From contig NZ_CP122459.1 of NCBI RefSeq assembly GCF_032598905.1, positions 1-64,000 on the forward strand: 64,000 nt of DNA. The letters run 5' to 3'. The DNA comes from Streptomyces sp. 11x1 (GTDB lineage Bacteria; Actinomycetota; Actinomycetes; Streptomycetales; Streptomycetaceae). Below the pieces are notes generated by a model. The model was given only the letters and a program-made list of their open reading frames with translations, was not told the DNA's origin and ran no database searches. The position numbers and the translations under genes are program-made. This document shows, in pieces, positions 1 through 64,000 of this stretch; within the stretch, counting starts at the first letter, position 1, and every line of letters starts with the position of its first letter.

Positions 1-2
1 CA

Positions 3-221
3 CGCGTCATCGTGCAGGGCCGGTTGAAGCAGCGGTCCTACGAGGACCGGGAAGGCGTGAAGCGCACCGTGTTCGAGCTGGACGTCGAAGAGGTCGGCGC
101 CGCGCTGTCGAACGCCACGGTGAAGGTCACCAAGACGAGCCGGACGGCAGCGAGCGGCCCGGCCCGCGGCGGTGACCAGTGGAACACCGGGGCGGGCGGG
201 GCCGACCCGCCGCCGTTCTAA
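3..221 (+). CDS. ssb: Single-stranded DNA-binding protein, C-terminal part
   Basis: The open frame enters from the left edge and reads [18 protein letters not shown], followed by [13 protein letters not shown], which is the last beta strands of the bacterial SSB OB-fold. The tail is short, Gly/Pro-rich and ends in DPPPF, matching the acidic-aromatic tip by which SSB proteins recruit partner proteins. The start and about half of the domain lie outside the window. SSB coats single-stranded DNA during replication, repair and conjugation; a copy next to accessory genes suggests an element-encoded SSB. Its stop codon overlaps the end of the opposing gene by four bases. Confidence 0.9.
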
Positions 222-2038
222 GGCTGTGCCGCCTGGTCGCTGTGCCAGGCAGGCGGAATGGTCAGCAACTCCGCCCCCGCCTCCGAGTCCTCGACCGGCA
301 CGGGGGCGCTGTCGTCTGCCGTAGGCGTCCGGTCGTTGGCCAAGCCCTCGTTGACGTCCTGGCCCTGATCCTCGTCCTGGGGCTGTTCCGGGTCGACGGG
401 CGGGTCCTCGAGCACGGGCTCCGTGTCCGGCGTCGTCGGCTCGATCTCAACCGGGGCCGGCTCCTCTGTAGCAGGAGGTGGGGCGGCCGGCGACGACACC
501 GGGACGGTGGGCTCCGGCTGCGGCGGCGTCGCGGGAGTCGTGGGCGCGGTCGGTTCCTCCGGCTGTGGAGTCAGGGAAGCGGTCGGCGGCTTCTCGACGG
601 GCGCAGACGGCATCGTGGGGCTGGGCGTCACCGCGATGTCCGTCCCCGGTACGGCGGGGACCACGGGGCTCGTCTCAAGCCTGCCGACCTGCAGCACCTC
701 TTCGGGCCTGGAAGGGGCCGTGACGACCACGGTCGTCGCGTCCTCGTCCAACCCTGGGATCTCGTGGACGGGCAAACCCGTGTCCGCCGGATCGACGCCC
801 ATGACGATGCTGACCGCCACCAGGGTGCCCATCTCCCGCAGGGTGTTCGCCTGCTCCAGGGTGGGCGGTTTCGCCGGGTCGATCCCCAGGGTGCCGAGTG
901 CCAGCACGGCCAGGCGGCGCGGCATCGGAGTGGCCTGCACCGTCTCTACGTGCCCGCCTGTCTCCGAGTGTTCCATGCGTTGGTGCCCGCGGGCGGCCAC
1001 CGTACGGTGTCGGCTCACGGCCGGTGCCTCGACGTGCACGGCGGTGCTGGTCGCCAAGAGGGAGGTTGCCTTCTTGCTGGTCTTACTGCTCTTGGCGTGC
1101 TTCGGCTGGTGAGGCTTGGGGCGTGCCAACTCCGCTGCTGCCAAGGTGACGTGCTCGGCGTTGCCTGCGTGGCGGCCGCTGGCCCGCGATTCCAGGGCAG
1201 TACTCGGCTCGTCCTGGTCCTTCAGCAACTTCAGGTACTCGTTCAGGCGCTTGGTGTCGTTGCCCCACAAGGCGTATCGCCCGTACTGCACGAGGTTGCG
1301 GACGCTCTCTCGCATCCCGTCCTCATGCACCCACAGCGTCGCGGCGGCTCCGTTGGAGAACACCCGCAGCCCGATGTGCTTGTCGCCTTCGTCGTAGGTG
1401 AAGCTGAACTGAGTCCAATCGGAGCCGACGGACGCCTCGGAGTACATCACCTTGCCGTCGACGTCGACGCACTTCGCTTCGAGCGGCCCAGCGGGTGTGC
1501 ACGCCATCTCGCCGTCGCTGGCGAAGTCCTTGAAAGCGGCCGACGCGTACGGCTGGGCGTCCGCCAGTTCGATCCCGTCAGTGGTGCCGGGGGACGTCTG
1601 AGGGACCCCCTGCTGACCCGCCAACTGGTAGCCCGCGCCGAGGGCTGCCACCGCGGCGATGGCGGTCACTGTCCAGCGCGGGAGGAGCCGTAGGTGACGG
1701 GCTGGCTTCGCTCCGGGCTCGGCTGAGGGCTGCTTCTTTCGAACGGGCCGAGCGGGGCGTACCGACGGCTCGACTATGAGCTCGGACGCGTCCTTTTCAC
1801 CCCATACAGCGGCTTCGGGGTGGTGAAAGCGGACGATGGCCCGCGCCTGCTCCTCGGTGATCTCCATGGCGTCCCGGACGCCTTCGACCGCGGAGGGGAA
1901 GGACTGGATCCGGCGGATCAGCAGAACGGGCTCGCCGGCTTCATCTTCGAAGTAGAGCGCGTCCGCCGACGACTTGAGGTCGGTGACGTGTACTCGTATG
2001 CCCGAAGCCGGATCAACGTCGGCCAAGGGGTCGTTCAC
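218..2038 (-). CDS. One-span membrane protein with cytoplasmic N-domain and proline-rich tail, sigma operon
   Basis: This is a 606-residue protein. Residues 1-115 are charged and probably cytoplasmic. Residues about 122-141 ([14 protein letters not shown]) form the only membrane helix. Residues 145-290 form an external domain with two cysteines (MACTP and AKCVD) that could pair. Residues about 430-590 are a Pro/Thr/Glu-rich low-complexity stalk. The start codon overlaps the preceding stop as ATGA, so it is coupled to the small gene and the ECF sigma factor upstream. The topology fits an anti-sigma or surface-sensing partner of that sigma factor, but no zinc anti-sigma motif is visible, so the role is inference. 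Confidence 0.8.
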
Positions 2039-2418
2039 ATGTGTCCTTGCGAGCGTTCGTCCTGCTTGGCCTTCGCAATGTCGTCAAGGACGCTCTGCTC
2101 GTCGAGCGCGTCGATCGACGAGACGGCGCGGACGGTGCGCCCGTCCGCGGTGGTGATGACGACGGCGCTGCCGCCGACGGCAAGGCCGTCGCGGCTACCA
2201 GCGTCAGCGGAGGCTGCTTTGCGAGCAGAGCGCAGACGGCGGAGCTGGGCGAGCGAGGCCCTCTCGACGCGGGCGGCCGCCTCATCTGATATGGAAGGCG
2301 CCGGCGCGAGGGCAGCGGCCGCGAGGACGGCCCGGAAGGTCTGGCTGTCGTGCGGGGTGGGGACCTCGCCGTCAAGGCAGCGCGCCAGACGTGTGGCGGC
2401 GCTAGCGGGTACGAGCAT
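2035..2418 (-). CDS. Small protein between ECF sigma factor and membrane protein
   Basis: The product has 127 residues. It is alanine-rich with an amphipathic region rich in Arg (RRLRSARKAA) and a short beta-like segment (SAVVITTADGRTVRAVSS). It overlaps the sigma gene upstream by 17 bases and the membrane protein gene downstream by four bases (ATGA), so all three are translated from one leftward transcript. No known family is recognised. The middle position suggests a soluble regulator or adaptor of the sigma factor. Confidence 0.75.
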   Translation of the reverse strand: MLVPASAATRLARCLDGEVPTPHDSQTFRAVLAAAALAPAPSISDEAAARVERASLAQLRRLRSARKAASADAGSRDGLAVGGSAVVITTADGRTVRAVSSIDALDEQSVLDDIAKAKQDERSQGHM

Positions 2419-3184
2419 GCTCGACCTTCTCCCTCAATGTGTTGGTCTCCCCCGGCCCGGAGATCACGCGGTGAGCTCCTGCGGCAACCGTCAGAAGGTA
2501 CTCGACAACTGGCTTCCCTGACGATGGTGAGGGAATGACCGCAGCGAGCTTCGACAGTCCACGGTGCTGCAAAGTCCGGATATTACCTTCCCTCTTGCCC
2601 AGCTTTACAGCTACCTCACCTGTAGACAGACCCTCGAAAAACCGCAGCTTGAGGACGTCCTGCTGCCCCTGCGGCAGGGTGGCGAGCAACTGGGCAACGG
2701 CTTCGGCGACTTGGCGGGTTTCCGCTGCGTCTTCTGGCCCCATTTGTTCGCTGGCACGGTCCAGCATGAGCATGTCCGCGGTCAGGTGGTCGTTCGCTCG
2801 GACCTTGCATCGGCGCAGGTAGTCGGTGTGGACGCTGCCAGCGATCGAGAAGAGCCAGGCCAGGAAGCTGCCGTTCTCCCGGGGTGTGTACCGGTCGGCG
2901 TACAGGTGGCGGAGTGCCTTGAACCAGATCTCTTGGAGCAACTCCTCACGGATGTGTTCGTTCGATTCCCGGCGCGCGAGCCAGGCCGTGAGTCTGGGGA
3001 GGGTGAGGCGGTACAGGTGCCTGTAGGCGCCGTCGACTGCATGGTCGTCGTCGCTTTCCAGCATCACGGAGACCAGCCGTTCGACTTCTCCCGCGATGTC
3101 CTCCGCCGTCCGAGTGCCCGGCGTTCCCGTGTTCACCCCGTGCCGCCCCCCTGTAATTCGAGCATCTGTTTGTCTCGCGTGCAT
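2402..3184 (-). CDS. ECF-type RNA polymerase sigma factor
   Basis: The 260-residue protein carries sigma region 2 at about residues 70-130 (LLQEIWFKALRHLY, then FLAWLFSIAGSVHTDYLRR) and region 4 at about 165-215 (LLATLPQGQQDVLKLRFFEGLSTGEVAVKLG), ending in a basic recognition helix. The linker is short with no region 3, as in ECF or group 4 sigma factors. A C-terminal extension of about 45 residues is unusual. The ATG at 3184 has a weak ribosome site; GTG at 3136 with GGGGGG upstream is an alternative. It heads a three-gene operon with a small protein and a membrane protein. Its target promoters are unknown. Confidence 0.88.
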   Translation of the reverse strand: MHARQTDARITGGRHGVNTGTPGTRTAEDIAGEVERLVSVMLESDDDHAVDGAYRHLYRLTLPRLTAWLARRESNEHIREELLQEIWFKALRHLYADRYTPRENGSFLAWLFSIAGSVHTDYLRRCKVRANDHLTADMLMLDRASEQMGPEDAAETRQVAEAVAQLLATLPQGQQDVLKLRFFEGLSTGEVAVKLGKREGNIRTLQHRGLSKLAAVIPSPSSGKPVVEYLLTVAAGAHRVISGPGETNTLREKVEHARTR

Positions 3185-3217
3185 CTCGCGGCAGATTGCG
3201 CCTCAGATCCAGCGAGG

Positions 3218-3262
3218 AGAGAGCGGAACTCGACATTCCACCCCATTCGCACTGTACGCTTC
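3218..3262 (+). promoter_or_regulatory. Promoter with TTCGCACTGTACG motif before small winged-helix gene
   Basis: CATTCGCACTGTACGC at 3245-3260 matches the 5' half of the shared module found in the accessory arms. TACGCT (3255-3260) can serve as the -10 box, with TCGACA 19 bases upstream as a -35-like box. It faces the 3329 gene and lies between it and the divergent sigma operon, so it may also influence the latter. Confidence 0.55.
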
Positions 3263-3328
3263 CGCTGAATCGCACCAATCAGCCGGGGTCGCACAGCGAC
3301 CGACTCCGCTCACGAGAAGAGGAGCCTC

Positions 3329-3559
3329 ATGCCCACAACGCCCCCCAAGCCGAAGCCCCCAGCCCGTTTCGTGCTCTCACGGATGCCGCAAGGGTCGTGG
3401 CTGTCGCTCACCGACATGGCCGCGGTCCTCACCCGCGCCGGCGTCGACCACGACCCGGACTACATCGAGTCGGTGGTGCGCAGCCTCCAGCGCCGCGGGC
3501 AGTTGCGGACCAACGCCCTTAACCAGGTGATGCGGCCCGAGAGACGGGCGACGGCCTGA
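3329..3559 (+). CDS. Small winged-helix-like protein
   Basis: The 76-residue protein has a proline-rich start followed by SWLSLTDMAAVLTRAGV and DYIESVVRSLQRRGQLRTNAL. This is the helix-turn-helix plus wing pattern of a small DNA-binding domain. A strong GAAGAGGAG ribosome site precedes the ATG by five bases. It lies divergently from the ECF sigma operon behind a motif-bearing promoter, so a regulatory role is plausible but unproven. Confidence 0.75.
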   Translation: MPTTPPKPKPPARFVLSRMPQGSWLSLTDMAAVLTRAGVDHDPDYIESVVRSLQRRGQLRTNALNQVMRPERRATA

Positions 3560-3592
3560 CCTCCAGCCGCCCGTGCTCGCCGCGATGCCTGC

Positions 3593-3826
3593 TCAGCCCC
3601 ACGCGGAGTCGGCCGGCATCAACACCTGCACATCGGGCTCGACGGCCGGGGGCGGTTCCTCTGCCGTGGTGCCGTCTTCGGCCACCACATGCCGCCCCCA
3701 CGCAGAATCAGCGCGGCTGTGACCGTCCTGCGCCGAGTTCGCGAGAGCGGCACCGGCAAAGGCGAGGGAGCAGGCGAGAAGCAGCGACGATGCGATCGTG
3801 CTGAGCTTCATACGCGACGTGATCAT
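3593..3826 (-). CDS. Secreted small peptide precursor with two DSAWG motifs
   Basis: The 77-residue product begins with a textbook signal peptide: a basic start (MITSRMK), a hydrophobic core (ASSLLLACSLAFAGAA) and a likely cleavage after ALA at about residue 29. The mature part is about 48 residues, acidic and proline-rich, and contains RADSAWGRH and a C-terminal PADSAWG. Only the DSAWG pentapeptide is repeated, and one copy is the exact C-terminus, as in processed peptide signals. It is divergent from a LuxR-type regulator about 190 bases away. A pheromone-like role is inference. Confidence 0.7.
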   Translation of the reverse strand: MITSRMKLSTIASSLLLACSLAFAGAALANSAQDGHSRADSAWGRHVVAEDGTTAEEPPPAVEPDVQVLMPADSAWG

Positions 3827-3961
3827 GGTCTGTGGTTCCCCTTTGATTTATGCAGGGACGACCGCTGCGCCCGCTCCCCGGTCGGCGTCCGGCCCTTTAT
3901 GACTCAGTCGACCCAGAACCGTGCAAGATCAATTTCCGCTGTGGCACGTTGCTCGGCCACG

Positions 3962-3992
3962 TTGACGGAATTTGCACTGAGATCCGTAGTTA
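3962..3992 (+). promoter_or_regulatory. Candidate promoter of the LuxR-type regulator
   Basis: TTGACG at 3962-3967 and TAGTTA at 3987-3992 are separated by 19 bases, somewhat long for a principal-sigma promoter. They lie about 100 bases upstream of the chosen start at 4087, leaving a leader of about 85 bases. Confidence 0.4.
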
Positions 3993-4086
3993 AGGATCAA
4001 CACGAACACGCTGGACGTTGCCAAAGGCAAGTGCAAGTTCAAACCGGTTACCGAAACCCGTAATTCCGATTTCCGAAGGCGCAACA

Positions 4087-5112
4087 GTGTCCGAACAGTC
4101 TGATAGCGCAGCACAGGCCAACAAACCGGGCCTTTCTGAGCAGGCCCTCCGGTCGCTCAAGCACATCGTCGACGACGAGCCGATAGCCGACGGCGATCAC
4201 GGTTTACAGGAACTCGTCGACATGCACGCGGTTGTGCCCAACACTCATAGCCCGGGGCACTGGATCCTGCTCGACCCGCAGCAAACTGCACACAACCTGT
4301 TGTGGAACGGCATCACGGAGGTAACTGGCATCCTCAACCGCCTCGCCAAGGTGCCTAAGATCACCGAAGTGCTGGCCGTGGAGCACGACCGCGGTAAGTG
4401 GCGCGACGGTGTTGGCAGCAAGTACTTCGACGACCCCGACCAGATCAACGCACAACTCGACAAGATCATGGCAGGGGCAACCGAAGAGCTGTTGACTGCA
4501 CAGCCCCGCAAGAGGTCAAAGTCTCTGCTCACGATGGCAATGCCCCGAGACGTCGCCCTGCTCGAACGCGGATGCACCATGCGCACGTTGTACCCCTACA
4601 GCGCCAGGGTCGGAGTCGTGGAACCGAAGTGGATGAGGCAGATGGCCAAACAGGGCGCCGCCGTACGCACGCTCTCCATCCCATTCCCCCGCATGATCAT
4701 CGTCGACCGGAGGCACGCGTTCATTGAGGATCTGGTCATCGATGGCGCACCACCGAACGCGGGTTGGTACGTGACCGACCGGCCCGTCGTCGAGTGGATC
4801 TCAATGATCTTTGACCTCTACTGGGCCCGCGCCGATACCTGGTCGCAGCCCCTGGACCACTCTGGCCACGTCACCAGCCCGATTCAGCGGGCCATCCTCC
4901 GGGAGCTAGTGGCTGGCTTCGACCAGAAGCAGATCGCGGGGCGCCTGCAGATCAGCGACAAGACTTTGTCCAACCATCTCGTCGATTTGCGCACCAAGCT
5001 GGGGCTGCGCACCACGTACCAGCTCATGCACTGGTGGGCAACGTCGCAGGAGAACTCGTCGGTTCTCGAACTTCGGCCTGGGGAGGAGCCTCCCAACTTT
5101 CCTGGTCCGTAG
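4087..5112 (+). CDS. LuxR-type HTH regulator with TrmB-like N-terminal part
   Basis: GTG at 4087 was chosen because GAAGG lies eight bases upstream; an ATG at 4018 would add 23 residues without a ribosome site. The product has about 341 residues. The N-terminal part (SEQALRSLKHIVDDEP, then LLDPQQTAHNLLWNGITEV) and the middle (PRDVALLERGCTMRTLYPYSA) resemble TrmB/PLD-like sensory regions seen in actinobacterial LuxR proteins. The C-terminus holds a LuxR HTH: SPIQRAILRELVAGFDQKQIAGRLQ, split as IQRAILRELV and KQIAGRLQISDKTLSNHL. Its neighbour is the DSAWG peptide gene, suggesting a signal-receptor pair. Confidence 0.85.
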   Translation: MSEQSDSAAQANKPGLSEQALRSLKHIVDDEPIADGDHGLQELVDMHAVVPNTHSPGHWILLDPQQTAHNLLWNGITEVTGILNRLAKVPKITEVLAVEHDRGKWRDGVGSKYFDDPDQINAQLDKIMAGATEELLTAQPRKRSKSLLTMAMPRDVALLERGCTMRTLYPYSARVGVVEPKWMRQMAKQGAAVRTLSIPFPRMIIVDRRHAFIEDLVIDGAPPNAGWYVTDRPVVEWISMIFDLYWARADTWSQPLDHSGHVTSPIQRAILRELVAGFDQKQIAGRLQISDKTLSNHLVDLRTKLGLRTTYQLMHWWATSQENSSVLELRPGEEPPNFPGP

Positions 5113-5999
5113 AGGCACTGATCGACGGAGCTTCTCGCGCCTTGTTCTGGTTCATCGCGCACAACGCGGCAGAGGGCTCTGAGCCCCCAACCCCCCGCCG
5201 GCCCCGTGGCGCTGGACCCGCGCCTGACTTCGGCGCAAGCGCCTCAATCCCGAACCTACTGCCTTCGCTTCGCCGGATGCCGGGCGCGCAGGCCTGAAGT
5301 GGTGCAGACCGCAAGGAGGAGGCGTGGTTGCTCCCTCGAAGTGGTTGCTGGAGGCATACGCGCGCCTGATTCCTTCGGCTGACTGCGCCGTCGTGGCTGA
5401 CTTTCGGTGGCTGAGGTCCAAGAGGGGCAGCAACGAGAGCACAGGTGGGAGATGAAGCTGCAGGTGACCACACAGGGCCCCGGCGCTCGGCAGCGCGAGC
5501 GGTGCGCGCAACTACGAGACGGGTTCGCGCTGGCGAGCGCCGGGGGAGCGGGGTCCAGGGGCCGGCGAAGGCCCCTGGTACCACCGGGCTCTGTGCGGCG
5601 CCGTTTGTGCTTGCGTTAGAGCGGGGGGTCAGGTATCACGCGCGCGCGCACGATATAAGAAGTGAGGCTCTGCAAAGTACCTGGCCAGAGGCTTGTTACT
5701 TGCTAGTAAGGTACGCCAGAGGCAACCTTCGAGCCGTTTGACGTTGCCCCTGACGCCACAACAGAAGCCTGAATGCAACGTATAGTTGCACAACTTCCAG
5801 GCCTGCCCCGAGCGTTCATGTCGGGCACACGATGAAGCTCAAGCTGTAGACATACCGATTCACCGACTCCTCGACGTACGTCAGGGGCTACCTTCGACAC
5901 GCCGAGTGCCACTATTCATTGCACTTGTGCCGTCTATAGTTGCCTCCGGTAGTAGGGTGCTCCTCGTCTGGTATTCGATCTTGAGGAGCGTATGACCCC
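5113..5999. other. Intergenic region with GCAAC/GTTGC motifs, no convincing gene
   Basis: No frame here has credible codon use or a ribosome site. The right half has lower GC and contains several related short motifs: GGCAAC near 5719, GTTGCC near 5743, the dyad GCAAC/GTTGC at 5775-5789, and a second TATAGTTGC at 5935-5943 matching 5781-5789. A small dyad TTACT/AGTAA lies near 5694-5707. The position directly upstream of the two RepL-like genes makes it a candidate replication or operator region. Confidence 0.45.
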
Positions 6000-6644
6000 G
6001 TGTCAGCACAACCCTCTGAGGACCCGCGTCGCCAGCGGGCACCCTCCGGGGAGCCCGCGCCGTCGAAGCGGACCGCGCCAGCTCCCAGTGACTACCGTCG
6101 TTCCCGCCGTCCCCGGCCGAAGCCGGTCACTGTCGTCAAGCTGCCCGAGGGGCACAGAGCGATCGTCGAACGGAACCCCACCAGCGTGGGGTTCATCGGC
6201 GGCGGCTTCAGCATGGACAGCCTGGAATTCCTCAAGTGGATGGCCGTCTACTTTCACGACGACATCGCGGCTCTACGAGTCCTGCTCTTCCTCATGGGGA
6301 CACAGGAACCCGGAGGCACCATCAGGGCCACGCAGAGGGAGATCGCTTCAGGCCTGCAACTGAACCGCGTGCACGTCAACCGGGCGATGGGGCGGGTATA
6401 CGCCCTGGGCCTGGTGCACATGGTCGACCGCGGCGTCTATCAGCTCAACCCCCAAGCATCGCTCCGGGGTGGCACCATCGAGGTAGAAGAAGCTGGTCGC
6501 CCGGCTCACCGGAAACCGGCGACCAGGAGGGTCGACCAGTTGGAGCTGATCGCGGACCTCGACGAGGACCCCACGATCCCCACCGAGTTCAAACAGCTCA
6601 TGCTGCCGGGTAGGGAGCCACGGCAGCCGAAGGCGGAGGGATAG
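6000..6644 (+). CDS. RepL-like winged-helix protein, first copy
   Basis: GTG at 6000 follows GAGGAG at 5983-5988; a stop at 5982 bars any longer frame. The 214-residue product has a disordered basic start, then ALRVLLFLMGTQEPGG, TQREIASGLQLNRVHVNRAM and RGVYQLNPQ. This is the pattern of RepL-type plasmid replication or MarR-like winged-helix proteins. It directly abuts a second gene sharing the same core. A replication role fits the family but a transcription factor role cannot be excluded. Confidence 0.8.
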   Translation: MSAQPSEDPRRQRAPSGEPAPSKRTAPAPSDYRRSRRPRPKPVTVVKLPEGHRAIVERNPTSVGFIGGGFSMDSLEFLKWMAVYFHDDIAALRVLLFLMGTQEPGGTIRATQREIASGLQLNRVHVNRAMGRVYALGLVHMVDRGVYQLNPQASLRGGTIEVEEAGRPAHRKPATRRVDQLELIADLDEDPTIPTEFKQLMLPGREPRQPKAEG

Positions 6645-7136
6645 ATGACAGCACAGCCGGTCGAAGAACACGCACCCGCACCCGATCTCTGGGTATCCCC
6701 CAACGTGTTCGCGTTCGTCCCAAGCGTGCCCGGCCCCGCGCTGCGGGTCCTGCTCTTCCTGCTGGGAGCCCAAGAGCCGGGAGGGCGCATCGTCATCACC
6801 CAGCAGGCCATTGCCGATGCGGTCGGCCTCCAGCGCTCGGCGGTCGGTCTCGCACTGCAGCACCTGCAGTTCGCCCGCATGGTCACCATGCTCCAGCGGG
6901 GCGTCTACACCCTGCACCCGCAGATCGCGGCGTTCAGCACGCCGGCTGAGGCTGACGAAGCGGTCCGCCGTCTGGGCGCGGAAGACTACCTCGATGTCGA
7001 CGACTTCGAGGAGCGTTACCAGGACACGGTGGCTGCCCACCAGGAGGAGCTGAAGCGGAAGGCCGAGGTGCGCCAAGCCCCGCCCAAGCCTCCCACCGAC
7101 CTCGCGGCGCACCGCCGCAGGCGTGGGAGGCCGTAG
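6645..7136 (+). CDS. RepL-like winged-helix protein, second copy
   Basis: The ATG follows immediately after the stop of the upstream gene. The 163-residue product shares ALRVLLFLLGAQEPGG, the TQQAIADAVGLQRSAV recognition region and RGVYTLHPQ with its neighbour, so the pair arose by tandem duplication. It lacks the long basic N-terminal tail and ends in a charged helix and Arg-rich tip (HRRRRGRP). The pair may form a heterodimer. A strong terminator follows 20 bases later. Confidence 0.8.
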   Translation: MTAQPVEEHAPAPDLWVSPNVFAFVPSVPGPALRVLLFLLGAQEPGGRIVITQQAIADAVGLQRSAVGLALQHLQFARMVTMLQRGVYTLHPQIAAFSTPAEADEAVRRLGAEDYLDVDDFEERYQDTVAAHQEELKRKAEVRQAPPKPPTDLAAHRRRRGRP

Positions 7137-7155
7137 CTCAGCTCACTGACGAAAC

Positions 7156-7191
7156 CACGTAGGGCCCCCGCATCAGCGGGGGCCCTACGTG
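7156..7191 (+). terminator. Rho-independent-type hairpin after RepL-like pair
   Basis: A perfect 16-bp stem (CACGTAGGGCCCCCGC and its complement) encloses the loop ATCA. It lies 20 bases after the second RepL-like stop. There is no long T run, as usual for actinobacteria. It can also end the leftward transcript of the 7251 gene. Confidence 0.85.
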
Positions 7192-7250
7192 TGTCTGGTA
7201 TTCGTTAAGAGTCTAACCGGCTGGAGTCCGTCCCCGCCAGTCAGCCGTGA

Positions 7251-7763
7251 TCATGCTGCAGCCACGCCCATCACGGGGATAATCTCGGCGGCGGCCCACA
7301 TGACGCGCTTCCCATTGTCGGTTGAGTAGGAACCGGCGTCGGCGCTGATCAAGTCCACCAGCCTGCGGCCAGCGCCTGGAACCATGCATGCGCCCCCGCA
7401 TCGGTCGAGGGCCTCAACCGACACGTACAAGTGCTCGCCGTCGATCCGCAGTTCGCACGTCATCTTCCCTTTGACGGCATGCAGCAGGTGCTTCACGAAC
7501 TCGCCTGCTGTTACTGCGGCCCAGTCCACAAGAGAATCCGCGGGGCTGAGCTCCGGGAGCAGCAGGTCCATCACCTCGCGGACTTGATCTGAGCAGCCCC
7601 GCGCGCAGTCCGGCCCTGGAGAGAAAGTGAACCGCGTCCGCCGAACCACTGAGCTGGCTTCGGGTAGGCGGCCTTCGCCTGCTGTGGGGTGCTCAAGTTC
7701 CCGTGCGGTGGGCAGGTCGGTTGCGCGAACCCGCTGATGGCCTTGCTGGTCCGGAATGATCAC
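7251..7763 (-). CDS. Histidine-kinase-like ATPase domain protein (anti-sigma regulator type)
   Basis: The GTG start at 7763 overlaps the stop of a small upstream ORF (GTGA). The 170-residue product has an N-box-like helix (VTAGEFVKHLLHAV), a strand pair (CELRIDGEHLYVSVEA) and a C-terminal GRRLVDLISADAGSYSTDNGKRVMWA that matches the G2 and terminal strand of HATPase_c proteins of the RsbW type. The canonical N-box Asn and a clear DNG motif are degenerate, so ATP binding is uncertain. Such proteins in Streptomyces usually act as anti-sigma or partner-switching regulators. Confidence 0.75.
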   Translation of the reverse strand: MIIPDQQGHQRVRATDLPTARELEHPTAGEGRLPEASSVVRRTRFTFSPGPDCARGCSDQVREVMDLLLPELSPADSLVDWAAVTAGEFVKHLLHAVKGKMTCELRIDGEHLYVSVEALDRCGGACMVPGAGRRLVDLISADAGSYSTDNGKRVMWAAAEIIPVMGVAAA

Positions 7764-7897
7764 GGGTTCCCCCTGGGGCGAGGCTGGAGCGCGACTGTCC
7801 CGGACGCCCCAGCGGTCAGCACGGCTACGAAGTGGCCTGCTATCGCGGCGGCTGAGGTCGCCAGAAGGGTCTCCAGGTTGTGCGCGCGGTACTTCAT
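7760..7897 (-). CDS. Small upstream ORF coupled to the ATPase-like gene
   Basis: A 45-residue frame starts with MKYRAHNLETLLATSAAA and ends NP at a TGA that overlaps the next GTG start. GAGAG lies about nine bases before the ATG. The sequence is mildly hydrophobic in the centre (AGHFVAVLTAG). The four-base overlap argues that it is translated and couples expression of the ATPase-like gene. No family is recognised. Confidence 0.6.
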   Translation of the reverse strand: MKYRAHNLETLLATSAAAIAGHFVAVLTAGASGTVALQPRPRGNP

Positions 7898-7995
7898 AGA
7901 GCCGTTCTCTCGTGACCTCGGCAGTGTCTGCCAGTCAGGGGGCGGTGACGGTACGCACGTTCCCGAGCGGATCTTGCTTCGGACGGTCCACTAGT

Positions 7996-8079
7996 GTCAA
8001 GAATCTTTGTGGGTTAGGCAAGTATCCTTGGCTAACTGGCAAGTAATGTTGCGGAATCGCCAAGTTTCGTTGCTGATCG
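7996..8079 (+). repeat. Four tandem 21-bp operator repeats
   Basis: Four consecutive units begin at 7996, 8017, 8038 and 8059 with exact 21-bp spacing. All contain G-N-CAAG and TTG at fixed positions, giving the dyad CAAG, four bases, NTTG; the second unit has the perfect form CAAGTATCCTTG. Two helical turns per unit put all dyads on one DNA face. The last unit overlaps the -35 box of the operon promoter. They are probably operators of the XRE protein encoded directly downstream. Confidence 0.85.
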
Positions 8080-8099
8080 TCTCGGCGGCACCGTACGCT
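8070..8099 (+). promoter_or_regulatory. Promoter of the XRE/HExxH/DUF6545/monooxygenase operon
   Basis: TTGCTG (8070-8075) and TACGCT (8094-8099) are 18 bases apart. The -35 box sits in the fourth 21-bp operator unit, so protein bound to the repeats should block or contact RNA polymerase. The start codon at 8144 follows about 40 bases after the expected transcription start. Confidence 0.65.
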
Positions 8100-8143
8100 T
8101 CACCCGCCAACCATGACCCCGCCTTCGACCACCGGGAGTACAG

Positions 8144-8752
8144 GTGGGAAATCTCCCGTCCCTGTCCAGCACCCTCGACCGCATCGACAGACTCCTGCAG
8201 AAGAAGCAGGCCGACAGGGACGAGGAGTTGAATGTCGACGACCTGGCCTACAGGACAGCTCTCCCGAAAGACACCGTCCAGGCCCTGCTCAACCGGGAGT
8301 CAGCGCCAGAAGACGAGCTGGAACAACGCGTGTGTGCACGCATAGCAGCTGTCGGCACGGCCTACATCGAGACCACCGGCAAGCGGGCCGCCGACGTCCG
8401 CCGAGAGATCGCCGCCACGGTGGGACGCTCTCCCGAGTGGGCGCGGCTGCTCCTTGCCGGCCAGAGCATGCCGAGCGTGCCGAACTTCGTGGCAGTGCGT
8501 GGGTACCTGCAGAAGGGCCTGCCCTTCGAGATCGACGAGAAGTTCTTCACTGCGCCTGCGGATGAGGCCCTCTCCAGGGCGCTGCAACCTGTCATTGAGT
8601 GCCTCGGCGGCCACGATCCGCTGGAAGCCGTCCTGGCCGAGCTGCAGGTCCGCAGCGTCGACCACCGGGCGGCAGACATGTCGACCCGGCAGCGAGTAGC
8701 GCTGGCCGAGTTCATCCGCGCAGTGGTGACCCCCGACGAGGCGGAACGGTAA
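8144..8752 (+). CDS. XRE-like helix-turn-helix regulator
   Basis: GTG at 8144 has GGGAG six bases upstream. The 202-residue product has an N-terminal HTH-like region (LNVDDLAYRTALPKDTVQALLN) and a second helical repeat (VRREIAATVGRSPEWARLLLAG), followed by a helical C-terminal half. It starts a tightly packed operon and lies behind the 21-bp repeats. Its stop overlaps the start of the HExxH gene by one base (TAATG). XRE and ImmA-like pairs commonly act as repressor and repressor-cleaving protease; that model applied here is inference. Confidence 0.82.
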   Translation: MGNLPSLSSTLDRIDRLLQKKQADRDEELNVDDLAYRTALPKDTVQALLNRESAPEDELEQRVCARIAAVGTAYIETTGKRAADVRREIAATVGRSPEWARLLLAGQSMPSVPNFVAVRGYLQKGLPFEIDEKFFTAPADEALSRALQPVIECLGGHDPLEAVLAELQVRSVDHRAADMSTRQRVALAEFIRAVVTPDEAER

Positions 8753-9312
8753 TGGCCAAGCGCAGCCAGATGAAGAAGTTCCTCAACGCGCTGACCGCCG
8801 CGGCCTCCGACCGCCTGAGCCGGCCGACAGAACCCCAGGTTCTAATGCGGGCGTTGTGCTCGATCATGAGTGAGCGGCTGGACAGGCCGGTCGACCTGAA
8901 GATCGTGGCGTTCCCGCATGCCTCCGGAGCCTCCGGCCTCACGATCAACTTCGAAGACGGCCGGGCCCTGGTCCTCGTCGAGGAGCGGACCGACTCTGAA
9001 CACCAGCTCGTCATCCTCGGACACGAGCTGTGGCACCTGCAGCACGGCCACTGCGGACATGCCGCCGACGGTCTAATCGTCGCCGCCCGCGCGCTCGCTG
9101 CCGACGATGAGCTGCCCTGGGACAAGCTGTTCTCCATGGTGGCCCGGTCCCCCTCCCACAACACTGACGAAGCAGACGCTGACGACTTCGGCTTGCTGCT
9201 GTCTGTGAAGTTCAGGCACTGGCTGACCGGGCCCTACGCCAGCGGCCCCGTCACCCAAGCCACCGTAGAGGGTCGAATAGGCGCCTGCCTCAACCCGCGC
9301 ACTGGACTGTGA
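8752..9312 (+). CDS. ImmA/IrrE-like HExxH metalloprotein
   Basis: ATG at 8752 was chosen because it overlaps the preceding stop and starts MAKRSQMKKF; longer frames run into the upstream gene. In the 186-residue product the zinc motif HELWH is at residues 91-95 in VILGHELWHLQHGH. A downstream EADADDFG at 140-147 gives the third ligand in the ExxADxFG form typical of ImmA/IrrE proteases. Such enzymes cleave a partner HTH repressor. The partner is likely the XRE protein encoded just upstream. Streptomyces homologues are often named toxin components, so a toxin role is the alternative. Confidence 0.85.
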   Translation: MAKRSQMKKFLNALTAAASDRLSRPTEPQVLMRALCSIMSERLDRPVDLKIVAFPHASGASGLTINFEDGRALVLVEERTDSEHQLVILGHELWHLQHGHCGHAADGLIVAARALAADDELPWDKLFSMVARSPSHNTDEADADDFGLLLSVKFRHWLTGPYASGPVTQATVEGRIGACLNPRTGL

Positions 9313-9315
9313 TCC

Positions 9316-10506
9316 GTGGACCTGAGCTCCCTGCACATCCCCTACACGCTGCCCATCGTCCTGCTCATCCTGGCGTTCATCGTCAAGTTCCCCACGTTCA
9401 TGCGGGCCTGGCGTGACACCGACGTCCGGGCAACTGTGCTGCTGCTGTTCCTCGCCGTCGCGGTATTCTTCTCTATCACGCCGGCCAACATTGAGCGGAT
9501 CAACGACGCCACCGGGGTGCCGAACTTCGCGGCCCCCCTCGCGTACAGCCTGCTGACGGCCTTCTTCGCCTCCTGCCTGACGATGACGATCAGCTGGAAG
9601 GAAGAACCCTCCGCGCGCCGCCTGCGCGTGCTCCGCAGCATCTGGGCGATCTACGCCAGCATCATCGCTGCACTCTGGATCACGTTCTCGCTCGCCGAAG
9701 TCCCCGACGAGCGGATCTACGACATCGACACCTACTACGCGAACACGCCGTGGATGCGGGAGCACATCCTGCTCTACCTCATGGCGCACATGGTGTCCGG
9801 CGTGGTCGCCGCAGGCATGATCTGGACGTGGATCGGTAAGGTCGCCGCCCCCTGGCTCCGCACCGGTCTCGTCTTCCTGCAGCTCGGCTACTCGTTCGGC
9901 CTGCTGTTCGACCTCGCCAAGTTCACAGCGATCGGTGCGCGCTGGGCAGACAGCGACTGGGACTTCCTCAGCACCAACCTTGCCCCGCCGTTCGCGCTCC
10001 TGGACGCCGTCCTCGTCGCGCTCGGATTCATCCTGCCCCAGATCGGTCCTCCCCTGACCGACTGGTGCCGCGACCTGGTCACCTTCTGGCGACTGAGGCC
10101 ACTCTGGCGAACACTGCGCCCTCTCAACCTGTCGCCCGCAGCCGTACACATCCGGATCACCGACACCCTGTCCCGCCGCGTGATGCACCGCAAGAAGGAC
10201 ATCCACGACGGCCTGTTGCGTCTCGGCCCCTACTACGACGACACGCTGCGCGCCCATGTTCACCAGGCAGCCGCCCAGGCCGGCAACGGCCAGGACCGCG
10301 CCGACGCCGTAGCGCGTGCTGCTGCCCTCCTCACCGCCATCGACGAGTACCGACAAGCCCCCGACGAGGAGAGCGGAGAAGCGCGGGCCATGCCGAACGA
10401 TCTCCCCACGCTCATCTCCATGGCCCGCGGCCTGCGCCGCAGGCGGACCGTAGACGCCCTCCGCCACCAGGCGGCAAGCCGAGAAAGCGCAACCCAACGT
10501 GCCTGA
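9316..10506 (+). CDS. DUF6545/MAB_1171c-type seven-span membrane protein
   Basis: The 396-residue product starts at GTG 9316, three bases after the previous stop. Residues 1-235 hold about seven hydrophobic helices, beginning IPYTLPIVLLILAFIV and VLLLFLAVAVFF. Residues from about 245 form a cytoplasmic helical domain with DTLSRRVMHRKKDIHDGLLRLGPY and an acidic stretch. This matches proteins called MAB_1171c family putative transporter or DUF6545 in actinobacteria. Function is unproven; the receptor-like 7-TM plus cytosolic domain layout could also be a sensor. It overlaps the monooxygenase gene by eight bases. Confidence 0.85.
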   Translation: MDLSSLHIPYTLPIVLLILAFIVKFPTFMRAWRDTDVRATVLLLFLAVAVFFSITPANIERINDATGVPNFAAPLAYSLLTAFFASCLTMTISWKEEPSARRLRVLRSIWAIYASIIAALWITFSLAEVPDERIYDIDTYYANTPWMREHILLYLMAHMVSGVVAAGMIWTWIGKVAAPWLRTGLVFLQLGYSFGLLFDLAKFTAIGARWADSDWDFLSTNLAPPFALLDAVLVALGFILPQIGPPLTDWCRDLVTFWRLRPLWRTLRPLNLSPAAVHIRITDTLSRRVMHRKKDIHDGLLRLGPYYDDTLRAHVHQAAAQAGNGQDRADAVARAAALLTAIDEYRQAPDEESGEARAMPNDLPTLISMARGLRRRRTVDALRHQAASRESATQRA

Positions 10507-11890
10507 CACTCCCAACGGCCGCAGCTCCGCCGTCGTCATAGGCGGCGGGATGACCGGAATGCTGACAGCCTCCGTCCTCGCCCGCTTCGCCGACGTCACC
10601 GTCATCGAACGCGACGAACTGCCCATCGAACCGGAACCACGCAAGGGTCTCCCTCAGGCTCGGCACGCCCACCTCCTGTGGGCCGGCGGGGTCGCCGCCC
10701 TCGAACAGCTCATCCCCGGCATCGGTGACAAGCTCGTCGAGAAGGGCGCATGGCGTGCCGGAATCATGAACGACCTGGTCTCCAAAGCACCGTCCGGGCA
10801 GTGGTTCCGACGCTTCACCACGCCCACCGTCAACCTCGTATGCTCCCGGGACCTCCTCGACGCCACCGTCCGTAAAGAGGTCCTCCGAGACGAGCGCATC
10901 ACCGTGCGCGGACGAGCCGCGGTAGTCGGCCTGCAGGGCACGGCATCCCGCATCACCGGCGTTGTAGCCCACATCGACGGCGCCATCCAGTCAATCCCGG
11001 CCCACATCGTCGTGGACGCCAGCGGCCGCAGCAGCCGCGCGACCGTGTGGCTGAAGGAGCTCGGTATCCCGCCGGTGACCGAACGGACCGTCGACGCCGG
11101 CGTCGTCTACGCCAGCCGCCTGTTCAAAGCACCCGGCTCCACCGGCGACAAGTTCCCCATCGTCAACGTGCAGGCCGACCCGAGCCAGGCCCCAGGACGA
11201 GGCGGCATCATCCTGCCGATCGAGGATGGCCGCTGGCTCGTCACCCTCTCCGGCACCCGCGGTGGCGAACCGACCACCGACCCCGACGCCTTCGTCACCT
11301 TCGCCAAGAGCCTCAGCCACCCGATCATCGGCGAACTCATCGAGCACGCCGAACCGCTGACCGACCCGGTGCTCTCCCGCAGCACCGCCAACACCCGCCG
11401 CTACTTCGAGAAAGCGGCCAAGTGGCCGGAAGGATTCGTCGTAGTCGGTGACGCCGTCGCCGCCTACAACCCGGTCTACGGCCACGGACTCAGCGCGTCA
11501 GCCCAGTGCGCGGTCGCCATCGACGAGGTAGTGCACAACCACGGCCTCCACTCCGCCGACCTATCCCGACGCCTCCAGAAGGCCGTAGCCCGGCCCGTGG
11601 GCAACGCGTGGAACCTCGCTGTCGGCCAGGACGTGCTCTACCCCGGCGCCACTGCGGAAGGCCCCACCGCCGCCGACCGATTCGGCTCCGCGCTCGTCGA
11701 CCGGGCCGTAGACGCGGGCGCGCGCAGCCCGCACGCCCAGCGCTACCTGCTGGGGGTCATGAGCATGCAGAAGCCGCCAACGCACCTGTTCTCCCCCGGC
11801 ATGATCTACCAGATGTTCTGGGGCAAGAAGCGCCCTCACCTCGATGGCCCTCCGCTCGCCACGACCGAGCGAGAAGCGCTCAGCGGCTAA
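10499..11890 (+). CDS. FAD-dependent monooxygenase/oxidoreductase
   Basis: The 463-residue product has the FAD-binding Rossmann motif near the N-terminus (AVVIGGGMTGMLTASVLA) with the ribose-binding Glu in VTVIERDELP. The second flavin motif is GFVVVGDAVAAYNPVYGHG with the typical GD. A substrate domain lies between and a helical C-terminus ends the protein. This is the aromatic hydroxylase or geranylgeranyl-reductase-like superfamily. It is the last gene of the operon and is followed by a strong terminator. The substrate is unknown; the link to a membrane protein suggests a lipid or hydrophobic signal. Confidence 0.88.
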   Translation: MPDTPNGRSSAVVIGGGMTGMLTASVLARFADVTVIERDELPIEPEPRKGLPQARHAHLLWAGGVAALEQLIPGIGDKLVEKGAWRAGIMNDLVSKAPSGQWFRRFTTPTVNLVCSRDLLDATVRKEVLRDERITVRGRAAVVGLQGTASRITGVVAHIDGAIQSIPAHIVVDASGRSSRATVWLKELGIPPVTERTVDAGVVYASRLFKAPGSTGDKFPIVNVQADPSQAPGRGGIILPIEDGRWLVTLSGTRGGEPTTDPDAFVTFAKSLSHPIIGELIEHAEPLTDPVLSRSTANTRRYFEKAAKWPEGFVVVGDAVAAYNPVYGHGLSASAQCAVAIDEVVHNHGLHSADLSRRLQKAVARPVGNAWNLAVGQDVLYPGATAEGPTAADRFGSALVDRAVDAGARSPHAQRYLLGVMSMQKPPTHLFSPGMIYQMFWGKKRPHLDGPPLATTEREALSG

Positions 11891-11894
11891 AGGA

Positions 11895-11926
11895 AGAGGG
11901 GCCCCAGGATCACCTGGGGCCCCTCT
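11895..11926 (+). terminator. Bidirectional hairpin between convergent genes
   Basis: A perfect 14-bp stem (AGAGGGGCCCCAGG and its complement) closes the loop ATCA. It sits between the monooxygenase stop at 11890 and the stop of the leftward gene at 11939 and can serve both. Confidence 0.9.
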
Positions 11927-11938
11927 CTGCAGCAGGGG

Positions 11939-12496
11939 TCAGAACGTGCGACCGTCCTCGGACGCCAGGATGCACCGCAGCTCCTCCGCAGCGCTTTCCG
12001 GCAGACCCAAGGAAGCGGCCTGCTCCTGGATGCGCTCCAGCTTCCGCTCAGCGACGCCGACGCGGGTTCCGAAGTGGTTGCGCACGTTGGCGCCGTACTC
12101 GTTGGCCTGGTGGTACTGCCGGAGCCACTGGACCAGCGGGGCCGCGATCTCGTCGGCGATCTTGTTGGCCTGCTCCTCGGAAGTGTCCGCCGGCAGAAGC
12201 ACCCCGACGAGGCGGTGCGCCACCTCTCGCGCAGCGTCCTTGGCTCGGGCTTCCAGAAGGTCGCGGCCGGTCAGCGTCAGGTCGTCCGACAGCCTCTTGG
12301 ACCCCGCGACCATCGCGGCGAGCAGCGGCGCGATGGTCGGCTGGCTCTGTTGGCCCGGCTCACCCCGTTGAAGGGCACCATCGATCATCCCACGGGCCTC
12401 CAGCAGGAGCATGCGCACGCCCACGGACGCGCCGTCCTCGGCGAGCCGCTCCGCGCGCTCCACGGTCTCCGCGATGGACGTGTAGTCGGTACTCAT
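11939..12496 (-). CDS. Helical protein, unknown function
   Basis: ATG at 12496 follows a good GGAGAGG ribosome site; a longer frame to 12712 overlaps the next gene and lacks one. The 185-residue product is almost entirely helical and charged (TVERAERLAEDGASVGVRMLL, then RDLLEARAKDAAREVAHRLVG). It is the last gene of the leftward arm. No family is recognised. Confidence 0.8.
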   Translation of the reverse strand: MSTDYTSIAETVERAERLAEDGASVGVRMLLLEARGMIDGALQRGEPGQQSQPTIAPLLAAMVAGSKRLSDDLTLTGRDLLEARAKDAAREVAHRLVGVLLPADTSEEQANKIADEIAAPLVQWLRQYHQANEYGANVRNHFGTRVGVAERKLERIQEQAASLGLPESAAEELRCILASEDGRTF

Positions 12497-12567
12497 GGGT
12501 TCCTCTCCCGTAGGGGATGCAAGAAGGGCCGGGCGACGGGCGCCGCCCGGCAGAGGTCGGCTGGTGC

Positions 12568-13551
12568 TCACCCGGCGCCGAGCGCGATCAGGGCCTCGTG
12601 CATCGCCCGGTTGTATCGGGCGTCCTCGAGGGCGTGGTGTTCGGTGCTCTCCTGCTTCGGCATGGCCGGGTTGCCGGCGCGCACGCGCAGCGCTTTCAGG
12701 TCCTCCGCCCACGTCGGGATGGTGTCGGGCATCCGGTTCCAGTCGTGGCCCCAGAAAGCGTGAAGCCGCAGTACGTCCTGCGCGCCATGGTTGGCGTACA
12801 GAATCTTGTCCGGTCGGGCGTCGGCCGCGAAGTACGCCTCCAGGTCGCGGCGGATCTCGTGCTCGGTCTTCACCGACGGGTGCGCTCGATCAAGGTCCCC
12901 GTCGACGGTGAGCGGCAGGTACGGCCACACGTGCTCTCGGAGGAACGGGTTCTCGCGGACGGCATCGACGGACATGTCGGCGTTGACGGCGTAGTAGTCA
13001 CGGCCGGCGTCGTCGTGGAGTCCGACCGACACGGTGCCGGGCACGCTCGGGAACCTCGGCAGGAACTCCTTGTCGAGGTAGATCCGGCGGGAGAACCGCA
13101 GCCGATTGGGCAGCGGGTGCTTCTCCTGCCTCCAGCCGGGGACGAGCAGTCCCATGTCGAAACCGACCTCGACGATGTGCGGAGTGCACCGGTCATCGCG
13201 GGACGACGCCATCGCCAGGTTCACGGCTGGCCCGAGATGCAGTGCGGTGTTCGTGAACGCATGCGTCTGGTGCAGTTGCACATCGGTCCCGCGGTTGGTC
13301 GTCTCGATGCCGGTGACCCGCGCGAAGCGCACCAACTCGTACTTCGGACGGTGGGTGAAGTTCGGGCGCTCGGGAAGAACGGCGGCGCCGATCAGCAGGA
13401 CGTCGCCGACCCCCATGCGTGCCAGGTCGTGCGTCTGGTTCCACGTGCTCCCCTTCTCCCACGACCAGGAGGTGAGCGGGGCTGTGTCCATGAGCCGGGT
13501 GAACGGGTCTCCGGTGATCGGGCGGACGTAGTTGGCGAATATGCGGGTCAT
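12568..13551 (-). CDS. DEDDh 3'-5' exonuclease domain protein with extra N-terminal domain
   Basis: A GAGGAG site precedes ATG 13551. The 327-residue product contains all exonuclease motifs in its second half: Exo I as D160 and E162 in YLDKEF, followed by VPGTVSVGLHDDAGRDYYAVN; Exo II Asp probably in the helical middle; HGAQD at 255-259; and H305-x-A-x-x-D310 in HHALED. This matches phage and actinobacterial 3'-5' exoribonucleases. The first 155 residues are an added domain of unknown type. The likely role is RNA or DNA end trimming. Confidence 0.85.
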   Translation of the reverse strand: MTRIFANYVRPITGDPFTRLMDTAPLTSWSWEKGSTWNQTHDLARMGVGDVLLIGAAVLPERPNFTHRPKYELVRFARVTGIETTNRGTDVQLHQTHAFTNTALHLGPAVNLAMASSRDDRCTPHIVEVGFDMGLLVPGWRQEKHPLPNRLRFSRRIYLDKEFLPRFPSVPGTVSVGLHDDAGRDYYAVNADMSVDAVRENPFLREHVWPYLPLTVDGDLDRAHPSVKTEHEIRRDLEAYFAADARPDKILYANHGAQDVLRLHAFWGHDWNRMPDTIPTWAEDLKALRVRAGNPAMPKQESTEHHALEDARYNRAMHEALIALGAG

Positions 13552-13682
13552 CGAGTGTTCTCCTCGGATAGGGCCCGCCGGGCGGGCGCACGGTGGGCGG
13601 GATTGCGGGGGTCAGATGCCGAGCACTGCATGGTGAGGTGCTCGTTGTGCGGGGGCCGGACGCTTCCGGCCCCCGCAGGTCG

Positions 13683-14795
13683 TCAGGCAGCGGACGCTGC
13701 GATGCGGTCGGCGATGGCGCGGGCGGCGGCCGCCGAGTCGGTGGCGCAGTCGACGGGGGCGCCGTCAGCGGTGCCGTCGTAGAATTCCTCGACGGGGGTG
13801 CCGTCGCTGTCGCACAGCCACGCGTGCCAACCGCTGTGCTCGTCCGGGGCGTGGTCGACGTCCGGCGCGCTGTCGGCGATCTTGATGTTCAGCCCGTCCA
13901 TCACCTCGTCGTTCGGGGTGCCGGGCGTCAGCGCGACGGCATAGCTCAGCAGGTCGCGCACGGCGTGCACTCCGGCCTCCGCGAGCGCGGCCAGGAGGAG
14001 CGTGCCGGCAGTCTCGGCGGGCTTGGTCAGCCACTCGGCGAACGTCACGGCCGTGGCCGCGCTGTCGGTGCGCGCGCCGTCGCCCTCGGGGCCCCACATC
14101 TGCAACTCATCCGCGCCGACGTAGACGGTCAGGCACCACGAGGAGTCGTGCATCCATGCTGGGTGCGTTGCCGAGTGCTGCCACTTCTTGCCGAACGGAC
14201 GGTAGAACACGGCCTCCACGGGCCCCGCCCGGTAGACGACCTGGTCGCCGTGCTCGCTGTCCTCGATCTCCGCCGTGACGTCCCACTTCGCGAGCTCCGC
14301 GATCAGGATGTTGGCCGCGGGCGTCTCGTCGACCTCCGGCAAACTCATGAGGCGCCGCCCCAAGTTGGTGATGTAGGCCGTGCCGTTCGGGTCCGGGCGG
14401 CCGTGGTCGTTGAGCAGCTGCACGAATCCGTCGTTGACCAAAGCCGTCAGGGTCGGCCACGGCACCGAGGAAGCGAGCGAGCCCCGCGTGTCGACTGCGT
14501 CCAGCGCGGCCCGCTTGGCGTCCGTGAGCAGGGCCATGCGGCCGCGCTTGGTCAGGCGGAAGTGAGTGAAACCCTGGTATCCGGCGGCTATCGCCAGTCC
14601 AGCCGGCCGCCCGTCGGCGGTGTGGGCGGCGATCCATCGCTCGGCACGCATCACGTCCAGGGAGCGGCCGTTGGTGTCTCCGGGGAGCCGGTAGTGGGGC
14701 GCGGACAGAGCTTCGAGCATCTTCTTCCGCTGGTAGGCGGTGGGCTCCTTGCCGGCCTTGACGGTGACCCGGCGGGCGGCGGTGGCGGTGGTCAT
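13683..14795 (-). CDS. Unknown soluble protein of the leftward accessory arm
   Basis: ATG 14795 has TTGGAG nine bases upstream. The 370-residue product begins with a basic helix (AYQRKKMLEALSAPHY), then a winged-helix-like segment (FHFRLTKRGRMALLTDAKRAAL resembles HFRLTKRGRMALLT in context), and ends with acidic alpha/beta segments such as WCLTVYVGADELQMWG and WHAWLCDSDGTPVEEF. The N-terminal part could bind nucleic acid. No family is recognised. Confidence 0.78.
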   Translation of the reverse strand: MTTATAARRVTVKAGKEPTAYQRKKMLEALSAPHYRLPGDTNGRSLDVMRAERWIAAHTADGRPAGLAIAAGYQGFTHFRLTKRGRMALLTDAKRAALDAVDTRGSLASSVPWPTLTALVNDGFVQLLNDHGRPDPNGTAYITNLGRRLMSLPEVDETPAANILIAELAKWDVTAEIEDSEHGDQVVYRAGPVEAVFYRPFGKKWQHSATHPAWMHDSSWCLTVYVGADELQMWGPEGDGARTDSAATAVTFAEWLTKPAETAGTLLLAALAEAGVHAVRDLLSYAVALTPGTPNDEVMDGLNIKIADSAPDVDHAPDEHSGWHAWLCDSDGTPVEEFYDGTADGAPVDCATDSAAAARAIADRIAASAA

Positions 14796-14831
14796 GGTGG
14801 TGTGCTCCAAGGGGCGTGTACGGGCGGGTGG

Positions 14832-15314
14832 TCAGTAGTGGCGCGGCACGAGCGTCATGACGACGCGGTCGGTGATCGGCGTGAGCGGCGTCGGGGCGCC
14901 GTCGTCGGTGATGCAGCCGTACGCGCGGAGGGTGGAGGGCACGTCGATGCCCGGGAAGTCCTTCACCGCCTCCTCGAACCGGAGGGGCGCGAAGGTGGCC
15001 AGGCTCCACACCCACGTGATGTGGCCGCCGCGCTCGGGGTCGGGCACCCGCACGGAGATGGCGCCCTTCGGCTTGGGCGTGGTGAGCAGCCGGGCGAGGT
15101 AGTCGAGCAGCGTCCCAAGGTCCTTCGGGTCGAAGTCGATGGGGTCCCTCTCCGGGACGTCCTCGGCGTGACGCGTCTCGACGCTGGTGCCACCGGCGAC
15201 GGTGAACGCGGAACCGTTCGTGTTGTGCACGGTGATGGCCATCTCGTCGTCACCGGCGTAGGCGACGTCCATCGCGGAAGCGAGCAGGGATGCGGCTCGG
15301 GCGCTGCTGGACAT
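14832..15314 (-). CDS. Small alpha/beta protein, paralogue of the 25010 gene
   Basis: The 160-residue product contains MAITVHNTNGSAFTVAGG, then LGTLLDYLARLLTT and ISVRVPDPERGGHITWVWS. The same order (MTIAVHLTTGSSLAVTG, then VSAALDWLTRAV and a final strand pair with WAWF) occurs in the gene at 25010 on the opposite arm. The two therefore share one unnamed domain. It lies in the leftward operon driven from 16.6 kb. Confidence 0.8.
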   Translation of the reverse strand: MSSSARAASLLASAMDVAYAGDDEMAITVHNTNGSAFTVAGGTSVETRHAEDVPERDPIDFDPKDLGTLLDYLARLLTTPKPKGAISVRVPDPERGGHITWVWSLATFAPLRFEEAVKDFPGIDVPSTLRAYGCITDDGAPTPLTPITDRVVMTLVPRHY

Positions 15315-15395
15315 GGGTGATTGCTCCTCATGCTGGAGTGGGCGGGATGGTGCGCGGCGGGGCGGCGTAGCGTCGCGGCCCCGCCGGCGGATCGG

Positions 15396-15770
15396 TCAGT
15401 TCTGCGGGGCGGTGAGCCAGTTGGCGATGTACTCGACGACCGGGTCGACCTCGGGGGCGGGAGCGGTGAAGGCGAGGCGCTCCCTGCCGGTGCCGTCGCC
15501 GACGACGACGCGCCAGGAGTCGAAGCGGCTTTCGATGGGCCGGTCCACCGACGCGTCGTCGGTCTGTTCGGTGTAGACGTAGAGCGAGACGTACGGGCGG
15601 GAGTAGTCCACGTCAGTGGCGGTTTGGTCGGAGCTGATGTCCAGCCACGTGTTCGTGCCGGCGCCGATCAGGGGCTCGTCCATGAACTCGGCGGTGATGT
15701 CCCGCTCGGCGAGCGCCGCGGTGATGATCTCGGCAGCCGTGGCGGTGGTGGGAAGGTCGAGGGAAGGCAT
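15396..15770 (-). CDS. Small acidic protein, unknown function
   Basis: ATG 15770 was chosen because GAGAGG lies upstream and the frame before it is Arg-rich shadow sequence. The 124-residue product alternates helix and strand (AEIITAALAERDITAEFM, then PYVSLYVYTEQTDD, then DPVVEYIANWLTA). It resembles its neighbours in size, acidity and a terminal helix with WL. It probably belongs to the same expanded small alpha/beta family. Confidence 0.78.
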   Translation of the reverse strand: MPSLDLPTTATAAEIITAALAERDITAEFMDEPLIGAGTNTWLDISSDQTATDVDYSRPYVSLYVYTEQTDDASVDRPIESRFDSWRVVVGDGTGRERLAFTAPAPEVDPVVEYIANWLTAPQN

Positions 15771-15832
15771 GGGTCGCCTCTCGGGGCGGGCCGGGCGCGG
15801 TGGTTGGGCCGCGCCCGGCGGACTGGCTGTGG

Positions 15833-16609
15833 TTACGCGCGGGGGGCGGCGGCGACGATGGTGACGATGCGGTCCAGCCCGACCCACGACGTCACGTTGA
15901 CGTCGACGGTGGCGGGGCGTCCGGCGCGGCCGGTGGTCACGGTGACGTGCACGTCGTCGACGTTCAGGTCGGCGCGCTCGACGGCTCCCGTGTCCTGGTC
16001 CGTCAGGGTCTCGGAGAGCCACAGTGCGGGTGCGGCCGTGATGAGCGGCTGCGCGGCCCTACCGGCGCCGTCGGCTTCCCCGGCGGGGTGACCGACCGTT
16101 GCCGCGACCACGATCGGTGTCGCGGTCTCGACCGACAGGTTCCGGAAGCGCAGGTGCACCAGGGCTCGCACGTGCTGCCCGGTGCGCGTGCGGCCGATCG
16201 ACAGGGAGCCGTACCCATTACCGGCAAGGGGCCAGTCGACACACGCGGATCGGTCGCGCCACCGGGCGGTGCGCGGCTCGGCGATGACGTTCAGAGTCTG
16301 GGTGAGGAATGCGCCAGCGGGGTCGGCGGCGTCGTACGCCTGCGCGGCCCGGCCGATCGCGGTCACGAGACCGTTGGGCGACACGTCGGCGAGCGGTTCA
16401 TCCCGCTGGGTGCCGTCGGGGAGCCAGTTGGTGACGGTCGTGTGGCCGCCGTCCACCAAGCGGACGTCGACGTCTCGGCCGATCTCGTCGGAGAAGTGGG
16501 CTTCGGGTTCGCCGGCACGGTGGAGGTAGGTCTGCCACTCGGGCAGCAGCTTCGCTGTCGCGGTCACCATCTCGGCGAACGCGTCACGGCGCGTGGTCAT
16601 GAGAGACAC
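15833..16609 (-). CDS. Unknown protein, first gene behind promoter module A
   Basis: GTG 16609 has GGGAG five bases upstream; ATG 16600 is an in-frame alternative. The 258-residue product has ATAKLLPEWQTYLHRAGEPE at the start, then strands such as HVRALVHLRFRNLSVE and a C-terminal DLNVDDVHVTVTTGRAGR. It is the first gene of the leftward transcript starting at the 49-bp module at 16637-16685. No family is recognised. Confidence 0.78.
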   Translation of the reverse strand: MSLMTTRRDAFAEMVTATAKLLPEWQTYLHRAGEPEAHFSDEIGRDVDVRLVDGGHTTVTNWLPDGTQRDEPLADVSPNGLVTAIGRAAQAYDAADPAGAFLTQTLNVIAEPRTARWRDRSACVDWPLAGNGYGSLSIGRTRTGQHVRALVHLRFRNLSVETATPIVVAATVGHPAGEADGAGRAAQPLITAAPALWLSETLTDQDTGAVERADLNVDDVHVTVTTGRAGRPATVDVNVTSWVGLDRIVTIVAAAPRA

Positions 16610-16636
16610 GGAAACTCCCTGGTCAGTGTGGTGTTC

Positions 16637-16685
16637 GGCGATTCGCTATGTTCGCCTTACACAGAAAAGAATACAGGACGAACGG
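16637..16685 (-). promoter_or_regulatory. 49-bp promoter module, copy A
   Basis: Read leftward it begins CCGTTCGTCCTGTATTC, continues TTTTCTGTGTAAG and ends GGCGAACATAGCGAATCGCC. The first part contains a likely -10 box (TATTCT) and the end contains a GGCGA/TCGCC dyad. It is exactly as long as copies B, C and D and lies 28 bases before the first start codon. Confidence 0.85.
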
Positions 16686-16778
16686 CTCTGAGTCCATAGG
16701 GTCTCGCCCACCAACTCCCGCCCAGACATGCGAAAGGGGCGGGTGCGCCACACTTCGCACCCGCCCCACGATCACCGG

Positions 16779-18956
16779 CTACACCATCGCCTCACCCCCC
16801 GCCGGCACCTGCACCCACGCCACCGACGGTGACAGCACAGCCGACGACCAGCCCAGCTCTTCCGCCGCGCCCCGGATCCGCTCGACGCTTCCCGCCGGGG
16901 CGTTGTCCGGCACGGAGAGCAGCAACACGCCCTCCTCCGGGGTGCGCGGCACCTCCGGATGCGTCGCGGCAAGCCAGTCGATTTCGACGCACCACACCGC
17001 GTCCGGCCCCAGTACCCTCGCCAGCATCTCGGCGGCCGCCATCTGCGCCCGGTGCCGCCGCGTCCCGCGCTCCGCGAACGGGTGCACATCGTCGATCACG
17101 ATGCGGTCGACGTCCCGGCCGGCCGCCACCGACTCGGCCACTCGGTGACGCTGCGGCTCGCCGTCCCCGTACGGGTCGACCGCCCACGACGACAGCACGA
17201 ACATCGACGTGCGCGGCGCCCCATGGTCCACTCGGTACGTCACGGCCGCGTCGAAGAGCTGACCGTCCGGGATCTGCGGCCTGCGGCGCCGCTCCTCTGC
17301 CGCGTACACCACCAGGTGATCAGCCCTGAGCGTCACGATCCGCCCGGGGGCATCCAACGCTTCCGCGTAGCCGAGCAGGTAGCTCTCGAACTCGTGCGCC
17401 TGCTCCTCGTCGACGGGGCGGGTGATCCGGTGCATGCCGTCCGGCTGCGTGCTCAGGTGGTTGACCTGGATGCCCTTGTCGTCCAGGCACATGAGGAACC
17501 CGTCCTGGCGGCGGCTGCGGTCCTCCCAGCGGTGGGCGGGCAGGAACCCGGCCGCCGCGAGTTCGGCCGCGACCATGCGGAACTCCGGCACCTCGGCCAG
17601 GTCCGACGTCAGACCGGGCAGGCCGTGACTGACGCGGCCGAGCCGACGGTTCGTCTCGTCGTCCTGGTTGTCGAAGAGTGCGAGGCGTTCGGCGTGCTCA
17701 TCGGTCTCCCCGTGGCGCCGGAAGCATCCGGTGTGGGTGTCCATCGTCCACCCCTCCCGAAGCCAACCGGTCTGGAACCGCGGCTTCGACCGGTCGGCTG
17801 GCGGCTCCGCGAAGTACACGCCGGGCGCGTAGGGCGGCTCGTCGGGCAGACGGGGAAGGTAGTCGGGCATGGTCGTCGACAGTCCGACCCGGCGCAGCGC
17901 ATCGGCCAGGTACGGCAGCATCGCCGTCTCGGCAGCCTCGCACCGCTCGGCGTCCTCGTTCTCGCTGCGCCAACGCACCTGCCAGTGCTCCCCCTCGTGC
18001 CGGCCGGTGACCCATCCGGACCGCTCCCCGAGCCTGTGGTGCGGCCACAGAGCCCCCAACACCTTCTCCGCGCGGGTCAGTGCGTCGTCGGCCGTCGGCC
18101 GTCGGAAGCTCCAACCGAGGTCGCCCCGCCCGGTCATGGCCCACCCGGCGTCTTCCAGGAGACGGCGGTAGAACTCCATGCAGCGCTCCCAGCGACGCGC
18201 GGCCGGGCCGAAGCCGGACGCACGCATGCCGTCGTCCTTGCGCAGCACCAGGACCTCACCGGGCACCAGGGACGCCCGCACCCACACACCGGTGCCCTTC
18301 TGCGCGTCCTGGTCGTCGAGCACCGTTTCGCCCGACTGCCGGAAGATGCGCCGAGCTTCCCCCAACGGGGACTCCGGCCGCTCCTCCCGCTCGTCGTCGG
18401 GGACGGGCGTGAGCGTCACAGTGATGTCGCCGTCCATGAACACGGTGCTGAGTTGCTCGTACGGGGCGCGGCCGGTGCGCAGCGCCAACGCCACCTCCGC
18501 CACGGCGGTGGCGCGGGGCACGGTCGTCACGGGGACGTCGTCGCCGAGCAGCGCGCCCGACTCCTCCCGCCAGAACTCGGCGCCGTCGCCGAGCAGCATG
18601 CCGGCCGCCTGCTCTGCCTCCCGGTGCGCGTCGACGTCCTCCGGGTCGAGCAGGACGAGGTAGCCGCCGTGGTGCACGGCGACCGCGAGACCGGAGTCTT
18701 CGAGGAGTTGCCGCATGAGCGTCTGCCGCCCGTGGGCGATCAGCCGGGCCTCGGCCGGGTCGCGGTCCGGCTGGTTCCAGCGCACGGTGACCGGGCCGCC
18801 GTGCTGCTCCTGCTCTTTGGCCACGCCCTTGACGACGTAGCCGATGGAACGGGCGTTGAGCGCTCGGGTGATGCCCAAGTCGGGGTAGTCGCTGAGCAGT
18901 CGGGACGCGTAGGGGGCGGACGGCTTACGGACCGTCGTGGCGGGTGCTGCGGGCAT
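16779..18956 (-). CDS. Large multi-repeat unknown protein
   Basis: ATG 18956 has GGAGGAG nine bases upstream. The 725-residue product appears built of repeated alpha/beta units, each with a strand pair and a helix ending in a Gly-Trp or Gly-Phe step: for example VLVLRKDDGM with FYRRLLEDAGWAMTG, and RMVAAELAAAGFLPAHR. A similar unit pattern occurs in the 20381 gene (ARIVVHAGG with CLEVMEASGWTLT). No catalytic motif is seen. It is the largest protein of the leftward arm and is expressed from its own module B. Confidence 0.82.
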   Translation of the reverse strand: MPAAPATTVRKPSAPYASRLLSDYPDLGITRALNARSIGYVVKGVAKEQEQHGGPVTVRWNQPDRDPAEARLIAHGRQTLMRQLLEDSGLAVAVHHGGYLVLLDPEDVDAHREAEQAAGMLLGDGAEFWREESGALLGDDVPVTTVPRATAVAEVALALRTGRAPYEQLSTVFMDGDITVTLTPVPDDEREERPESPLGEARRIFRQSGETVLDDQDAQKGTGVWVRASLVPGEVLVLRKDDGMRASGFGPAARRWERCMEFYRRLLEDAGWAMTGRGDLGWSFRRPTADDALTRAEKVLGALWPHHRLGERSGWVTGRHEGEHWQVRWRSENEDAERCEAAETAMLPYLADALRRVGLSTTMPDYLPRLPDEPPYAPGVYFAEPPADRSKPRFQTGWLREGWTMDTHTGCFRRHGETDEHAERLALFDNQDDETNRRLGRVSHGLPGLTSDLAEVPEFRMVAAELAAAGFLPAHRWEDRSRRQDGFLMCLDDKGIQVNHLSTQPDGMHRITRPVDEEQAHEFESYLLGYAEALDAPGRIVTLRADHLVVYAAEERRRRPQIPDGQLFDAAVTYRVDHGAPRTSMFVLSSWAVDPYGDGEPQRHRVAESVAAGRDVDRIVIDDVHPFAERGTRRHRAQMAAAEMLARVLGPDAVWCVEIDWLAATHPEVPRTPEEGVLLLSVPDNAPAGSVERIRGAAEELGWSSAVLSPSVAWVQVPAGGEAMV

Positions 18957-18987
18957 GGTGGTGCTCCTCCAAACGTGTGGGGTGTGG

Positions 18988-19036
18988 GGCGATTCGCTGT
19001 GATCGCCCCACACGGAAAATCCTACAGTGCGAACGG
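18988..19036 (-). promoter_or_regulatory. 49-bp promoter module, copy B
   Basis: Read leftward it begins CCGTTCGCACTGTAGG, continues ATTTTCCGTGTGG and ends GGCGATCACAGCGAATCGCC. The perfect GGCGAT/ATCGCC dyad is present. It stands 31 bases before the start codon of the 725-residue protein. Confidence 0.88.
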
Positions 19037-19073
19037 TCGAGAGTCCAGGGGGCCCGGCCGCCGAGCGGACCGG

Positions 19074-19946
19074 CTATGCGGGCTCGGCCAGGTCGACCCG
19101 CATCACCGCGCCGGCCTGCTCCTCACCGGCGGCGATGCGCGCCTTCTGCTGCTCGTACACCTCGTTGAGCCGCTGGCACAGTCGCCCCGCCTCAGTAGGG
19201 GTCTGTACGCCCAACACGTGCACGCCCGTGAACCCGTCCATCACCAACTGCGAACCGCCGAACAGAGCACCGATGGCGGAGTCCTGCCCCACCACCGAGT
19301 AGCGCGGGCCCGACCAGTCCGCGGGCCGCTCGGCGAAGAACACCATGAACATGTCCCCCGGGAACGTCACGGCGATGCCGGCCGCTGCGAGAGCTGCACC
19401 CAGCTCGTGCCGCTTGGCCTCCTGCTGCGGGGTGTCGGCGGCGATCTTCACGGCCAGGTCCCACACCACGGCCGGGGCGTCGTTGCGGTAGATGATCCGC
19501 CAGCCGTCCCGCTCGCCCTCCACGTGCTCGGGGAACGCCTCGGACAGAGCAGCAACGGCCTTGGCCACGGCCGGGTGCTGGTAGTTCCGGCACGACATGT
19601 TCAGCGGCCACCGGTGCTCGCGCGCCCACATGCCGCACGTCGTGCACTCGGCTTCCCAGGCCGGGAGCGGTACCGGGATGTGGTCGAAGGTGTCGCTCTG
19701 CCGTCCCGGCGCGCGCTGGCGCAGCGTGTCGGTCTCCTCGTCGTAGACCGCCTCACCTCCGAGGGCGAACGCGTAGTGCCTGGTGGTGGCGAGCACGGCG
19801 GCGCGGGACAGGACGCCGATCGGCGCGCGGGTCTCTCCGTGCCCGACCATGAGGTACGCGGGGGAGCGCAGCGTGTCACGGTCGTCGGGGGTGAACTCTC
19901 GCCACGGTGCGGCGATCGGGAGGTAGTGGCGGCGGGTCTGGCTCAT
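19074..19946 (-). CDS. Unknown protein with cysteine cluster
   Basis: The 290-residue product has a likely metal or structural cysteine cluster, ECTTCGMWAREHRW followed by NMSC, near residue 100. A helical segment (AKAVAALSEAFPEHV) and a C-terminal alpha/beta region with GVHVLGVQTPTEAGRLCQRL follow. It lies upstream of module B and shares the leftward direction, so it must be transcribed from a more distant promoter. No family is recognised. Confidence 0.8.
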   Translation of the reverse strand: MSQTRRHYLPIAAPWREFTPDDRDTLRSPAYLMVGHGETRAPIGVLSRAAVLATTRHYAFALGGEAVYDEETDTLRQRAPGRQSDTFDHIPVPLPAWEAECTTCGMWAREHRWPLNMSCRNYQHPAVAKAVAALSEAFPEHVEGERDGWRIIYRNDAPAVVWDLAVKIAADTPQQEAKRHELGAALAAAGIAVTFPGDMFMVFFAERPADWSGPRYSVVGQDSAIGALFGGSQLVMDGFTGVHVLGVQTPTEAGRLCQRLNEVYEQQKARIAAGEEQAGAVMRVDLAEPA

Positions 19947-19974
19947 GGTGATCGCTCCAGGGGTGTGTGGGTGG

Positions 19975-20226
19975 TCAGGCCGCGCTGTAGACGTCGCTGC
20001 CGTTGACGGTGATGCGGACGGGCACGGTCTCCTGCGGGCTGAGGAGCGCGGCGGGGATCTCGCCCGTGTCCACGTGGAGCGAGACGACGATGCCGACGCC
20101 CGGCTCGACGTACGCGTAGACCTGCGCGCCGCCGATCACGATGCACGGCTTCGTGTCGTCGTCGACCTGGGGCAGGAAGCTGGCGGCACGGTTGAACTCG
20201 TCGGCCAGGGGCTGGCTGATCTGCAT
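19975..20226 (-). CDS. Small unknown protein
   Basis: The 83-residue product starts MQISQPLADEFNRAASFLP, followed by strands CIVIGGAQVYAYVE, GIVVSLHVDTGE and VPVRITVNGSDVYSA. It looks like a small mostly-beta domain. It sits between two larger leftward genes with short gaps. No family is recognised. Confidence 0.72.
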   Translation of the reverse strand: MQISQPLADEFNRAASFLPQVDDDTKPCIVIGGAQVYAYVEPGVGIVVSLHVDTGEIPAALLSPQETVPVRITVNGSDVYSAA

Positions 20227-20380
20227 GGGGTGACTCCGGTGTTGCGTGGGCGGGCGGGGCGCTGCGGTCGCAGGCCCGGCACACGGCCGTGACGGGGTGG
20301 GGGCGGCACGGGCGCGTGCGGAGACGGCGAACGGGCAGGGTGCGGGGGCCGGCCAGCGTGACGGGCCCCCGCGGCTAGGG

Positions 20381-21643
20381 TCAGGCCTCGTCGAGCGGGG
20401 TGTAGCGGGAGTAACGCGCCATGTGCTCCGGCTCGCCGGTGGCGGAGACGTAGATGGTGCGGCCCTCCGCCTCCGCCGTCGCGAGACCCCGCCGCAGCAG
20501 GAACTCAACGGCCCACAGCACTTGGTCCTGCGTCTCCCGCGGCCCCTCCTCCCACTCCTCGTCGAGCGCCGTGCGGCACTCCGCCCGGTACGTGGCGGCC
20601 AGCTCGGGCACCCACGCGAACCCGGAATCGTCGGCGAGTACGATGCGGGCCCGCAGGCTGCGCTCCGGCCGCTGCACCCACACTGTGGTCCGGCCCCGCT
20701 CGGTGCTGGTGATGGTCAGCCCGTGACGGGTCAGCGTCCGCTCGATCGCCGCCAGCACGCCGAAGAACGTGCGCCGCTCCTCCGGCTTGCGCGGGGCGAC
20801 CACACCCGCGGGGCCCGGCTGGTTGTGGTCGTACGTCACCATCACGTGGTCGGACGCGAGCGTTGGCGCAGACACCGCGAAACCCCACACCTTTTCCGCC
20901 CGGCCCTGGACCGCCGCGCGAGGGATGTAGCCGCGCTCCCGAAGGATCTTCGCCACGTGCTGAACGAACTCGTCGGCTTCCGGGTCGCACCCGAGAACGA
21001 CGGGGATGGCCGGCCGCTCCGGGACGAAGACGTCAGGGTGAGCGCTGAACTCCGCCTCGTCGTGGATGTACGTGTGGGTGAGCGTCCAGCCGGACGCCTC
21101 CATGACCTCAAGGCACTTCCCTGCGAGCGCGCGCCACTCCCCCGCACCCTCCGCCTTGGGGTCGTACGGCTTATGCCGGTGGCCTCCCGCGTGGACGACG
21201 ATGCGCGCGTTGCGGTGCTTGCCGTCGGCCGGGTGAACGTGGACCCCCCGACCGTCCGGGTAGCCCCTAGGCAGAAGCGGGATACCGGCGGCCGCCAACA
21301 CGGTGCGCGCCATCCGCACTGCCGGAGTGTGCGCGACGAACTCACCGCCGGTCGGGCCTTGCCCGTGACGCTCCCACCCAGCGGCCACCAGCGCGTCACG
21401 GGCGGCCGCCATGAGGCGCCCCCACTCAACACGCTGCTCGTAGAACCCTGGACGGTCGTCGGGGCGCCTCTCCTGACCGTGCACGACGGGAACGACCCGT
21501 ACGGCGTCCATGGCGTACTTCGCGGGGTAGACGATCACGCCGGTGAGCGACGTCATGGCGTCGTCGATGACGGTCAGCCCGGCAGCGGACAGTACGGCCT
21601 CCGCGTCGCGGATGTGGCTGGTGGTCGGGGCGGACATGGACAT
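20381..21643 (-). CDS. Unknown protein with three repeated alpha/beta units
   Basis: A TTGGAGG site precedes ATG 21643. The 420-residue product contains at least three units of the form helix with AAG, strands, then a helix ending GW: AEAVLSAAGLTVI with ALVAAGWERHG; ARTVLAAAGIPLLP with CLEVMEASGWTLT; and VAKILRERGYIP with AIERTLTRHGLTI. Similar units occur in the 725-residue protein of module B. The role is unknown; the repeats suggest a binding scaffold. Confidence 0.82.
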   Translation of the reverse strand: MSMSAPTTSHIRDAEAVLSAAGLTVIDDAMTSLTGVIVYPAKYAMDAVRVVPVVHGQERRPDDRPGFYEQRVEWGRLMAAARDALVAAGWERHGQGPTGGEFVAHTPAVRMARTVLAAAGIPLLPRGYPDGRGVHVHPADGKHRNARIVVHAGGHRHKPYDPKAEGAGEWRALAGKCLEVMEASGWTLTHTYIHDEAEFSAHPDVFVPERPAIPVVLGCDPEADEFVQHVAKILRERGYIPRAAVQGRAEKVWGFAVSAPTLASDHVMVTYDHNQPGPAGVVAPRKPEERRTFFGVLAAIERTLTRHGLTITSTERGRTTVWVQRPERSLRARIVLADDSGFAWVPELAATYRAECRTALDEEWEEGPRETQDQVLWAVEFLLRRGLATAEAEGRTIYVSATGEPEHMARYSRYTPLDEA

Positions 21644-21800
21644 GTGGTGCCTCCAAGAGTGGGCGAAGTGAAAGGGCCGCCCGGGTATGGCGCGTCCTGC
21701 ACACGGCCGCAGCAGACGGGCGGCACGGGCGAGTGCGGGAAGCGGCAGGGGGCGGGGGCCGGGGCGGCGAGAGAGCGAACGCCCCGGCCCGAAGAGGTCG

Positions 21801-21950
21801 CTAGCCCCTTGCGATGACCGTCGCGGCGACCACGACCAACATGCCGTGGATGATGAGCGACAGCATGAGGAGGATGGTGATCGGGGTCGCCATCCTCAAC
21901 CAGCGCTCTTCGATCGAAACCGTCTTCTTCGGCTCGGCGTTGTCCTTCAT
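21801..21950 (-). CDS. Small single-span membrane protein
   Basis: ATG 21950 has a strong GGAGGTCAGCTC leader. The 49-residue product has a charged start (MKDNAEPKKTVSIEERWLRM) and one hydrophobic helix at about residues 20-45 (ITILLMLSLIIHGMLVVVAA). It is the only membrane protein of the leftward arm. Longer frames upstream are low-complexity shadow. Confidence 0.75.
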   Translation of the reverse strand: MKDNAEPKKTVSIEERWLRMATPITILLMLSLIIHGMLVVVAATVIARG

Positions 21951-22116
21951 GAGCTGACCTCCATGGGGGTCGTAGATGGGTGGGGCGCTCGTGCATCCCC
22001 GCATCGGGCCGCGACAAGAGCGGGCGCGGCCCGATGCGGGCACGACAGATGGGGGGGATGGCCGGCCCGCTCCCCGGCCGGTGCGCGGTCGTCATGGCCG
22101 GGGAGCGGAACCGGGG

Positions 22117-22842
22117 TCAGGAACGGCCGGCGGTGCCGTACAGGCGCTCCAGGCCCTTGCGGCGCACCGCCAGGAACTTGCGGACCTCCGGCGCAGCGGA
22201 CTCCAGCACCAACGCCAACTCAGCAGCGGTCAGGGGGCGCGTGTAGAGCCGCAAGTAGCCGTCACGGTCCCGGCGGAATGCGGCGCAGCGCTCCGGCCGG
22301 TACAGGGCCGCGTCGCGCGCCCACCCGCCGGACCAGCGGTCGACAACGTGAAGCGGGCGCAGGATGCTGGGGCCGCCCAAGAGCTGAACGGCGTTGATGA
22401 TCCGGCGGGCGACCAGCGGCTCTAGGCACGCGGCGCGCAGCTGGAACACCGGACGGTCGGCACCCTCGTCCCACATGGCGACGACACGGCCACAGTGCCG
22501 AAGGTCGTGCACGGCGTACGCCACGCCCGGCTGACGAAAGAGCATGTCTCCGCCGCTCGACAGGACGTGCATGTCGGCCATGTCGCCGAAGTGCAGCAGC
22601 AGCGCCCGCCACGCCATCTGTTCCATCTCGTGGGCCCGAAGGACGTCGTGCCGCGTGGGACGGAACGGCTTCCGGACGGCCGGGAGTGCCGGGCCGTGCG
22701 GGTCGGGCACCGCCTTGTCCCGAACGGCGTCCATGAACGCGGCCTTACTGTCCTCGGACGCGCAGAAGGCGGCGTACAGGCGCATCAGCTCCTGCGCGGG
22801 TATGGCGGGGAAGCGGGTGGACGGGCGAGACGACAGGGTCAC
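22117..22842 (-). CDS. Unknown protein of the leftward arm
   Basis: GTG 22842 was chosen from GGGAG seven bases upstream; the frame before it is Arg/Pro-rich shadow. The 241-residue product starts with a helical part (IPAQELMRLYAAFCASEDSKAAFM), has a central region with HEMEQMAWRALLLHFGDMADM, and ends with basic helices (EVRKFLAVRRKGLERLYG). No family is recognised. Confidence 0.75.
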   Translation of the reverse strand: MTLSSRPSTRFPAIPAQELMRLYAAFCASEDSKAAFMDAVRDKAVPDPHGPALPAVRKPFRPTRHDVLRAHEMEQMAWRALLLHFGDMADMHVLSSGGDMLFRQPGVAYAVHDLRHCGRVVAMWDEGADRPVFQLRAACLEPLVARRIINAVQLLGGPSILRPLHVVDRWSGGWARDAALYRPERCAAFRRDRDGYLRLYTRPLTAAELALVLESAAPEVRKFLAVRRKGLERLYGTAGRS

Positions 22843-22991
22843 GGCTGGACTCCCAAAGAGGCATGCAAAACGGGCGGAAACGACGGGTTGTTGCGCGACT
22901 TGCGCAGGTTCACGCGCGGGCGCGGGTAATGGCGCGGGGTGGGCCGGCCGCCCCGCCGGGGGAGTGCGGGGCGACCGGGGCGCGGGGTGCG

Positions 22992-23489
22992 TCAGGCGGT
23001 GAAGGACGCGTACAGCTCGTCCAGGAACAGTTCCCGGGCGGTGCACAGCGCTGCGCCGTCGGACGGGGCGCTGATGGCGTACCGGTCGTAGCCCAGGGAG
23101 CTGAGGTAGTCGGTCCAGACGCGTCCGGCGTACATGCACGCGGGCTCGCGGGTGACGGTGACGACGTCCAGGTCCCCGGTGGTGTCGAACGACGTCTTGC
23201 GGAAGACGACGGCGCGCTCTGCGGTGTCCTTCGCCAGGGTGGCGTGCCGTCCGTGCAGCGTGGCGTATGCGGTGTCCGCGTGCGTCCGGACGGAGCGGCG
23301 GGCGGCGGCGGTGCCGGTGGCGTAGACGGTGGTGACGAACCCGCCGCGCCGGGCGGCGAACGCGTGCAGCCGCTCGATGGTGTGCGCTCCGGCGCGGTCG
23401 GTGCGGATGACGACCGGGATGGTGCTCTTGCTGCCTGCGATGGCGACAACGTGGAACAGGCGCAGCGGGGTGACGACCGTTTCGGCCAT
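22992..23489 (-). CDS. Unknown protein, first gene of leftward arm
   Basis: ATG 23489 gives a 165-residue product with strands LRLFHVVAIAGSKSTIPVVI and FVTTVYATGTAAARRSV and a C-terminal helix ARELFLDELYASFTA. It is the first leftward gene after the divergent point near 23.6 kb and follows the TTGACA-containing variant promoter by about 75 bases. Confidence 0.78.
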   Translation of the reverse strand: MAETVVTPLRLFHVVAIAGSKSTIPVVIRTDRAGAHTIERLHAFAARRGGFVTTVYATGTAAARRSVRTHADTAYATLHGRHATLAKDTAERAVVFRKTSFDTTGDLDVVTVTREPACMYAGRVWTDYLSSLGYDRYAISAPSDGAALCTARELFLDELYASFTA

Positions 23490-23561
23490 GGGGTGCTCCC
23501 TGGGTGTGTGTGGTGGCCGGCTGCCTCGCTGTGTGCATGCCGGGCCGTTGCGTTCCGCCGT

Positions 23562-23609
23562 TCGGTTGGAACACGAGAAACGTACAGTGCGGATGTCCCA
23601 CCCTGTCAA
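23562..23609 (-). promoter_or_regulatory. Variant promoter (module E) for the leftward arm
   Basis: Read leftward it has TTGACA (23609-23604), 19 bases, then TACGTT (23584-23579). The spacer ends with ATCCGCACTG and the -10 region reads CACTGTACGTTTCTCGTGTT, matching the 5' half of the 49-bp module. The 3' GGCGAT dyad is not conserved. Confidence 0.6.
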
Positions 23610-23647
23610 CCCCCCCCCGCTCGAATCAGGGGTGATCGAATCTCAGG

Positions 23648-23669
23648 GCGTTCGCTCTGTACGATTTTC
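23648..23669 (+). promoter_or_regulatory. Variant promoter (module F) for the rightward arm
   Basis: GCGTTCGCTCTGTACGAT is followed by TTTC, matching the 5' half of the shared module, with TACGAT as the -10 box. It points toward the 23757 gene about 90 bases downstream and lies back-to-back with module E. Confidence 0.6.
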
Positions 23670-23756
23670 TGGATCGCGTGATACGGTGGTGGCACACCGC
23701 GAGGGAAGCGGCACAGCGAACGCCTCCCTTGCCCACACACATCAGGGAGCATCCGA

Positions 23757-24137
23757 ATGCCCAAGGCCCGTACGCACCGCGCCCGCCGCACCGCCGCCGT
23801 TCTCCGTGACCGGCGTCGCGAGAACCGGGCGCACCGCGACATGACGCAGCGCGTGAAGGTGAGCGACTACCTGACCGTGCTCGGCATGGAGGAGACGGAC
23901 ATTGACCGCTACGGCTCTTGGGCCGGGAAGCACATCGTGAACGCGTACCGGGCCGCCAACTTCGGCCACGACCCGCGCAAGACCCGCAAGCGCACCAAGC
24001 CGTGTAAGGGCTACCCCGAGGGTCGCTGGATCAAGGTGAACGTCTACCGGATCACCGACCCCGCCCTGATCACCGGGTGCGCGTCCTACAAGCGCACCGC
24101 CCCGTTCGTGCAGGGGCTCTACGCCCCCGCCGCGTAG
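23757..24137 (+). CDS. Basic small protein, first gene of rightward arm
   Basis: GGGAG precedes the ATG by seven bases. The 126-residue product is strongly basic at the start (RTHRARRTAAVLRDRRRENR), followed by a helical segment (KVSDYLTVLGMEETDIDRYG) and a basic C-terminal half (DPRKTRKRTKPCKGY). The charge suggests nucleic-acid binding. It is the first rightward gene after divergent promoters. Confidence 0.8.
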   Translation: MPKARTHRARRTAAVLRDRRRENRAHRDMTQRVKVSDYLTVLGMEETDIDRYGSWAGKHIVNAYRAANFGHDPRKTRKRTKPCKGYPEGRWIKVNVYRITDPALITGCASYKRTAPFVQGLYAPAA

Positions 24138-24297
24138 CCACAAGCCACCGCTACGCCCCACGGTCCGGCCGGACGGTCGCGCCCGCCCCCTCCCCCGGGG
24201 CGCGGCCGTCCGGCCCTCAGGTCGCCGGGCGGGTCGGCCTCCCCCCGCCGCCCGCCCGGCCCGCACCCTTCACCGCACGCACGAACGGAGACTTCCC

Positions 24298-24909
24298 ATG
24301 ACCGCCACCGCCACCTGCACCGACTTCGCGTCGACCGTCCTCGCCTCCCGCACCGCCCCGATGACCGTTCAGCGCCTGGCTGTGAAGCCCGGCGACGTCT
24401 TCCACAACGGCGGCGCGCGCTACCTCGTCCTCAACGCCCGATACGGCGACGCCCCGCACTGCTGGCTCCGGCAGTCCCTCACCGTCGCCGCCCTCTCCCA
24501 CGCTGACGCCCGGGGCATCCTCAAGCCCTACACGATGGGGCTGTCCGTCGACTTCGCCCGCACCCAGGACGCCACCGTGGAGGCACCCGAGCCGGACGCG
24601 CGCCGCTGGTGGGTCGCCGCCATCCTGGACGACCGGGGCCGCTTCGACGGCGCCAACGGCTACCAGGAGAGCGCCGACTGCGAGCGCTGCGCCGACACGC
24701 CCCTGGACCCCGCCCGACGCAACTACGTGACGTGCAAGGGCGCTCAGGCGCACGCCTGGAACCAGGTCGGCTACTGGGAGGACTCCCGGCACCGGCTGGA
24801 GGCCCCGCGCACCTACTACGTGCTGCCCGTGCTCGCGGACACGTGGGAGGGCGCCCGCGCGCAGGCCCACGACCTGTGCGAGCGGCTGCGCACCGTCGGC
24901 CACCTGTAG
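24298..24909 (+). CDS. Unknown protein with cysteine motif
   Basis: The 203-residue product has an N-terminal beta region (MTVQRLAVKPGDVFHNGG and YLVLNARYG) and a central cluster DCERC with a third Cys in YVTCKG. The C-terminus is helical (TWEGARAQAHDLCERLRTVG). ACGGAG precedes the ATG. No family is recognised; the cysteines may bind metal. Confidence 0.8.
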   Translation: MTATATCTDFASTVLASRTAPMTVQRLAVKPGDVFHNGGARYLVLNARYGDAPHCWLRQSLTVAALSHADARGILKPYTMGLSVDFARTQDATVEAPEPDARRWWVAAILDDRGRFDGANGYQESADCERCADTPLDPARRNYVTCKGAQAHAWNQVGYWEDSRHRLEAPRTYYVLPVLADTWEGARAQAHDLCERLRTVGHL

Positions 24910-25009
24910 GCCCCGCCCGGCCACGAAACGGCCGGCTCGCCCCTAACCCCCGGGGCGCGGCACTCTTCGCCGCGCCCCGCCCGATTCCCGCACTGTGAAA
25001 GGCCCCGCC

Positions 25010-25747
25010 ATGACCACCGCCCCCGCTCCCACCGTCGCGCCCGAGACCGTTGCCGCAGCCCTGTTCGTCGGCGCGTTCAACTCCGTGTTCGAGGACGACC
25101 CGCGCATGACGATCGCCGTGCACCTGACCACCGGATCCAGCCTGGCCGTCACCGGCCGACTCGGCGACGACTACCACATGCACTTCAGCCCGGCGGAGGT
25201 GTCCGCCGCCCTAGACTGGCTCACCCGGGCCGTGGCCGCCGACGGGCGCACGGTCATCGCGGTCACCGCCGATCGCGACGACGAAGGCGAGTCGGCGCAC
25301 GGCTGGGCGTGGTTCATCGACACCGGTGACCCCCTGCCCGCCAGCGCGGCCTCCTCGCTGTTCCCCGACCACGTCGAACTGCTCGGCGCGGAACAGCCGT
25401 GGGTCACCCTCAAAGGGCCTCAACCGCTGGTCGACACGAGCGCCGAGGGTCTGTCTGCCACTGCCCTCAGCGACGACGTCAAGGCAGTCGTCACGGCGCA
25501 CGGGGAGCCGGAGCGGCCGGCCGCCAGGCACCGGTTCGCGCTGCGCCTGGACGGCACAGTCACCGTGCACGTGGACGCCGCCGACGAGAGCGCCGCGCGT
25601 GACGCGCTGGAGGTGATCGAGTACGAGGACTTCGACGTGGACCTGCGCACCCGCGACGGTCACGTCATCGGGCACATCACGCTCGGGGAGGCCGACGGGG
25701 CGGAGCTGGTCAGCGTCGACGGCGTCCCGGCGGACGAGATCGACTGA
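25010..25747 (+). CDS. Unknown protein, paralogue of the 14832 gene
   Basis: ATG 25010 gives 245 residues. The first half (MTIAVHLTTGSSLAVTGRLG, AEVSAALDWLTRAVAADG, GWAWFIDTGD) matches the domain of the leftward gene at 14832. The second half is an added domain with HRFALRLDGTVTVHVDAADE and a repeat-like VDLRTRDGHVIGHI. The presence of one family on both arms suggests duplication across the divergence point. Confidence 0.8.
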   Translation: MTTAPAPTVAPETVAAALFVGAFNSVFEDDPRMTIAVHLTTGSSLAVTGRLGDDYHMHFSPAEVSAALDWLTRAVAADGRTVIAVTADRDDEGESAHGWAWFIDTGDPLPASAASSLFPDHVELLGAEQPWVTLKGPQPLVDTSAEGLSATALSDDVKAVVTAHGEPERPAARHRFALRLDGTVTVHVDAADESAARDALEVIEYEDFDVDLRTRDGHVIGHITLGEADGAELVSVDGVPADEID

Positions 25748-25802
25748 CGGACCGACACGGGCCCAGGGCGCGGCGGCACTTCTCTGCGCCCTTCCCTCAG
25801 CT

Positions 25803-25851
25803 CCGTTCGCACTGTATGGTTTTCCGTGTTGGGCGATCACAGCGAATCGCC
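25803..25851 (+). promoter_or_regulatory. 49-bp promoter module, copy C
   Basis: It begins CCGTTCGCACTGTATGG, continues TTTTCCGTGTTGG and ends GCGATCACAGCGAATCGCC. TATGGT is the likely -10 box. The GGCGAT/ATCGCC dyad is perfect. Copy B and copy C are nearly identical although they face opposite ways. Confidence 0.9.
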
Positions 25852-25893
25852 CGGCACCACACACCCGCGTTCCCGCGACAGGAGCCAACCGTG

Positions 25894-26121
25894 ATGTCTC
25901 ACTACCGCACCCGCGCCCGCCGCATCCTCGCCCGCGTACAGGCCGCCGCCGTGCTGGCCGGCCTGCTCGCCCTCACCTTCCTCGCGCTCGCCGCGTCTCT
26001 CGGCGCGCTCCGTTCGGCCCCCGCCCCGCAGCAGCGACCCGCCGTGACCGTCCGCGTCAACGCCGACCGGGACGACACCGTCGGGGCGTACGGGTCTGCG
26101 CCCGCCCGCGCGCACCGCTGA
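25894..26121 (+). CDS. Small single-span membrane protein
   Basis: AGGAG at 25880-25884 serves ATG 25894 (GTG 25891 is an alternative). The 75-residue product has a basic start (SHYRTRARRILARVQ), one hydrophobic helix at about 17-40 (AVLAGLLALTFLALAASLGA) and a short external tail. It is the first gene after module C. Confidence 0.75.
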   Translation: MSHYRTRARRILARVQAAAVLAGLLALTFLALAASLGALRSAPAPQQRPAVTVRVNADRDDTVGAYGSAPARAHR

Positions 26122-26216
26122 CCGCACCGCCCCCGGCCGGACGGCCGGCCACCCCACTGGGGCGCAGCCACCCCGCGCGCTGCGCCCCGCCCCAGACCCG
26201 AGAGGAACACCTCGCC

Positions 26217-26957
26217 ATGGGCGTCGCCCTGCCCCCCATGACCACCGCCGTCAGCCTCCCCCTGTGGGACGTCATCGTCACCGGCAAGCCCCTCGGCCCC
26301 CTACCCAACGGCGTCGACCCGGGTCGTGTCCGCGTCGCCCCTGCCGCCGACGTGCGCGCCGGTGATCTCGTCGTCGGCTACGTCGACGGGCACCCCGGCG
26401 GCCGCTGGATGCCGAAGGGGTACGTCGGAGAGGTCTGCTACCGCGCTCTGCCCGCAACGCACCCGCAGGGCTGGGAGGTGCTCAGCCTCGACGGCGAACT
26501 GTTCCAGTGGTCGCCCCACGACCTGGTGCTCATCGTCCCCGCAGGGCTGGCGCCGGAGACGTACAGGCCCGGTGACCGCGTCGAGCGGATCGCCGAACGC
26601 ATCCTCGACGGTTCGGCAGCGCCCCGCCGCTACGCGCACCACGGGGCCGTGATCGACGCCGACGACGGCACCGTGACCGTGCGGTTCGATGCCGAGTGGC
26701 TGCCCACCACCCTCCCCGCCACGCACGTCCGGCACGTTGAAGCCGAGTTTGTGGAGGACGACCGCAAGGCGTACGGCTTCGCCCACGGCGACACGGTGAC
26801 CCTGCCGTGGCGGCCGGCAGTCCGAGGGACGGTCGTCGACCTGTGGCGCGACCTGGGCAACGTGCTGACGGCCTACGTCGTGTGGGAGACCGAGCCGCCC
26901 AGTGACGTGCGCGTCCGCGACCTGCGCCCCGTCGCGCCGCTCCCTGCCGCCGCCTGA
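26217..26957 (+). CDS. Unknown mostly-beta protein, paralogue of the 28600 gene
   Basis: The 246-residue product starts with WDVIVTGKPLGPLPNGVDP and ADVRAGDLVVGYVDG; the 28600 product has FIPVIVTHDDDSNPP and AEMAHGDLIVGG in the same order. The C-terminal half contains two SH3-like strands (HHGAVIDADDGTVTVRFDAEW and GDTVTLPWRPAVRGTVVDLW). GAGAGGAAC precedes the ATG. The role is unknown. Confidence 0.8.
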   Translation: MGVALPPMTTAVSLPLWDVIVTGKPLGPLPNGVDPGRVRVAPAADVRAGDLVVGYVDGHPGGRWMPKGYVGEVCYRALPATHPQGWEVLSLDGELFQWSPHDLVLIVPAGLAPETYRPGDRVERIAERILDGSAAPRRYAHHGAVIDADDGTVTVRFDAEWLPTTLPATHVRHVEAEFVEDDRKAYGFAHGDTVTLPWRPAVRGTVVDLWRDLGNVLTAYVVWETEPPSDVRVRDLRPVAPLPAAA

Positions 26958-27021
26958 TACCCGCTCCCGCCGCCGGGGAGCGCCCGCCGCTCCCCGGCCC
27001 CAGCACCGAAGGGCCTCAGCC

Positions 27022-27405
27022 ATGTCACCCGAGCAGCACCGGAAGATTCTGCGAGACATCGACGCCGAGATAGCCCGCGACCGGGCCGCCATGCTGGCAA
27101 AGCTCGCCGAGCATCAGGGCCTGAACGAGGGGTTCCTGAACGGCACTTTCCTGGAGATCCGTGGATTGTTCGCGCCCACGGCCTACATGCCGGACACCCC
27201 CGAGAATCGGCACACTCTCAACGAACGAGTGATCACCTTCGGCTACGACGTGATTGGCGGTCTGCGCGTTGCCCTGCTGGCGTACCAAGACCTCTCGTGG
27301 ATCGCTCCGGTAGACCTTCACGCCCTGGCCGACGGGAGGACCGTCGACTGGCACCCGCGCGTGCCCTGGGAGCGCTTGACCCGCTGCCCGTGCGCGAGCG
27401 GCTGA
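27022..27405 (+). CDS. Unknown protein with possible C-terminal frameshift
   Basis: The 127-residue product starts MSPEQHRKILRDIDAEIARD and contains LNERVITFGYDVIGGLRVALL. After VPWER the annotated frame gives a short cysteine-containing end, while a neighbouring frame continues with DPLPVRERLTSQLAIPPPGG up to 27500 and reads like a natural continuation. Either the gene carries a recent frameshift or the end is correct as given. No family is recognised. Confidence 0.7.
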   Translation: MSPEQHRKILRDIDAEIARDRAAMLAKLAEHQGLNEGFLNGTFLEIRGLFAPTAYMPDTPENRHTLNERVITFGYDVIGGLRVALLAYQDLSWIAPVDLHALADGRTVDWHPRVPWERLTRCPCASG

Positions 27406-27506
27406 CGTCGCAGCTGGCCATTCCTCCGCCGGGCGGACGCAAGCCCGCCTGGCCTCCCATCCTCAGCGCGCCCGCCCGTACGTCACGCACCAGGAAGTAG
27501 CCCCGC

Positions 27507-27962
27507 ATGACCGCCCACACCCGCGCCGCGCTGCGCCTCGCCCGATCCCGGCTACCGGACCCGCCCGGTACGGATGTCCCCCAGTACCTCACCCCGGCCG
27601 ACGCCCTTCGCCCGCTCGCCGATCACGCCTTGTGGGAGTTGCGCGAGGACATCGACCGGGAGTTGCAGGCGCGCGCGTACATCGCGCTCACCGACGCACT
27701 GCGCTGGCATCTGCGCGAGTCCGGCCTGTACGACCACGACGGACAGCCGGCCGTCGCCGCGACGTTCACCGTCACCACCAAGCACCCCGACGGCCCGGGG
27801 TGGGACGAGACCACCGCCACGATCCGGTACGCCGACGGCTTCGAGCAGACCGTCGACTTCGCGGGGACCACCGTCGACGACGAGCTGATGGAGCTGGTCC
27901 AGGGCAGCGACGAACACCCGGAGCCCGGTGACGTCCTGACCGTCCCTCTCCTGCCCCTGTAG
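27507..27962 (+). CDS. Unknown protein, shares C-terminal domain with the 30242 gene
   Basis: The 151-residue product has a helical start (ALWELREDIDRELQARAYIAL) and a C-terminal alpha/beta domain: AATFTVTTKHPDGPGW, VDFAGTTVDDELMELV and HPEPGDVLTVPL. The 30242 product ends with SFRITHDFDDGPAWS, VDFDRTAVADALVEIG and HPQDGDTLRIAL in the same order. This defines another duplicated domain in the rightward arm. Confidence 0.8.
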   Translation: MTAHTRAALRLARSRLPDPPGTDVPQYLTPADALRPLADHALWELREDIDRELQARAYIALTDALRWHLRESGLYDHDGQPAVAATFTVTTKHPDGPGWDETTATIRYADGFEQTVDFAGTTVDDELMELVQGSDEHPEPGDVLTVPLLPL

Positions 27963-28014
27963 AGCCCGCCCGGGGCCGCCGCGCCCCGGGCCCGCACCGA
28001 GGAGCCACCCGCTC

Positions 28015-28236
28015 ATGAGCGAGCAGCACGGGCGCGACTGGACGCGCATGACCCCCGACGACTTCGACCGGAACGCCGCACTGCGCCTGGACGTAGACGC
28101 CGGGCCGGCCGTCATCCCGGCCGTGCCCGACGAGTTCGGCACGGCGCCGCTGTTCGGCGACGAGACGGCCGTACCCCGCCACCGGGGACCGGAGCGCCGC
28201 CCGGCCGCCCCCGTCGACCAGGACGGCCTCTTCTAG
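28015..28236 (+). CDS. Small unknown protein
   Basis: The 73-residue product (MSEQHGRDWTRMTPDDFDRN at the start, DQDGLF at the end) is acidic and probably flexible. GAGGAG lies upstream of the ATG. The short spacing to neighbours supports a real gene. The family is not recognised. Confidence 0.68.
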   Translation: MSEQHGRDWTRMTPDDFDRNAALRLDVDAGPAVIPAVPDEFGTAPLFGDETAVPRHRGPERRPAAPVDQDGLF

Positions 28237-28274
28237 CCCCTCCCGCCCCAACACCAGAAAGGCACCACCCCGCC

Positions 28275-28463
28275 ATGAAAGTGGAGGCGTTCACTCGGCC
28301 CGTGGCCGTGGAGGTGACCGCCGCCCGGTACCTGAAGGCGCTGGAGGACGGGGCGCAGCCGGGGGAGGCCGCCGGGCAGGCGGGGGCCGCGCTCATCCGG
28401 GACTGGGCGGAAGCCCGGCTGCGGGCACGCGAGGAGGCGGCCGGCCGGGACGTGACGGGCTGA
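28275..28463 (+). CDS. Small helical protein
   Basis: The 62-residue product begins MKVEAFTRPVAVEVTAARYL and continues as one or two charged helices (AALIRDWAEARLRAREEAAG). It follows the previous gene by 38 bases and ends 57 bases before module D. It is unrecognised. Confidence 0.65.
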   Translation: MKVEAFTRPVAVEVTAARYLKALEDGAQPGEAAGQAGAALIRDWAEARLRAREEAAGRDVTG

Positions 28464-28520
28464 CGGGCCAGCAGGACGGGCGGGGGTGCAGGAAGTTGTC
28501 CGGGGGTATTCCACCCTCGC

Positions 28521-28569
28521 CCGTTCGTGCTGTATGGTTTTCCTTATGAGGCGAACACAGCGAATCGCC
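28521..28569 (+). promoter_or_regulatory. 49-bp promoter module, copy D
   Basis: It begins CCGTTCGTGCTGTATGG, continues TTTTCCTTATGAG and ends GCGAACACAGCGAATCGCC. TATGGT is the likely -10. The first half of the dyad has GGCGAA instead of GGCGAT, as in copy A. It starts the second rightward operon. Confidence 0.88.
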
Positions 28570-28599
28570 GATCACCACACACGAACAAGGAGCACACCC

Positions 28600-28947
28600 A
28601 TGCGCATTGCTGCCGCGTTCATCCCGGTCATCGTCACCCACGACGACGACTCCAACCCGCCGATCCCCACCGGCGTTGACCCCTCCACCGTTCGCTTCAG
28701 CACCCTCGCCGAGATGGCCCACGGGGACCTGATCGTCGGCGGTCACTCCGCCATCACGTACGCGAGCGCCAAGGCCATCTGCACCAACCCCACCGCAACC
28801 GCCTTCACCTACGCCCTCTGGTACCGGGCAACGCTCGACGTCACCACCCCGCAGATCCACCCGGATGGCTACGTGACCCTCGCACCGGGCGTCCCCGCCT
28901 TCCCCGGCTCGATGACCGTTCAGTACGTCCCCCGCGCCTACCGCTGA
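28600..28947 (+). CDS. Unknown protein, first gene after module D
   Basis: ATG 28600 has AAGGAG upstream and 30 bases separate it from module D. The 115-residue product is mostly beta (FIPVIVTHDDD, GDLIVGGHSAITYA, ALWYRATLDVTT, DGYVTLAPG) and is a short paralogue of the N-terminal domain of the 26217 gene. Confidence 0.8.
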   Translation: MRIAAAFIPVIVTHDDDSNPPIPTGVDPSTVRFSTLAEMAHGDLIVGGHSAITYASAKAICTNPTATAFTYALWYRATLDVTTPQIHPDGYVTLAPGVPAFPGSMTVQYVPRAYR

Positions 28948-29042
28948 CCCGTGCCGCCGGGCGGGAGCGCGCGCCACAAGCCGCTCCCGCCCCGCACCCT
29001 CCACACCCTCACGACCACGACATGCGCACGGAGCAGCACACC

Positions 29043-29615
29043 ATGAGCCCTGTCATCACCCACGCCCAAGCCGTCGCCGCCGAAGAGGCCGCGCGCGCCG
29101 CCTACCTCGACATCTGGGAGCACGGATTCATCGGCGACGCCGAGCCGTGGCGCCGGTACAACGCCGCCGCCGACGTCGCCGACTCCCTCGCCGACAACCC
29201 CGGCACCCGCACCGTCAACGCCATCGCCGCGAACCGCGCCCACCCCGCCGGGGGCCGCGCCCCGAAGCCGTCCGCGAAGGCGGGCCGCGCCGCGCTGCGC
29301 GCCGTCGGCCGCCTCACCCGCGCCGATCGCTGGGACGCTCCCACGGCCGCCGCCATGATCCACACCGCCGTGGCGGACGCCATCGCCGACGCGTTCCACC
29401 ACGCGACCGACGCGCACGGCATGCAGCCGGGCGACGTGATCGAACTGCACCACGCCCGCACGGAAGGCCGCTTCCCCCCGTACGTCGTCGACGACGTCCG
29501 CGCCCTGGTGTTCCTCGTCGGTGACCTGCTCGCCCTGGCCACGGCCTATGGCTGGGCCTGGGAGTACCCCGTGTGGGACGCCGAGGACCGCTACGCCGAG
29601 GAGCGCGCCGAGTAG
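29043..29615 (+). CDS. Helical unknown protein
   Basis: ATG 29043 has CGGAG eight bases upstream; ATG 29022 in the same frame lacks one. The 190-residue product is helical and alanine-rich (HAQAVAAEEAARAAYLDIWE, MIHTAVADAIADAFHHATDA, VRALVFLVGDLLALATAYGW). The last helix is hydrophobic and may pack in a core rather than in membrane. It is unrecognised. Confidence 0.78.
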   Translation: MSPVITHAQAVAAEEAARAAYLDIWEHGFIGDAEPWRRYNAAADVADSLADNPGTRTVNAIAANRAHPAGGRAPKPSAKAGRAALRAVGRLTRADRWDAPTAAAMIHTAVADAIADAFHHATDAHGMQPGDVIELHHARTEGRFPPYVVDDVRALVFLVGDLLALATAYGWAWEYPVWDAEDRYAEERAE

Positions 29616-29705
29616 CGCCCGCCCGGGAGCGCCCCACCGCCCGGGGCGCTCCCGCCCGGCCCGGAACGGCCGGCTGCCCCCACCACATCGACCGGAGGGA
29701 AACCC

Positions 29706-30134
29706 ATGTCCGACGCCATCGACACCCTTGCCCGCGCTGCCCTGTCCAGCCTCAACGCCGCCGGTTTCGACGCCGCGCTGGTCGTACGCGACAGCGAGAA
29801 CGTGCTCATCGCCTCCGTGCCCGACTCCCGCCGCAAGTGGGCGGACGTGGCCCTGAAGTCGTTTACCTCCCTGCCCCTGACCGACGCGGGCGGCCGGGCC
29901 CGCTACGCCCTGTTCCCCGCAGTGCCGGAGGACGCCGACCCGTACCGCCGCACCGTGCGCTTCCGCGTCACCGGGGACGACGTTCCTCCCAAGTGGGCCG
30001 ACCAGGTGATCAGCCACAACGTGCGCATCATCCCGGGCGACACCACCGAGGCGGACATCCCGGCGGGCCTGTCCATCACCGTCTTCGGCACCCCAGCGCG
30101 GGCCGCCGACATCGCCGTCATCGCCCTCACCTAA
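29706..30134 (+). CDS. Unknown alpha/beta protein
   Basis: The 142-residue product reads as helix (SDAIDTLARAALSSLNAAGF), strands (DAALVVRDSENVLIASVP), helix (WADVALKSFTSL) and further strands (TVRFRVTGDDVP, GLSITVFGTP). CGGAGG precedes the ATG. It is unrecognised but well formed. Confidence 0.8.
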   Translation: MSDAIDTLARAALSSLNAAGFDAALVVRDSENVLIASVPDSRRKWADVALKSFTSLPLTDAGGRARYALFPAVPEDADPYRRTVRFRVTGDDVPPKWADQVISHNVRIIPGDTTEADIPAGLSITVFGTPARAADIAVIALT

Positions 30135-30241
30135 CCGCCGCCGCGCCCCGGGGCAGCCAGCCCGGGGCGCCGCGCGCCGCTCCACTCCCGCACCGCCGCG
30201 CCCCAACCCACGGGGCGCGGCCCCCAGGAAGGACCCTGACC

Positions 30242-31042
30242 ATGCGCACCTTCGACCCGACCATCTCCACCAGCGGCCGCGCCCTCGCCGACCTGTTCCG
30301 TACCTGGTGCCGCCTGCGCGGCGACGACCCGGAGTGGGAGGTGGACGGCGGCGACCTCGTCACGGCCGTCGGCGAGATGTTCGAGGGGCTCGGCTTGGAC
30401 GTCGGCGGCCCGGCGTCGCAGGTCGAGGTGGCGGCCGGCCAGCACGTCTTCACCGTGTTCGGCCTGAGCTGCGACCACAGCGACGCGCTGTACGTCGCCG
30501 GAGTCCTCCCCGGCGAGCACGCCGACGCGGTCGTCGTCGAGCTGAAGACCGACGAAGACCACTTCGGCCGGTGGGCCGCCACCTTCCCCACGGCGACCGC
30601 CGACGAGGCCGCCGACCTGGCCCGCCGCCAGGTCGCAGACGGCGACGAGGACGGGCACACCGACCGCGCGCTCATCCCGACGGAAGCCCAGTACGACGAC
30701 GTCACGCCCGGCCGGTACGTGTACCCGAAGAACCTGATCGACGACCTACGGGACGCCCTCACCGAGTGGTTCGACGACAACCCGGACCACACCCGCCCCA
30801 GCGCGGTCAGCTTCCGCATCACGCACGACTTCGACGACGGCCCGGCCTGGAGCACGTACGGCCCGACCTTCCACTACGACCAGGACCCCGAGCGGGAGGA
30901 GCGCCGCGACATCCCCGTCGACCAGTTGCCCGACGTCGACTTCGACCGCACGGCCGTCGCTGACGCCCTGGTCGAGATCGGCGACTTCGAGCACCCCCAG
31001 GACGGGGACACGCTGCGTATCGCCCTCCGCCCGTCCGTCTGA
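30242..31042 (+). CDS. Unknown two-domain acidic protein
   Basis: The 266-residue product has an N-terminal domain (GRALADLFRTWCRLRGDDPE, VFTVFGLSCDHSDALYVAGV) and a C-terminal domain shared with the 27507 product. An acidic linker (ADGDEDGHTD) joins them. AAGGA precedes the ATG. The domain sharing suggests the arm grew by duplication and fusion. Confidence 0.8.
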   Translation: MRTFDPTISTSGRALADLFRTWCRLRGDDPEWEVDGGDLVTAVGEMFEGLGLDVGGPASQVEVAAGQHVFTVFGLSCDHSDALYVAGVLPGEHADAVVVELKTDEDHFGRWAATFPTATADEAADLARRQVADGDEDGHTDRALIPTEAQYDDVTPGRYVYPKNLIDDLRDALTEWFDDNPDHTRPSAVSFRITHDFDDGPAWSTYGPTFHYDQDPEREERRDIPVDQLPDVDFDRTAVADALVEIGDFEHPQDGDTLRIALRPSV

Positions 31043-31110
31043 TCCCTTCCCGCTCCGCCCGGCCCGGCCTACTCCCGGGCCGGGCCCCGCTCCCCCTCTC
31101 GGAGGTACCC

Positions 31111-31722
31111 GTGAACACCGTCGACGTCGGCGTCCAGCGCTTCACCGTCACCCGCAGCGCCCCGGCCGCAGTGCCCGCCCCCACACCGCCGCTTCAGCCC
31201 GGCGACGCCGTCACCCTGTCCGGCATGGACCTGGCCCCCAGCACCACGGCGACGGCCGGCCGTCTGGACGCCGAGTTCTTCGCCGACCCGGGCCGCGCCC
31301 TCGCGATGGTCGCCCACTGGACTCAGGACCAGCTGTACGCGCTCGCCAACGTGCTCATGGACGAGGGGGACCGGCGGGGCAAGGCCGAACTGCTGGAGCT
31401 GCTGCGCTGGCTGTGCGAGCCCGGCGGCCCGGACGACCCCGAGCCGCGCGCCGTGAAGGTCGAGTTCGTCACCGATGCATACGAGGACGGCGTGTATTGG
31501 CACGACGACGAGATCTTCATTCACCGCGCGGACGGCACGGTCGAGCCGTACGAGTGGCCGGAGGACGACCACCAAGACGACGACTGGCGAGCCAAGGCCG
31601 ACCGGTACCGGGCGCTGCTCGCCGACTACTCCCGCTCCGACCACCCGGCAGGTGGTGACCACTTGGTCGTCGATCTGTCCACCGGCGAGTTCGAGCACAC
31701 CGGCAAGTGGTCCCTGGTCTGA
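31111..31722 (+). CDS. Unknown acidic protein
   Basis: GTG 31111 follows GGAGGTACCC. The 203-residue product has a helical middle (ALAMVAHWTQDQLYALANVL, GKAELLELLRWLCE) and a beta-rich end with VKVEFVTDAYEDGVYW, HRADGTVEPYEWPED and HLVVDLSTGEFEHTGKW. It is unrecognised. Confidence 0.8.
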   Translation: MNTVDVGVQRFTVTRSAPAAVPAPTPPLQPGDAVTLSGMDLAPSTTATAGRLDAEFFADPGRALAMVAHWTQDQLYALANVLMDEGDRRGKAELLELLRWLCEPGGPDDPEPRAVKVEFVTDAYEDGVYWHDDEIFIHRADGTVEPYEWPEDDHQDDDWRAKADRYRALLADYSRSDHPAGGDHLVVDLSTGEFEHTGKWSLV

Positions 31723-31801
31723 CCCCTCCCGGCCCGCCCGGGGCGTAGCGGATCACCGGCCTGTCACGTCTTCCGCAGTGAGAGCACCCGAGGAGCACCC
31801 C

Positions 31802-31825
31802 ATGCCGTACGAGCAGGCCCGGTGA
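31802..31825 (+). CDS. Seven-codon leader ORF coupled to Bro-N gene
   Basis: ATG at 31802 encodes MPYEQAR and its TGA (31823-31825) overlaps the next GTG start (31822) as GTGA. GAGGAG lies six bases before the ATG, while the downstream GTG has no ribosome site of its own. Translation of the leader probably delivers ribosomes to the next gene. Confidence 0.45.
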   Translation: MPYEQAR

Positions 31826-32169
31826 CGGCCCGCCCGGCGCCGTCCGCGCCGTTCCCGGTCACCCGCGTCTTCCACTACCAGCACGCCCCCGTGCGCGCCC
31901 GCGTCATGGACGGCCGTGCCGTCTGGTTCCTGCGGGACCTGGCCGCCGCCACCGGGACCCGCCCGGCGCCCGGACAGCCCACGATCCTGCCCGGCATCGC
32001 CACCACCGACGAGGCGTGCCAGGTTCTCGCTGCCGCCGGACTCGGCGACGTCGCTGCGCTCCGGTCCTGGCTCGACCAGGCGGCCGGCCAGCTCCCCGCA
32101 TCCCCGGCCCGGCGTCTGCAGTCCGTTCCCCACCCGCGCCCCGCCCAGCACCGGAGGCAAGCCGCATGA
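31822..32169 (+). CDS. Bro-N (antirepressor-like) domain protein
   Basis: The 115-residue product has PFPVTRVFHYQHAPVRARVM followed by DGRAVWFLRDLAAATG, matching the start of Bro-N domains found in phage antirepressors and related DNA-binding proteins. The second half is helical (EACQVLAAAGLGDVAALRSW) and ends in a basic tail. Only one Bro-N domain and no KilA-C domain is present. Its stop overlaps the next start as ATGA. Confidence 0.7.
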   Translation: MTARPAPSAPFPVTRVFHYQHAPVRARVMDGRAVWFLRDLAAATGTRPAPGQPTILPGIATTDEACQVLAAAGLGDVAALRSWLDQAAGQLPASPARRLQSVPHPRPAQHRRQAA

Positions 32170-32588
32170 GCCCGCTCGACTTCGACAACCGCCCCAGCGT
32201 GCCCGTGATGGACTTCACCGTCGTCGCCGTTCACGACATGGACGGCAAGGGGCCCTACCACGCGTACAGCGTCGGCCTGGCCCACCGGCCCGGCCGCGCC
32301 TACGAACTCGCCTGCGTCGGGGTGGCCGGCCCGCTCGCCCAGGTCATCATCCGTCGCGCGGCCGAGCAGCTCCGACGCGACCTCGCAGACCCCGCCGAGC
32401 ACCTGGAGTTGGACCAGGTGGTGAACGGCGACTTGGTGCGCCTGCACCGCGTGCGGGACGCCCGCCGCTTCAGCAGCAACGGCGCCGCCCCCACCTGCCC
32501 GTACTGGCAGATCCTCCTGCCGGACGCGTTCGGCCGGTTCCCCGGCGACCCGCGATACCAGCACGACGACGAACAGCCCCTTCTGTAG
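32166..32588 (+). CDS. DUF4262 family protein, copy 1
   Basis: The 140-residue product shows the family pattern: DFTVVAVHDMDGKGPYHAYS, VGLAHRPGRAYELACVG, a helix, then YWQILLPDAFGRFPGD. It is translationally coupled to the Bro-N gene and is followed by two paralogues. DUF4262 proteins are common in actinobacteria but have no established biochemical role. Confidence 0.82.
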   Translation: MSPLDFDNRPSVPVMDFTVVAVHDMDGKGPYHAYSVGLAHRPGRAYELACVGVAGPLAQVIIRRAAEQLRRDLADPAEHLELDQVVNGDLVRLHRVRDARRFSSNGAAPTCPYWQILLPDAFGRFPGDPRYQHDDEQPLL

Positions 32589-32626
32589 GCCCTCCCGCTC
32601 CCGCTCACACCCCGGAGGTGCGCCGT

Positions 32627-33082
32627 ATGACCACCGCCGCGCCCGTCGATGACCGTCTCCTCGCCGCCCTGGCCGTCACGATCCAGCGGTGCGGGCACGC
32701 CGTCTACGCCGACTGCGACCCGCTGATGGTCGACCCGACGACCGCCTACACCGTCGGCTTCCACGCCGAAGAACGCTCCAGCGGCTACGAACTCGCCATC
32801 ATCGGCATGCCGCCCCGCGCGGCGGCCCGAGCTCTCAACGACGTCTCCGACCGGCTGTGGTCCATCCCCGGCGCCTTTCTCCAGCCGGACATGATCCTCC
32901 TCGACGTCCAGGGCTACACGGCGAAGCTGCGCCCCGCCGACGACTCGTCGTTCCTGGTCCTGTCGCACGCCCTGTACGAGCACAAGGCGCCCGCCCTGCA
33001 GGTCCTCATCGCCGACCCCAACGGCTTTTTCCCGGACGATCCCGCGTACTCGAACGGCATCAACGGGCAGCGCCTGCTGTAG
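32627..33082 (+). CDS. DUF4262 family protein, copy 2
   Basis: ATG 32627 follows GGAGG. The 151-residue product has RCGHAVYADCDPLMVDPTT, AYTVGFHAEERSSGYELAII, AARALNDVSDRLW and a final LQVLIADPNGFFPDDPAY. The spacing of the motifs is the same as in copies 1 and 3, but sequence identity is low, so the triplication is old. Confidence 0.82.
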   Translation: MTTAAPVDDRLLAALAVTIQRCGHAVYADCDPLMVDPTTAYTVGFHAEERSSGYELAIIGMPPRAAARALNDVSDRLWSIPGAFLQPDMILLDVQGYTAKLRPADDSSFLVLSHALYEHKAPALQVLIADPNGFFPDDPAYSNGINGQRLL

Positions 33083-33167
33083 GTGCGCCCCGGGCCAGCC
33101 GTGGACGGTAGCCGCGACGGCCGGCTGTCTTGCCCCCGACCCGTCCCCCTGGCCCGAGGAACGCCCC

Positions 33168-33611
33168 ATGGACCGCATCACGCCCGACGCCCGGCCCGAA
33201 GACATCCGCACCGCCGTGCCCGCACAGAGTCACGACGTGCTGTGGGTGTTCGACGCCGACGGCGACGACCCGCCGTTCGCGTACACCGTCGGGCTCGGCG
33301 TCCGGCCCGGCCGCGCGTACGAACTCGCCTGCACCGCCCTGCCCGCCGAACTCGCCTGCAGCGTCCTGAACAACGCCGCCGCGCAGCTCGTGACCGATCT
33401 CCTCGACCCCGTCGACGGCCTGGAGCTCGACGACGTCCTGATCGGCTACACGGTCCGTCTGCGGCCCGTGAGCGACACCAGCGACTTCCCGGGCATGCGC
33501 GCCTCACTGGGCGAGCAGCCGCCCGTCTGGCAGGTCCTATGGCCCGATCGGTGGGGCCGCTTCCCCGGCGACATGCACCACGACGACGCGCCTCACCAGC
33601 GCCTCATGTGA
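33168..33611 (+). CDS. DUF4262 family protein, copy 3
   Basis: The 147-residue product has VLWVFDADGDDPPFAYTVGL, RPGRAYELACTALPAELACS, a helix and VWQVLWPDRWGRFPGD. The RPGRAYELAC segment is shared exactly with copy 1, making these two the closest pair. A GAGGAA site precedes the ATG. Confidence 0.82.
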   Translation: MDRITPDARPEDIRTAVPAQSHDVLWVFDADGDDPPFAYTVGLGVRPGRAYELACTALPAELACSVLNNAAAQLVTDLLDPVDGLELDDVLIGYTVRLRPVSDTSDFPGMRASLGEQPPVWQVLWPDRWGRFPGDMHHDDAPHQRLM

Positions 33612-33650
33612 CCGCCGGGACTGTCGGTGTGGCCGATTACGCTCGATCGC

Positions 33651-34061
33651 ATGACCGACGCCCCCGACCCCGCCGCTACGCCCGCGCAGCCCGAGCCCGA
33701 GCCGTTCGACCCGCTGCAGTTCCCGCCGGACCTGATCGCCGCCCAGTTGCGCCTCGCCACGCTGCAGGACCAGCTACGCGCCCATCAGGCCCGACTGCCG
33801 TGGTCCCGGGAACCTCATCCCGGTTGGGAGCCTGTCGACGATCGGGGGCGGCCGCCGCATCCCGGCCGTCCGGCCACGGACGGCTGGGATGCGGCCGACT
33901 CCGCCAAGTACGACCGGCTGTGGGCGGAGCTGCGGGAAGCGGCGGCCGCCGTCTCATGCCACAAGCACTGGGCGCAGTGCCCGGACCCCGTGAAGGCGCG
34001 CATGGCACTCAAGCACGCGAAGGGCGCCGTGCCAGCTCCCGAGCTTGTGCAGGCGGCTTGA
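33651..34061 (+). CDS. Unknown protein, possibly leaderless
   Basis: TACGCT at about 33639 lies seven bases before ATG 33651, suggesting a leaderless transcript; GTG 33627 is an alternative. The 136-residue product has a proline-rich start and a helical body (LIAAQLRLATLQDQLRAHQA, KYDRLWAELREAAAAVS) with two cysteines in SCHKHWAQC. Its end overlaps the opposing gene by 53 bases. Confidence 0.72.
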   Translation: MTDAPDPAATPAQPEPEPFDPLQFPPDLIAAQLRLATLQDQLRAHQARLPWSREPHPGWEPVDDRGRPPHPGRPATDGWDAADSAKYDRLWAELREAAAAVSCHKHWAQCPDPVKARMALKHAKGAVPAPELVQAA

Positions 34062-34414
34062 CCGACCGGTGAAGGGCGCGGGGGAAACCCCCGTGCCCCT
34101 GCGCTTCGGTACTCGGCTGCGCGCCGCGCGTGCCGTGCAATGGCTTCATCCGGCCGCCCTCCGGGTCCCACCAGTAGGCCCGGTGCTTCACCGACGTCGA
34201 CCCGTCCACGTCGATCTCCATGTGGTAGGCGAACCGGCCGTCCGCGTAGTCGTGGCGCGCGGTCACTGCCACGTAGCGCCAGTTCCCGTTCGCCCACACG
34301 AGCAGCCCCGGACGGTCCCCGGGCGGCCACGTCCACACCGTCGGCTTCGGCCCGTGCTCGGGCCGCCACGGCGGCGCCTGCTCCGGCTCATCACTGCTGC
34401 TCACGCCTACGAGG
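34009..34414 (-). CDS. Unknown small protein, leftward
   Basis: GTG 34414 follows TACCCT by nine bases, a leaderless arrangement. The 134-residue product has TVWTWPPGDRPGLLVWANGN, WRYVAVTARHDYADG and FAYHMEIDVDGSTSVKHRAY, a compact beta domain, then a less ordered tail that overlaps the opposing gene. The tail may not be conserved. It is unrecognised. Confidence 0.65.
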
Positions 34415-34490
34415 GTAGGCAGCGCGCGACGTAAGGCGTGAGGGCCCTCCAGCATCCGGCGACCTGACTCCGCCGACGGAAGGCTCCGCC

Positions 34491-34835
34491 GTGTTCCGCT
34501 CCTCGTACGACGACCGCCCGACCCCTCAGTTCCTGGTCGGGCTGTTCGTGCTGTTCCTCCTGCTCCTGGGCCTGGTCGGTCTGTTCGGGTTCCTCATCGG
34601 CGCAGAGCACGATGACGACAGGGCGCACCGCTGCTCGACGTCGACGTCCCGGGGCCACGCCCCCGCCGCTGATGGTGTCGCGACCCCGCCCGCCGGACAC
34701 TCCGGCTCGTCGACGGCCACGAAGCAGCCGTCCGCGCCGAAGGCCCCGAGCAAGCCGAAGGCGCCCGCTGCGAAGGCGCCCAGCGTCCCGAAGGCGCCGG
34801 CCGCGCCGCCCCGGGTCTCCCTGAGCAAGCGGTGA
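34491..34835 (+). CDS. Single-span membrane protein with Pro/Lys-rich tail
   Basis: GTG 34491 has GGAAGG upstream. The 114-residue product has a hydrophobic helix at about 13-36 (FLVGLFVLFLLLLGLVGLFG) and a low-complexity tail with repeated PKAP units (PSAPKAPSKPKAPAAKAPSV). The tail could span the cell wall. The stop overlaps a downstream GTG. Confidence 0.72.
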   Translation: MFRSSYDDRPTPQFLVGLFVLFLLLLGLVGLFGFLIGAEHDDDRAHRCSTSTSRGHAPAADGVATPPAGHSGSSTATKQPSAPKAPSKPKAPAAKAPSVPKAPAAPPRVSLSKR

Positions 34836-34975
34836 CCGCCCGCGAGTGCCGGTGGCGCCTCGGCCTGTGCGCAGGCTGCGAGCTGTGCCCCAACCCCCAG
34901 CCGCGCTCAGCCGACCCTGCTCCCGCACCCGAGACGGTCCGCAGCCCCATCACCCAACGGAAGGAACCCCGCACC

Positions 34976-35332
34976 ATGGCCGAGTCCGCCCCCTCCCGCC
35001 GCACCGTCGCCCTGGTCGTCGGCGTCGCCCTGGTCGTCATCGGCTCCGTCCTGGCCGCGTTCACGGTCTTCGGCGGCAGTGACAGCAGCACCACGGCGCC
35101 GGACACCCCGCCGACGTCGGAGCAGTCGGCCGACCCGAGCACCCCGCCGGTGTCGACGCCGCCCATGCCCCCGGACCCGACCGGTACGGCCTGCAGCATC
35201 TTCGACCCCGAGTGCGACAGCGGCAGCACCACCGGGGGCACCATGCCCACCCCCACCGCCGTGCCGAGTGACGGCGACGGAGGGACGTCCGGATCGGGCA
35301 ACGGCGGGCTCTTCGGCGGCACCGCCGCATGA
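34976..35332 (+). CDS. Single-span membrane or secreted protein
   Basis: ATG 34976 has GGAAGGAA upstream; the in-frame GTG 34832 overlaps the preceding stop and would add a cysteine-rich leader. The 118-residue product has a hydrophobic helix at 10-31 (TVALVVGVALVVIGSVLAAF) and a Ser/Thr/Pro-rich external part with CSIFDPECDSG, a likely disulfide loop. Confidence 0.75.
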   Translation: MAESAPSRRTVALVVGVALVVIGSVLAAFTVFGGSDSSTTAPDTPPTSEQSADPSTPPVSTPPMPPDPTGTACSIFDPECDSGSTTGGTMPTPTAVPSDGDGGTSGSGNGGLFGGTAA

Positions 35333-35820
35333 GCCAGGGCTGGGGCGACCTGCTGACACTGCACTGCGAGATCCTCACCGACCTGCGCGAGTTGGCCTTC
35401 GTGCAGGTGCCGGTGACGCCGGACCTGTGGGAGACGGCCCCCGAGGAGCTCCGCGAGCGCTTCCGGGACCGTGCCCGCGCCGAGCTCCGGCACGCCGTGA
35501 CCTCCCGCGGCCGCCGCCCGATGGCCGGCCGTAGCTTCGACGACGTCCCTGTGTGGGTTGAGCAGCCCGGAAAGTGCACTGTCGAGTGCGTGGGCGGCCC
35601 CCTGGACGGCGCGCGCGTCACCACGAAGGGCAGCGAGCCGCCGCCGGTGCTGCGCCTGGTGCCGCCGCTCGACTGGTCAGCCGAGTTGGTCTACCGGGAC
35701 CTGCAGGAGGCACCCCTGGAGCCGCTGCCGATGGCCACGTACGGCCCCATGACGGACAGGCACGGGTTCTTCGCGCGGGCCGTCGACGATGGAGCGTGGC
35801 GCTACGAGTTCAGGCGGTAG
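35329..35820 (+). CDS. Unknown phage-like protein
   Basis: The start overlaps the preceding stop as ATGA. The 163-residue product has a helical N-terminal part (ELRERFRDRARAELRHAVTS) and VECVGGPLDGARV, a short motif frequent in actinophage hypothetical proteins. The C-terminus ends with DGAWRYEFRR. No function is assigned. Confidence 0.78.
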   Translation: MSQGWGDLLTLHCEILTDLRELAFVQVPVTPDLWETAPEELRERFRDRARAELRHAVTSRGRRPMAGRSFDDVPVWVEQPGKCTVECVGGPLDGARVTTKGSEPPPVLRLVPPLDWSAELVYRDLQEAPLEPLPMATYGPMTDRHGFFARAVDDGAWRYEFRR

Positions 35821-35835
35821 GCGGCGCGTGCGGCC

Positions 35836-36315
35836 TCACGGCGCGTCTGGGGCCTCCCACAGCGTCCGGGCCACCAGGTCATTGCCGTTCGACGTGCGGG
35901 GCCGGCTCGGGCAGTTCCAGCCCCGGCGCGGGGGCCGCTGAGCTATGACCTGCCAGCCCGCTCCGCGCAGGCTCGCGCCGCTCTCCCCGTCCTGCGTGTA
36001 CGTGATGAGCCGGGAGTAGCCCAACGCCTTCGCTGCGCGCCATGCGGCCCCGTACAGGAGGCTGTTGGCGTTGCGGACGCCGTCAGTGGCGGTGCGGGTG
36101 ACTTCGAGGGTCTGCCCGTTGTCGTACATGCGGGCCACGGGCCGCCCGACCATCGCGACCGCGCGGAGAACGCCGGCGTCGTCTGCCGCACCGACGCAGA
36201 ACACGCTGCCCGCGGGCGGCCGATGGTGCCGGTGCCAGGCGGTGACGAAAGCCTTCGCGTCCCGCTGCCGCACGGGCACCAGGTGCAGCCGGACCGGGTC
36301 GCTCACCGGCTCCAT
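35836..36315 (-). CDS. XF1762 family (GNAT-like) protein
   Basis: ATG 36315 gives 159 residues. The sequence RDAKAFVTAWHRHHRPPAGS, VAMVGRPVARMYDNGQTLEV and AAWRAAKALGYSRLITYTQ followed by EGSGASLRGAGW-like residues matches the XF1762 family, which has an acetyltransferase-like fold and is often carried by phages. It overlaps the upstream membrane gene by 13 bases. Substrate unknown. Confidence 0.85.
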   Translation of the reverse strand: MEPVSDPVRLHLVPVRQRDAKAFVTAWHRHHRPPAGSVFCVGAADDAGVLRAVAMVGRPVARMYDNGQTLEVTRTATDGVRNANSLLYGAAWRAAKALGYSRLITYTQDGESGASLRGAGWQVIAQRPPRRGWNCPSRPRTSNGNDLVARTLWEAPDAP

Positions 36316-36698
36316 CCCGCCCACGCCTGCAGCCCAGTCCACAGACCCGGGCGGGGGCCGCGCCGCGGCGCGGTCTTGTCCGTCTGCGCGAGCATCCGCG
36401 CACGCCGTACGACCCGCACGAGGACGATTACGGCCGCGGGGAGCAGCGCCGCCCACAGCGCCCAGTTGGCCAAGAACGGGACGAGGACGAACACGATCAG
36501 CGCCTTGTTGCCGTATCCGGCCAGCGTGAACGTGCCCCACTGGAGCAGGGAAGCCACCGCCCAGTAGCCGATCCCGTGCTCCTGGGGGACGCCAGCCCAG
36601 TTGAACATGACCTGCACGGAGAACGCGATCAGCGTCATCGTGAAGCCCAGGTTCAACGGGTGGGCCTGCTTCGGCTCGACGGGCGGGTACGCGGCCAC
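36303..36698 (-). CDS. Three-span membrane protein
   Basis: GTG 36698 has AAGGAG seven bases upstream. The 131-residue product has hydrophobic helices near 18-36 (LGFTMTLIAFSVQVMFNWA), 45-62 and 66-95 (ALIVFVLVPFLANWALWAAL), then a basic cytoplasmic tail. It is translated together with the XF1762 gene. Unrecognised. Confidence 0.78.
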   Translation of the reverse strand: MAAYPPVEPKQAHPLNLGFTMTLIAFSVQVMFNWAGVPQEHGIGYWAVASLLQWGTFTLAGYGNKALIVFVLVPFLANWALWAALLPAAVIVLVRVVRRARMLAQTDKTAPRRGPRPGLWTGLQAWAGWSR

Positions 36699-36944
36699 AG
36701 AGGGGCTCCTTCACGGCGGGGGCGCCTTGCTGCGCCCCGGACGCCGCGCACTGTCGGCGGGCGGACCGCTTAACGTCCCGTCCTGCACCCGGACGAACGA
36801 CAGGCCCGCCCGCACCCTGCGGCGGATGCTGCGCCGCAGGTAGGAGGCGACGCAAGGCTGCGGCCGCCGGCAGCCTCCCCCGGTTCCGCCCCGCTCTCCC
36901 GGTTGCACTCCCGCACCAGCGGGGCGGACGGATCGGAGGAGACC

Positions 36945-37460
36945 GTGTTGCCCCACGTAGAACAGGCCATCAAGGACTGGCAGCAGGAGTTCGAGGACCT
37001 GCAGACGTCGGCCGCGGACATGATGCAGGTCGCGTTCCCGTCGCTGAAAGTCATGCAGAGCCCCACCGGCTGCTGCGAGACCCGCTTGCACTGGCAGGAC
37101 GAGGACAGCAAGGCCTCCGGCTACGTGTGCATCGACGACTTCATGCAGGCGACCCTGCAGTTCGAGAACGTCCCACAGTCCGTCGCCGGCCAGGCTCTCG
37201 ACGAGGTGTTCGGACTGGGCTGGTTCGACGGCGCTGAGCTGGGCGTCCGTAAGGCCGACGAGGGCGTCTACTACTGGACCGACGAGACCAACGCCGCCGA
37301 GTGGGAAGTCTCCGTTCTCCCGGGTGGCCTGGCCACCCTGAGCATCGAGTACACCAGCGCCCCCGACATCGCGACGCTGCTCGACGCCCTGCGCACCGCG
37401 TACGAGGACCCGGCCCCGGACGACGACGAGGACGAGGACGAGGCGGACGCGGCGACGTAA
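36945..37460 (+). CDS. Unknown acidic protein
   Basis: GTG 36945 follows GGAGGAGACC. The 171-residue product is alpha/beta (IKDWQQEFEDLQTSAADMM, ETRLHWQDEDSKASGYVCI, EWEVSVLPGGLATLSIEY) and ends in a run of Asp/Glu (DDDEDEDEAD). The acidic tail and size recall DNA-mimic or chaperone-like proteins, but this is only composition. It is unrecognised. Confidence 0.78.
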   Translation: MLPHVEQAIKDWQQEFEDLQTSAADMMQVAFPSLKVMQSPTGCCETRLHWQDEDSKASGYVCIDDFMQATLQFENVPQSVAGQALDEVFGLGWFDGAELGVRKADEGVYYWTDETNAAEWEVSVLPGGLATLSIEYTSAPDIATLLDALRTAYEDPAPDDDEDEDEADAAT

Positions 37461-37552
37461 GCCACGGCCCGAGTGCATCGTCCCGCTCGCCCGCCGCGCA
37501 CCCCAACGGCCCACCCGGGCCCGGCGCGGCGGGCAGAACGGAGAACTGCACC

Positions 37553-38080
37553 GTGACCGCGCTACACCGCGCCGTCCTCGCGATCGTCGGGTACGTCGCC
37601 GCCCTGATCGCTGCGAACTGGGCGACCTCCCACTACGGGCTCGTCCCTGTCGGCTTCGGGCAGACAGCCACCGCCGGCACCGTCGCCGCAGGCGGCGCGC
37701 TCATGCTGCGCAACGTCGTACAAGACCAGCTCGGCCGGTACGCCGTCGTCGTGGCCGTGCTGTTCGGATCGCTGCTGTCCGCGCTCACCAGTGCTCCGGC
37801 CGTCGCGCTCGCCTCCGGCTGCGCCGTGCTGATCTCCGAGCTCGCTGACACCGCCGTCTACACCCCCCTGCGTAAACGGGGCTGGGTCCGCGCGGTCGTA
37901 CCCGCGACCCTGTTCGGCGCCCTCCTCGACACCGTGGTGTTCCTGCACCTGGCCGGGTTCCCGGTGTGGCCACAGGTGCCCGGACAGCTCGTTGGCAAGG
38001 CGTGGGCCGTCGCCGTCCCGGTCGCCGCGGTGCTCACCATGCGCGCCATCCGGGCCCGGCGGCTCATCGCTGCCCGCTGA
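37553..38080 (+). CDS. VUT/YhhQ family queuosine-precursor transporter
   Basis: GTG 37553 has GGAG upstream. The 175-residue product has about five to six hydrophobic helices (AVLAIVGYVAALIAANWATS, ALMLRNVVQDQLGRYAVVVA, GCAVLISELADTAVYTPLR). The SELADTAVYTPLRKRGW region is the hallmark of VUT/YhhQ (COG1738) proteins, which import 7-deazaguanine precursors of queuosine. Its stop lies six bases before the transglycosylase-like gene, a telling pair. Confidence 0.85.
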   Translation: MTALHRAVLAIVGYVAALIAANWATSHYGLVPVGFGQTATAGTVAAGGALMLRNVVQDQLGRYAVVVAVLFGSLLSALTSAPAVALASGCAVLISELADTAVYTPLRKRGWVRAVVPATLFGALLDTVVFLHLAGFPVWPQVPGQLVGKAWAVAVPVAAVLTMRAIRARRLIAAR

Positions 38081-38086
38081 GCGACG

Positions 38087-38704
38087 GTGCTGTACCTGAC
38101 CACGCCGTCAGGGCCCCAGGTCCGGGCGGCCATGGCGGACAGGGTGGGCCTGGCCTGGATGAACACGCCGGCGTCCGGGCACATCCTCCCGCCGGGGCAG
38201 ATATGGGCGGCGGACAATGGCCGCTTTGGGAAGGGCTGGCCAGGTCACGCCGCGTGGATCCGCTGGCTGGCCGGTCTCGCCGACCGGGCAGGTGACTGCC
38301 TGTTCGCGGTCGCTCCCGATGTGCCGATGGACGCGGCTGCCACTCTCGCCGAGTCGCCGCCCTGGTTCCCCCGGATCCGCGCTCTCGGCTATCCGGCCGC
38401 ATTTGCAGCCCAGGACGGCGCCGAAGACCTGCCGATCCCCTGGGACGACTTCGACGTGCTGTTTTTGGCCGGTTCCACGGACTGGAAACTCGGCCCCGGG
38501 GCGCGGCAGATGGCCGCCGAGGCGAAGCGACGGGGCATGGGCGTTCACATGGGCCGGGTGAACTCCCTGAAGCGCCTGCGGTACGCGGCGTCCATCGGGT
38601 GCGACAGCGCCGACGGCACCTACGTGGCGTTCGGGCCCGACAAGAACCTCCCCAAGTGCCTGGCCTGGGTCGCGGAGGTCGACAGCCAGACGGCGCTGTT
38701 CTGA
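38087..38704 (+). CDS. DpdA/TGT-like 7-deazaguanine transglycosylase
   Basis: GTG 38087 gives 205 residues, shorter than tRNA-guanine transglycosylases (about 370). WAADNGRFGKG can hold the general acid in the DxGxF position, FAVAPDVPMD and AAFAAQDGAED follow, FLAGSTDWKLG resembles the base-binding Gly loop, and GVHMGRVNSLKRLRYA then GCDSADGT provide the putative nucleophile Asp. Such short proteins occur in actinophages as DpdA-like or queuine-transferase-like proteins that put 7-deazaguanines into DNA. The neighbouring transporter supports that role; direct evidence for DNA rather than tRNA is lacking. Confidence 0.75.
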   Translation: MLYLTTPSGPQVRAAMADRVGLAWMNTPASGHILPPGQIWAADNGRFGKGWPGHAAWIRWLAGLADRAGDCLFAVAPDVPMDAAATLAESPPWFPRIRALGYPAAFAAQDGAEDLPIPWDDFDVLFLAGSTDWKLGPGARQMAAEAKRRGMGVHMGRVNSLKRLRYAASIGCDSADGTYVAFGPDKNLPKCLAWVAEVDSQTALF

Positions 38705-38806
38705 CAGCGAGTGACGCAAGCAGTCAGCCGCGCACAGCATCCCGCCACGCCCGCCGTTCCCAAGGTCCCGCCGGGGCCGCGTGTCCGGGCAGAACGGAGA
38801 CCTGCC

Positions 38807-39229
38807 GTGGCATCCCGCCGCCGTACCGGTCCCAGCGACGACGTCCGCGCCACCGTGTTCGATCGGGACAAGCACCGCTGCGTGCGTTGCGGATCCGGTC
38901 GCCGCCTGACGATCCACCACCGGGTGAACCGCGGGATGGGCTCGTCACGCGAGGAGTGGATCAACCGCCCCCAGAACCTGCTCACGGCCTGCCACGACTG
39001 CAACATGTGGTTCGAAGACCACCCGCGCGAGTCGTACAGCGAGGGGTGGAAGGTTCGCCGGCCGATGCTGCCCACGGAGATGACCGTGCTCTACCCCGAC
39101 GGCCGCCAGTACGCCCTGTTCCCCGACGGCACCAGAACCGCGGTGACCGCAGCATCCGTAGCCCGCTCAACGAGTCATCCAACGCGTGAAGTTGCCACGT
39201 TTCCGCAGGTCGCACCGGAGTTGCGGTAG
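38807..39229 (+). CDS. HNH endonuclease
   Basis: GTG 38807 has GGAG upstream; GTG 38711 would add an unconserved tail. The 140-residue product has RDKHRCVRCGSGRRLTIHH, the N of NRPQNLLTACHDC, and CxxC pairs that bind the structural zinc. LTIHHRVNRG gives the HH of the HNH motif. HNH nucleases near terminase genes often assist phage DNA packaging; a homing or restriction role is the alternative. The 3' end runs into 24-bp repeats. Confidence 0.88.
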   Translation: MASRRRTGPSDDVRATVFDRDKHRCVRCGSGRRLTIHHRVNRGMGSSREEWINRPQNLLTACHDCNMWFEDHPRESYSEGWKVRRPMLPTEMTVLYPDGRQYALFPDGTRTAVTAASVARSTSHPTREVATFPQVAPELR

Positions 39230-39286
39230 AGCGTAAGTCCGGAGTTGCGGTGAAGCCGCACTCCGGAGTTGCGCTGTACCCGAAGA
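39215..39286 (+). repeat. Three 24-bp direct repeats
   Basis: CCGGAGTTGCG recurs at 39215, 39239 and 39263 with exact 24-bp spacing. The first copy is the last codons of the HNH gene and the others follow the stop. The rest of each unit diverges (GGTAGAG, GGTGAAG, CTGTACC). Possible protein-binding repeats. Confidence 0.7.
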
Positions 39287-39458
39287 CGCAGTGCACGCCA
39301 GACCCGCACTCGCGATGTCCCTCAGGCCGCAACGGAACTAGAAGAAGGGAAACAAGATCAATACCAACCACATCCATCCGAAGACTTGGCGTGTCCGCGT
39401 TCTCGAGCCCGCGCCGTCGCGGGCACCGCAGTCCGGGGCCGACCAGCGGCCCCGCAGG

Positions 39459-39626
39459 ATGCAGGAGACCAGGGAGCGCGCCCGACGAGCCTTCGGCTTT
39501 TCCTGGTGGATGACCTCGGGCGGGGCACGGACCGGATGGCTCATGACCGGCACACAGCAGCATCCGCACCGCTGCGGCATCGTCGTACGAACCGGCGCCC
39601 GGGTGATCTCTCTGCGCTGGCGCTGA
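39459..39626 (+). CDS. Possible small basic protein
   Basis: The frame from ATG 39459 encodes 55 residues (ERARRAFGFSWWMTSGGART and a strand-like GIVVRTGARVISLRWR end). The same frame is open back to 39342 and has GAAGAAGGGA at 39341-39350 but no ATG or GTG there. Codon use is acceptable. This could be a small gene or remnant; the rest of 39287-39458 shows nothing else. Confidence 0.35.
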   Translation: MQETRERARRAFGFSWWMTSGGARTGWLMTGTQQHPHRCGIVVRTGARVISLRWR

Positions 39627-39633
39627 CCCGCCG

Positions 39634-39662
39634 TTGCACCCCGGGCATTCGTACTGTACGGT
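39634..39662 (+). promoter_or_regulatory. Promoter with TTCGTACTGTACGGT motif
   Basis: TTGCAC (39634-39639) and TACGGT (39657-39662) are 17 bases apart. The spacer ends CATTCGTACTG, so the -10 region matches the shared module of the accessory arms. It lies 90 bases before the 39752 gene. Confidence 0.7.
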
Positions 39663-39751
39663 TCACCGAAACGTACGGCGTGGGGTTTCCCCAGCCTCCG
39701 ACTCCAGCCCGCCCGCCGGCGGCTACTGGGACAGCAGGCAAGGAGACCGTG

Positions 39752-40783
39752 ATGCCCAACACCGTGGCACCCGACGCGCCCGAGCTTCAGCGCCCGGACT
39801 TCGACAAGATCCGCCAGGATGCCGCCGACGCCCTCAAGGCCGAACTCGACGCCATCCCCACCCTGCAGGAGCGCCGCGCCCACGCCCACGAGCTGTACCG
39901 GCAGATCCTCGATGAGCTCGCCGTCGTCCGGCCGGAACGCGACCGGCTGATGATCTCCCTCGCCATCTACCAGCGGCCGCGGGCCGTACACGAGGCCGCC
40001 GGCTGCACCCGCGACGTCCAGCGGCGTACCGTCCGCACCGCCTTCGGACTCGACGACGCCACGCCCCTTCCACCGGCGCGGGAGTGGGCAGACCACGGCC
40101 GGGCCGCCAACGTGCCGTTCGTTCCGGACGCCGCCACCAAGCTCCCGAAGGTCGCCACCCAGCACGCGATCCTCCTCGGGAGGCGCCGCGTCGTCCGCGA
40201 CCTGCTCTTCCCCGGCGACAGCGTCAAGATCGAACGGCTCGACTTCAAGACCGTCAAGGACGAGGCCGTCGCGGAGGTCCGCGCCGCGCTCGACGAGATC
40301 AAGGACCTGGGCGCCCGCCTGAAGAAGGCCTCCCGCATCGCCCGGGACGCCGACGCGGAGCACGTTGTCGTCGCCGCCGAACGCGACCGCTGCGCCCTGT
40401 CACTGGAGTTCTACACACGGGCCCGCGCCGTCGATAAGGCGATGGGCGTCGCCCGCAACGCCTTCGACGAACTGCGCCGTGTCGCGCTCGGCCTGGACCG
40501 CAAGACCGGACGCCTGCCCGCGGAGGACGAGAAGAAGGCCGCCGCGGAGGCCGCGGACATCGACTTCGTCGAGGACGCCGCCGAGCGCCTGCCCGACCTT
40601 GCCCGCAGGGCCGCGGCCGCACGCTCCCGCCACCTGACCGCGGCCGCCATCCGCAACAAGACCGCAGCCGAGCTCGACGGCCGGCCCGGCTGGGACATGC
40701 GCAGGATTGCCGACGAGACCGGCCTGCACATCGACTCGATCCGGGCCAAGGTCCGCGCTGTGCAGAAACGAGATTCTTCCTGA
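39752..40783 (+). CDS. Duplicated-domain protein with C-terminal HTH
   Basis: ATG 39752 follows AGGAG. The 343-residue product holds two homologous halves: RPERDRLMISLAIYQRPRAV with an FGLDDATPLP end, and AERDRCALSLEFYTRARAV with a LGLDRKTGRLP end. A C-terminal helix-turn-helix (MRRIADETGLHIDSIRAKVR) follows. It lies just before the terminase large subunit, where a small terminase subunit is expected. DNA recognition is therefore plausible, but it is not a recognised TerS. Confidence 0.8.
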   Translation: MPNTVAPDAPELQRPDFDKIRQDAADALKAELDAIPTLQERRAHAHELYRQILDELAVVRPERDRLMISLAIYQRPRAVHEAAGCTRDVQRRTVRTAFGLDDATPLPPAREWADHGRAANVPFVPDAATKLPKVATQHAILLGRRRVVRDLLFPGDSVKIERLDFKTVKDEAVAEVRAALDEIKDLGARLKKASRIARDADAEHVVVAAERDRCALSLEFYTRARAVDKAMGVARNAFDELRRVALGLDRKTGRLPAEDEKKAAAEAADIDFVEDAAERLPDLARRAAAARSRHLTAAAIRNKTAAELDGRPGWDMRRIADETGLHIDSIRAKVRAVQKRDSS

Positions 40784-40844
40784 GAATTTCGAGCCTTCGG
40801 CCGTGTAACACTCCGGGCCCCTGGCACGTCTCCCCAGATGTGAA

Positions 40845-40934
40845 GCACTCGACCGATCTCCATGGGAGCCTGCACTGCTCCCGTCGAGTGCCCAGCTTGT
40901 TCGCCGACCGGTCCGCTCCAACCGGTCGGCGAAC
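40845..40934. other. Nested and adjacent inverted repeats before terminase gene
   Basis: GCACTCGAC (40845-40853) pairs with GTCGAGTGC (40883-40891) and encloses GGGAGC (40864-40869) paired with GCTCCC (40877-40882). Next to it a perfect 14-bp stem, GTTCGCCGACCGGT, spans 40899-40912 and 40921-40934 with an eight-base loop. They may be terminators of the upstream gene or packaging-site structure. The remaining 40784-41100 shows no gene. Confidence 0.7.
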
Positions 40935-41100
40935 GCCTAATCTCCGGCGGTAACCCGCCCGGCGCCCGACCCCTCCCCCCTGGTCGAGCGCAGCGGCACA
41001 CCCCGCCGGCCGCCCGGTCGGCTCCCCCGTCCGTACCGCCGGGCGTCGCGCACCGTGCGGGCCGGGACACAAACCCCCTCCGGCCTGCACGGTGCGCCAC

Positions 41101-42888
41101 ATGCGAACCGCCGCCCCGCGCCGACCGTCCCGGCCCACCGCCGTGACACAGGCCGCCGCAGTGGGCGGCCGACCCGGGGTGAAGTCGAATCTCGCCGCCC
41201 GGCTCGCCGACGATCTCCTTCGCGCCCCCGCCGGCCTGCGCCGCCAAGCCCTCAAAGAGCACGTCGGCGTCGCTGAACTCCCTCACCTGCTGCGCGAAGT
41301 GGAACGGGCCGTCGGCTCACGGTTCGGACTGTGGGCCGACACCCCCAGCGGCTTCATTGAGGACGTTCTCGGCGAAACGATCTGGTCGAAACAGCGGCAG
41401 ATCGTCGACTCGGTCCTCGACGCCAAACGCATCGCCGTCCCCGCAGGCTTCGGCGTCGGCAAGACGTGGATCGCAGCGAGATTGTGCGCGTGGGCCGGGT
41501 GCGTGAACCCCGCCGGGACCATGGTCATCGTCACCACGGCGACACGATTCCGCCAGGTCAGAAACCAGCTCTGGCCACACATCCGAAAGACGATCGCCCG
41601 CGCCGGGCTCCCCGGGCGCGCGGACACGACCCAGTGGAAGATCCCCGACGCCTACGGCAACGAGGTCCTGGTCGCCTACGGATTCTCCGCCCCGGAGCAC
41701 GACGAGGCGGCCATGCAGGGCATCCACGGCACGCCCAAGCTCTTGATCATCGTCGACGAGGCCGGCGGTATCGCCCGCACCGTGGGCAACGGCACCAACA
41801 ACCTCTTGACCGGCGACGCGAAGATGCTGGCGATCGGCAACCCCGCCATGGACGACCCGCGCAGCTGGTTCGAGCTGCTGTGCGAGGAAGGCGAGGACCC
41901 CGAGGAGCCGACCACCATCACCATCCCCATCGCGACCTTCGACAGCCCCGCCATCACCGGCGAACGCGTCCCGTACTGCCGGGACTGCCCCGACGGCGTT
42001 CCCAAGCACTCCCTCGCCATCCACCTCCCCGATCAGGACTGGGTGGACCGCACCCTGCGCGAGTACGGCGAAGATCATCCGTACGTGATCGCCAAGGTCC
42101 ACGCCAAGTTCCCCAAGGGCGGCGGAGGCAAGGCGATACCAACGCTGTGGGTCGAGTACGCCCAGCAGGTCGAAGACCCCACCGGCCCCGGCTACGTCCG
42201 CCTGTGCGACCTCGGTCTGAAGGGCGAGACCGCCACCCACACCGTCAAGCGGGGCGCCTGGGTCCGCCTCGGTGTCGACGTCGCCGCCGACGGTGGTGAC
42301 GAGTTCACGATCTACCGGTGCGTCGGCGACGCGATCGAACACCGCCATCACTCCAGCGGCAGCGAGAACGACAATCAGGTCAAGGTCGCCCAGCGGATCT
42401 TGGAGGAGATCGAGCAGGCGCAGCGCCTGGCCGACGCCCTCGGCTCCACCGCCCCCGTCCGCGTCAAGATCGACCAGAACGGCCTGGGCCACGGTGCCGT
42501 CGGCATGCTCAAGACCTGGGCGGAGAACGGTCGGCACCGCGCCGAGATCGTTGGCGTCATGGTCTCCGAGTCCCCCGGCCACGACGACCCGGGCGCCGTC
42601 ATGCGGCCCTTCAAGAAGCGCGACGAGATGTGGCTCGCCACCCGCGCGCTCCTGCAGCCCGACCCGGGCACCGGCGTCGGCCGGCTCCGGCTGCGCACCG
42701 ACCGCAACGCCGCAATCCAGCTCACCACCCCGAAGCTGCAGTACAACAGCGGCGGACACACGGTCATCGAGTCGAAGAAGGCGATGCGCGCCCGCGGCAT
42801 GAAGAGCCCCGACCGGGCCGAGGCCGTTCTCCTGGCCGTGTACGAGCCGGACCCGATCATCCGCCGCGGCGGCGGCCTGCTGGTGTAA
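41101..42888 (+). CDS. Phage terminase large subunit-like ATPase/nuclease
   Basis: About 595 residues. Walker A is AGFGVGKT at about 115-122, Walker B is LLIIVDEA at about 213-220, and MLAIGNPAMDDP follows as coupling motif. The C-terminal nuclease begins with RLGVDVAADGGDEFTIYR, the RNase H-like first strand with Asp, and continues with VKIDQNGLGHGAVGML. This layout is TerL, which pumps DNA into phage capsids. No portal or capsid gene is seen nearby. ATG 41101 lacks a clear ribosome site; GTG 41143 or 41179 are alternatives. Confidence 0.88.
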   Translation: MRTAAPRRPSRPTAVTQAAAVGGRPGVKSNLAARLADDLLRAPAGLRRQALKEHVGVAELPHLLREVERAVGSRFGLWADTPSGFIEDVLGETIWSKQRQIVDSVLDAKRIAVPAGFGVGKTWIAARLCAWAGCVNPAGTMVIVTTATRFRQVRNQLWPHIRKTIARAGLPGRADTTQWKIPDAYGNEVLVAYGFSAPEHDEAAMQGIHGTPKLLIIVDEAGGIARTVGNGTNNLLTGDAKMLAIGNPAMDDPRSWFELLCEEGEDPEEPTTITIPIATFDSPAITGERVPYCRDCPDGVPKHSLAIHLPDQDWVDRTLREYGEDHPYVIAKVHAKFPKGGGGKAIPTLWVEYAQQVEDPTGPGYVRLCDLGLKGETATHTVKRGAWVRLGVDVAADGGDEFTIYRCVGDAIEHRHHSSGSENDNQVKVAQRILEEIEQAQRLADALGSTAPVRVKIDQNGLGHGAVGMLKTWAENGRHRAEIVGVMVSESPGHDDPGAVMRPFKKRDEMWLATRALLQPDPGTGVGRLRLRTDRNAAIQLTTPKLQYNSGGHTVIESKKAMRARGMKSPDRAEAVLLAVYEPDPIIRRGGGLLV

Positions 42889-42916
42889 CGCCTCCGGGGA
42901 GTCGACCGTCTACCGG

Positions 42917-43030
42917 GCATGCGATCAAACGCGAAACGCGCCCAACAGGTCGTCCGGGCAACGGGCGTTGAGAGGTGCCAGGGCGTGCGACCAAACGCGA
43001 AACGGGGCAATTGGCCGTTCGGGCGACCGG
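42917..43030 (+). repeat. Two direct repeats with 66-bp period
   Basis: GCATGCGATCAAACGCGAAA at 42917 and GCGTGCGACCAAACGCGAAA at 42983 differ at two positions, and weaker similarity (GTCCGGGCAACGG and TTCGGGCGACCGG) continues downstream. They follow the terminase stop directly and occupy a gene-free stretch to 43279. Confidence 0.7.
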
Positions 43031-43279
43031 AGTCGAGGACTCCGGCCATTGTAATGAAGTCGTTACATAGCTCAATGTGGTTCGCAGAAGCTCAGGTTGA
43101 AGGAGGAGGTATCTGACGGTCCCTCAACTTCCTTTGACGTGCACCTTCGACGCCCTGAAGGCCGAGTAGGCTCGAAGAGCAGAAGAGCCCCAAAGTCAGC
43201 ACCTGGCCTGAGAAACCGTGCTGACGGCGGGGCCCTTCCAGCGATCTCCAGACACTCGCGGAATGAATGGAGTACCACC

Positions 43280-43501
43280 ATGCATGCTAAGCCCATGTCG
43301 CAGGGGGATGGCGGCCCCGCCCGAGGCTGTAACCGCCTCGTGGTCTGGTGGCGGCGGAAGCGGGACCGCGCCGAAGCCTCCTGGCGCCGGAGCCGCAAGG
43401 CCATCCGTCGGCGCTTCGTACTCGGGGTGGCCTACGGGGCCGGATCCGGTGTGGGCGGCTTCGTCACCGCCTACCTGATCTGGCTGGCCCAGTCCCGATA
43501 G
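43280..43501 (+). CDS. Small basic membrane protein
   Basis: ATG 43280 follows GGAG. The 73-residue product is basic (RLVVWWRRKRDRAEASWRRS, RKAIRRRF) and ends with a glycine-containing hydrophobic helix (LGVAYGAGSGVGGFVTAYLI). This resembles holin-like or small inner-membrane proteins. A terminator follows. Confidence 0.72.
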   Translation: MHAKPMSQGDGGPARGCNRLVVWWRRKRDRAEASWRRSRKAIRRRFVLGVAYGAGSGVGGFVTAYLIWLAQSR

Positions 43502-43515
43502 CTCCTCCGCTCAGT

Positions 43516-43552
43516 GGAAGGGGGTTCACCCGAAGCGGGTGGGCCCCCTTCC
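43516..43552 (+). terminator. Hairpin after small membrane protein
   Basis: GGAAGGGGG and CCCCCTTCC form the outer stem, CACCCG and CGGGTG the inner stem, with a two-base mismatch between and an AAG loop. It lies 15 bases after the stop. Confidence 0.8.
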
Positions 43553-43703
43553 GTACGCGCGCGACAGCAAGATCAGCAACCACCTGAAGCGAAACCGCGG
43601 CGGCAAGGTCTCGACACCCTCATCGGGCCGGGCGCGGCCACAGGAAGGCCAGTTGGTCGTCCGTCGCCCGTACGCTGCTACGACCACAAGGAGGGACTGG
43701 CCC

Positions 43704-44118
43704 ATGCCTCGCCTCATCTACACGGTGAACAAAGCGGGGGTTGAGGAACATCGGCGTCAGATCGTGCGCCTGTACGCTCCGTGATCACCGCACCGCAGAT
43801 AATGCGCTGTTATCTGCGGGAGCGCGGGGCGCCACCTGCCGAGACGAGCCGCGGACGGCACGTGAAGCAGCCCTGTTATCCGCGGTATCGCGCCGCTGGG
43901 CCCGTAGCCGCACGATCCGACTCGGTTGTTCCTCAACCCCCAAAGCGCTCACAGACGCGCAGATCGCCGCCTTGTACGAGCTCTCCGAGAAGAGCAAGGT
44001 CGTGATCGGCCTGTGGCAGAACACGCCTTCCCCCACCCGTGACTCCTTCACCTGGTACATCAGCGGCGGCCTCCTGCGGATCCTGCGGTTCCGGCGAATC
44101 CTGAAGGCGCTGGGCTGA
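43704..44118 (+). pseudogene. Small gene interrupted by a 206-bp inverted-repeat element
   Basis: A strong AAGGAGGG site precedes ATG 43704. The frame starts MPRLIYTVNKA and is broken by the element at 43736-43941. Removing the element and one AAAGC copy restores a single 67-residue frame: MPRLIYTVNK joins ALTDAQIAAL, then YELSEKSKVVIGLWQ, SFTWYISGGLLRIL and ends KALG. The restored product has a hydrophobic middle and a basic end. Its family is not recognised. The present allele gives only a 26-residue product. Confidence 0.85.
43736..43941. mobile_element. Miniature inverted-repeat element (TIME-like, Tn3-type ends)
   Basis: The element begins GGGGGTTGAGGAACA and ends with its exact complement; the similarity continues to about 33 bp with four mismatches (both arms share GTC and GATCGTGCG). 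It is flanked by the direct repeat AAAGC at 43731-43735 and 43942-43946. Terminal GGGG, long inverted repeats and a 5-bp duplication are typical of the Tn3 family, and 206 bp with no transposase fits Tn3-derived miniature elements (TIMEs). Confidence 0.9.
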
Positions 44119-44154
44119 CCGAGCCCTGTCAGCGGCGGCGGCCATGATGGGGGC

Positions 44155-44724
44155 GTGGACTACAGCCTCGTCATTGCCGCCGCGCACGCTGCCGGCCCCT
44201 GCCCGCCCGGCGAGGAACCCGTCTGGGGTCGCCGCGTGCACGCCCTCACCGTCGACCTGCACCTGATCGCTCAGCAGGCCGCACAGGACATCAGCCGCCT
44301 GGAGAGCGCATCCCGGTTCGTCGCCTTCCTGGAGAAGGTAGAGATCGAGGAGTCCAGCCGGCGAGGCCTGCTGACCCTGCGCAACCCGGCAGGGGACACC
44401 GAGCACATCCGCACCGAGCAGCAGGAGACCGACCGCGGCCGCGACTTGATCGAGCGGGCCCGCGTCCTGCAGGGCCGCTGGGTGCTGGTCTTCCGGTACA
44501 ACGAGAAGGCCTCCCCGACCAAGCAGGTCCGTATGCTCGCCCACCTCATGGACCTGGGCGATGGCGCCATCGCCGTGAACCTCGCGAAGAAGATCCTCAC
44601 CGACGACGCCAGCGGCGCCATCCCCCGGGCGCAGGCCGCATGGTCGGAAGCAGGCCTGCCGGACACGGGGGCCATCACGGTGGAGCAGTTGGAGCAGGCC
44701 CGCGCCAAGCTGCAGAGCCAGTGA
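44155..44724 (+). CDS. Helical unknown protein
   Basis: GTG 44155 lies about six bases after CATGAT, suggesting a leaderless transcript. The 189-residue product is helical (VDLHLIAQQAAQDISRLESA, RFVAFLEKVEIEESSRRGLL, ARVLQGRWVLVFRYNEKASP, TVEQLEQARAKLQSQ). It is unrecognised; phage-derived regulators with similar size exist. Confidence 0.72.
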   Translation: MDYSLVIAAAHAAGPCPPGEEPVWGRRVHALTVDLHLIAQQAAQDISRLESASRFVAFLEKVEIEESSRRGLLTLRNPAGDTEHIRTEQQETDRGRDLIERARVLQGRWVLVFRYNEKASPTKQVRMLAHLMDLGDGAIAVNLAKKILTDDASGAIPRAQAAWSEAGLPDTGAITVEQLEQARAKLQSQ

Positions 44725-44733
44725 GCCAGGGCC

Positions 44734-44762
44734 TTGCCTAGGGGAGAAAAGGGGCGTACAGT
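44734..44762 (+). promoter_or_regulatory. Promoter before the 44828 gene
   Basis: TTGCCT (44734-44739) and TACAGT (44757-44762) are 17 bases apart, a good principal-sigma spacing. The opposite strand over the -10 region reads CACTGTACG, echoing the shared motif in reverse. Confidence 0.6.
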
Positions 44763-44827
44763 GTCGGAATGCATGTCTCCGCCCCAAACCGGGGGGCGGG
44801 GCATCAAGTCCGACGGAAGGACATGAA

Positions 44828-45343
44828 GTGCCGCTTTCTCGTATCGCCCGAGATTTCGCTGCGGAGATCCGCAATCACGACTGGCGCGATGCCCCATGGA
44901 GGGCTGACCGCGCAGGCCACAACCGGACTACGGACCCCAAGAGTCACAACGTCGGGGAGCTGAAGCCGGAGGAGACCATGACGTTGAAGACCAACGTCAT
45001 GTGGGTGACCGCGCAGGTGCTCGGCTACATGGATCCCAACTTCGACGTCTACGAGTTCGCCGAAGCCTGCGGAATCAGCACCACCACGAGGTGGGGACGC
45101 AAAGACGGCGGTATCGACGCCGGCCTCCGGAAGGACCAGTACGGCCGGATGATGCGTCCCGGCACATGGGCCATCGACGAGAACGAGGTCATCACCACCG
45201 TGACCAGTGACTTCTTCCACTCGCCTACCTGTGAGATGTTCCGCCAGGGATGGCAGGGGGCGCCCGTCCTGTCCTACCCGGCCGACGCCGTACCGCCACG
45301 ATGGAGCCCGTGCAGCCACTGCCGTCCCCAAGCGCAGGGCTGA
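44828..45343 (+). CDS. Unknown protein with C-terminal cysteine pair
   Basis: GTG 44828 has GGAAGG about eight bases upstream. The 171-residue product contains TLKTNVMWVTAQVLGYMDPN, YEFAEACGISTTTRWGRKDG and a C-terminus with SPTCEMF and CSHC. The last Cys and His residues could bind a metal ion. Its transcript ends at a very strong hairpin. Confidence 0.75.
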   Translation: MPLSRIARDFAAEIRNHDWRDAPWRADRAGHNRTTDPKSHNVGELKPEETMTLKTNVMWVTAQVLGYMDPNFDVYEFAEACGISTTTRWGRKDGGIDAGLRKDQYGRMMRPGTWAIDENEVITTVTSDFFHSPTCEMFRQGWQGAPVLSYPADAVPPRWSPCSHCRPQAQG

Positions 45344-45364
45344 CGACCGGCGCCGTCGTGGCCC

Positions 45365-45406
45365 GGCCCCCTCGGCAGGCGAGGTGTAACGCCTGCCGAG
45401 GGGGCC
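45365..45406 (+). terminator. Perfect 17-bp hairpin
   Basis: GGCCCCCTCGGCAGGCG and its exact complement flank an eight-base loop, 22 bases after the 45343 stop. The rest of 45407-45650 holds only a short dyad GGTCCG/CGGACC near 45575 and no gene. Confidence 0.9.
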
Positions 45407-45650
45407 CGTCTGTAGGGGGTGACGCGCCCCCGGGGGTCTGGTGGACAGCTTCCCGCGGGCGCCGACCAAGCACGCACCCCGGATAACAGCAAGAAGCACG
45501 GAAGGTCTCCGCGGGGCTCAGGCCCCGTCCCGGGTCGCCCGGGGGTCGCACAAGGACCGTATCGGGCCTGCACGTACCGATTTGGTCCGACACGGACCGA
45601 GACGAGACCTGTAGCTGGCCGGGGGAGGGGAGAAGCTGCGCTTCTTGCTG

Positions 45651-45866
45651 TTATCCAGAATGGTCCGACTCCTTTCCGTTGCCCGCAGCAGGTGCCTCGG
45701 GCCTTCGCTCACGGGGCGATCCGCCGAATGACCACACCTCCCGTGCCACCAGAACGATCCCGGACGCCACCGTCACCGCGACCTGGGGCGAACAACCGGC
45801 AAGGATGAGCCCGAGAACGATGGCGGCAATCAAGGCGACGACACAGACACGGTGCTTCACAGGCAT
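45651..45866 (-). CDS. Small lipoprotein or membrane protein
   Basis: ATG 45866 gives 71 residues. A basic start (MPVKHRV) leads into a hydrophobic stretch (CVVALIAAIVLGLILAGC) ending in LAGC, a lipobox. A second hydrophobic segment (AVTVASGIVLVAREVW) and a charged tail follow. Lipid anchoring at that Cys is likely. It is unrecognised. Confidence 0.65.
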   Translation of the reverse strand: MPVKHRVCVVALIAAIVLGLILAGCSPQVAVTVASGIVLVAREVWSFGGSPRERRPEAPAAGNGKESDHSG

Positions 45867-46123
45867 GACGAAGTAGCCCCTTGTCGGGAGTGGTTGGTGG
45901 AAGAGGAAGCTCACTGCGCTCACCGCGCGCTTTGGAGCCGCTCCTAGATTTCCGTACACCACTTCACCCCGGCTTGGGGGATGTGTGAAACGGATCTCCC
46001 GTTCGAGAGGTGCTCTCGTCTCGGGCCGTTCACCAGATTCCCCGTCCCGGGACCGGGCGGCAACCATCTCGGGGAAGAGTTAACAGGCGAGTGACAGGAA
46101 CCGGGTTACGTACGCTGTCTGCC

Positions 46124-46975
46124 ATGCCCCAGCCGAACCCGCGCACCACCGACGCTCTCGCCGCGATCGGCGCCTTCATGACGGCGCAGCAGAATGCCGG
46201 GTACGCCGACGAGACCGTACGGCTGCGCGGCACGCTGCTCACCGAGTTCCTGGAGCACGTCCTCAATGAGGAGAAGACCGCCTCCCTCACCGCCGAAGAG
46301 CTCGTCGAGCCCGAGCGCACGGACTCCTGGCTCGACGCGGCCGACGCCGGCGAGACCAGGCGCCGGAACACCCTCACCGGCCCGGACGCCGCCGCGGCGT
46401 ACGACTCCCAGCGCGCCCGCATCCAGACGTACAACACCTTCGTCGACCACCTCGGCCTATCCGGGCTGCAACGCGCCTACCCGCTCACCGGGCACGGCGA
46501 CCGCCTGGAGCCCGAGCAGGCCTACAAGCTGCTGCGCACCCTCGCCGTACGGCGGCCCACCGGCGCCAACGCCGCCACCGCCATCCGCACCGCCGCGGTG
46601 GCCGCCCTCGTCGCCGCCACAGGCCGCTCCGTGCCCCGGCTCCACGAACTCAACGTGACCGACGTCGACCTGGAGCGCCGCCCGGTCCCCGTCGTGACGA
46701 TCGCCGAATTCGACCACCCGCTCGACAGGCACACCGTGGAGATCCTGAGCCGCTGGCTCGACGTCCGCGCCGGCATCACCAAGGCCCTGGAAGGCACCGA
46801 CCCCGGCTACCTGTGGATCCCGACGAAGCCCGGCCGCGAGCGCGCCGGCGTCCAGCCGCCGAAGCCTGGCCTGACCCGGGCCGCCGTCCGCACCCTGCAC
46901 GCCGCGCACCGCAGCCTCGTCATGCAGGTGATCGGCGTGCCTCTACGCCCGTACGCCCTCCTCCCCCGCCGGTGA
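46124..46975 (+). CDS. Degenerate tyrosine recombinase-like protein
   Basis: ATG 46124 lies about eight bases after TACGCT, a leaderless setup. The 283-residue product has an N-terminal SAM-like helical domain (YADETVRLRGTLLTEFLEHV) and the Arg-I region of tyrosine recombinases (AAVAALVAATGRSVPRLHEL followed by VTDVDLE). The expected HxxR and Tyr motifs are missing; the end reads RTLHAAHRSLVMQVIG and stops. Catalysis is therefore unlikely. It may be a regulator or a truncated integrase. Confidence 0.75.
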   Translation: MPQPNPRTTDALAAIGAFMTAQQNAGYADETVRLRGTLLTEFLEHVLNEEKTASLTAEELVEPERTDSWLDAADAGETRRRNTLTGPDAAAAYDSQRARIQTYNTFVDHLGLSGLQRAYPLTGHGDRLEPEQAYKLLRTLAVRRPTGANAATAIRTAAVAALVAATGRSVPRLHELNVTDVDLERRPVPVVTIAEFDHPLDRHTVEILSRWLDVRAGITKALEGTDPGYLWIPTKPGRERAGVQPPKPGLTRAAVRTLHAAHRSLVMQVIGVPLRPYALLPRR

Positions 46976-46994
46976 CGCTGCTACCGTCGCGCCC

Positions 46995-47177
46995 ATGATG
47001 GAGCTGTTCACCGACGCCGAGCGGGACCGCATCACCGCGGCCGCCGACCGCGACGGCCAGGAGCCGGCCGCGTGGCTGCGCCAAGTCGTACGGGAACGGC
47101 TGGACGCCGAGAACCTCGAGGACGCACTCGTCGGCGCGCACTTCACCGTCGCCACCCGCGCGGCCGCCGCCGGCTGA
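46995..47177 (+). CDS. Small ribbon-helix-helix-like protein
   Basis: ATG 46995 (or 46998) gives 60 residues: ELFTDAERDRITAAADRDGQ then EPAAWLRQVVRERLDAENLE. This resembles the CopG/RHH antitoxin layout and is similar in form to the antitoxin-like gene at 59345. No toxin partner is recognisable beside it. Confidence 0.65.
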   Translation: MMELFTDAERDRITAAADRDGQEPAAWLRQVVRERLDAENLEDALVGAHFTVATRAAAAG

Positions 47178-47258
47178 CCGGTCGCGGGCAGGTCTTCGTT
47201 CTGCTGCAGAACCGCCACAGCGCCCCGCGCAGCCTCCCCGGCACCCGAAGCTGCCGAC

Positions 47259-47870
47259 GTGCACAGAGCCTTCGACACCCTCACACGCCACGCCGACCTC
47301 CTCCTGCCGATCCTCGCGGCGTTCCTGGTCGCTCTCCTGACGAACTGGCTGACCAACCGCGGCCGCGACCGGCAGGAACGCGCCGCGGATCGGGCCACGC
47401 TGCAGGCCCAAGTGGACGCCTTCGTCACCGGAGCGGTTGCCGTCCGGGCTGCCGCCAACATCAGCGACACGATTTGGGAGGGGCCCAAGGAGAAGTGGCG
47501 CGCGACGGCCGTCGTGCTCCTGGGTGCCGTTGGCGGGATCGCCAACTCGGAGGCACAGGGCAACTGGCGCTACGCGGCTGGCCTGCGGGATGCCGCCCAG
47601 CTCATCAGCCGCGAGATCCACGCGCGCAAGGTCGCACTGGCCAACCTGCAGGCGTCCACCGTCCAGCTCGGCGCCGCCGCCACTCCGCTGATGCGGCATC
47701 AAGACGCGCGGCTGGTCGAAGCCGTCGAAGAGGTCATGGCCGCCGCCAGCGCCATCGACGATCACGCTCGCTTTGAACAGGCCCTGACCGCCTTCGGACA
47801 AGCCGCCCGGACTGCGCTGCAGCCGCCGCCGTCCGTGTGGGCGCGGCTGACCCGGCGCCGCACGCAGTAG
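47259..47870 (+). CDS. Membrane-anchored helical protein
   Basis: GTG 47259 gives 203 residues. A single hydrophobic helix lies at about 12-31 (DLLLPILAAFLVALLTNWLT). The rest is cytoplasmic and helical (RDRQERAADRATLQAQVDAF, EVMAAASAIDDHARFEQALT) and contains GAVGGIANSEAQGNWRYAAG. The GNWRYA step also occurs as GNWYYAF in the 47970 product, hinting at related partners. It is unrecognised. Confidence 0.72.
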   Translation: MHRAFDTLTRHADLLLPILAAFLVALLTNWLTNRGRDRQERAADRATLQAQVDAFVTGAVAVRAAANISDTIWEGPKEKWRATAVVLLGAVGGIANSEAQGNWRYAAGLRDAAQLISREIHARKVALANLQASTVQLGAAATPLMRHQDARLVEAVEEVMAAASAIDDHARFEQALTAFGQAARTALQPPPSVWARLTRRRTQ

Positions 47871-47969
47871 AGGTCCGGATGCCGACGGGGGATGCGGCAT
47901 CCGGACCTACTGGCCAGCGTAGTCCTGCCAGACTGGGCAGCCACAGCAATCCGGCGTGAAGGGCGGAAT

Positions 47970-48458
47970 ATGTCCGACGATCCCTCGGTGTACGAGCTGA
48001 TGGACGGCACCAGCACAGAGAAGAACCTCGCCGAGGACTACGTGGCACTTCTCGACAAGCTCTCCGCCTTGGCGGGCGCTGCCGAGGACGGCAACTGGTA
48101 CTACGCCTTCGAGAAGATCGAGTCCGTACGTCGGGCCCTCACTGATCTGGAGCGGCGCATCAGCAACCCGTCCGCCGACGGCACCGAGCGCGTCTTCGAC
48201 CGTCCCGAGGCCGACGCCCACCGCACCCGTCAGCTCATCATCGCCTTCGCACAGCAGTACGGCGGGCACATCGGTCCCAAGCTCTATCCCGTCGCGGAGC
48301 TGGAGAACGAGCGTGCGAAGGAGAAGATCGCCCGGTCCAAGAAGTGGGTCGCGGACTTCCACGCCGCCCTTGACGCCGGTGACACGAACACCGCGTCCGA
48401 ACTCGCAGGCGGAACTGTGCGGATCGTGGACGGGATGACCGGCGATGGCGGTAGCTGA
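47970..48458 (+). CDS. Helical unknown protein
   Basis: ATG 47970 follows GAAGGG. The 162-residue product is helical and charged (NLAEDYVALLDKLSALAGAA, GNWYYAFEKIESVRRALTDL, ERAKEKIARSKKWVADFHAA). It overlaps the next gene by 14 bases, so the two are cotranslated. It is unrecognised. Confidence 0.78.
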   Translation: MSDDPSVYELMDGTSTEKNLAEDYVALLDKLSALAGAAEDGNWYYAFEKIESVRRALTDLERRISNPSADGTERVFDRPEADAHRTRQLIIAFAQQYGGHIGPKLYPVAELENERAKEKIARSKKWVADFHAALDAGDTNTASELAGGTVRIVDGMTGDGGS

Positions 48459-49197
48459 CCGCGCCAAACGGCTGCGCGCCCTGGCGCGGGCACTCAACGA
48501 GCACTTCGAGCTGACGCCGGACACAGTGCTCGCCGAGTTCGACGAGTACACCCGGCCAGGGAAGTGGTATCTCCGGTGGACGGATGGCCCCACGGTCGCC
48601 CAGCTCACCAAGACCGCGAAGGACATCGACGCTGAGGTCCTGGCGGAGGCGACGCTGTTCCGCAAGTACAGCAACTTCGTGTGGGCCCTGGCCACCATCC
48701 GGCTGACGATGTCCACCGAGGAGTTGCCTCCGGAGCAGGGGTACTACCCCAACTCCTGGCACATCAGGGAGTGGTTGCAAGGGCGGAGGGCACCGCGGCC
48801 GCGCAACAAGCGCGAGCAAGTGATGGCCGAGCGTCTCGGGGCCATGTACGACGACGACAGCAGCGCCTTCCACTCGCCGGACACGTTGATGGCCGACTTC
48901 GTCCGTGACAACGGAGTTGCCGCGCTACTGCGTGACAAGGACCCCGGAGAGGCTCTGTTGACTCCCGTGGAGGTCCTGACGGACCGCTACGCCACCGGCG
49001 AGGCGCTGAAGGCATGGAAGCGTCGGCTCGTCCCGTTGAAGCCGCTGGAGGCCTTCCTGGCGGTTCTCGCGGATCAGCAGCCGGAGCCGAGTGTGGCGGC
49101 CGCGGCGCTCGCCCTGGTGCCGGAGGTGCATCAGTCCGTCGACAATGCGGCAGAGGGGCTGAACGCCCGGGTCACAGGAGAGGCGCAGGCTTCGTAG
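48445..49197 (+). CDS. Unknown helical protein
   Basis: The 250-residue product starts MAVADRAKRLRALARALNEH, includes KWYLRWTDGPTVAQLTKTAK and GYYPNSWHIREWLQGRRAPR, and ends with helices (EAFLAVLADQQPEPSVAAAA). Its start overlaps the upstream gene and its end overlaps the opposing zinc-ribbon gene by 26 bases. It is unrecognised. Confidence 0.78.
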   Translation: MAVADRAKRLRALARALNEHFELTPDTVLAEFDEYTRPGKWYLRWTDGPTVAQLTKTAKDIDAEVLAEATLFRKYSNFVWALATIRLTMSTEELPPEQGYYPNSWHIREWLQGRRAPRPRNKREQVMAERLGAMYDDDSSAFHSPDTLMADFVRDNGVAALLRDKDPGEALLTPVEVLTDRYATGEALKAWKRRLVPLKPLEAFLAVLADQQPEPSVAAAALALVPEVHQSVDNAAEGLNARVTGEAQAS

Positions 49198-49429
49198 CCT
49201 CAGCACGGACGGCGCCGGGGCCGAGCTTGTGACGGCCCTGCTCGTCGACGACGATGACCTGCGGGCAGTCCGGGCAGGAGTACAGGTTCCACGTGCCGAG
49301 CCAGCGCCATCCCGCGTCCCACAGGGGCGCCCACTGCGCGACCGGCGGCCGGGGCGCGCTGGCGTCGCATGTGCTGCAGTCCAACGTGCGGGCGGCCTCG
49401 GCCGCGACGTTTGCTGTGGTGGTGCTCAT
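49172..49429 (-). CDS. Small zinc-ribbon protein
   Basis: ATG 49429 lies seven bases after TACGCT, a leaderless promoter. The 85-residue product has LDCSTCDAS and LYSCPDCPQ, two CxxC pairs that would bind one zinc, and WLGTWNLYSCPDCPQVIVVD as its core. Such small ribbons mediate protein or nucleic acid contacts. Confidence 0.75.
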   Translation of the reverse strand: MSTTTANVAAEAARTLDCSTCDASAPRPPVAQWAPLWDAGWRWLGTWNLYSCPDCPQVIVVDEQGRHKLGPGAVRAEATKPAPLL

Positions 49430-49461
49430 GAGGGCAGCGTATCCGGCCCCTACATGCCGAC

Positions 49462-49491
49462 GGGGCCGACGGAAGGTTCTCCGTCGGCCCC
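49462..49491 (-). terminator. Hairpin after the structural-like gene
   Basis: GGGGCCGACGGA and TCCGTCGGCCCC form a perfect 12-bp stem around a six-base loop. It lies just downstream of the leftward gene ending at 49507. Confidence 0.85.
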
Positions 49492-49506
49492 GCGGTGTGC
49501 CTGGGA

Positions 49507-49920
49507 TCAGGCGGTCGGGTACGAGCCGGTGACCGTGATGATCTCCGCCTCGGTGGCCCCCTCGACGTCGCCGTACAGGTGGTTGATGTTCTGCAGCGCG
49601 GCACCGTTCGAGGTGCCGGTGACCCGGATGCGGTCGATCTTCGTGCCGTCCGAACCGGCGTAGACCTGCGCCTCGCCGGTCCACACGCCGTTGTCCGCGT
49701 TGCGCCCGTCGAGGCTGGCCTGGAAGACGTAGCGGCAGCCGGCCGCGGCCGGGACGGGCAGGGTCAGGCCGAAGCCAAGGGAGTCGGCCGCGACGGTCTC
49801 CTTCTTCGCGACGATCTGCGCGGTGAAGGTACAGACGCCGTTCGCGGAGACGTACCGGCCGGAGCCGGAGGTGCCATCGGTGCCAGCGACGTTGGTCAGC
49901 TTGGGGGTCCAGTTGGTCAT
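49507..49920 (-). CDS. Phage tail/structural-like beta protein
   Basis: The 137-residue product starts MTNWTPKLTNVAGTDGTSGS, continues GRYVSANGVCTFTAQIVAKK and ends AEIITVTGSYPTA. The all-beta composition with low charge and the W-P-L-T opening resemble minor tail or baseplate-associated proteins of actinophages. There are no neighbours of that class, so it is an isolated phage-type gene. Function inferred. Confidence 0.7.
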   Translation of the reverse strand: MTNWTPKLTNVAGTDGTSGSGRYVSANGVCTFTAQIVAKKETVAADSLGFGLTLPVPAAAGCRYVFQASLDGRNADNGVWTGEAQVYAGSDGTKIDRIRVTGTSNGAALQNINHLYGDVEGATEAEIITVTGSYPTA

Positions 49921-50248
49921 GCGGGTGCACGTCCTTCCGTAGGGGGAGAAGCCCGCCCGAGTGGCGAGCCGGGGAAGATTGCGGGTCCTCGCGTGCTTGC
50001 GTCGCGTACTGCTGCCGACGCGCGTCTCTGGACGGCCCCGGGGTCCCGACTGCTTGCGCTACGCTCTGAGTTGGTCGCCCGTGCTGTGGACGACCTCGGC
50101 TGAGTAGTCCGGCCCGTGACCGGACGGCGAAGACGCCTGAACCCGCGCAGCGGGGATCCCAGCGCTGAACGGCCAGTCCGCTTCCGGTTCGCCCTGTACG
50201 CCAGGCGTGCCCGGGTCACGGGACCGTGTGCGCTGCGAGGGGACGACC

Positions 50249-51265
50249 GTGGGAGACAAGAACCGGGCGCTGAAGGCTGCCGCCCGCAAGTACATGGAAG
50301 AGTCCGGCGAGACGTCGCTGCAGGCCGCCATGCGGCACGTTCGCCGCGAGTACGAGCAGGGTCAGCGCGACGACGACGCGAGCGACGACCAGGAGCGCAT
50401 GGGCTTCGACGAGGCCCCTTACGCTGACGAGTACGAGCACCGTCCTCGGGTGACGGGCACCGGCTACTTCATCGCGTGGGGCGTGCAGGAACTCCTCGGC
50501 CTGGACCAGGTCCAGCAGCTCGTTCAGCACGCCGAGAAGGACGGCCAGCCGGACGCCCCCGATCCGATCACCTGCCACCTGTGCGACCGGCCCATCGACG
50601 TCACCCGTGAGGAAGTGGTGCACGTGGGCATCGCCCTCCGGGAAGTCCAGCGGCCCGGCACGCCGAAGCCCACCGAGCTGCAGTTCCCCGTCTGGACTCA
50701 CGACCAGTGCGGCCACACTCGCGTCTGGTCGTGGTCTCAGCTCACCCTCGCGCGACGCCGGCGCAACCTGCCGGTCCACACGGCCGACCTGCCGCCCAGG
50801 CAACACCGGCGCGGCCGGACGCCGATCGAGGACTACTACGTGTTCACGATGCCGGAGGACAGCCCGCCGGTGTTCTACCTGCAGCCTGGCGACGACCACC
50901 GCTGTGGGGTGCTCGGCTTCCGTGCCGACCGGCTGTCCGACGGCCTGCCCGCGCTCGACCTCTCCCGGGAGGCGCCCCGCCCGCTGGAGGAGTGGTCGAT
51001 CGCGGCCGACCGTACGGGGCTGCTCTACATCGAGCGGCAGGGAACCGGACGCTGGTACCAGCCGCCGACCCCATGGGCTCCGCCGCCCGAGTGGCTGGCC
51101 GCCGCGCACTTCCACGGCAAAGCGATCTTTCTGACGGCCCCGGCTGGCTCGGTGCCCGTGGCGAAGTTCGAAGCGGGCGCGGGCAGCAACCTGGTGGACC
51201 TGCTCGCCGTCGGCCAGAAGGACCTGCTGTTCGGTGCGGTCATGACCGTCACCGGTCTCGCCTGA
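50249..51265 (+). CDS. Unknown protein with zinc-like motif
   Basis: GTG 50249 has GAGGGG upstream. The 338-residue product begins with a helix common in actinobacterial accessory proteins (AARKYMEESGETSLQAAMRH). At about residue 110 ITCHLCDRPIDVT and WTHDQCGH give CxxC plus His and Cys ligands. The C-terminal half is alpha/beta (LLYIERQGTGRWYQPPTPWA). It is unrecognised. Confidence 0.8.
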   Translation: MGDKNRALKAAARKYMEESGETSLQAAMRHVRREYEQGQRDDDASDDQERMGFDEAPYADEYEHRPRVTGTGYFIAWGVQELLGLDQVQQLVQHAEKDGQPDAPDPITCHLCDRPIDVTREEVVHVGIALREVQRPGTPKPTELQFPVWTHDQCGHTRVWSWSQLTLARRRRNLPVHTADLPPRQHRRGRTPIEDYYVFTMPEDSPPVFYLQPGDDHRCGVLGFRADRLSDGLPALDLSREAPRPLEEWSIAADRTGLLYIERQGTGRWYQPPTPWAPPPEWLAAAHFHGKAIFLTAPAGSVPVAKFEAGAGSNLVDLLAVGQKDLLFGAVMTVTGLA

Positions 51266-51280
51266 GAGGGGGTCCTACGG

Positions 51281-51718
51281 ATGGCCACACGCTTCTTCAC
51301 CTTCGCCGCAGCACGCATCACGGGCCACGACGCCGCCGGCGATCCCTTGCCGGGCTCGGTGCTCGACCTTCCCGTGCATGGTCTCGCCCAGGTTGCACCG
51401 GACTCCGCATCGCACTGCGGCGAGCGGTTCACTCTCCTCCTGGCCCTCGCCGAGTCCCCCGCGCTCCCCCGCACCGACGAGGGATGGGGGCACGATGTGC
51501 TGCTGTGGGATCCGTCCCCGGTACCGCCGTTCAGTGGCCACCGGGAGGTGTGGCTGCACAGGGTCGCCCTGAGCCTCCAGGACATCGGTTCGGGCTGCGT
51601 AAGCCTCTTCGGACCCGCCTGGGGTCGGTCCTTCCACCTGGAGCGCAAGCCGCCCGTCCCGTTCGCAGGCGGGGACTGCCCCGACTGGGACCTGCTGGTT
51701 CCGGCGGGAACCGTCTGA
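51281..51718 (+). CDS. Unknown beta-rich protein
   Basis: The 145-residue product starts MATRFFTFAAARITGHDAAG, contains HCGERFTLLLALAESPALPR and REVWLHRVALSLQDIGSGCV and ends WDLLVPAGTV. It follows the previous gene by 15 bases with GAGGGG before the ATG, so the two form an operon. It is unrecognised. Confidence 0.78.
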   Translation: MATRFFTFAAARITGHDAAGDPLPGSVLDLPVHGLAQVAPDSASHCGERFTLLLALAESPALPRTDEGWGHDVLLWDPSPVPPFSGHREVWLHRVALSLQDIGSGCVSLFGPAWGRSFHLERKPPVPFAGGDCPDWDLLVPAGTV

Positions 51719-51768
51719 ACGAGCCATGGCGGCCGTGCGCGCCTGCGGCGGCCGCCATACTCGTGTGC

Positions 51769-52434
51769 ATGGATCAGACGCCCAGCACTCCGTTCGAAGC
51801 CCTCTTCGGCGCCCCCGCGCCCTCTGCGGACGTCCGGGCGGAGCCCATGCACTTCGAATCGGTCGGTAAGAGCTGTGACTTCTGCATCGAGGGGTTGGTG
51901 GGAGCGACGCACGAGCCAGCCGTGTGGGCATACCCGTGCGGGGAGGCCGTGCGCAAGGTGCCGTTGGGCGAGTTCGGCGCCACGGTCGACTTCCCGATCC
52001 AGGCCGGCCTTTGGTACGCGTGCGCGCGCTGCCACCGCTACATCAAGGGCAACGGCTGGGCGGCGCTGGCCAAGGCTATGGGCTTCCCGGAGGGCGACGC
52101 CGGCAGCGACATGTGGCAGGCGTTCCGGGTCGCGCGGAAGAAGGGGCCTGGGTACGCCTGGCCGCTCGTCGCAGCCAAGACGCCGGACGTCTATCCGGCG
52201 GCCGCGAACGCCTGGCGAGACGTGGTCGCCGAGTATGACGGAGAGGCGCGCGCGGCCCTGGAGTCGGTGCGGCTCGTCACCGTCATCCTGGGCACGCTGT
52301 ACGGACGTACGGCCACGGAAGAGACCGTCGAGTACCTGCGCGACACCGTGGGCCCGGACGTGGTGACAAGGTTCCGGGGCCGGCTGGGCAACGAGACGAA
52401 CGTGGCGGTGTACTCCGACGCCTCAGCCGCGTGA
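51769..52434 (+). CDS. Zinc-ribbon protein, unknown function
   Basis: ATG 51769 lies seven bases after CATACT, a leaderless form. The 221-residue product has KSCDFCIEG and WYACARCHRYIKG as two CxxC pairs, with AYPCGEAV between them. A helical C-terminal half (ALESVRLVTVILGTLYGRTA, VEYLRDTVGPDVVTRFRGRL) follows. It is unrecognised. Confidence 0.78.
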   Translation: MDQTPSTPFEALFGAPAPSADVRAEPMHFESVGKSCDFCIEGLVGATHEPAVWAYPCGEAVRKVPLGEFGATVDFPIQAGLWYACARCHRYIKGNGWAALAKAMGFPEGDAGSDMWQAFRVARKKGPGYAWPLVAAKTPDVYPAAANAWRDVVAEYDGEARAALESVRLVTVILGTLYGRTATEETVEYLRDTVGPDVVTRFRGRLGNETNVAVYSDASAA

Positions 52435-52440
52435 CCGCGG

Positions 52441-52893
52441 CTACTTGATCGGGTGGGCGTCGAGCCAGTCCGCCAGGTCGTGCGCCGACCCGAACACCTT
52501 CGGCCGGTTGGTGCCGTAGGCCTCGGCGCCCTGGTCCTCGCCGACGGCCAGGCCCTCCTCCATCGTGTCGATGAGGTTGTAGGCCTCGGTCCAGAACTCC
52601 GGGCCGACACTCTTCTCGGCGTTCATCGCCTTACGCAGGTCACGAGCCGAGTCCACGATGGTGTTCATCTTGTCCCAGCACGTTCCGGCTTCCTTCGTGC
52701 ACACGTCGTCGAGGTACGCGGTTGCGGCGACGTCCTTGAAGGCCTTCGAGGCCTCGCTGAAGCTGGGTGCCTTCGCTGACGCGGCCGCCGGCTTCTTCGC
52801 GTCGGCATCCGCATCTCCCCCGCACCCGGACACTCCTACTGCGGCCACGACGGCGAACGTGATGCTCGCGGCGGCCCCCCACCCCTTGATCAT
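52441..52893 (-). CDS. Secreted lipoprotein
   Basis: The 150-residue product has a signal peptide (IKGWGAAASITFAVVAAVGV) and lipobox VSGC, then a polar linker. The mature part has paired cysteines (DDVCTKEAGTCWDKM) and helices (SFSEASKAFKDVAATAYLDD, NLIDTMEEGLAVGED). A lipid anchor at Cys 24 is expected. It lies directly after traB in the same direction, though a hairpin separates them. Confidence 0.82.
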   Translation of the reverse strand: MIKGWGAAASITFAVVAAVGVSGCGGDADADAKKPAAASAKAPSFSEASKAFKDVAATAYLDDVCTKEAGTCWDKMNTIVDSARDLRKAMNAEKSVGPEFWTEAYNLIDTMEEGLAVGEDQGAEAYGTNRPKVFGSAHDLADWLDAHPIK

Positions 52894-52905
52894 GCGCAGA
52901 TCATG

Positions 52906-52933
52906 CCACGGCCCCGCCGGGGCGGGGCCGTGG
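52906..52933 (-). terminator. Hairpin after traB
   Basis: CCACGGCCCCGCC pairs perfectly with its complement across a two-base centre (13-bp arms). It is located between the end of traB (52942) and the start of the lipoprotein gene (52893) and probably ends the traB transcript. Confidence 0.88.
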
Positions 52934-52941
52934 TGAGTTAT

Positions 52942-54897
52942 TCAGCCGCTGACGGTGGCTGAATCGCTGCGCTGGTCCGCGGCCGCGACTTTCGCGACGT
53001 GGCGGGGTGCAGTGATCCAGACCTGCGAGCGGTCGCGGGTTCCAGACTGCGCAATGTGTCCCTTGCTGGCCCACACCTGCAGAGTGTCGCTGATGCCCCC
53101 GCGAGAGGACACGCCGTCCGGCTGGAGCGCCTGCAGCTCCTTGATGGTGATGCCGCGGCTCCCTGCCTTCTCCATGGCCTGCCACAGCTCGTGACGGTTG
53201 TCGGGAACCTCGCTGCCGTCCGGGAACGTGGGCACGGCGCGCAGGACCGGCCGACCGCCACCCGGCCCGGACGGCGGAGTTGGGGGCGTGGGCGGCTTCG
53301 GCGGGGTCGGGTCGTCGTCCGGCTCGGGCTCGATCGCCGGGTGCGCTCGGGCCTCCACCTCGATAGCGTCGAGCGCGTACCGGTGGGTCATCGCTCCGAT
53401 GTCGTCCGAGGTCATCAGGTAGCCGCGCGACTCCACGGGCTCCTGGTTCTCCCGGTCCCAGCGCAGGAACTTGCCCGGCGCGTCCAGCTCACCGAGCGTC
53501 CAGCCGTCGCCATGAGCGCCGGGGCCGAAGATGAGGTTCGCGGTCGTCGACTCCTTGGCGCCCAGGCCGAGGCGCACCTGGTACTGCTGACGGCCGTCCG
53601 TGGATCCGCCGAACACCTTGTTGGACGGCGACTGCGTCGCGCAGACCAGAGTGATGCCGACGAACCGCGCGATCTGCAGGAGAGACTCAACGAGCTTGGC
53701 GGCTGCGGGCACCTGCCGCACGAGCTCGGCCAGCTCGTCGATGAAGACGAACCAGGCGGGCCCGTGCTCGCCGGGCACCCACTTCTTGACCGGCCTGCCC
53801 AGCTTCTCGCTGAGATCGCCCAGATACTTGCCGCGCCGCTGGACCTCCGCCCGGATCACCTTGAGCAGCTGCATGGCGCGGCTGGGGCTGTCGGCCAGGC
53901 CAAGGGCGCAGTTCCGCCACGGGCCCAGCTCGACCGCGCCCGGCTTGAGGTCGATGAGCATGACCTCGGCGTCCCGGCAGGCTACCGCCCAGGCGATGAG
54001 CACGTTGAGCAGGCCCGACTTGCCGCTGTCGGTCGCCCCGCCGATGAGGACGTGGTTGTAGAGCATGGCGATCCGGACGAGTTCGCCGTAGGCATCGACG
54101 CCGAGCTCCGCCGGCTCCAGGCACGTCGACGTCGCCGGGCCGGGCCACGGGATCGGCTCGGCGAGCGGGTCGGTCTCGTACAGGGTGACGATCAGCTCGT
54201 TGTCGTGCTCGCCCCGGGACAGGCGCACCCGACCGGGCAGCCCCAGGTTGTTGGCGAACTGCTCCTTGGCCGCGATGACCTTCTGCGGGGCGGTGTGGCG
54301 GCCGGCGGGCAGCTCGACCGTCGCGCGCCATCCGAAAGGCGTGTAGTCGAGCGACGTCACGTTCACCTCGGCCACGGACAGCATGGCGACGAGGGCCTTG
54401 ACGAGCTTGGTCTCCTCGCGGGTGGCGCCGGTCAGGCTCGGCCCCTCGGTGTTCGTGCCGAGACCAGCGGCGGTGACTCCGGCCTTTGCTGCCTTCACCT
54501 GCAGGGACATGCGCTCGTTGCGCTGCTTCGTCAGCCACGGCCCGTAGACGGCGTACGCGGCACCTCCGGTGACGGTGGCCGCGATCAGGGACGGGACGGA
54601 CGGGCCCAGGGCGGCCCCGACCCAGGTGTTCGCCAGGACGACGGTGCCGCCCGCGCCCGCGCTGGCGATGCCCTTGTGCTTGGCGGTGAGGCCCTTCCAG
54701 CCGAGCGCGGCCGCGCCCAGGGTGGCGAGGCCGTAGGCGGCGTGCTCCTGCCAGGTGACTCCGGTGACGTGATGCCACCAGGACATGGCGGTCAGGCCGA
54801 GATCGGCGGCCGCCGGGGCGAGTTCGAAGCGGCGGCGGAAGGTGTAGCGGGCAACGGCGATACCCGTCGCACGGGCACGCCCCAGGGACGGGGACAT
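52942..54897 (-). CDS. traB: TraB-type FtsK/SpoIIIE-like DNA translocase for conjugation
   Basis: The 651-residue product has hydrophobic segments near 52-68 and 82-120, Walker A GGATDSGKS at 286-294, Walker B FVFIDE at 383-388 and ATQSP downstream. The middle matches FtsK/SpoIIIE motors. After a Pro-rich linker (PTPPKPPTPPTPP) the last 85 residues form a winged-helix (GSRGITIKELQALQ, ISDTLQVWASKGHI), the sequence-reading gamma-like domain that recognises clt repeats in Streptomyces TraB. It moves double-stranded DNA between mycelial cells. CGGAGG precedes ATG 54897. Confidence 0.9.
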   Translation of the reverse strand: MSPSLGRARATGIAVARYTFRRRFELAPAAADLGLTAMSWWHHVTGVTWQEHAAYGLATLGAAALGWKGLTAKHKGIASAGAGGTVVLANTWVGAALGPSVPSLIAATVTGGAAYAVYGPWLTKQRNERMSLQVKAAKAGVTAAGLGTNTEGPSLTGATREETKLVKALVAMLSVAEVNVTSLDYTPFGWRATVELPAGRHTAPQKVIAAKEQFANNLGLPGRVRLSRGEHDNELIVTLYETDPLAEPIPWPGPATSTCLEPAELGVDAYGELVRIAMLYNHVLIGGATDSGKSGLLNVLIAWAVACRDAEVMLIDLKPGAVELGPWRNCALGLADSPSRAMQLLKVIRAEVQRRGKYLGDLSEKLGRPVKKWVPGEHGPAWFVFIDELAELVRQVPAAAKLVESLLQIARFVGITLVCATQSPSNKVFGGSTDGRQQYQVRLGLGAKESTTANLIFGPGAHGDGWTLGELDAPGKFLRWDRENQEPVESRGYLMTSDDIGAMTHRYALDAIEVEARAHPAIEPEPDDDPTPPKPPTPPTPPSGPGGGRPVLRAVPTFPDGSEVPDNRHELWQAMEKAGSRGITIKELQALQPDGVSSRGGISDTLQVWASKGHIAQSGTRDRSQVWITAPRHVAKVAAADQRSDSATVSG

Positions 54898-54962
54898 GGA
54901 GGCCTCCGGGAAGTGACGTGACGGGAAGTGAGCGCAAAACCCCAGGTCGGGGGCGCTTCACG

Positions 54963-55025
54963 TCACGTCAGCGGCAGCTTGGAGGCCGTCGGGACGTCGG
55001 TCGGGTAGATCGTGCTGTGCAGCAT
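54963..55025 (-). CDS. Possible 20-residue ORF upstream of traB
   Basis: ATG 55025 with GGAG upstream encodes MLHSTIYPTDVPTASKLPLT. It ends 65 bases before traB. Small coupled ORFs occur before transfer genes on Streptomyces elements, so it may be real, but its size prevents certainty. Confidence 0.35.
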   Translation of the reverse strand: MLHSTIYPTDVPTASKLPLT

Positions 55026-55113
55026 CGCGGGCTCCCAGTCGTGTGTACGGCCGGGGGCGGGTTCGCTGTGTCCCACTCCGGCCAACAACCCCGTAGGGCT
55101 GTGGTGTTGATGA

Positions 55114-55455
55114 TCAGGGTAGCGCGGCAGCCGCAACGAGAGGGCGTGTGAGTTCCGGCACCAGGTGCTCAAGGAACGCTTCCTCCAGCGTTCCGAGGGT
55201 CGGCGCGGGGCTGGTCGACCAGCCGCAGGCACACACCGCCGTGACACCACCCTCATCCGGGTAGCGGCGGGTCACCGGCCGGTGGCGGTCCCAGGCGTAG
55301 CTGTGGTCGGGGCAGACGTAGAGCGCGCCGGCTCCCGGCCCGGGGACCCCTCTCCAGCCGTTGGGCCAGGGCTGCGCCCAGTCGAAAACTGCGGGGCAGG
55401 CGGGTACGAGGCAGCCGCGCAGGACCACGGCGTCGAGGTGCTGCAGCGGGGCCAT
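55114..55455 (-). CDS. Small cysteine-rich protein upstream of traB
   Basis: ATG 55455 overlaps the preceding stop by one base (TGATG). The 113-residue product has LRGCLVPACPAVF, YVCPDHSYAW and AVCACGW, suggesting a zinc site. Longer frames upstream are shadow. It shares the leftward direction with traB and may belong to the transfer operon. Confidence 0.7.
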   Translation of the reverse strand: MAPLQHLDAVVLRGCLVPACPAVFDWAQPWPNGWRGVPGPGAGALYVCPDHSYAWDRHRPVTRRYPDEGGVTAVCACGWSTSPAPTLGTLEEAFLEHLVPELTRPLVAAAALP

Positions 55456-55682
55456 CACGCTGCAGCCGCGAGCAGCGGCACGAGTTCGACATCGGCCAGC
55501 TTCTCCCGGTACGCGCGGCGGCGGGCACGGTGAACGGCCCGGCGCGCGAGGCACAGTTCGCCGGGGCCGACGAGGCATTCGGGGCAGGCCACGCCGAAAG
55601 CACCGTGCCGGTACAAGCGCAGGGTCTCGTACAGCCCGTCCAGGACTGGGTCGGGGATGTTGCTGGCCGTGGGCAGCGGCAA
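55455..55682 (-). CDS. Small cysteine-containing protein
   Basis: TTG 55682 has GGAG six bases upstream. The 75-residue product has NIPDPVLDGLYETLRLYRHG, CPECLVGPGELCLARRAVH and a basic helix (RARRRAYREKLADVELVPLL). Three cysteines and a His could bind zinc. It is translationally coupled to the next leftward gene. Confidence 0.65.
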   Translation of the reverse strand: MPLPTASNIPDPVLDGLYETLRLYRHGAFGVACPECLVGPGELCLARRAVHRARRRAYREKLADVELVPLLAAAA

Positions 55683-55943
55683 GGGATGCTCCGGATGATG
55701 TGGCGTCCTGGCAAGGGCTGGGCCGATCCCGCTGACACGGGTGTTCCGCCCGGGGCCTGATGGCCTTCACCTCTTGGAGACGTGCCAGAGCGGCCAGGTA
55801 TTACAGCTCTCGAAACTCGGTCGAGGAGGGATGTAACGCGGCGGGTCCGTCTGTCGTCGTTGTGGTGAAGGGGGCGGCCGCAGGGCGCCCTGCGGTGGTA
55901 CTCGGGCACGTGCCCGACCGGAAGGCACGGGAGCCGAGGAGCT

Positions 55944-56483
55944 GTGAGTCATGGGACGGCGAAGCCGGAATCGTCGCGGTATCCGCTACACAGTGAATGC
56001 TTTCGGGCCGAATATCGGAAGCTGCTCGGGTTCACCATGCAGAAATTTCGGCTGGCGGAGTCGGATGCCGAGGATATCGTCATGAAGCTGGCTGAGGAGT
56101 CCTGTAAGCACGAATTCACGGACGTTGAGGGAGTCCGGAAATTCTTCTGGAGCCGGATCATCGCCCGCGGCATCGACTTCCTCCGGGCCCGGAAGCGGAT
56201 GGCCGACCTCCTGCAGGCGGCGGCCGCCGCGGTGGGGTGCGCACCGGACGAGCGGGGCGGAGACCCGGCGGCCTCCGTACCCGATCGCCTCTTCGCCCTG
56301 GAGCTACTGGCCCAACTGCCGGACAAGGAACGGGAGTACGCGGCAACGATCCTGGCGGGCCTGACGCCCGAGGAGTTGGCGGAGCAGCTCGGGATCAAGC
56401 CAGGTGCGGAACGGGTGCGTCGGCACCGCCTCACCGAAAAGATCAAGACCCTCGCCACGGAGAGCCGGGAGGCGCAGCGATGA
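55944..56483 (+). CDS. Sigma-70 family (ECF-like) factor, second copy
   Basis: GTG 55944 lies after GAGGAG. The 179-residue product has region 2 (AEDIVMKLAEESCKHEF, RKFFWSRIIARGIDFLRARK) and region 4 (LALELLAQLPDKEREYAATI-like residues with LTPEELAEQLGIKPGAERVR). Region 2 is short, so promoter melting ability is uncertain. It is unlike the sigma factor at 2402. Its stop overlaps the next start as ATGA. Confidence 0.78.
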   Translation: MSHGTAKPESSRYPLHSECFRAEYRKLLGFTMQKFRLAESDAEDIVMKLAEESCKHEFTDVEGVRKFFWSRIIARGIDFLRARKRMADLLQAAAAAVGCAPDERGGDPAASVPDRLFALELLAQLPDKEREYAATILAGLTPEELAEQLGIKPGAERVRRHRLTEKIKTLATESREAQR

Positions 56484-57550
56484 CCAACGAACAGAGTCCC
56501 GACTTCACCCCCGCCACGCCGTCCGAGGATGTTCGTCTCATGCAGTTCGGAATTCACCCCGACGACCTTATTGCCAGCGATTTTGACGACGATCCGCATT
56601 CACTGACGCTCGCCGTCCTACGTGAAGCAGCAGAACATTTCAGCAGCCCGTTCGAGCCCGCAGACGTGACCGACGAGGAAATCAAGGAGAAGGCGGCTTC
56701 TATCTTCGGCGAGGAATTCTCCGAAGTTCCCGCAGAGATCGAAGAGCCTGAAGAAGAGAGTAGCCCCGACCCCAATGCCACCTCGGGGACTTATTGGTTC
56801 ACCCCCTTCGAATTCTCCCTGCGCCTGCCGCCGTTGCGTGTTCTGAGCGCGCAAGATGACGCGACGGCGTTTTGGTTCTTCCCCGAGCATGGTGATCGAG
56901 AGCCAACGCACCGAAAGCTGCGCAGCCCCGCAGCCTCCTGGTGGCTTGGGCTGTCAATCCCGCACCTGCTGACCGAACGAAGGGAACGCCTGGCTGCTGA
57001 ACTCGACGTCCGCTCGACGCGCTGGCTTACTGCGATGCAGGGACCGAGCATCCAAGTCGAGGGGCTGAGCGAGCAGCACTCGTTCGTGCTGGCACTGCCG
57101 CAGCGACTCGATGCCACCTGGGTTACCTGCAGGCACTGCTCCTGCGAGCAACCTTCCTGCTCCGGCAAGTTGCCGCGGAGTACGTCGGAAACCCTGCTGG
57201 TGCTGCTTGATTCCATCCCAGCGCGCACCACCGCAGTCGCCCCCTGGAAGCAGCGCAGTGCGGCGGCCGGCGAGTACCGGTGGCGAAGCCAGGACAGGCT
57301 TCGCAGGTGGCTTGAGGAGGTGACAGAGCATCTGAGTGAGCGCAGGGGAGTAACGCGCAACGATGTAGGAGCAGTGCTCTGGCTAGCCGACCCACGGTCA
57401 CCATCCAACTCCCCTGGCGCCGCTGTGCTGGTCCCTGTCCCTGAGTGGCTGCAGCCTGCCCGAGACCACTTGCCGCAACTTTCACAGCTTTGGGACTCCA
57501 CGCTACGAACTCATCTTGCACGCGAAATAAACGATGCTTGCAGGCAATGA
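56480..57550 (+). CDS. Unknown partner protein of second sigma operon
   Basis: The 356-residue product starts with an acidic region (DVRLMQFGIHPDDLIASDFD, DVTDEEIKEKAASIFGEEFS, EEPEEESSPD). The main part contains PFEFSLRLPPLRVLSAQDDA, a Cys cluster VTCRHCSCEQPSC and a C-terminal helix. The GC content is lower than the neighbours. Translation is coupled to the sigma factor, so an anti-sigma or co-regulator role is plausible. It is unrecognised. Confidence 0.78.
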   Translation: MTNEQSPDFTPATPSEDVRLMQFGIHPDDLIASDFDDDPHSLTLAVLREAAEHFSSPFEPADVTDEEIKEKAASIFGEEFSEVPAEIEEPEEESSPDPNATSGTYWFTPFEFSLRLPPLRVLSAQDDATAFWFFPEHGDREPTHRKLRSPAASWWLGLSIPHLLTERRERLAAELDVRSTRWLTAMQGPSIQVEGLSEQHSFVLALPQRLDATWVTCRHCSCEQPSCSGKLPRSTSETLLVLLDSIPARTTAVAPWKQRSAAAGEYRWRSQDRLRRWLEEVTEHLSERRGVTRNDVGAVLWLADPRSPSNSPGAAVLVPVPEWLQPARDHLPQLSQLWDSTLRTHLAREINDACRQ

Positions 57551-57613
57551 CTGCGCAGCAATTAACCCGCCAAATGTGGTTCGGGAGGTTCGCAGATTAG
57601 TAAGTAAAACTAG

Positions 57614-57635
57614 AGCGTGCCGTAGACGGCACGCT
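57614..57635. terminator. Hairpin after the second sigma operon
   Basis: AGCGTGCCGT and ACGGCACGCT form 10-bp arms around AG. It lies 64 bases after the 57550 stop. Because the loop is only two bases it could also be a protein-binding dyad. The rest of 57551-57987 holds no gene. Confidence 0.6.
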
Positions 57636-57913
57636 ATTCGGCATGTCGGCGTGCATTTCCCTCGCGGGATCGGGCGCGACGCGCGCGCCCAGGCCAGCAC
57701 GGCGGCCGCCGGGGCGGCCAATCCCCCAAAGTTCGCTAATCCTAGTGAACCACCTGAAAAGCGACCGACAGAACGGGCCTCACGGGGGCCGATCGCGGAT
57801 GCCTGCGGGTGATCGGGTCACCGGAGCCCCGAAAGGCCGCCAGCGGGGCGTACGGCGCCGCCCGGCTCCCCTACTCCCCCGGCCGGGCTAGCATCATGCG
57901 CTTAGGCTCGCCT

Positions 57914-57943
57914 TACCTCCTATTCGTGGAAGAATACGAGGTA
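57914..57943. promoter_or_regulatory. Dyad upstream of the integrase
   Basis: TACCTCCTATTC and GAATACGAGGTA are 12-bp arms with one mismatch and a six-base centre. The dyad lies 45 bases before the integrase start and may be its operator or part of its promoter. Confidence 0.5.
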
Positions 57944-57987
57944 GTGAGGGGCAGTCAGGGAAACCGACAGATGCCAGGGGAGCCGGC

Positions 57988-59262
57988 GTGACGACAGCGA
58001 CGGAAGCGACCGACCCGGACGACATCGTCTATGGCGAGATCGTCGACGACGAGGTCCCCGCGCACCTTCCGGACCGCGCCGCAGACGAGCCCGCCGCACC
58101 CCGCTACCGAGTCACCCGGAACACCATCCTGGGGCCGGGGGAACTGCCACCGCGCGTCGAAGAGCATTCCGGGTTCACCGAGGATGACTTCCGAGTCTCC
58201 GAGCGCACCCGCGAGCGTCTGCGCCGCGCCGCGGGCGGCCGCTCCCGCAACACCCGGATCAACCGCGACTCCACGCGGAACCGTTTCCAAGCCTGGTGTG
58301 AAGCCAACGGGCGGATTGCTCAGCCCTCCACCACCGCAGCACACATCGCCGAGTACATCGGCACCCTGATGGACACCGGTCAGCCGAACGGGACCCCCTA
58401 CAGCCCGGACACCCTGCTGGCCTACCTGTCCCGCATCCTCACCTGGTACCCCAAGGGCGAACGCCCGGACGGCTCGAAGATCCGCGACATCATCGAGGAC
58501 TACCGCGACCTGGAGTACCCGGCCGGGCTGAGCGACCAGGCCGCCGCGCTCACCCTGGAGCACCTGCTGCCGGTGCTCCACGCCATCGACGAGTCCACCC
58601 GCATCGGACGGCGGGACGCGGCCGCGCTCGTCGTCGGCTACCGGCTGCTGCTGCGCGGCATCGAGATCGCTGACCTGCCCAACGCCGACCTACGCCCGGT
58701 TCTCACCGGCCCGCGGCCCGGGGTATGGGTCCGGGTTGCCAAGACCAAGACCACCAACGCGAAGACCGCTGCGTGGCGCTTCTACGCCGACCGCGACGAC
58801 CTGCGCTTCGCCGGCCGCGTCGCCGCCTGGAAAGCCGACCTCGCCGAGCTCGGCGCGGACGCCCCTCACCTGCCCTTCCTGCGCGCCCTGACCAAGAAAG
58901 GAGACCTCCAGCTCGGCCGTGCCCACGCCACCGTCCGAGGCCTGCGTCTGTCCGGGCGCACCATCAACACGATCATCCAGACCCGGGCGGCCGCTGCCGG
59001 AAAGGAGATCATCGGCGGGCTGCCGGTGCGCTCGCACTCGCTGCGAGTGGGCGCCAACAACGACCTCAAGCGCGGCGGAGTCTCCAGGACCCGCCGCAAC
59101 GAAGAGGGACGCTGGTCCCCGGACTCCCAGCTCACCGACACCACGTACAGCCGCGCGGACGCCCTGGCTGGCGCCCAGCAGGACGACGTGTTCGAGGCCG
59201 TGCCGCTGTACGGGCAGTGGCCGACGCCTGAGACGCCGTCCCACACTCCGCCGCGGGCCTGA
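57988..59262 (+). CDS. Tyrosine recombinase (phage integrase type)
   Basis: GTG 57988 gives 424 residues. The N-terminal part binds core sites (STRNRFQAWCEANGRIAQPS, TLLAYLSRILTWYPKGERPD). In the catalytic part LLLRGIEIADLPNADLRP gives the first Arg, AKTKTT the Lys region, RSHSLRVGAN at 348-357 the HxxR box, and TTYSRADALA holds the likely nucleophile Tyr 387. All key residues are in order. It can drive excision and insertion of the element. Confidence 0.88.
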   Translation: MTTATEATDPDDIVYGEIVDDEVPAHLPDRAADEPAAPRYRVTRNTILGPGELPPRVEEHSGFTEDDFRVSERTRERLRRAAGGRSRNTRINRDSTRNRFQAWCEANGRIAQPSTTAAHIAEYIGTLMDTGQPNGTPYSPDTLLAYLSRILTWYPKGERPDGSKIRDIIEDYRDLEYPAGLSDQAAALTLEHLLPVLHAIDESTRIGRRDAAALVVGYRLLLRGIEIADLPNADLRPVLTGPRPGVWVRVAKTKTTNAKTAAWRFYADRDDLRFAGRVAAWKADLAELGADAPHLPFLRALTKKGDLQLGRAHATVRGLRLSGRTINTIIQTRAAAAGKEIIGGLPVRSHSLRVGANNDLKRGGVSRTRRNEEGRWSPDSQLTDTTYSRADALAGAQQDDVFEAVPLYGQWPTPETPSHTPPRA

Positions 59263-59344
59263 CAGATGAACGGGAAACGTCAGGGTCAGGGCCATATTTT
59301 CAGGTAGGTGGTCCCGGTGTGGTCTCAGACGGCATACTCGATGC

Positions 59345-59584
59345 ATGGCTGGCATCGAGATCGACGACACCACCGCAGACGAGCTGCAGGCCCTGGCCGA
59401 CGCGGCGGGGCTGCCGCTGGATACCTACCTTGCGCAGGTGGCCCAGGAGAAGCGGCACGAGCGTGCGCTGAACGAGGGTGCGGCGATCTTCCGGCAGGTC
59501 ACCAGCGACCCGGAGACGATCGCCGCGTTCGACGCCGAATACGGGGCCCCCGCGCCGGCCCACACGGCACCGCGGGCGGCCTGA
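59345..59584 (+). CDS. Antitoxin-like small protein
   Basis: ATG 59345 encodes 79 residues: IEIDDTTADELQALADAAGL, PLDTYLAQVAQEKRHERALN, then an Ala-rich tail. The pattern is a ribbon-helix-helix or Phd-like antitoxin with a flexible C-terminus. The toxin-like gene follows three bases after the stop. Confidence 0.78.
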   Translation: MAGIEIDDTTADELQALADAAGLPLDTYLAQVAQEKRHERALNEGAAIFRQVTSDPETIAAFDAEYGAPAPAHTAPRAA

Positions 59585-59587
59585 CCT

Positions 59588-59971
59588 GTGCCTGGCGAGT
59601 ACTACGTCGACTACCGGTGGTTCCTGGAACGTCAGGCTGAGCTGCTGGACGACCTCGCGGTCAACGACTACTCCGTCTTCGTCGGCCTGGCCGCCCGGCA
59701 CAAGGTCGACCCGCCCCGCCATGACCAGCACCACCCGGATGCCTTCTGGCGGGCGGCCGTGATGCTGGAGGAGTGCGTTGTCCTCCGCCCCCTGCCCACT
59801 CGCAACGAGCTGTACGGCTTCGGCTTGGCCGTGGCGTACCTGGGGATGCACGGGGTGCGGGTAAACACGAAGTTCGAGGCGTGGCGCGAACTGATCGCCG
59901 ACATCACCGCTCTGCGGCTTGACTCGTTCACCATCGCCGAGCGGCTGCGCTCCCTGCGTATTCCTGATTGA
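59588..59971 (+). CDS. Fic/Doc-like toxin, degenerate active site
   Basis: GTG 59588 gives 127 residues. YYVDYRWFLERQAELLDDLA opens as in actinobacterial Fic-type toxins; PDAFWRAAVMLEECVVLRP and TRNELYGFGLAVAYLGMHGV occupy the place of the Fic core. The catalytic HxFxDGNKR is reduced to PLPTRNELYG, so AMP transfer or phosphorylation is doubtful. It is coupled to an antitoxin-like gene. Confidence 0.78.
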   Translation: MPGEYYVDYRWFLERQAELLDDLAVNDYSVFVGLAARHKVDPPRHDQHHPDAFWRAAVMLEECVVLRPLPTRNELYGFGLAVAYLGMHGVRVNTKFEAWRELIADITALRLDSFTIAERLRSLRIPD

Positions 59972-60401
59972 TCGCGCTGCGCTCAACGCGGGTCTCCTGT
60001 ACGGAGGTTCCGTCACGGTGAAGGGCGGTCTCCGGAAGTACCCGGAGACCCGGAAGCGCGGGAACCGAATGCGGCCGGGATCGCTCAACGAACGGCTCCA
60101 GCTCCTTGCCGAGCAGGTCGGCGTGCCCTTCATCGACGGCAAGAAGGTCCGCTCTCACTCCTGGCGGGCCGGGGCGAATACCGACATGGCCGAGCGGGGC
60201 GTGCCACTCTCGGAACGGAACAAGGCTGGCCGGTGTGCGGACGGTTCCCACACTGCGGACACCGTCCATGGCCGGCGCCACGGCGTAGGCACCCGCGACC
60301 CACTCAACGCGGTCCCTCTGTACGGCGGCCCGGCCCACGCCTCCGTTGCGCAAGCCCGTGAGCCACGGGCCGTCAACACGGACCTCGAAGACGCTGGGTA
60401 G
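59967..60401 (+). pseudogene. Tyrosine recombinase C-terminal remnant
   Basis: From about 59967 the frame reads RMRPGSLNERLQLLAEQVGV, VRSHSWRAGANTDMAERGVP, then DPLNAVPLYGG. VRSHSWRAGAN, the following AxRGVP and the final VPLYG match RSHSLRVGAN and VPLYG of the integrase 1 kb upstream. Only about the last third of the enzyme is left, with no start and an altered Tyr region. It starts inside the toxin gene end, marking a rearrangement junction. Confidence 0.8.
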
Positions 60402-60434
60402 TGTCGTGACACACCTATCTGGAAGGGCAGTTGA

Positions 60435-60770
60435 ATGGCCAGCGACGTCGTAATTGCTCAGACGACCATCGACAACGAGGAGAAGGCGCAGGCCCTCGCG
60501 AACGGTGCTGTGGGGAAACGATTGGCGGCGTGCGCCCATATCGACCAGCCGTTCACTGCGGTGTACCGATGGAAGGGCGCCATCGAAACGGCCCGGGAGT
60601 GGCGGATCTCGTACAAGACGACCACAGAGCGGCTGCCAGAGTTGGAAGCCTGGGTGTCCAGGAACCACGGCTACGAGGTTCCTGAGTGGATCACCCTCCC
60701 GGTGACCGGTGGGTCTGCGGCCTACCTGGCGTGGGTCGCAGAAGAGACCACACCGCAGTCCCCGGAGTAA
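60435..60770 (+). CDS. cutA: CutA-like divalent cation tolerance protein
   Basis: The 111-residue product has VVIAQTTIDNEEKAQALANG, GKRLAACAHIDQPFTAVYRW, a strand (EWRISYKTTTERLPELEAWV) and HGYEVPEWITLPVTGGSAAY. The HGYEVPEI-like motif and overall strand order are those of CutA1 trimers. GGAAGG precedes the ATG. The family was linked to copper tolerance and may act in signalling. It converges with the XRE-TPR gene, three bases between stops. Confidence 0.88.
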   Translation: MASDVVIAQTTIDNEEKAQALANGAVGKRLAACAHIDQPFTAVYRWKGAIETAREWRISYKTTTERLPELEAWVSRNHGYEVPEWITLPVTGGSAAYLAWVAEETTPQSPE

Positions 60771-60773
60771 GCC

Positions 60774-62015
60774 TTAAGCGGCGAACTGCTGCAAGTGCCG
60801 CGCGAGTTCGCGCTCACGTTCCGGAAGCTGGGAAGCGACGGCCTGGGCGCGGGCTCGCCCCATGGTGGTGGGACGGACCTCGGTAGCCGCGGCGAACTGG
60901 CGTGACACGTAGACGCCTTGGTCGATGTCGCCACCGCGCAGCAGCGCAGTTGCCAAGTCGCCCAGCACGACAACTCCGGCTTCCGGCAGTTCCCTGCCCA
61001 GCCGGCCCACTGCGTGGTCAGCAGTCTCAGTTAGCTCCTGCCGCCCGAGTAACCCGTACACCGACAACGCCAGGGAATCCATCCGGTAGGGAGTCATGAA
61101 GCGCACCCACGCCTGCTCGCTGGTGTGATCGGCGAAGTCGTACGCGAAGCGGGCGCGGTCCAGCGCGCGGAGGGCGTTGGCCTCGTCGCCAGCATTCGCC
61201 GCTTCTTCCGCAAGCCGACCATAGATCCAGGCGGCAGCAGCGGCGTTACCCGGGCCGCGAACATGCTGGGCGGCCTCGGCCAACACCTTCGCGGCCTTCT
61301 CTGGGCTGGCCGGTCCGTAGCTTGCATAAGCCCGTGCCAGCGCCCACAGCGGGGGGTGGCCGGCAGCTTTCGCGCAGTCCATGGTGACCTCGTAGTACGA
61401 ACGCGCTCGCTCATCGTCGCCCAAGTCCCACGCGACCCATCCCGCCAGGGCGGCCGTTTCGCCAGCTGCGACCGTCAGTACCCGTTCGTGCTCACCAGCG
61501 CGCGGCAGCGCCGCCGTAATCGCGTCTAGGTGTCCCTCTACTTCGTTTTGTAGTTGGAGCGCAGTCAGGTTGCCCTCGCGTACGTGCAGGGCACCTGCAC
61601 GATCAACGAGGCTAGCAGCCCCTTCTGAGTCGATCTTCCTGCCCTTGGTCAGGGCGTGTGCGAGGCGTTCCCATGGCTCGGCAGCGGCGGCTGCGCCAAC
61701 GACGGCACCTCCAAGTAGCGTGCGGCGTTTCACGTCGTCCTGTTCCTCCTCTTGGCGGCGGGCATGCCTCCGTCGCGCGCGGGCGGCTGCGGCCTCCCGT
61801 TGTAGGAACTCAGGGGGTATGCCGCATGCCACCGCGATGTACACGAGCGTGTGGTTCGTTGGGATGTTCCGGCCGGTTTCGTAGCGGTTGATCTCACGCC
61901 GGGTCATGGTTTCCCGGCCCGAGGCAGTATTGATCGCGTCTGCCTGCTCGTCCTGCGTTCGGCCAGCACCTTTCCGCAGTCGAACCAGTAGCTCGGCGAA
62001 CTCGTCTGTTGCCAT
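60774..62015 (-). CDS. XRE-TPR transcriptional regulator
   Basis: The 413-residue product has an N-terminal XRE HTH (ELLVRLRKGAGRTQDEQADA, MTRREINRYETGRNIPTNHT), a basic linker, a short hydrophobic patch (LLGGAVVGAAAAA) and a C-terminal TPR-like array (AGETAALAGWVAWDLGDDER, NAAAAAWIYGRLAEEAANAG). Such proteins bind small signals or peptides through the repeats. Repeated GGGGGAAA boxes upstream suggest autoregulation. Confidence 0.88.
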   Translation of the reverse strand: MATDEFAELLVRLRKGAGRTQDEQADAINTASGRETMTRREINRYETGRNIPTNHTLVYIAVACGIPPEFLQREAAAARARRRHARRQEEEQDDVKRRTLLGGAVVGAAAAAEPWERLAHALTKGRKIDSEGAASLVDRAGALHVREGNLTALQLQNEVEGHLDAITAALPRAGEHERVLTVAAGETAALAGWVAWDLGDDERARSYYEVTMDCAKAAGHPPLWALARAYASYGPASPEKAAKVLAEAAQHVRGPGNAAAAAWIYGRLAEEAANAGDEANALRALDRARFAYDFADHTSEQAWVRFMTPYRMDSLALSVYGLLGRQELTETADHAVGRLGRELPEAGVVVLGDLATALLRGGDIDQGVYVSRQFAAATEVRPTTMGRARAQAVASQLPERERELARHLQQFAA

Positions 62016-62059
62016 GAGTGTGACCTCGTCGTCGTGTGGATACCAATCATGGCCGCAAC

Positions 62060-62109
62060 TTCCCCCGCCAGTTTCCCCCTTGACAAGTTTTTCCCCCTCG
62101 GATTTCCCC
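62060..62109 (-). promoter_or_regulatory. Repeated GGGGGAAA boxes upstream of XRE-TPR gene
   Basis: On the leftward strand the boxes AGGGGAAA (62109), AGGGGGAAA (62097), AGGGGGAAA (62079) and GGGGGAA (62066) lie 12, 18 and 13 bases apart. They sit between the divergent XRE-TPR gene (62015) and the 62243 gene. TTGACA also occurs here on the plus strand at 62080-62085. Confidence 0.6.
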
Positions 62110-62242
62110 TGGCAGATGACTCGGGCCCGCGAAACGGTGAAGCCATCACCACGATCCGCGAGGCACTCGCTCCTGAGCGCTGCTGCCCTCCGGCCTAGTC
62201 GAGAGTGCGTATCCGAGCACAGCCGTGGACCAGGGAGTCCTC

Positions 62243-62860
62243 ATGCCCCACCCCAGAGATCCAGAATCCGTCAGCCCTGTCGAGGTACGGCAGGCGAAGG
62301 CAGCGTCCGGTGTGCTGGTGCACGCGCCCCGCGACCGCGCGTTCGCGGCCAGTACGTGGCTCCTGGCGGCAGCACAGGATGCGTCCCAGGCCCAGGCGGC
62401 CTGGCGGGAGCGGGACGGGATCGCGCTCCTGCGCTGCGGCGGCCTCTTCGGCGCGGTTCGCATCTCGGCTGACCTGGTACGCGCCGCCGCGGCCACCGAG
62501 AACACGCGGGAGGTCGACGGGTTCCTTGCGGAGGCGCTACCCGGCGCTCCGGTATTCATGGACCAGTACGCCCAGCGGTACTACGTGCTCGTGCCGGTGA
62601 GCACCGGCAGGCGCCCGGAGTGGTTGGCCTCCCGTCGGCCTCTGAGAGCGGAGTTCCTCGGCCGCGGCTGTTTCCTCGGCGTGCCGCGGCCCGATGTCAC
62701 CGAGCCGGAGAGCACGCGCTGTTACTGGTGCGTGCCGATGGACGGCCCTGGCACCCTTGCCGTCCCGGATGCGGTGTCCCAGCTCGTCTCGGTCGGCCGA
62801 TCCAGGCTGGCGACAGCCGATGGAACCGGAAGCATCCCGCCATCGGCCTTCCGCGCATAG
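62243..62860 (+). CDS. Unknown protein, possible primase-polymerase-like relative
   Basis: ATG 62243 has GGGAG upstream. The 205-residue product contains TWLLAAAQDASQAQAAWRER, GIALLRCGGLFGAVRISADL, APVFMDQYAQRYYVLVPVST and a later RCYWCVPMDG. The strand order recalls small bifunctional primase-polymerase-like proteins of Streptomyces elements, but catalytic Asp residues are not evident. It is divergent from the XRE-TPR regulator. Confidence 0.75.
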   Translation: MPHPRDPESVSPVEVRQAKAASGVLVHAPRDRAFAASTWLLAAAQDASQAQAAWRERDGIALLRCGGLFGAVRISADLVRAAAATENTREVDGFLAEALPGAPVFMDQYAQRYYVLVPVSTGRRPEWLASRRPLRAEFLGRGCFLGVPRPDVTEPESTRCYWCVPMDGPGTLAVPDAVSQLVSVGRSRLATADGTGSIPPSAFRA

Positions 62861-62942
62861 ACCGGCGTCGGCCCCGCGTATCCATCCCCACACGGCCGCG
62901 CGGTCGACGCCTTCCACCTCCACCCCGTACCGCGAGAGAGAC

Positions 62943-63617
62943 ATGTCCCGACTCCTCACCCCCCTCACCTACAAAGGTCTCCCCGTCCCCAGCATCGCCG
63001 CGTGGAGCGCTGAGGCTTTACCGCAGCCCGCCCTCGTGATCTCCAAAGACGGCATTGCATTCGAAGACAGTGTCGGCCACAACGGCTACACCCTGGGCCG
63101 TGACGCGGCCGGGGTGCTGTGGCAGCGGTGGGCGCTGCGCCAAGGCGACGGTACGACCGACTTCCGCACGGTCCACGGGCCGCGCCAAAGGCGCGCGATG
63201 CGCAAGCAGCTGTGCCAGGTGTGTGGCGGCCCCTCGGACGAGAACGAGCAGGGGCGGCTGTACCTGCTGGAGGACTACCGGGGCGTGGAGAACTGGCCCG
63301 AGCGGGAGGTCACGACGCATCCGCCGCTGTGCCGCCCGTGCGTGCCCCTGGCCGTGCAGCTGTGCCCGCATTTGAGGGGCAAGGTCGCAGCTGTCCGAGC
63401 CCGCCGGGTGTCCGGCGACGGCGTGCACGGCATGGTCTACCAGCGCGGGGAGAACGGTGCCCCGGTCGAGTCCACGGTGAAGGTGGTATTCCACGGCGAC
63501 TGGCGCATGAAGTGGATGCTCGGCGGCCAGCTGGCCGCCACCCTCGAAGACGTCACGGTCGTGGACCTGGACGATCTGCTGGTGGGCCCGGCCGTGAGAG
63601 AGGCGGCGGACGCATGA
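62943..63617 (+). CDS. Unknown protein with zinc-like cysteine motif
   Basis: ATG 62943 follows GAGAG. The 224-residue product has QLCQVCGGPSDENEQG, HPPLCRPCVPLAVQLCPHLR, giving CxxC pairs that would bind zinc. KDGIAFEDSVGHNGYTLGRD lies before and a beta-rich end (VESTVKVVFHGDWRMKWMLG) after. Its stop overlaps the next start as ATGA. Confidence 0.8.
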   Translation: MSRLLTPLTYKGLPVPSIAAWSAEALPQPALVISKDGIAFEDSVGHNGYTLGRDAAGVLWQRWALRQGDGTTDFRTVHGPRQRRAMRKQLCQVCGGPSDENEQGRLYLLEDYRGVENWPEREVTTHPPLCRPCVPLAVQLCPHLRGKVAAVRARRVSGDGVHGMVYQRGENGAPVESTVKVVFHGDWRMKWMLGGQLAATLEDVTVVDLDDLLVGPAVREAADA

Positions 63618-64000
63618 CGTCACCCGGCCGTACGCCCGTCATCGTTGAGGCCCCCGAGAACACCCCGGCGCGTCGTGGGCTGCTCCTGTCGGCCGCCGGG
63701 CTCTTGGCCCTCGCTTCCGGTACGGCGCTGTCGACTGGAGTAACGCGGGTCGTGCAGGCCGCGCCGGACGTGCTGCCCGAGTGGGTCCGGTTCGGCAGCG
63801 CGCTGATCGTGACGCTCTGGCTTGCCGGGCTGATCATGGCCCGAACCACCGCGCACTCGCAGCGGCAGCGCATACCGCGGCTGCTCGGGTTCGGTCTGAG
63901 CAGCCTCTTCTTCCTCTACACCACGGCTCCGGCCTCCACCACGCTGGCCCAGCACCTGGGCAACGCCGTGTACGGGTGCACGCTGGCGTGGCTGGCCGTC
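63614..64000 (+). CDS. Multi-span membrane protein, partial
   Basis: The frame starts with MTSPGRTPVIVEAPENTPAR and runs off the window after 129 codons. Hydrophobic helices are at about 22-45 (GLLLSAAGLLALASGTALST), 60-78 (FGSALIVTLWLAGLIMA) and 91-108 (LLGFGLSSLFFLYTTA). It is cotranslated with the zinc-like protein. Unrecognised. Confidence 0.75.
   Translation, partial: MTSPGRTPVIVEAPENTPARRGLLLSAAGLLALASGTALSTGVTRVVQAAPDVLPEWVRFGSALIVTLWLAGLIMARTTAHSQRQRIPRLLGFGLSSLFFLYTTAPASTTLAQHLGNAVYGCTLAWLAV

Follow-up and report, generated by a model that had tools for sequence, protein, structure and literature searches.

The window, that is, the whole 64,000-nucleotide stretch analysed here, corresponds to bases 1-64000 of a 131,521-base contig (NZ_CP122459.1), one of the two contigs in the 10.67-Mb genome of Streptomyces sp. 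11x1. Near its middle lie two closely spaced genes of the same strand, for a membrane transporter of the VUT/YhhQ type and for a short protein resembling DpdA and the tRNA-guanine transglycosylases (TGT), with an HNH gene and the terminase gene TerL further on (Table 1). Because the contig encodes phage structural proteins (a portal protein, a head protease, a tape measure and tail proteins) together with TerL and ParA, the element is best read as a phage-plasmid, which bears out the phage-derived context assumed in the original prediction. The coordinates and the six-base gap given there were exact on re-reading of the sequence, and the motifs quoted for the short protein are present as WAADNGRF (residues 40-47), GVHMGRVNS (152-160) and GCDSADGT (171-178). 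The HNH and terminase genes are likewise the neighbours that it named; however, they are ordinary phage genes, and their placement holds no evidence of the defence evasion that had been read into it. No tRNA genes were found in the 64,000-base window.

Table 1. Positions of the gene pair, its neighbours and the related chromosomal loci (C1, host chromosome; other positions are those of the window)
Feature	Position	Strand	Remarks
VUT/YhhQ-type (Vut_1, COG1738-like) membrane transporter, 175 aa	37553..38080	+	GTG start, TGA stop; PF02592, phrog_4899
Six-base gap GCGACG	38081..38086	+	between the VUT and mini-enzyme genes
Mini-DpdA/TGT-like protein, 205 aa	38087..38704	+	GTG start; phrog_15826, (beta/alpha)8 model
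HNH gene	38711-39229		phrog_740, 3e-30
TerL	41092-42888		phrog_2, 3e-22
Second mini-enzyme gene	C1:22620-23237		64% identical to the window copy
Dpd island	C1 ~7680500-7703800		FolE2-QueD-QueE-QueC, DpdC-DpdB-DpdA-DpdB, DpdE, DpdF, DpdG (weak), DpdH, DpdJ

The transporter, the sole PF02592 match in the whole host genome, passes the gathering cut-off of this Pfam family (Vut_1; 39.4 versus 27.2 bits), as expected from its original assignment, and matches phrog_4899 (3e-36), while falling short of the equivalog cut-off of TIGR00697 'queuosine precursor transporter' (33.3 versus 50.95 bits) and of that of YhhQ PRK11212 (24.6 versus 252 bits). Its predicted role is the import of preQ0 or of a similar 7-deazaguanine. 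The absence of QueC, QueD, QueE and FolE that had been reported for the window extends to the whole 131,521-base contig, on which purpose-built HMMs (E <= 0.01) detected none of these genes, nor FolE2 or a full-size DpdA; the QueC and PP-loop HMMs built for the analysis had no match on the contig.

A short protein family related to phage DpdA

The 205-residue protein, or mini-enzyme, is a member of the unnamed family phrog_15826 (E 5e-81) and has 4870 homologues at E <= 1e-3. It matched none of the Pfam families, the TGT family PF01702 included, and PF01702 found no match among 80 members of the mini-enzyme family. Nothing in NCBIfam reached E <= 1, so that it has no score on the DpdA model NF041059, on which the chromosomal DpdA of the host scores 620 bits, and single-sequence or profile searches of PDB sequences gave chance-level matches only. 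The AF2 model is a (beta/alpha)8 TIM barrel with a pLDDT of 96.2 and a pTM of 0.92. Thus, of the family and structure comparisons suggested with the original prediction, the structural one returned a confident barrel, while the HMM families were silent and Foldseek against the PDB yielded generic TIM barrels with no TGT among the 50 matches listed, which is why the fold alone was not taken as proof.

The relationship was resolved at the profile level. The hhalign comparison of the mini family with 10 phage DpdA proteins gave a probability of 90.7 (E 1.2e-6, 113 columns), against 0.3 and 1.5 for the TIM-barrel controls rpe and pdxJ, each entered as a single sequence, and a reference value of 93.5 between phage and bacterial DpdA; the comparison with E. 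coli TGT was uninformative. The mini family and phage DpdA have in common the motifs DNG/DSGA, PDVVGDxxAT/LDVIGDPxAT and LFIGG/YIxLGG, and the bacterial DpdA (NF041059) of the Dpd islands shows, by eye, the D/D/Q/GG/D motifs in the same order. Across 164 lineages, residues D78, Q109, G129, H154 and D176 are invariant and D43 is retained in 163, the conservation of D78, G129 and D176 being partly set by the choice of the scan patterns. In the model the conserved residues sit at or near the C-terminal end of the beta strands, with Asp after strands 3 and 4, Gln after strand 5, GG after strand 6 and Asp at strand 8; we take D176 to correspond to the Asp nucleophile of TGT, D43 to its general acid/base and D78, Q109 and G129 to its base-reading residues. 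The protein thus belongs to a short family of its own, akin to phage DpdA, and is neither an NCBIfam DpdA nor a Pfam TGT. The description of it as TGT/DpdA-like stands, accordingly, as a relation to phage DpdA by profile, fold and residues, and not as membership of either of those two models. Its predicted reaction is the replacement of guanine by a 7-deazaguanine base.

The resemblance to phage DpdA of the Enterobacteria phage 9g/Nonagvirus type also includes the association with preQ0 supply; unlike it, the mini family has about 205 rather than about 280-360 residues, is partnered by VUT more commonly than by Que genes, and has the insertion of a base into DNA only as a predicted activity. 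Bacterial DpdA is longer still (about 406 residues), with a zinc motif and with DpdB and restriction genes as partners, whereas the mini family has neither the motif nor such partners. The same family appears in SEA-PHAGES records as 'DpdA-like tRNA-guanine transglycosylase' (Sonali gp81, Aoka gp40, Bhagsy gp55 and others); this name is an annotation, and in the mini-enzyme records inspected the VUT neighbour is labelled 'membrane protein', 'conserved polytopic membrane protein' or 'hypothetical protein'. In Microbacterium phage Megan (L188), two adjoining genes are each annotated as queuine tRNA-ribosyltransferase. A longer distant relative occurs on many plasmids of Pseudomonas (105 of 138 PLSDB records), where it is named hypothetical protein among the matches listed; the copy at L035 has 286 residues and matches residues 86-205.

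An enzyme of TGT-like appearance next to a member of a queuosine-precursor transporter family may also constitute a phage-borne minimal queuosine-type system, in which preQ0 or preQ1 would be placed into the tRNA of a host without TGT and would tune its translation. Such new tRNA activity is conceivable in this genus, PF01702 being absent from the host genome and from all 121 Streptomyces genomes searched (0/121, with the control positive in 14/14); the host DpdA itself reaches 18.1 bits on this model, under the cut-off. However, the zinc motif CxCxxC is missing in all 169 lineages of the family (over the matched part) and in the full window protein, though retained in the host's bacterial DpdA; the family aligns with phage DpdA and not detectably with E. 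coli TGT; and in Sonali and Vibrio phage R29Z the mini-enzyme accompanies a full-size DpdA and preQ0 genes. The tRNA use was marked down because of the absent zinc motif, and we regard it as improbable. Since the genus lacks TGT, an imported base would have no ordinary queuosine enzyme to feed there.

Import and synthesis genes beside the mini-enzyme

The supplier genes were counted in IMG/VR loci. The first scan, for which 11 diverse family members were aligned, gave VUT in 59, QueC/D/E in 10, both in none and neither in 11 of the best 80 of 537 loci (6 kb flanks). Two more scans, with a distant Vibrio-type and a mycobacteriophage-type alignment, contributed their best 80 loci each, 58 of the 80 in the latter having new ids. 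Of the pooled 218 loci, 28 were dropped for shared sequence, and 21 of the remaining 190 were merged at 90% identity, which left 169 lineages: VUT was found in 81, QueC/D/E in 31, both in 1 and neither in 58; where a contig is short, the supplier genes may fall outside the flank covered. The two suppliers thus occur together in 1 lineage versus 14.9 expected (hypergeometric P 3e-9). The lineages with VUT only, Que only, both and neither numbered 54/8/0/11 in the first scan (P 6e-6), 20/5/0/10 in the mycobacteriophage-type scan (P 0.009) and 6/17/1/37 in the Vibrio-type scan, where the deficit is not significant (P 0.33); when only loci with upstream flanks of 2.5 kb or more and downstream flanks of 1.5 kb or more were counted, the numbers were 68, 23, 1 and 35. 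The sole contig with both (L191 = L406) also bears a full-size DpdA, and its VUT gene, 2.5 kb off the mini-enzyme, is the only non-adjacent one among the 81.

The linkage is tight. Each of the 81 VUT genes, like each of the 66 Que genes counted, shares its strand with the mini-enzyme; VUT is located upstream in 72 lineages and downstream in 9, at a distance of no more than 30 nt in 66 of the 81 and of no more than 500 nt in another 14, and the nearest Que gene lies within 35 nt in 24 of the 31 Que lineages. This recurrent same-strand adjacency or overlap across phages suggests translational coupling of the pair. On a FastTree tree of 166 rows, with 33 of 163 inner branches well supported, at least 14 changes between VUT and Que were counted.

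The surroundings of other phage genes differ. In loci anchored on the terminase of the window, VUT, Que and the mini-enzyme were present in 0 of 17 (up to 6 kb per side, several being shorter). Among the best 80 of 550 loci of full-size phage DpdA, which sample one clade because they lie close to one Nonagvirus protein, Que genes occurred in 77 and VUT in 4, each time with Que as well. The make-or-import pattern therefore appears particular to the short enzyme. From their mutual exclusion, VUT and QueCDE seem to be alternative sources of the same base, most simply preQ0, which is strongly implied; on the predicted transport of preQ0 or preQ1 by VUT the exclusivity bears only indirectly.

The same arrangement is seen in named phages. 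VUT was matched in 15 of the 22 phage records with the mini-enzyme family (all 12 mycobacteriophage entries, both ReqiPine5 entries and Aoka). The co-occurrence in actinophages, proposed originally as a check, came out strongly positive. The VUT gene overlaps that of the mini-enzyme in ReqiPine5 and Bhagsy and is separated from it by one small gene upstream in Aoka. In place of VUT, Sonali carries QueC, QueD, QueE and GTP cyclohydrolase with a second, full-size DpdA. Close to its mini-enzyme, R29Z encodes QueD and GTP cyclohydrolase as well as a DpdA-like protein; in two phages of Erythrobacter and one of Synechococcus, VUT and Que are absent from the flanks examined.

Other genes recur at these loci. 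A large PP-loop-like protein (431 aa in L006, with 'NWGLGADS' recognised by eye and no Pfam match) directly precedes the mini-enzyme in 7 of 12 Streptomyces-type loci, namely the second copy of the host chromosome (L002), L005, L006, L008, L010, L012 and L013, and may provide a third way of obtaining the base or belong to a different modification. The islands with these two genes may also carry DprA and PAPS-reductase-like genes; PP-loop genes of the PAPS-reductase-like kind recur near the mini-enzyme in actinophages, an Erythrobacter phage and a Burkholderia plasmid (L017:4709-5626, which is ReqiPine5 gp02, L037, L036, L092 and L113).

The mini-enzyme and a full-size DpdA were found together in Sonali (gp81 and gp87), R29Z and the loci L090, L191, L192 and L194; the two proteins of one phage may therefore place different bases or use different sites. 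Such company, along with the DpdA of the window host, would also suit a non-catalytic helper, or a base-removing or repair partner, of a DpdA supplied in trans by the phage or the host. Against this stand the catalytic-type residues, retained in all but 1 of 164 lineages, and the rarity of the combination, since the mini-enzyme lies in only 1 of the 80 full-size DpdA loci (best 80 of 550) and a full-size DpdA in 6 of the 218 mini-enzyme loci within the flanks covered; the helper function seems unlikely to about the same degree as the tRNA one. Still less probable is a part in an immune or regulatory module, with the mini-enzyme handling protein-linked deazaguanine in the manner of Cap10 of type IV CBASS, which is described as a TGT-family barrel acting on deazaguanine (PMC11996544). 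Cap10 works with Cap9 and CdnD, of which there was no sign among the three genes scanned beside the pair (HNH, TerL and one unnamed protein); Cap9 is QueC-like, yet Que genes are missing from the flanks covered in 138 of the 169 lineages, and PADLOC returned no match for the pair. A chance neighbourhood of an unrelated transporter and a barrel of other function, to which the fold searches with their many TIM barrels would by themselves be open, is very improbable and contradicted by the lineage counts and controls, VUT accompanying the mini-enzyme in 81 of 169 lineages, without exception on its strand, versus 0 of 17 control loci, and QueCDE taking its place elsewhere.

The kind of system is already known, since SEA-PHAGES calls the protein DpdA-like and phage preQ0 transporters have been described. 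According to Hutinet et al. 2019 (PMC6884629), the DpdA phages without preQ0 genes form the largest group, whose modification status is hard to predict and for which host supply or uptake was proposed, and the phage YhhQ homologues are reported as uncorrelated with any phage group. In the accounts of EC151, Seuratvirus and Vid5 (PMC8310023, PMC6266253), a VUT/COG1738-type phage gene is likewise tied to 7-deazaguanine DNA modification; however, the transporter there accompanies the preQ0/archaeosine pathway genes and adds to them, whereas here VUT replaces them. An addition to an existing Que pathway, of the type described for EC151 and Vid5, does not describe the mini-enzyme family. What is new is the compact pair and the make-or-import exclusivity, neither of which was found in the literature searched, the 2024 MMBR review of 7-deazaguanine biology lying outside the search.

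Chromosomal Dpd genes and the proposed role of the pair

The host chromosome bears an island that is, by its gene content, a Dpd system with the modification genes and most of the restriction genes (Table 1); DpdD, DpdI and DpdK were not identified in it. With the chromosomal preQ0 genes (QueC, QueD, QueE, FolE2), the cell can make preQ0, so that the 'salvage-only' character claimed originally is true of the element and not of the cell. These genes, the Dpd island and the second mini-enzyme escaped the original prediction because the window alone was seen.

In 392 Streptomyces genomes, the mini-enzyme was found in 24 (8 candidates scored per genome), DpdA in 23 and VUT, counted as genomes over the Pfam cut-off (21 of 23 matching), in 21. 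With the window genome left out, 13 of the 20 VUT genomes have DpdA, versus 1.1 expected; in one genome (G130), DpdA, QueC, QueE, QueD, FolE2 and VUT share one neighbourhood. YhhQ/VUT lies near some bacterial Dpd islands of this genus; the GATOR-GC description (PMC11888242) reports that about 9% of dpd islands carry YhhQ. Four Streptomyces genomes (L327-L330) have VUT without the mini-enzyme, DpdA or Que within about 6 kb, L329 with a nearby PP-loop gene. VUT with an adjoining mini-enzyme occurs in six Streptomyces genomes; in G036 the two lie about 500 bases apart, and the mini-enzyme copy has an internal stop. The pair genomes have DpdA in 3 of 5 (window genome left out), versus 0.28 expected from 22 of 391 genomes overall (P 0.0014), an enrichment that concerns five genomes and a statistic that ignores kinship. 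For the mini-enzyme without VUT beside it, DpdA is present in 1 of 18 genomes, with 1.0 expected.

The pair probably forms a small base-modification kit carried by phages and phage-plasmids, those of actinobacteria being the best documented here, in which VUT imports a base and the mini-DpdA puts it into the element's own DNA. VUT would bring a ready-made 7-deazaguanine, most likely preQ0, into the cell; the mini-DpdA would swap it for guanine in the element's DNA through TGT/DpdA transglycosylase chemistry, and the modified DNA would be hidden from restriction. In the relatives with QueC/QueE/QueD in place of the transporter, the base would be made and not imported. Homology, fold, residue conservation, tight linkage and the make-or-import exclusivity are results of computation; that preQ0 is the base, DNA the target and protection the gain is inferred from them. 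The association of the pair with Dpd fits a role in getting past Dpd, and it would also fit a kit working best where preQ0 is made. That the kit serves as a passport against Dpd, phage-plasmids with it preferring Streptomyces with a chromosomal Dpd, marking their own DNA with the self base and escaping the restriction arm, is a tentative extension that we consider possible but rather doubtful.

If the passport reading is true, a mini-DpdA family with a swappable import or synthesis partner would be the phage counterpart of Dpd immunity. The make-or-import pattern predicts which phages without Que genes should have modified DNA. The minimal enzyme of about 205 residues may be a practical tool for introducing 7-deazaguanine into DNA. 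The phage VUT genes would gain a likely job in bacteria without a queuosine enzyme, and the co-residence with a chromosomal Dpd island would make a phage counter-measure to Dpd directly testable.
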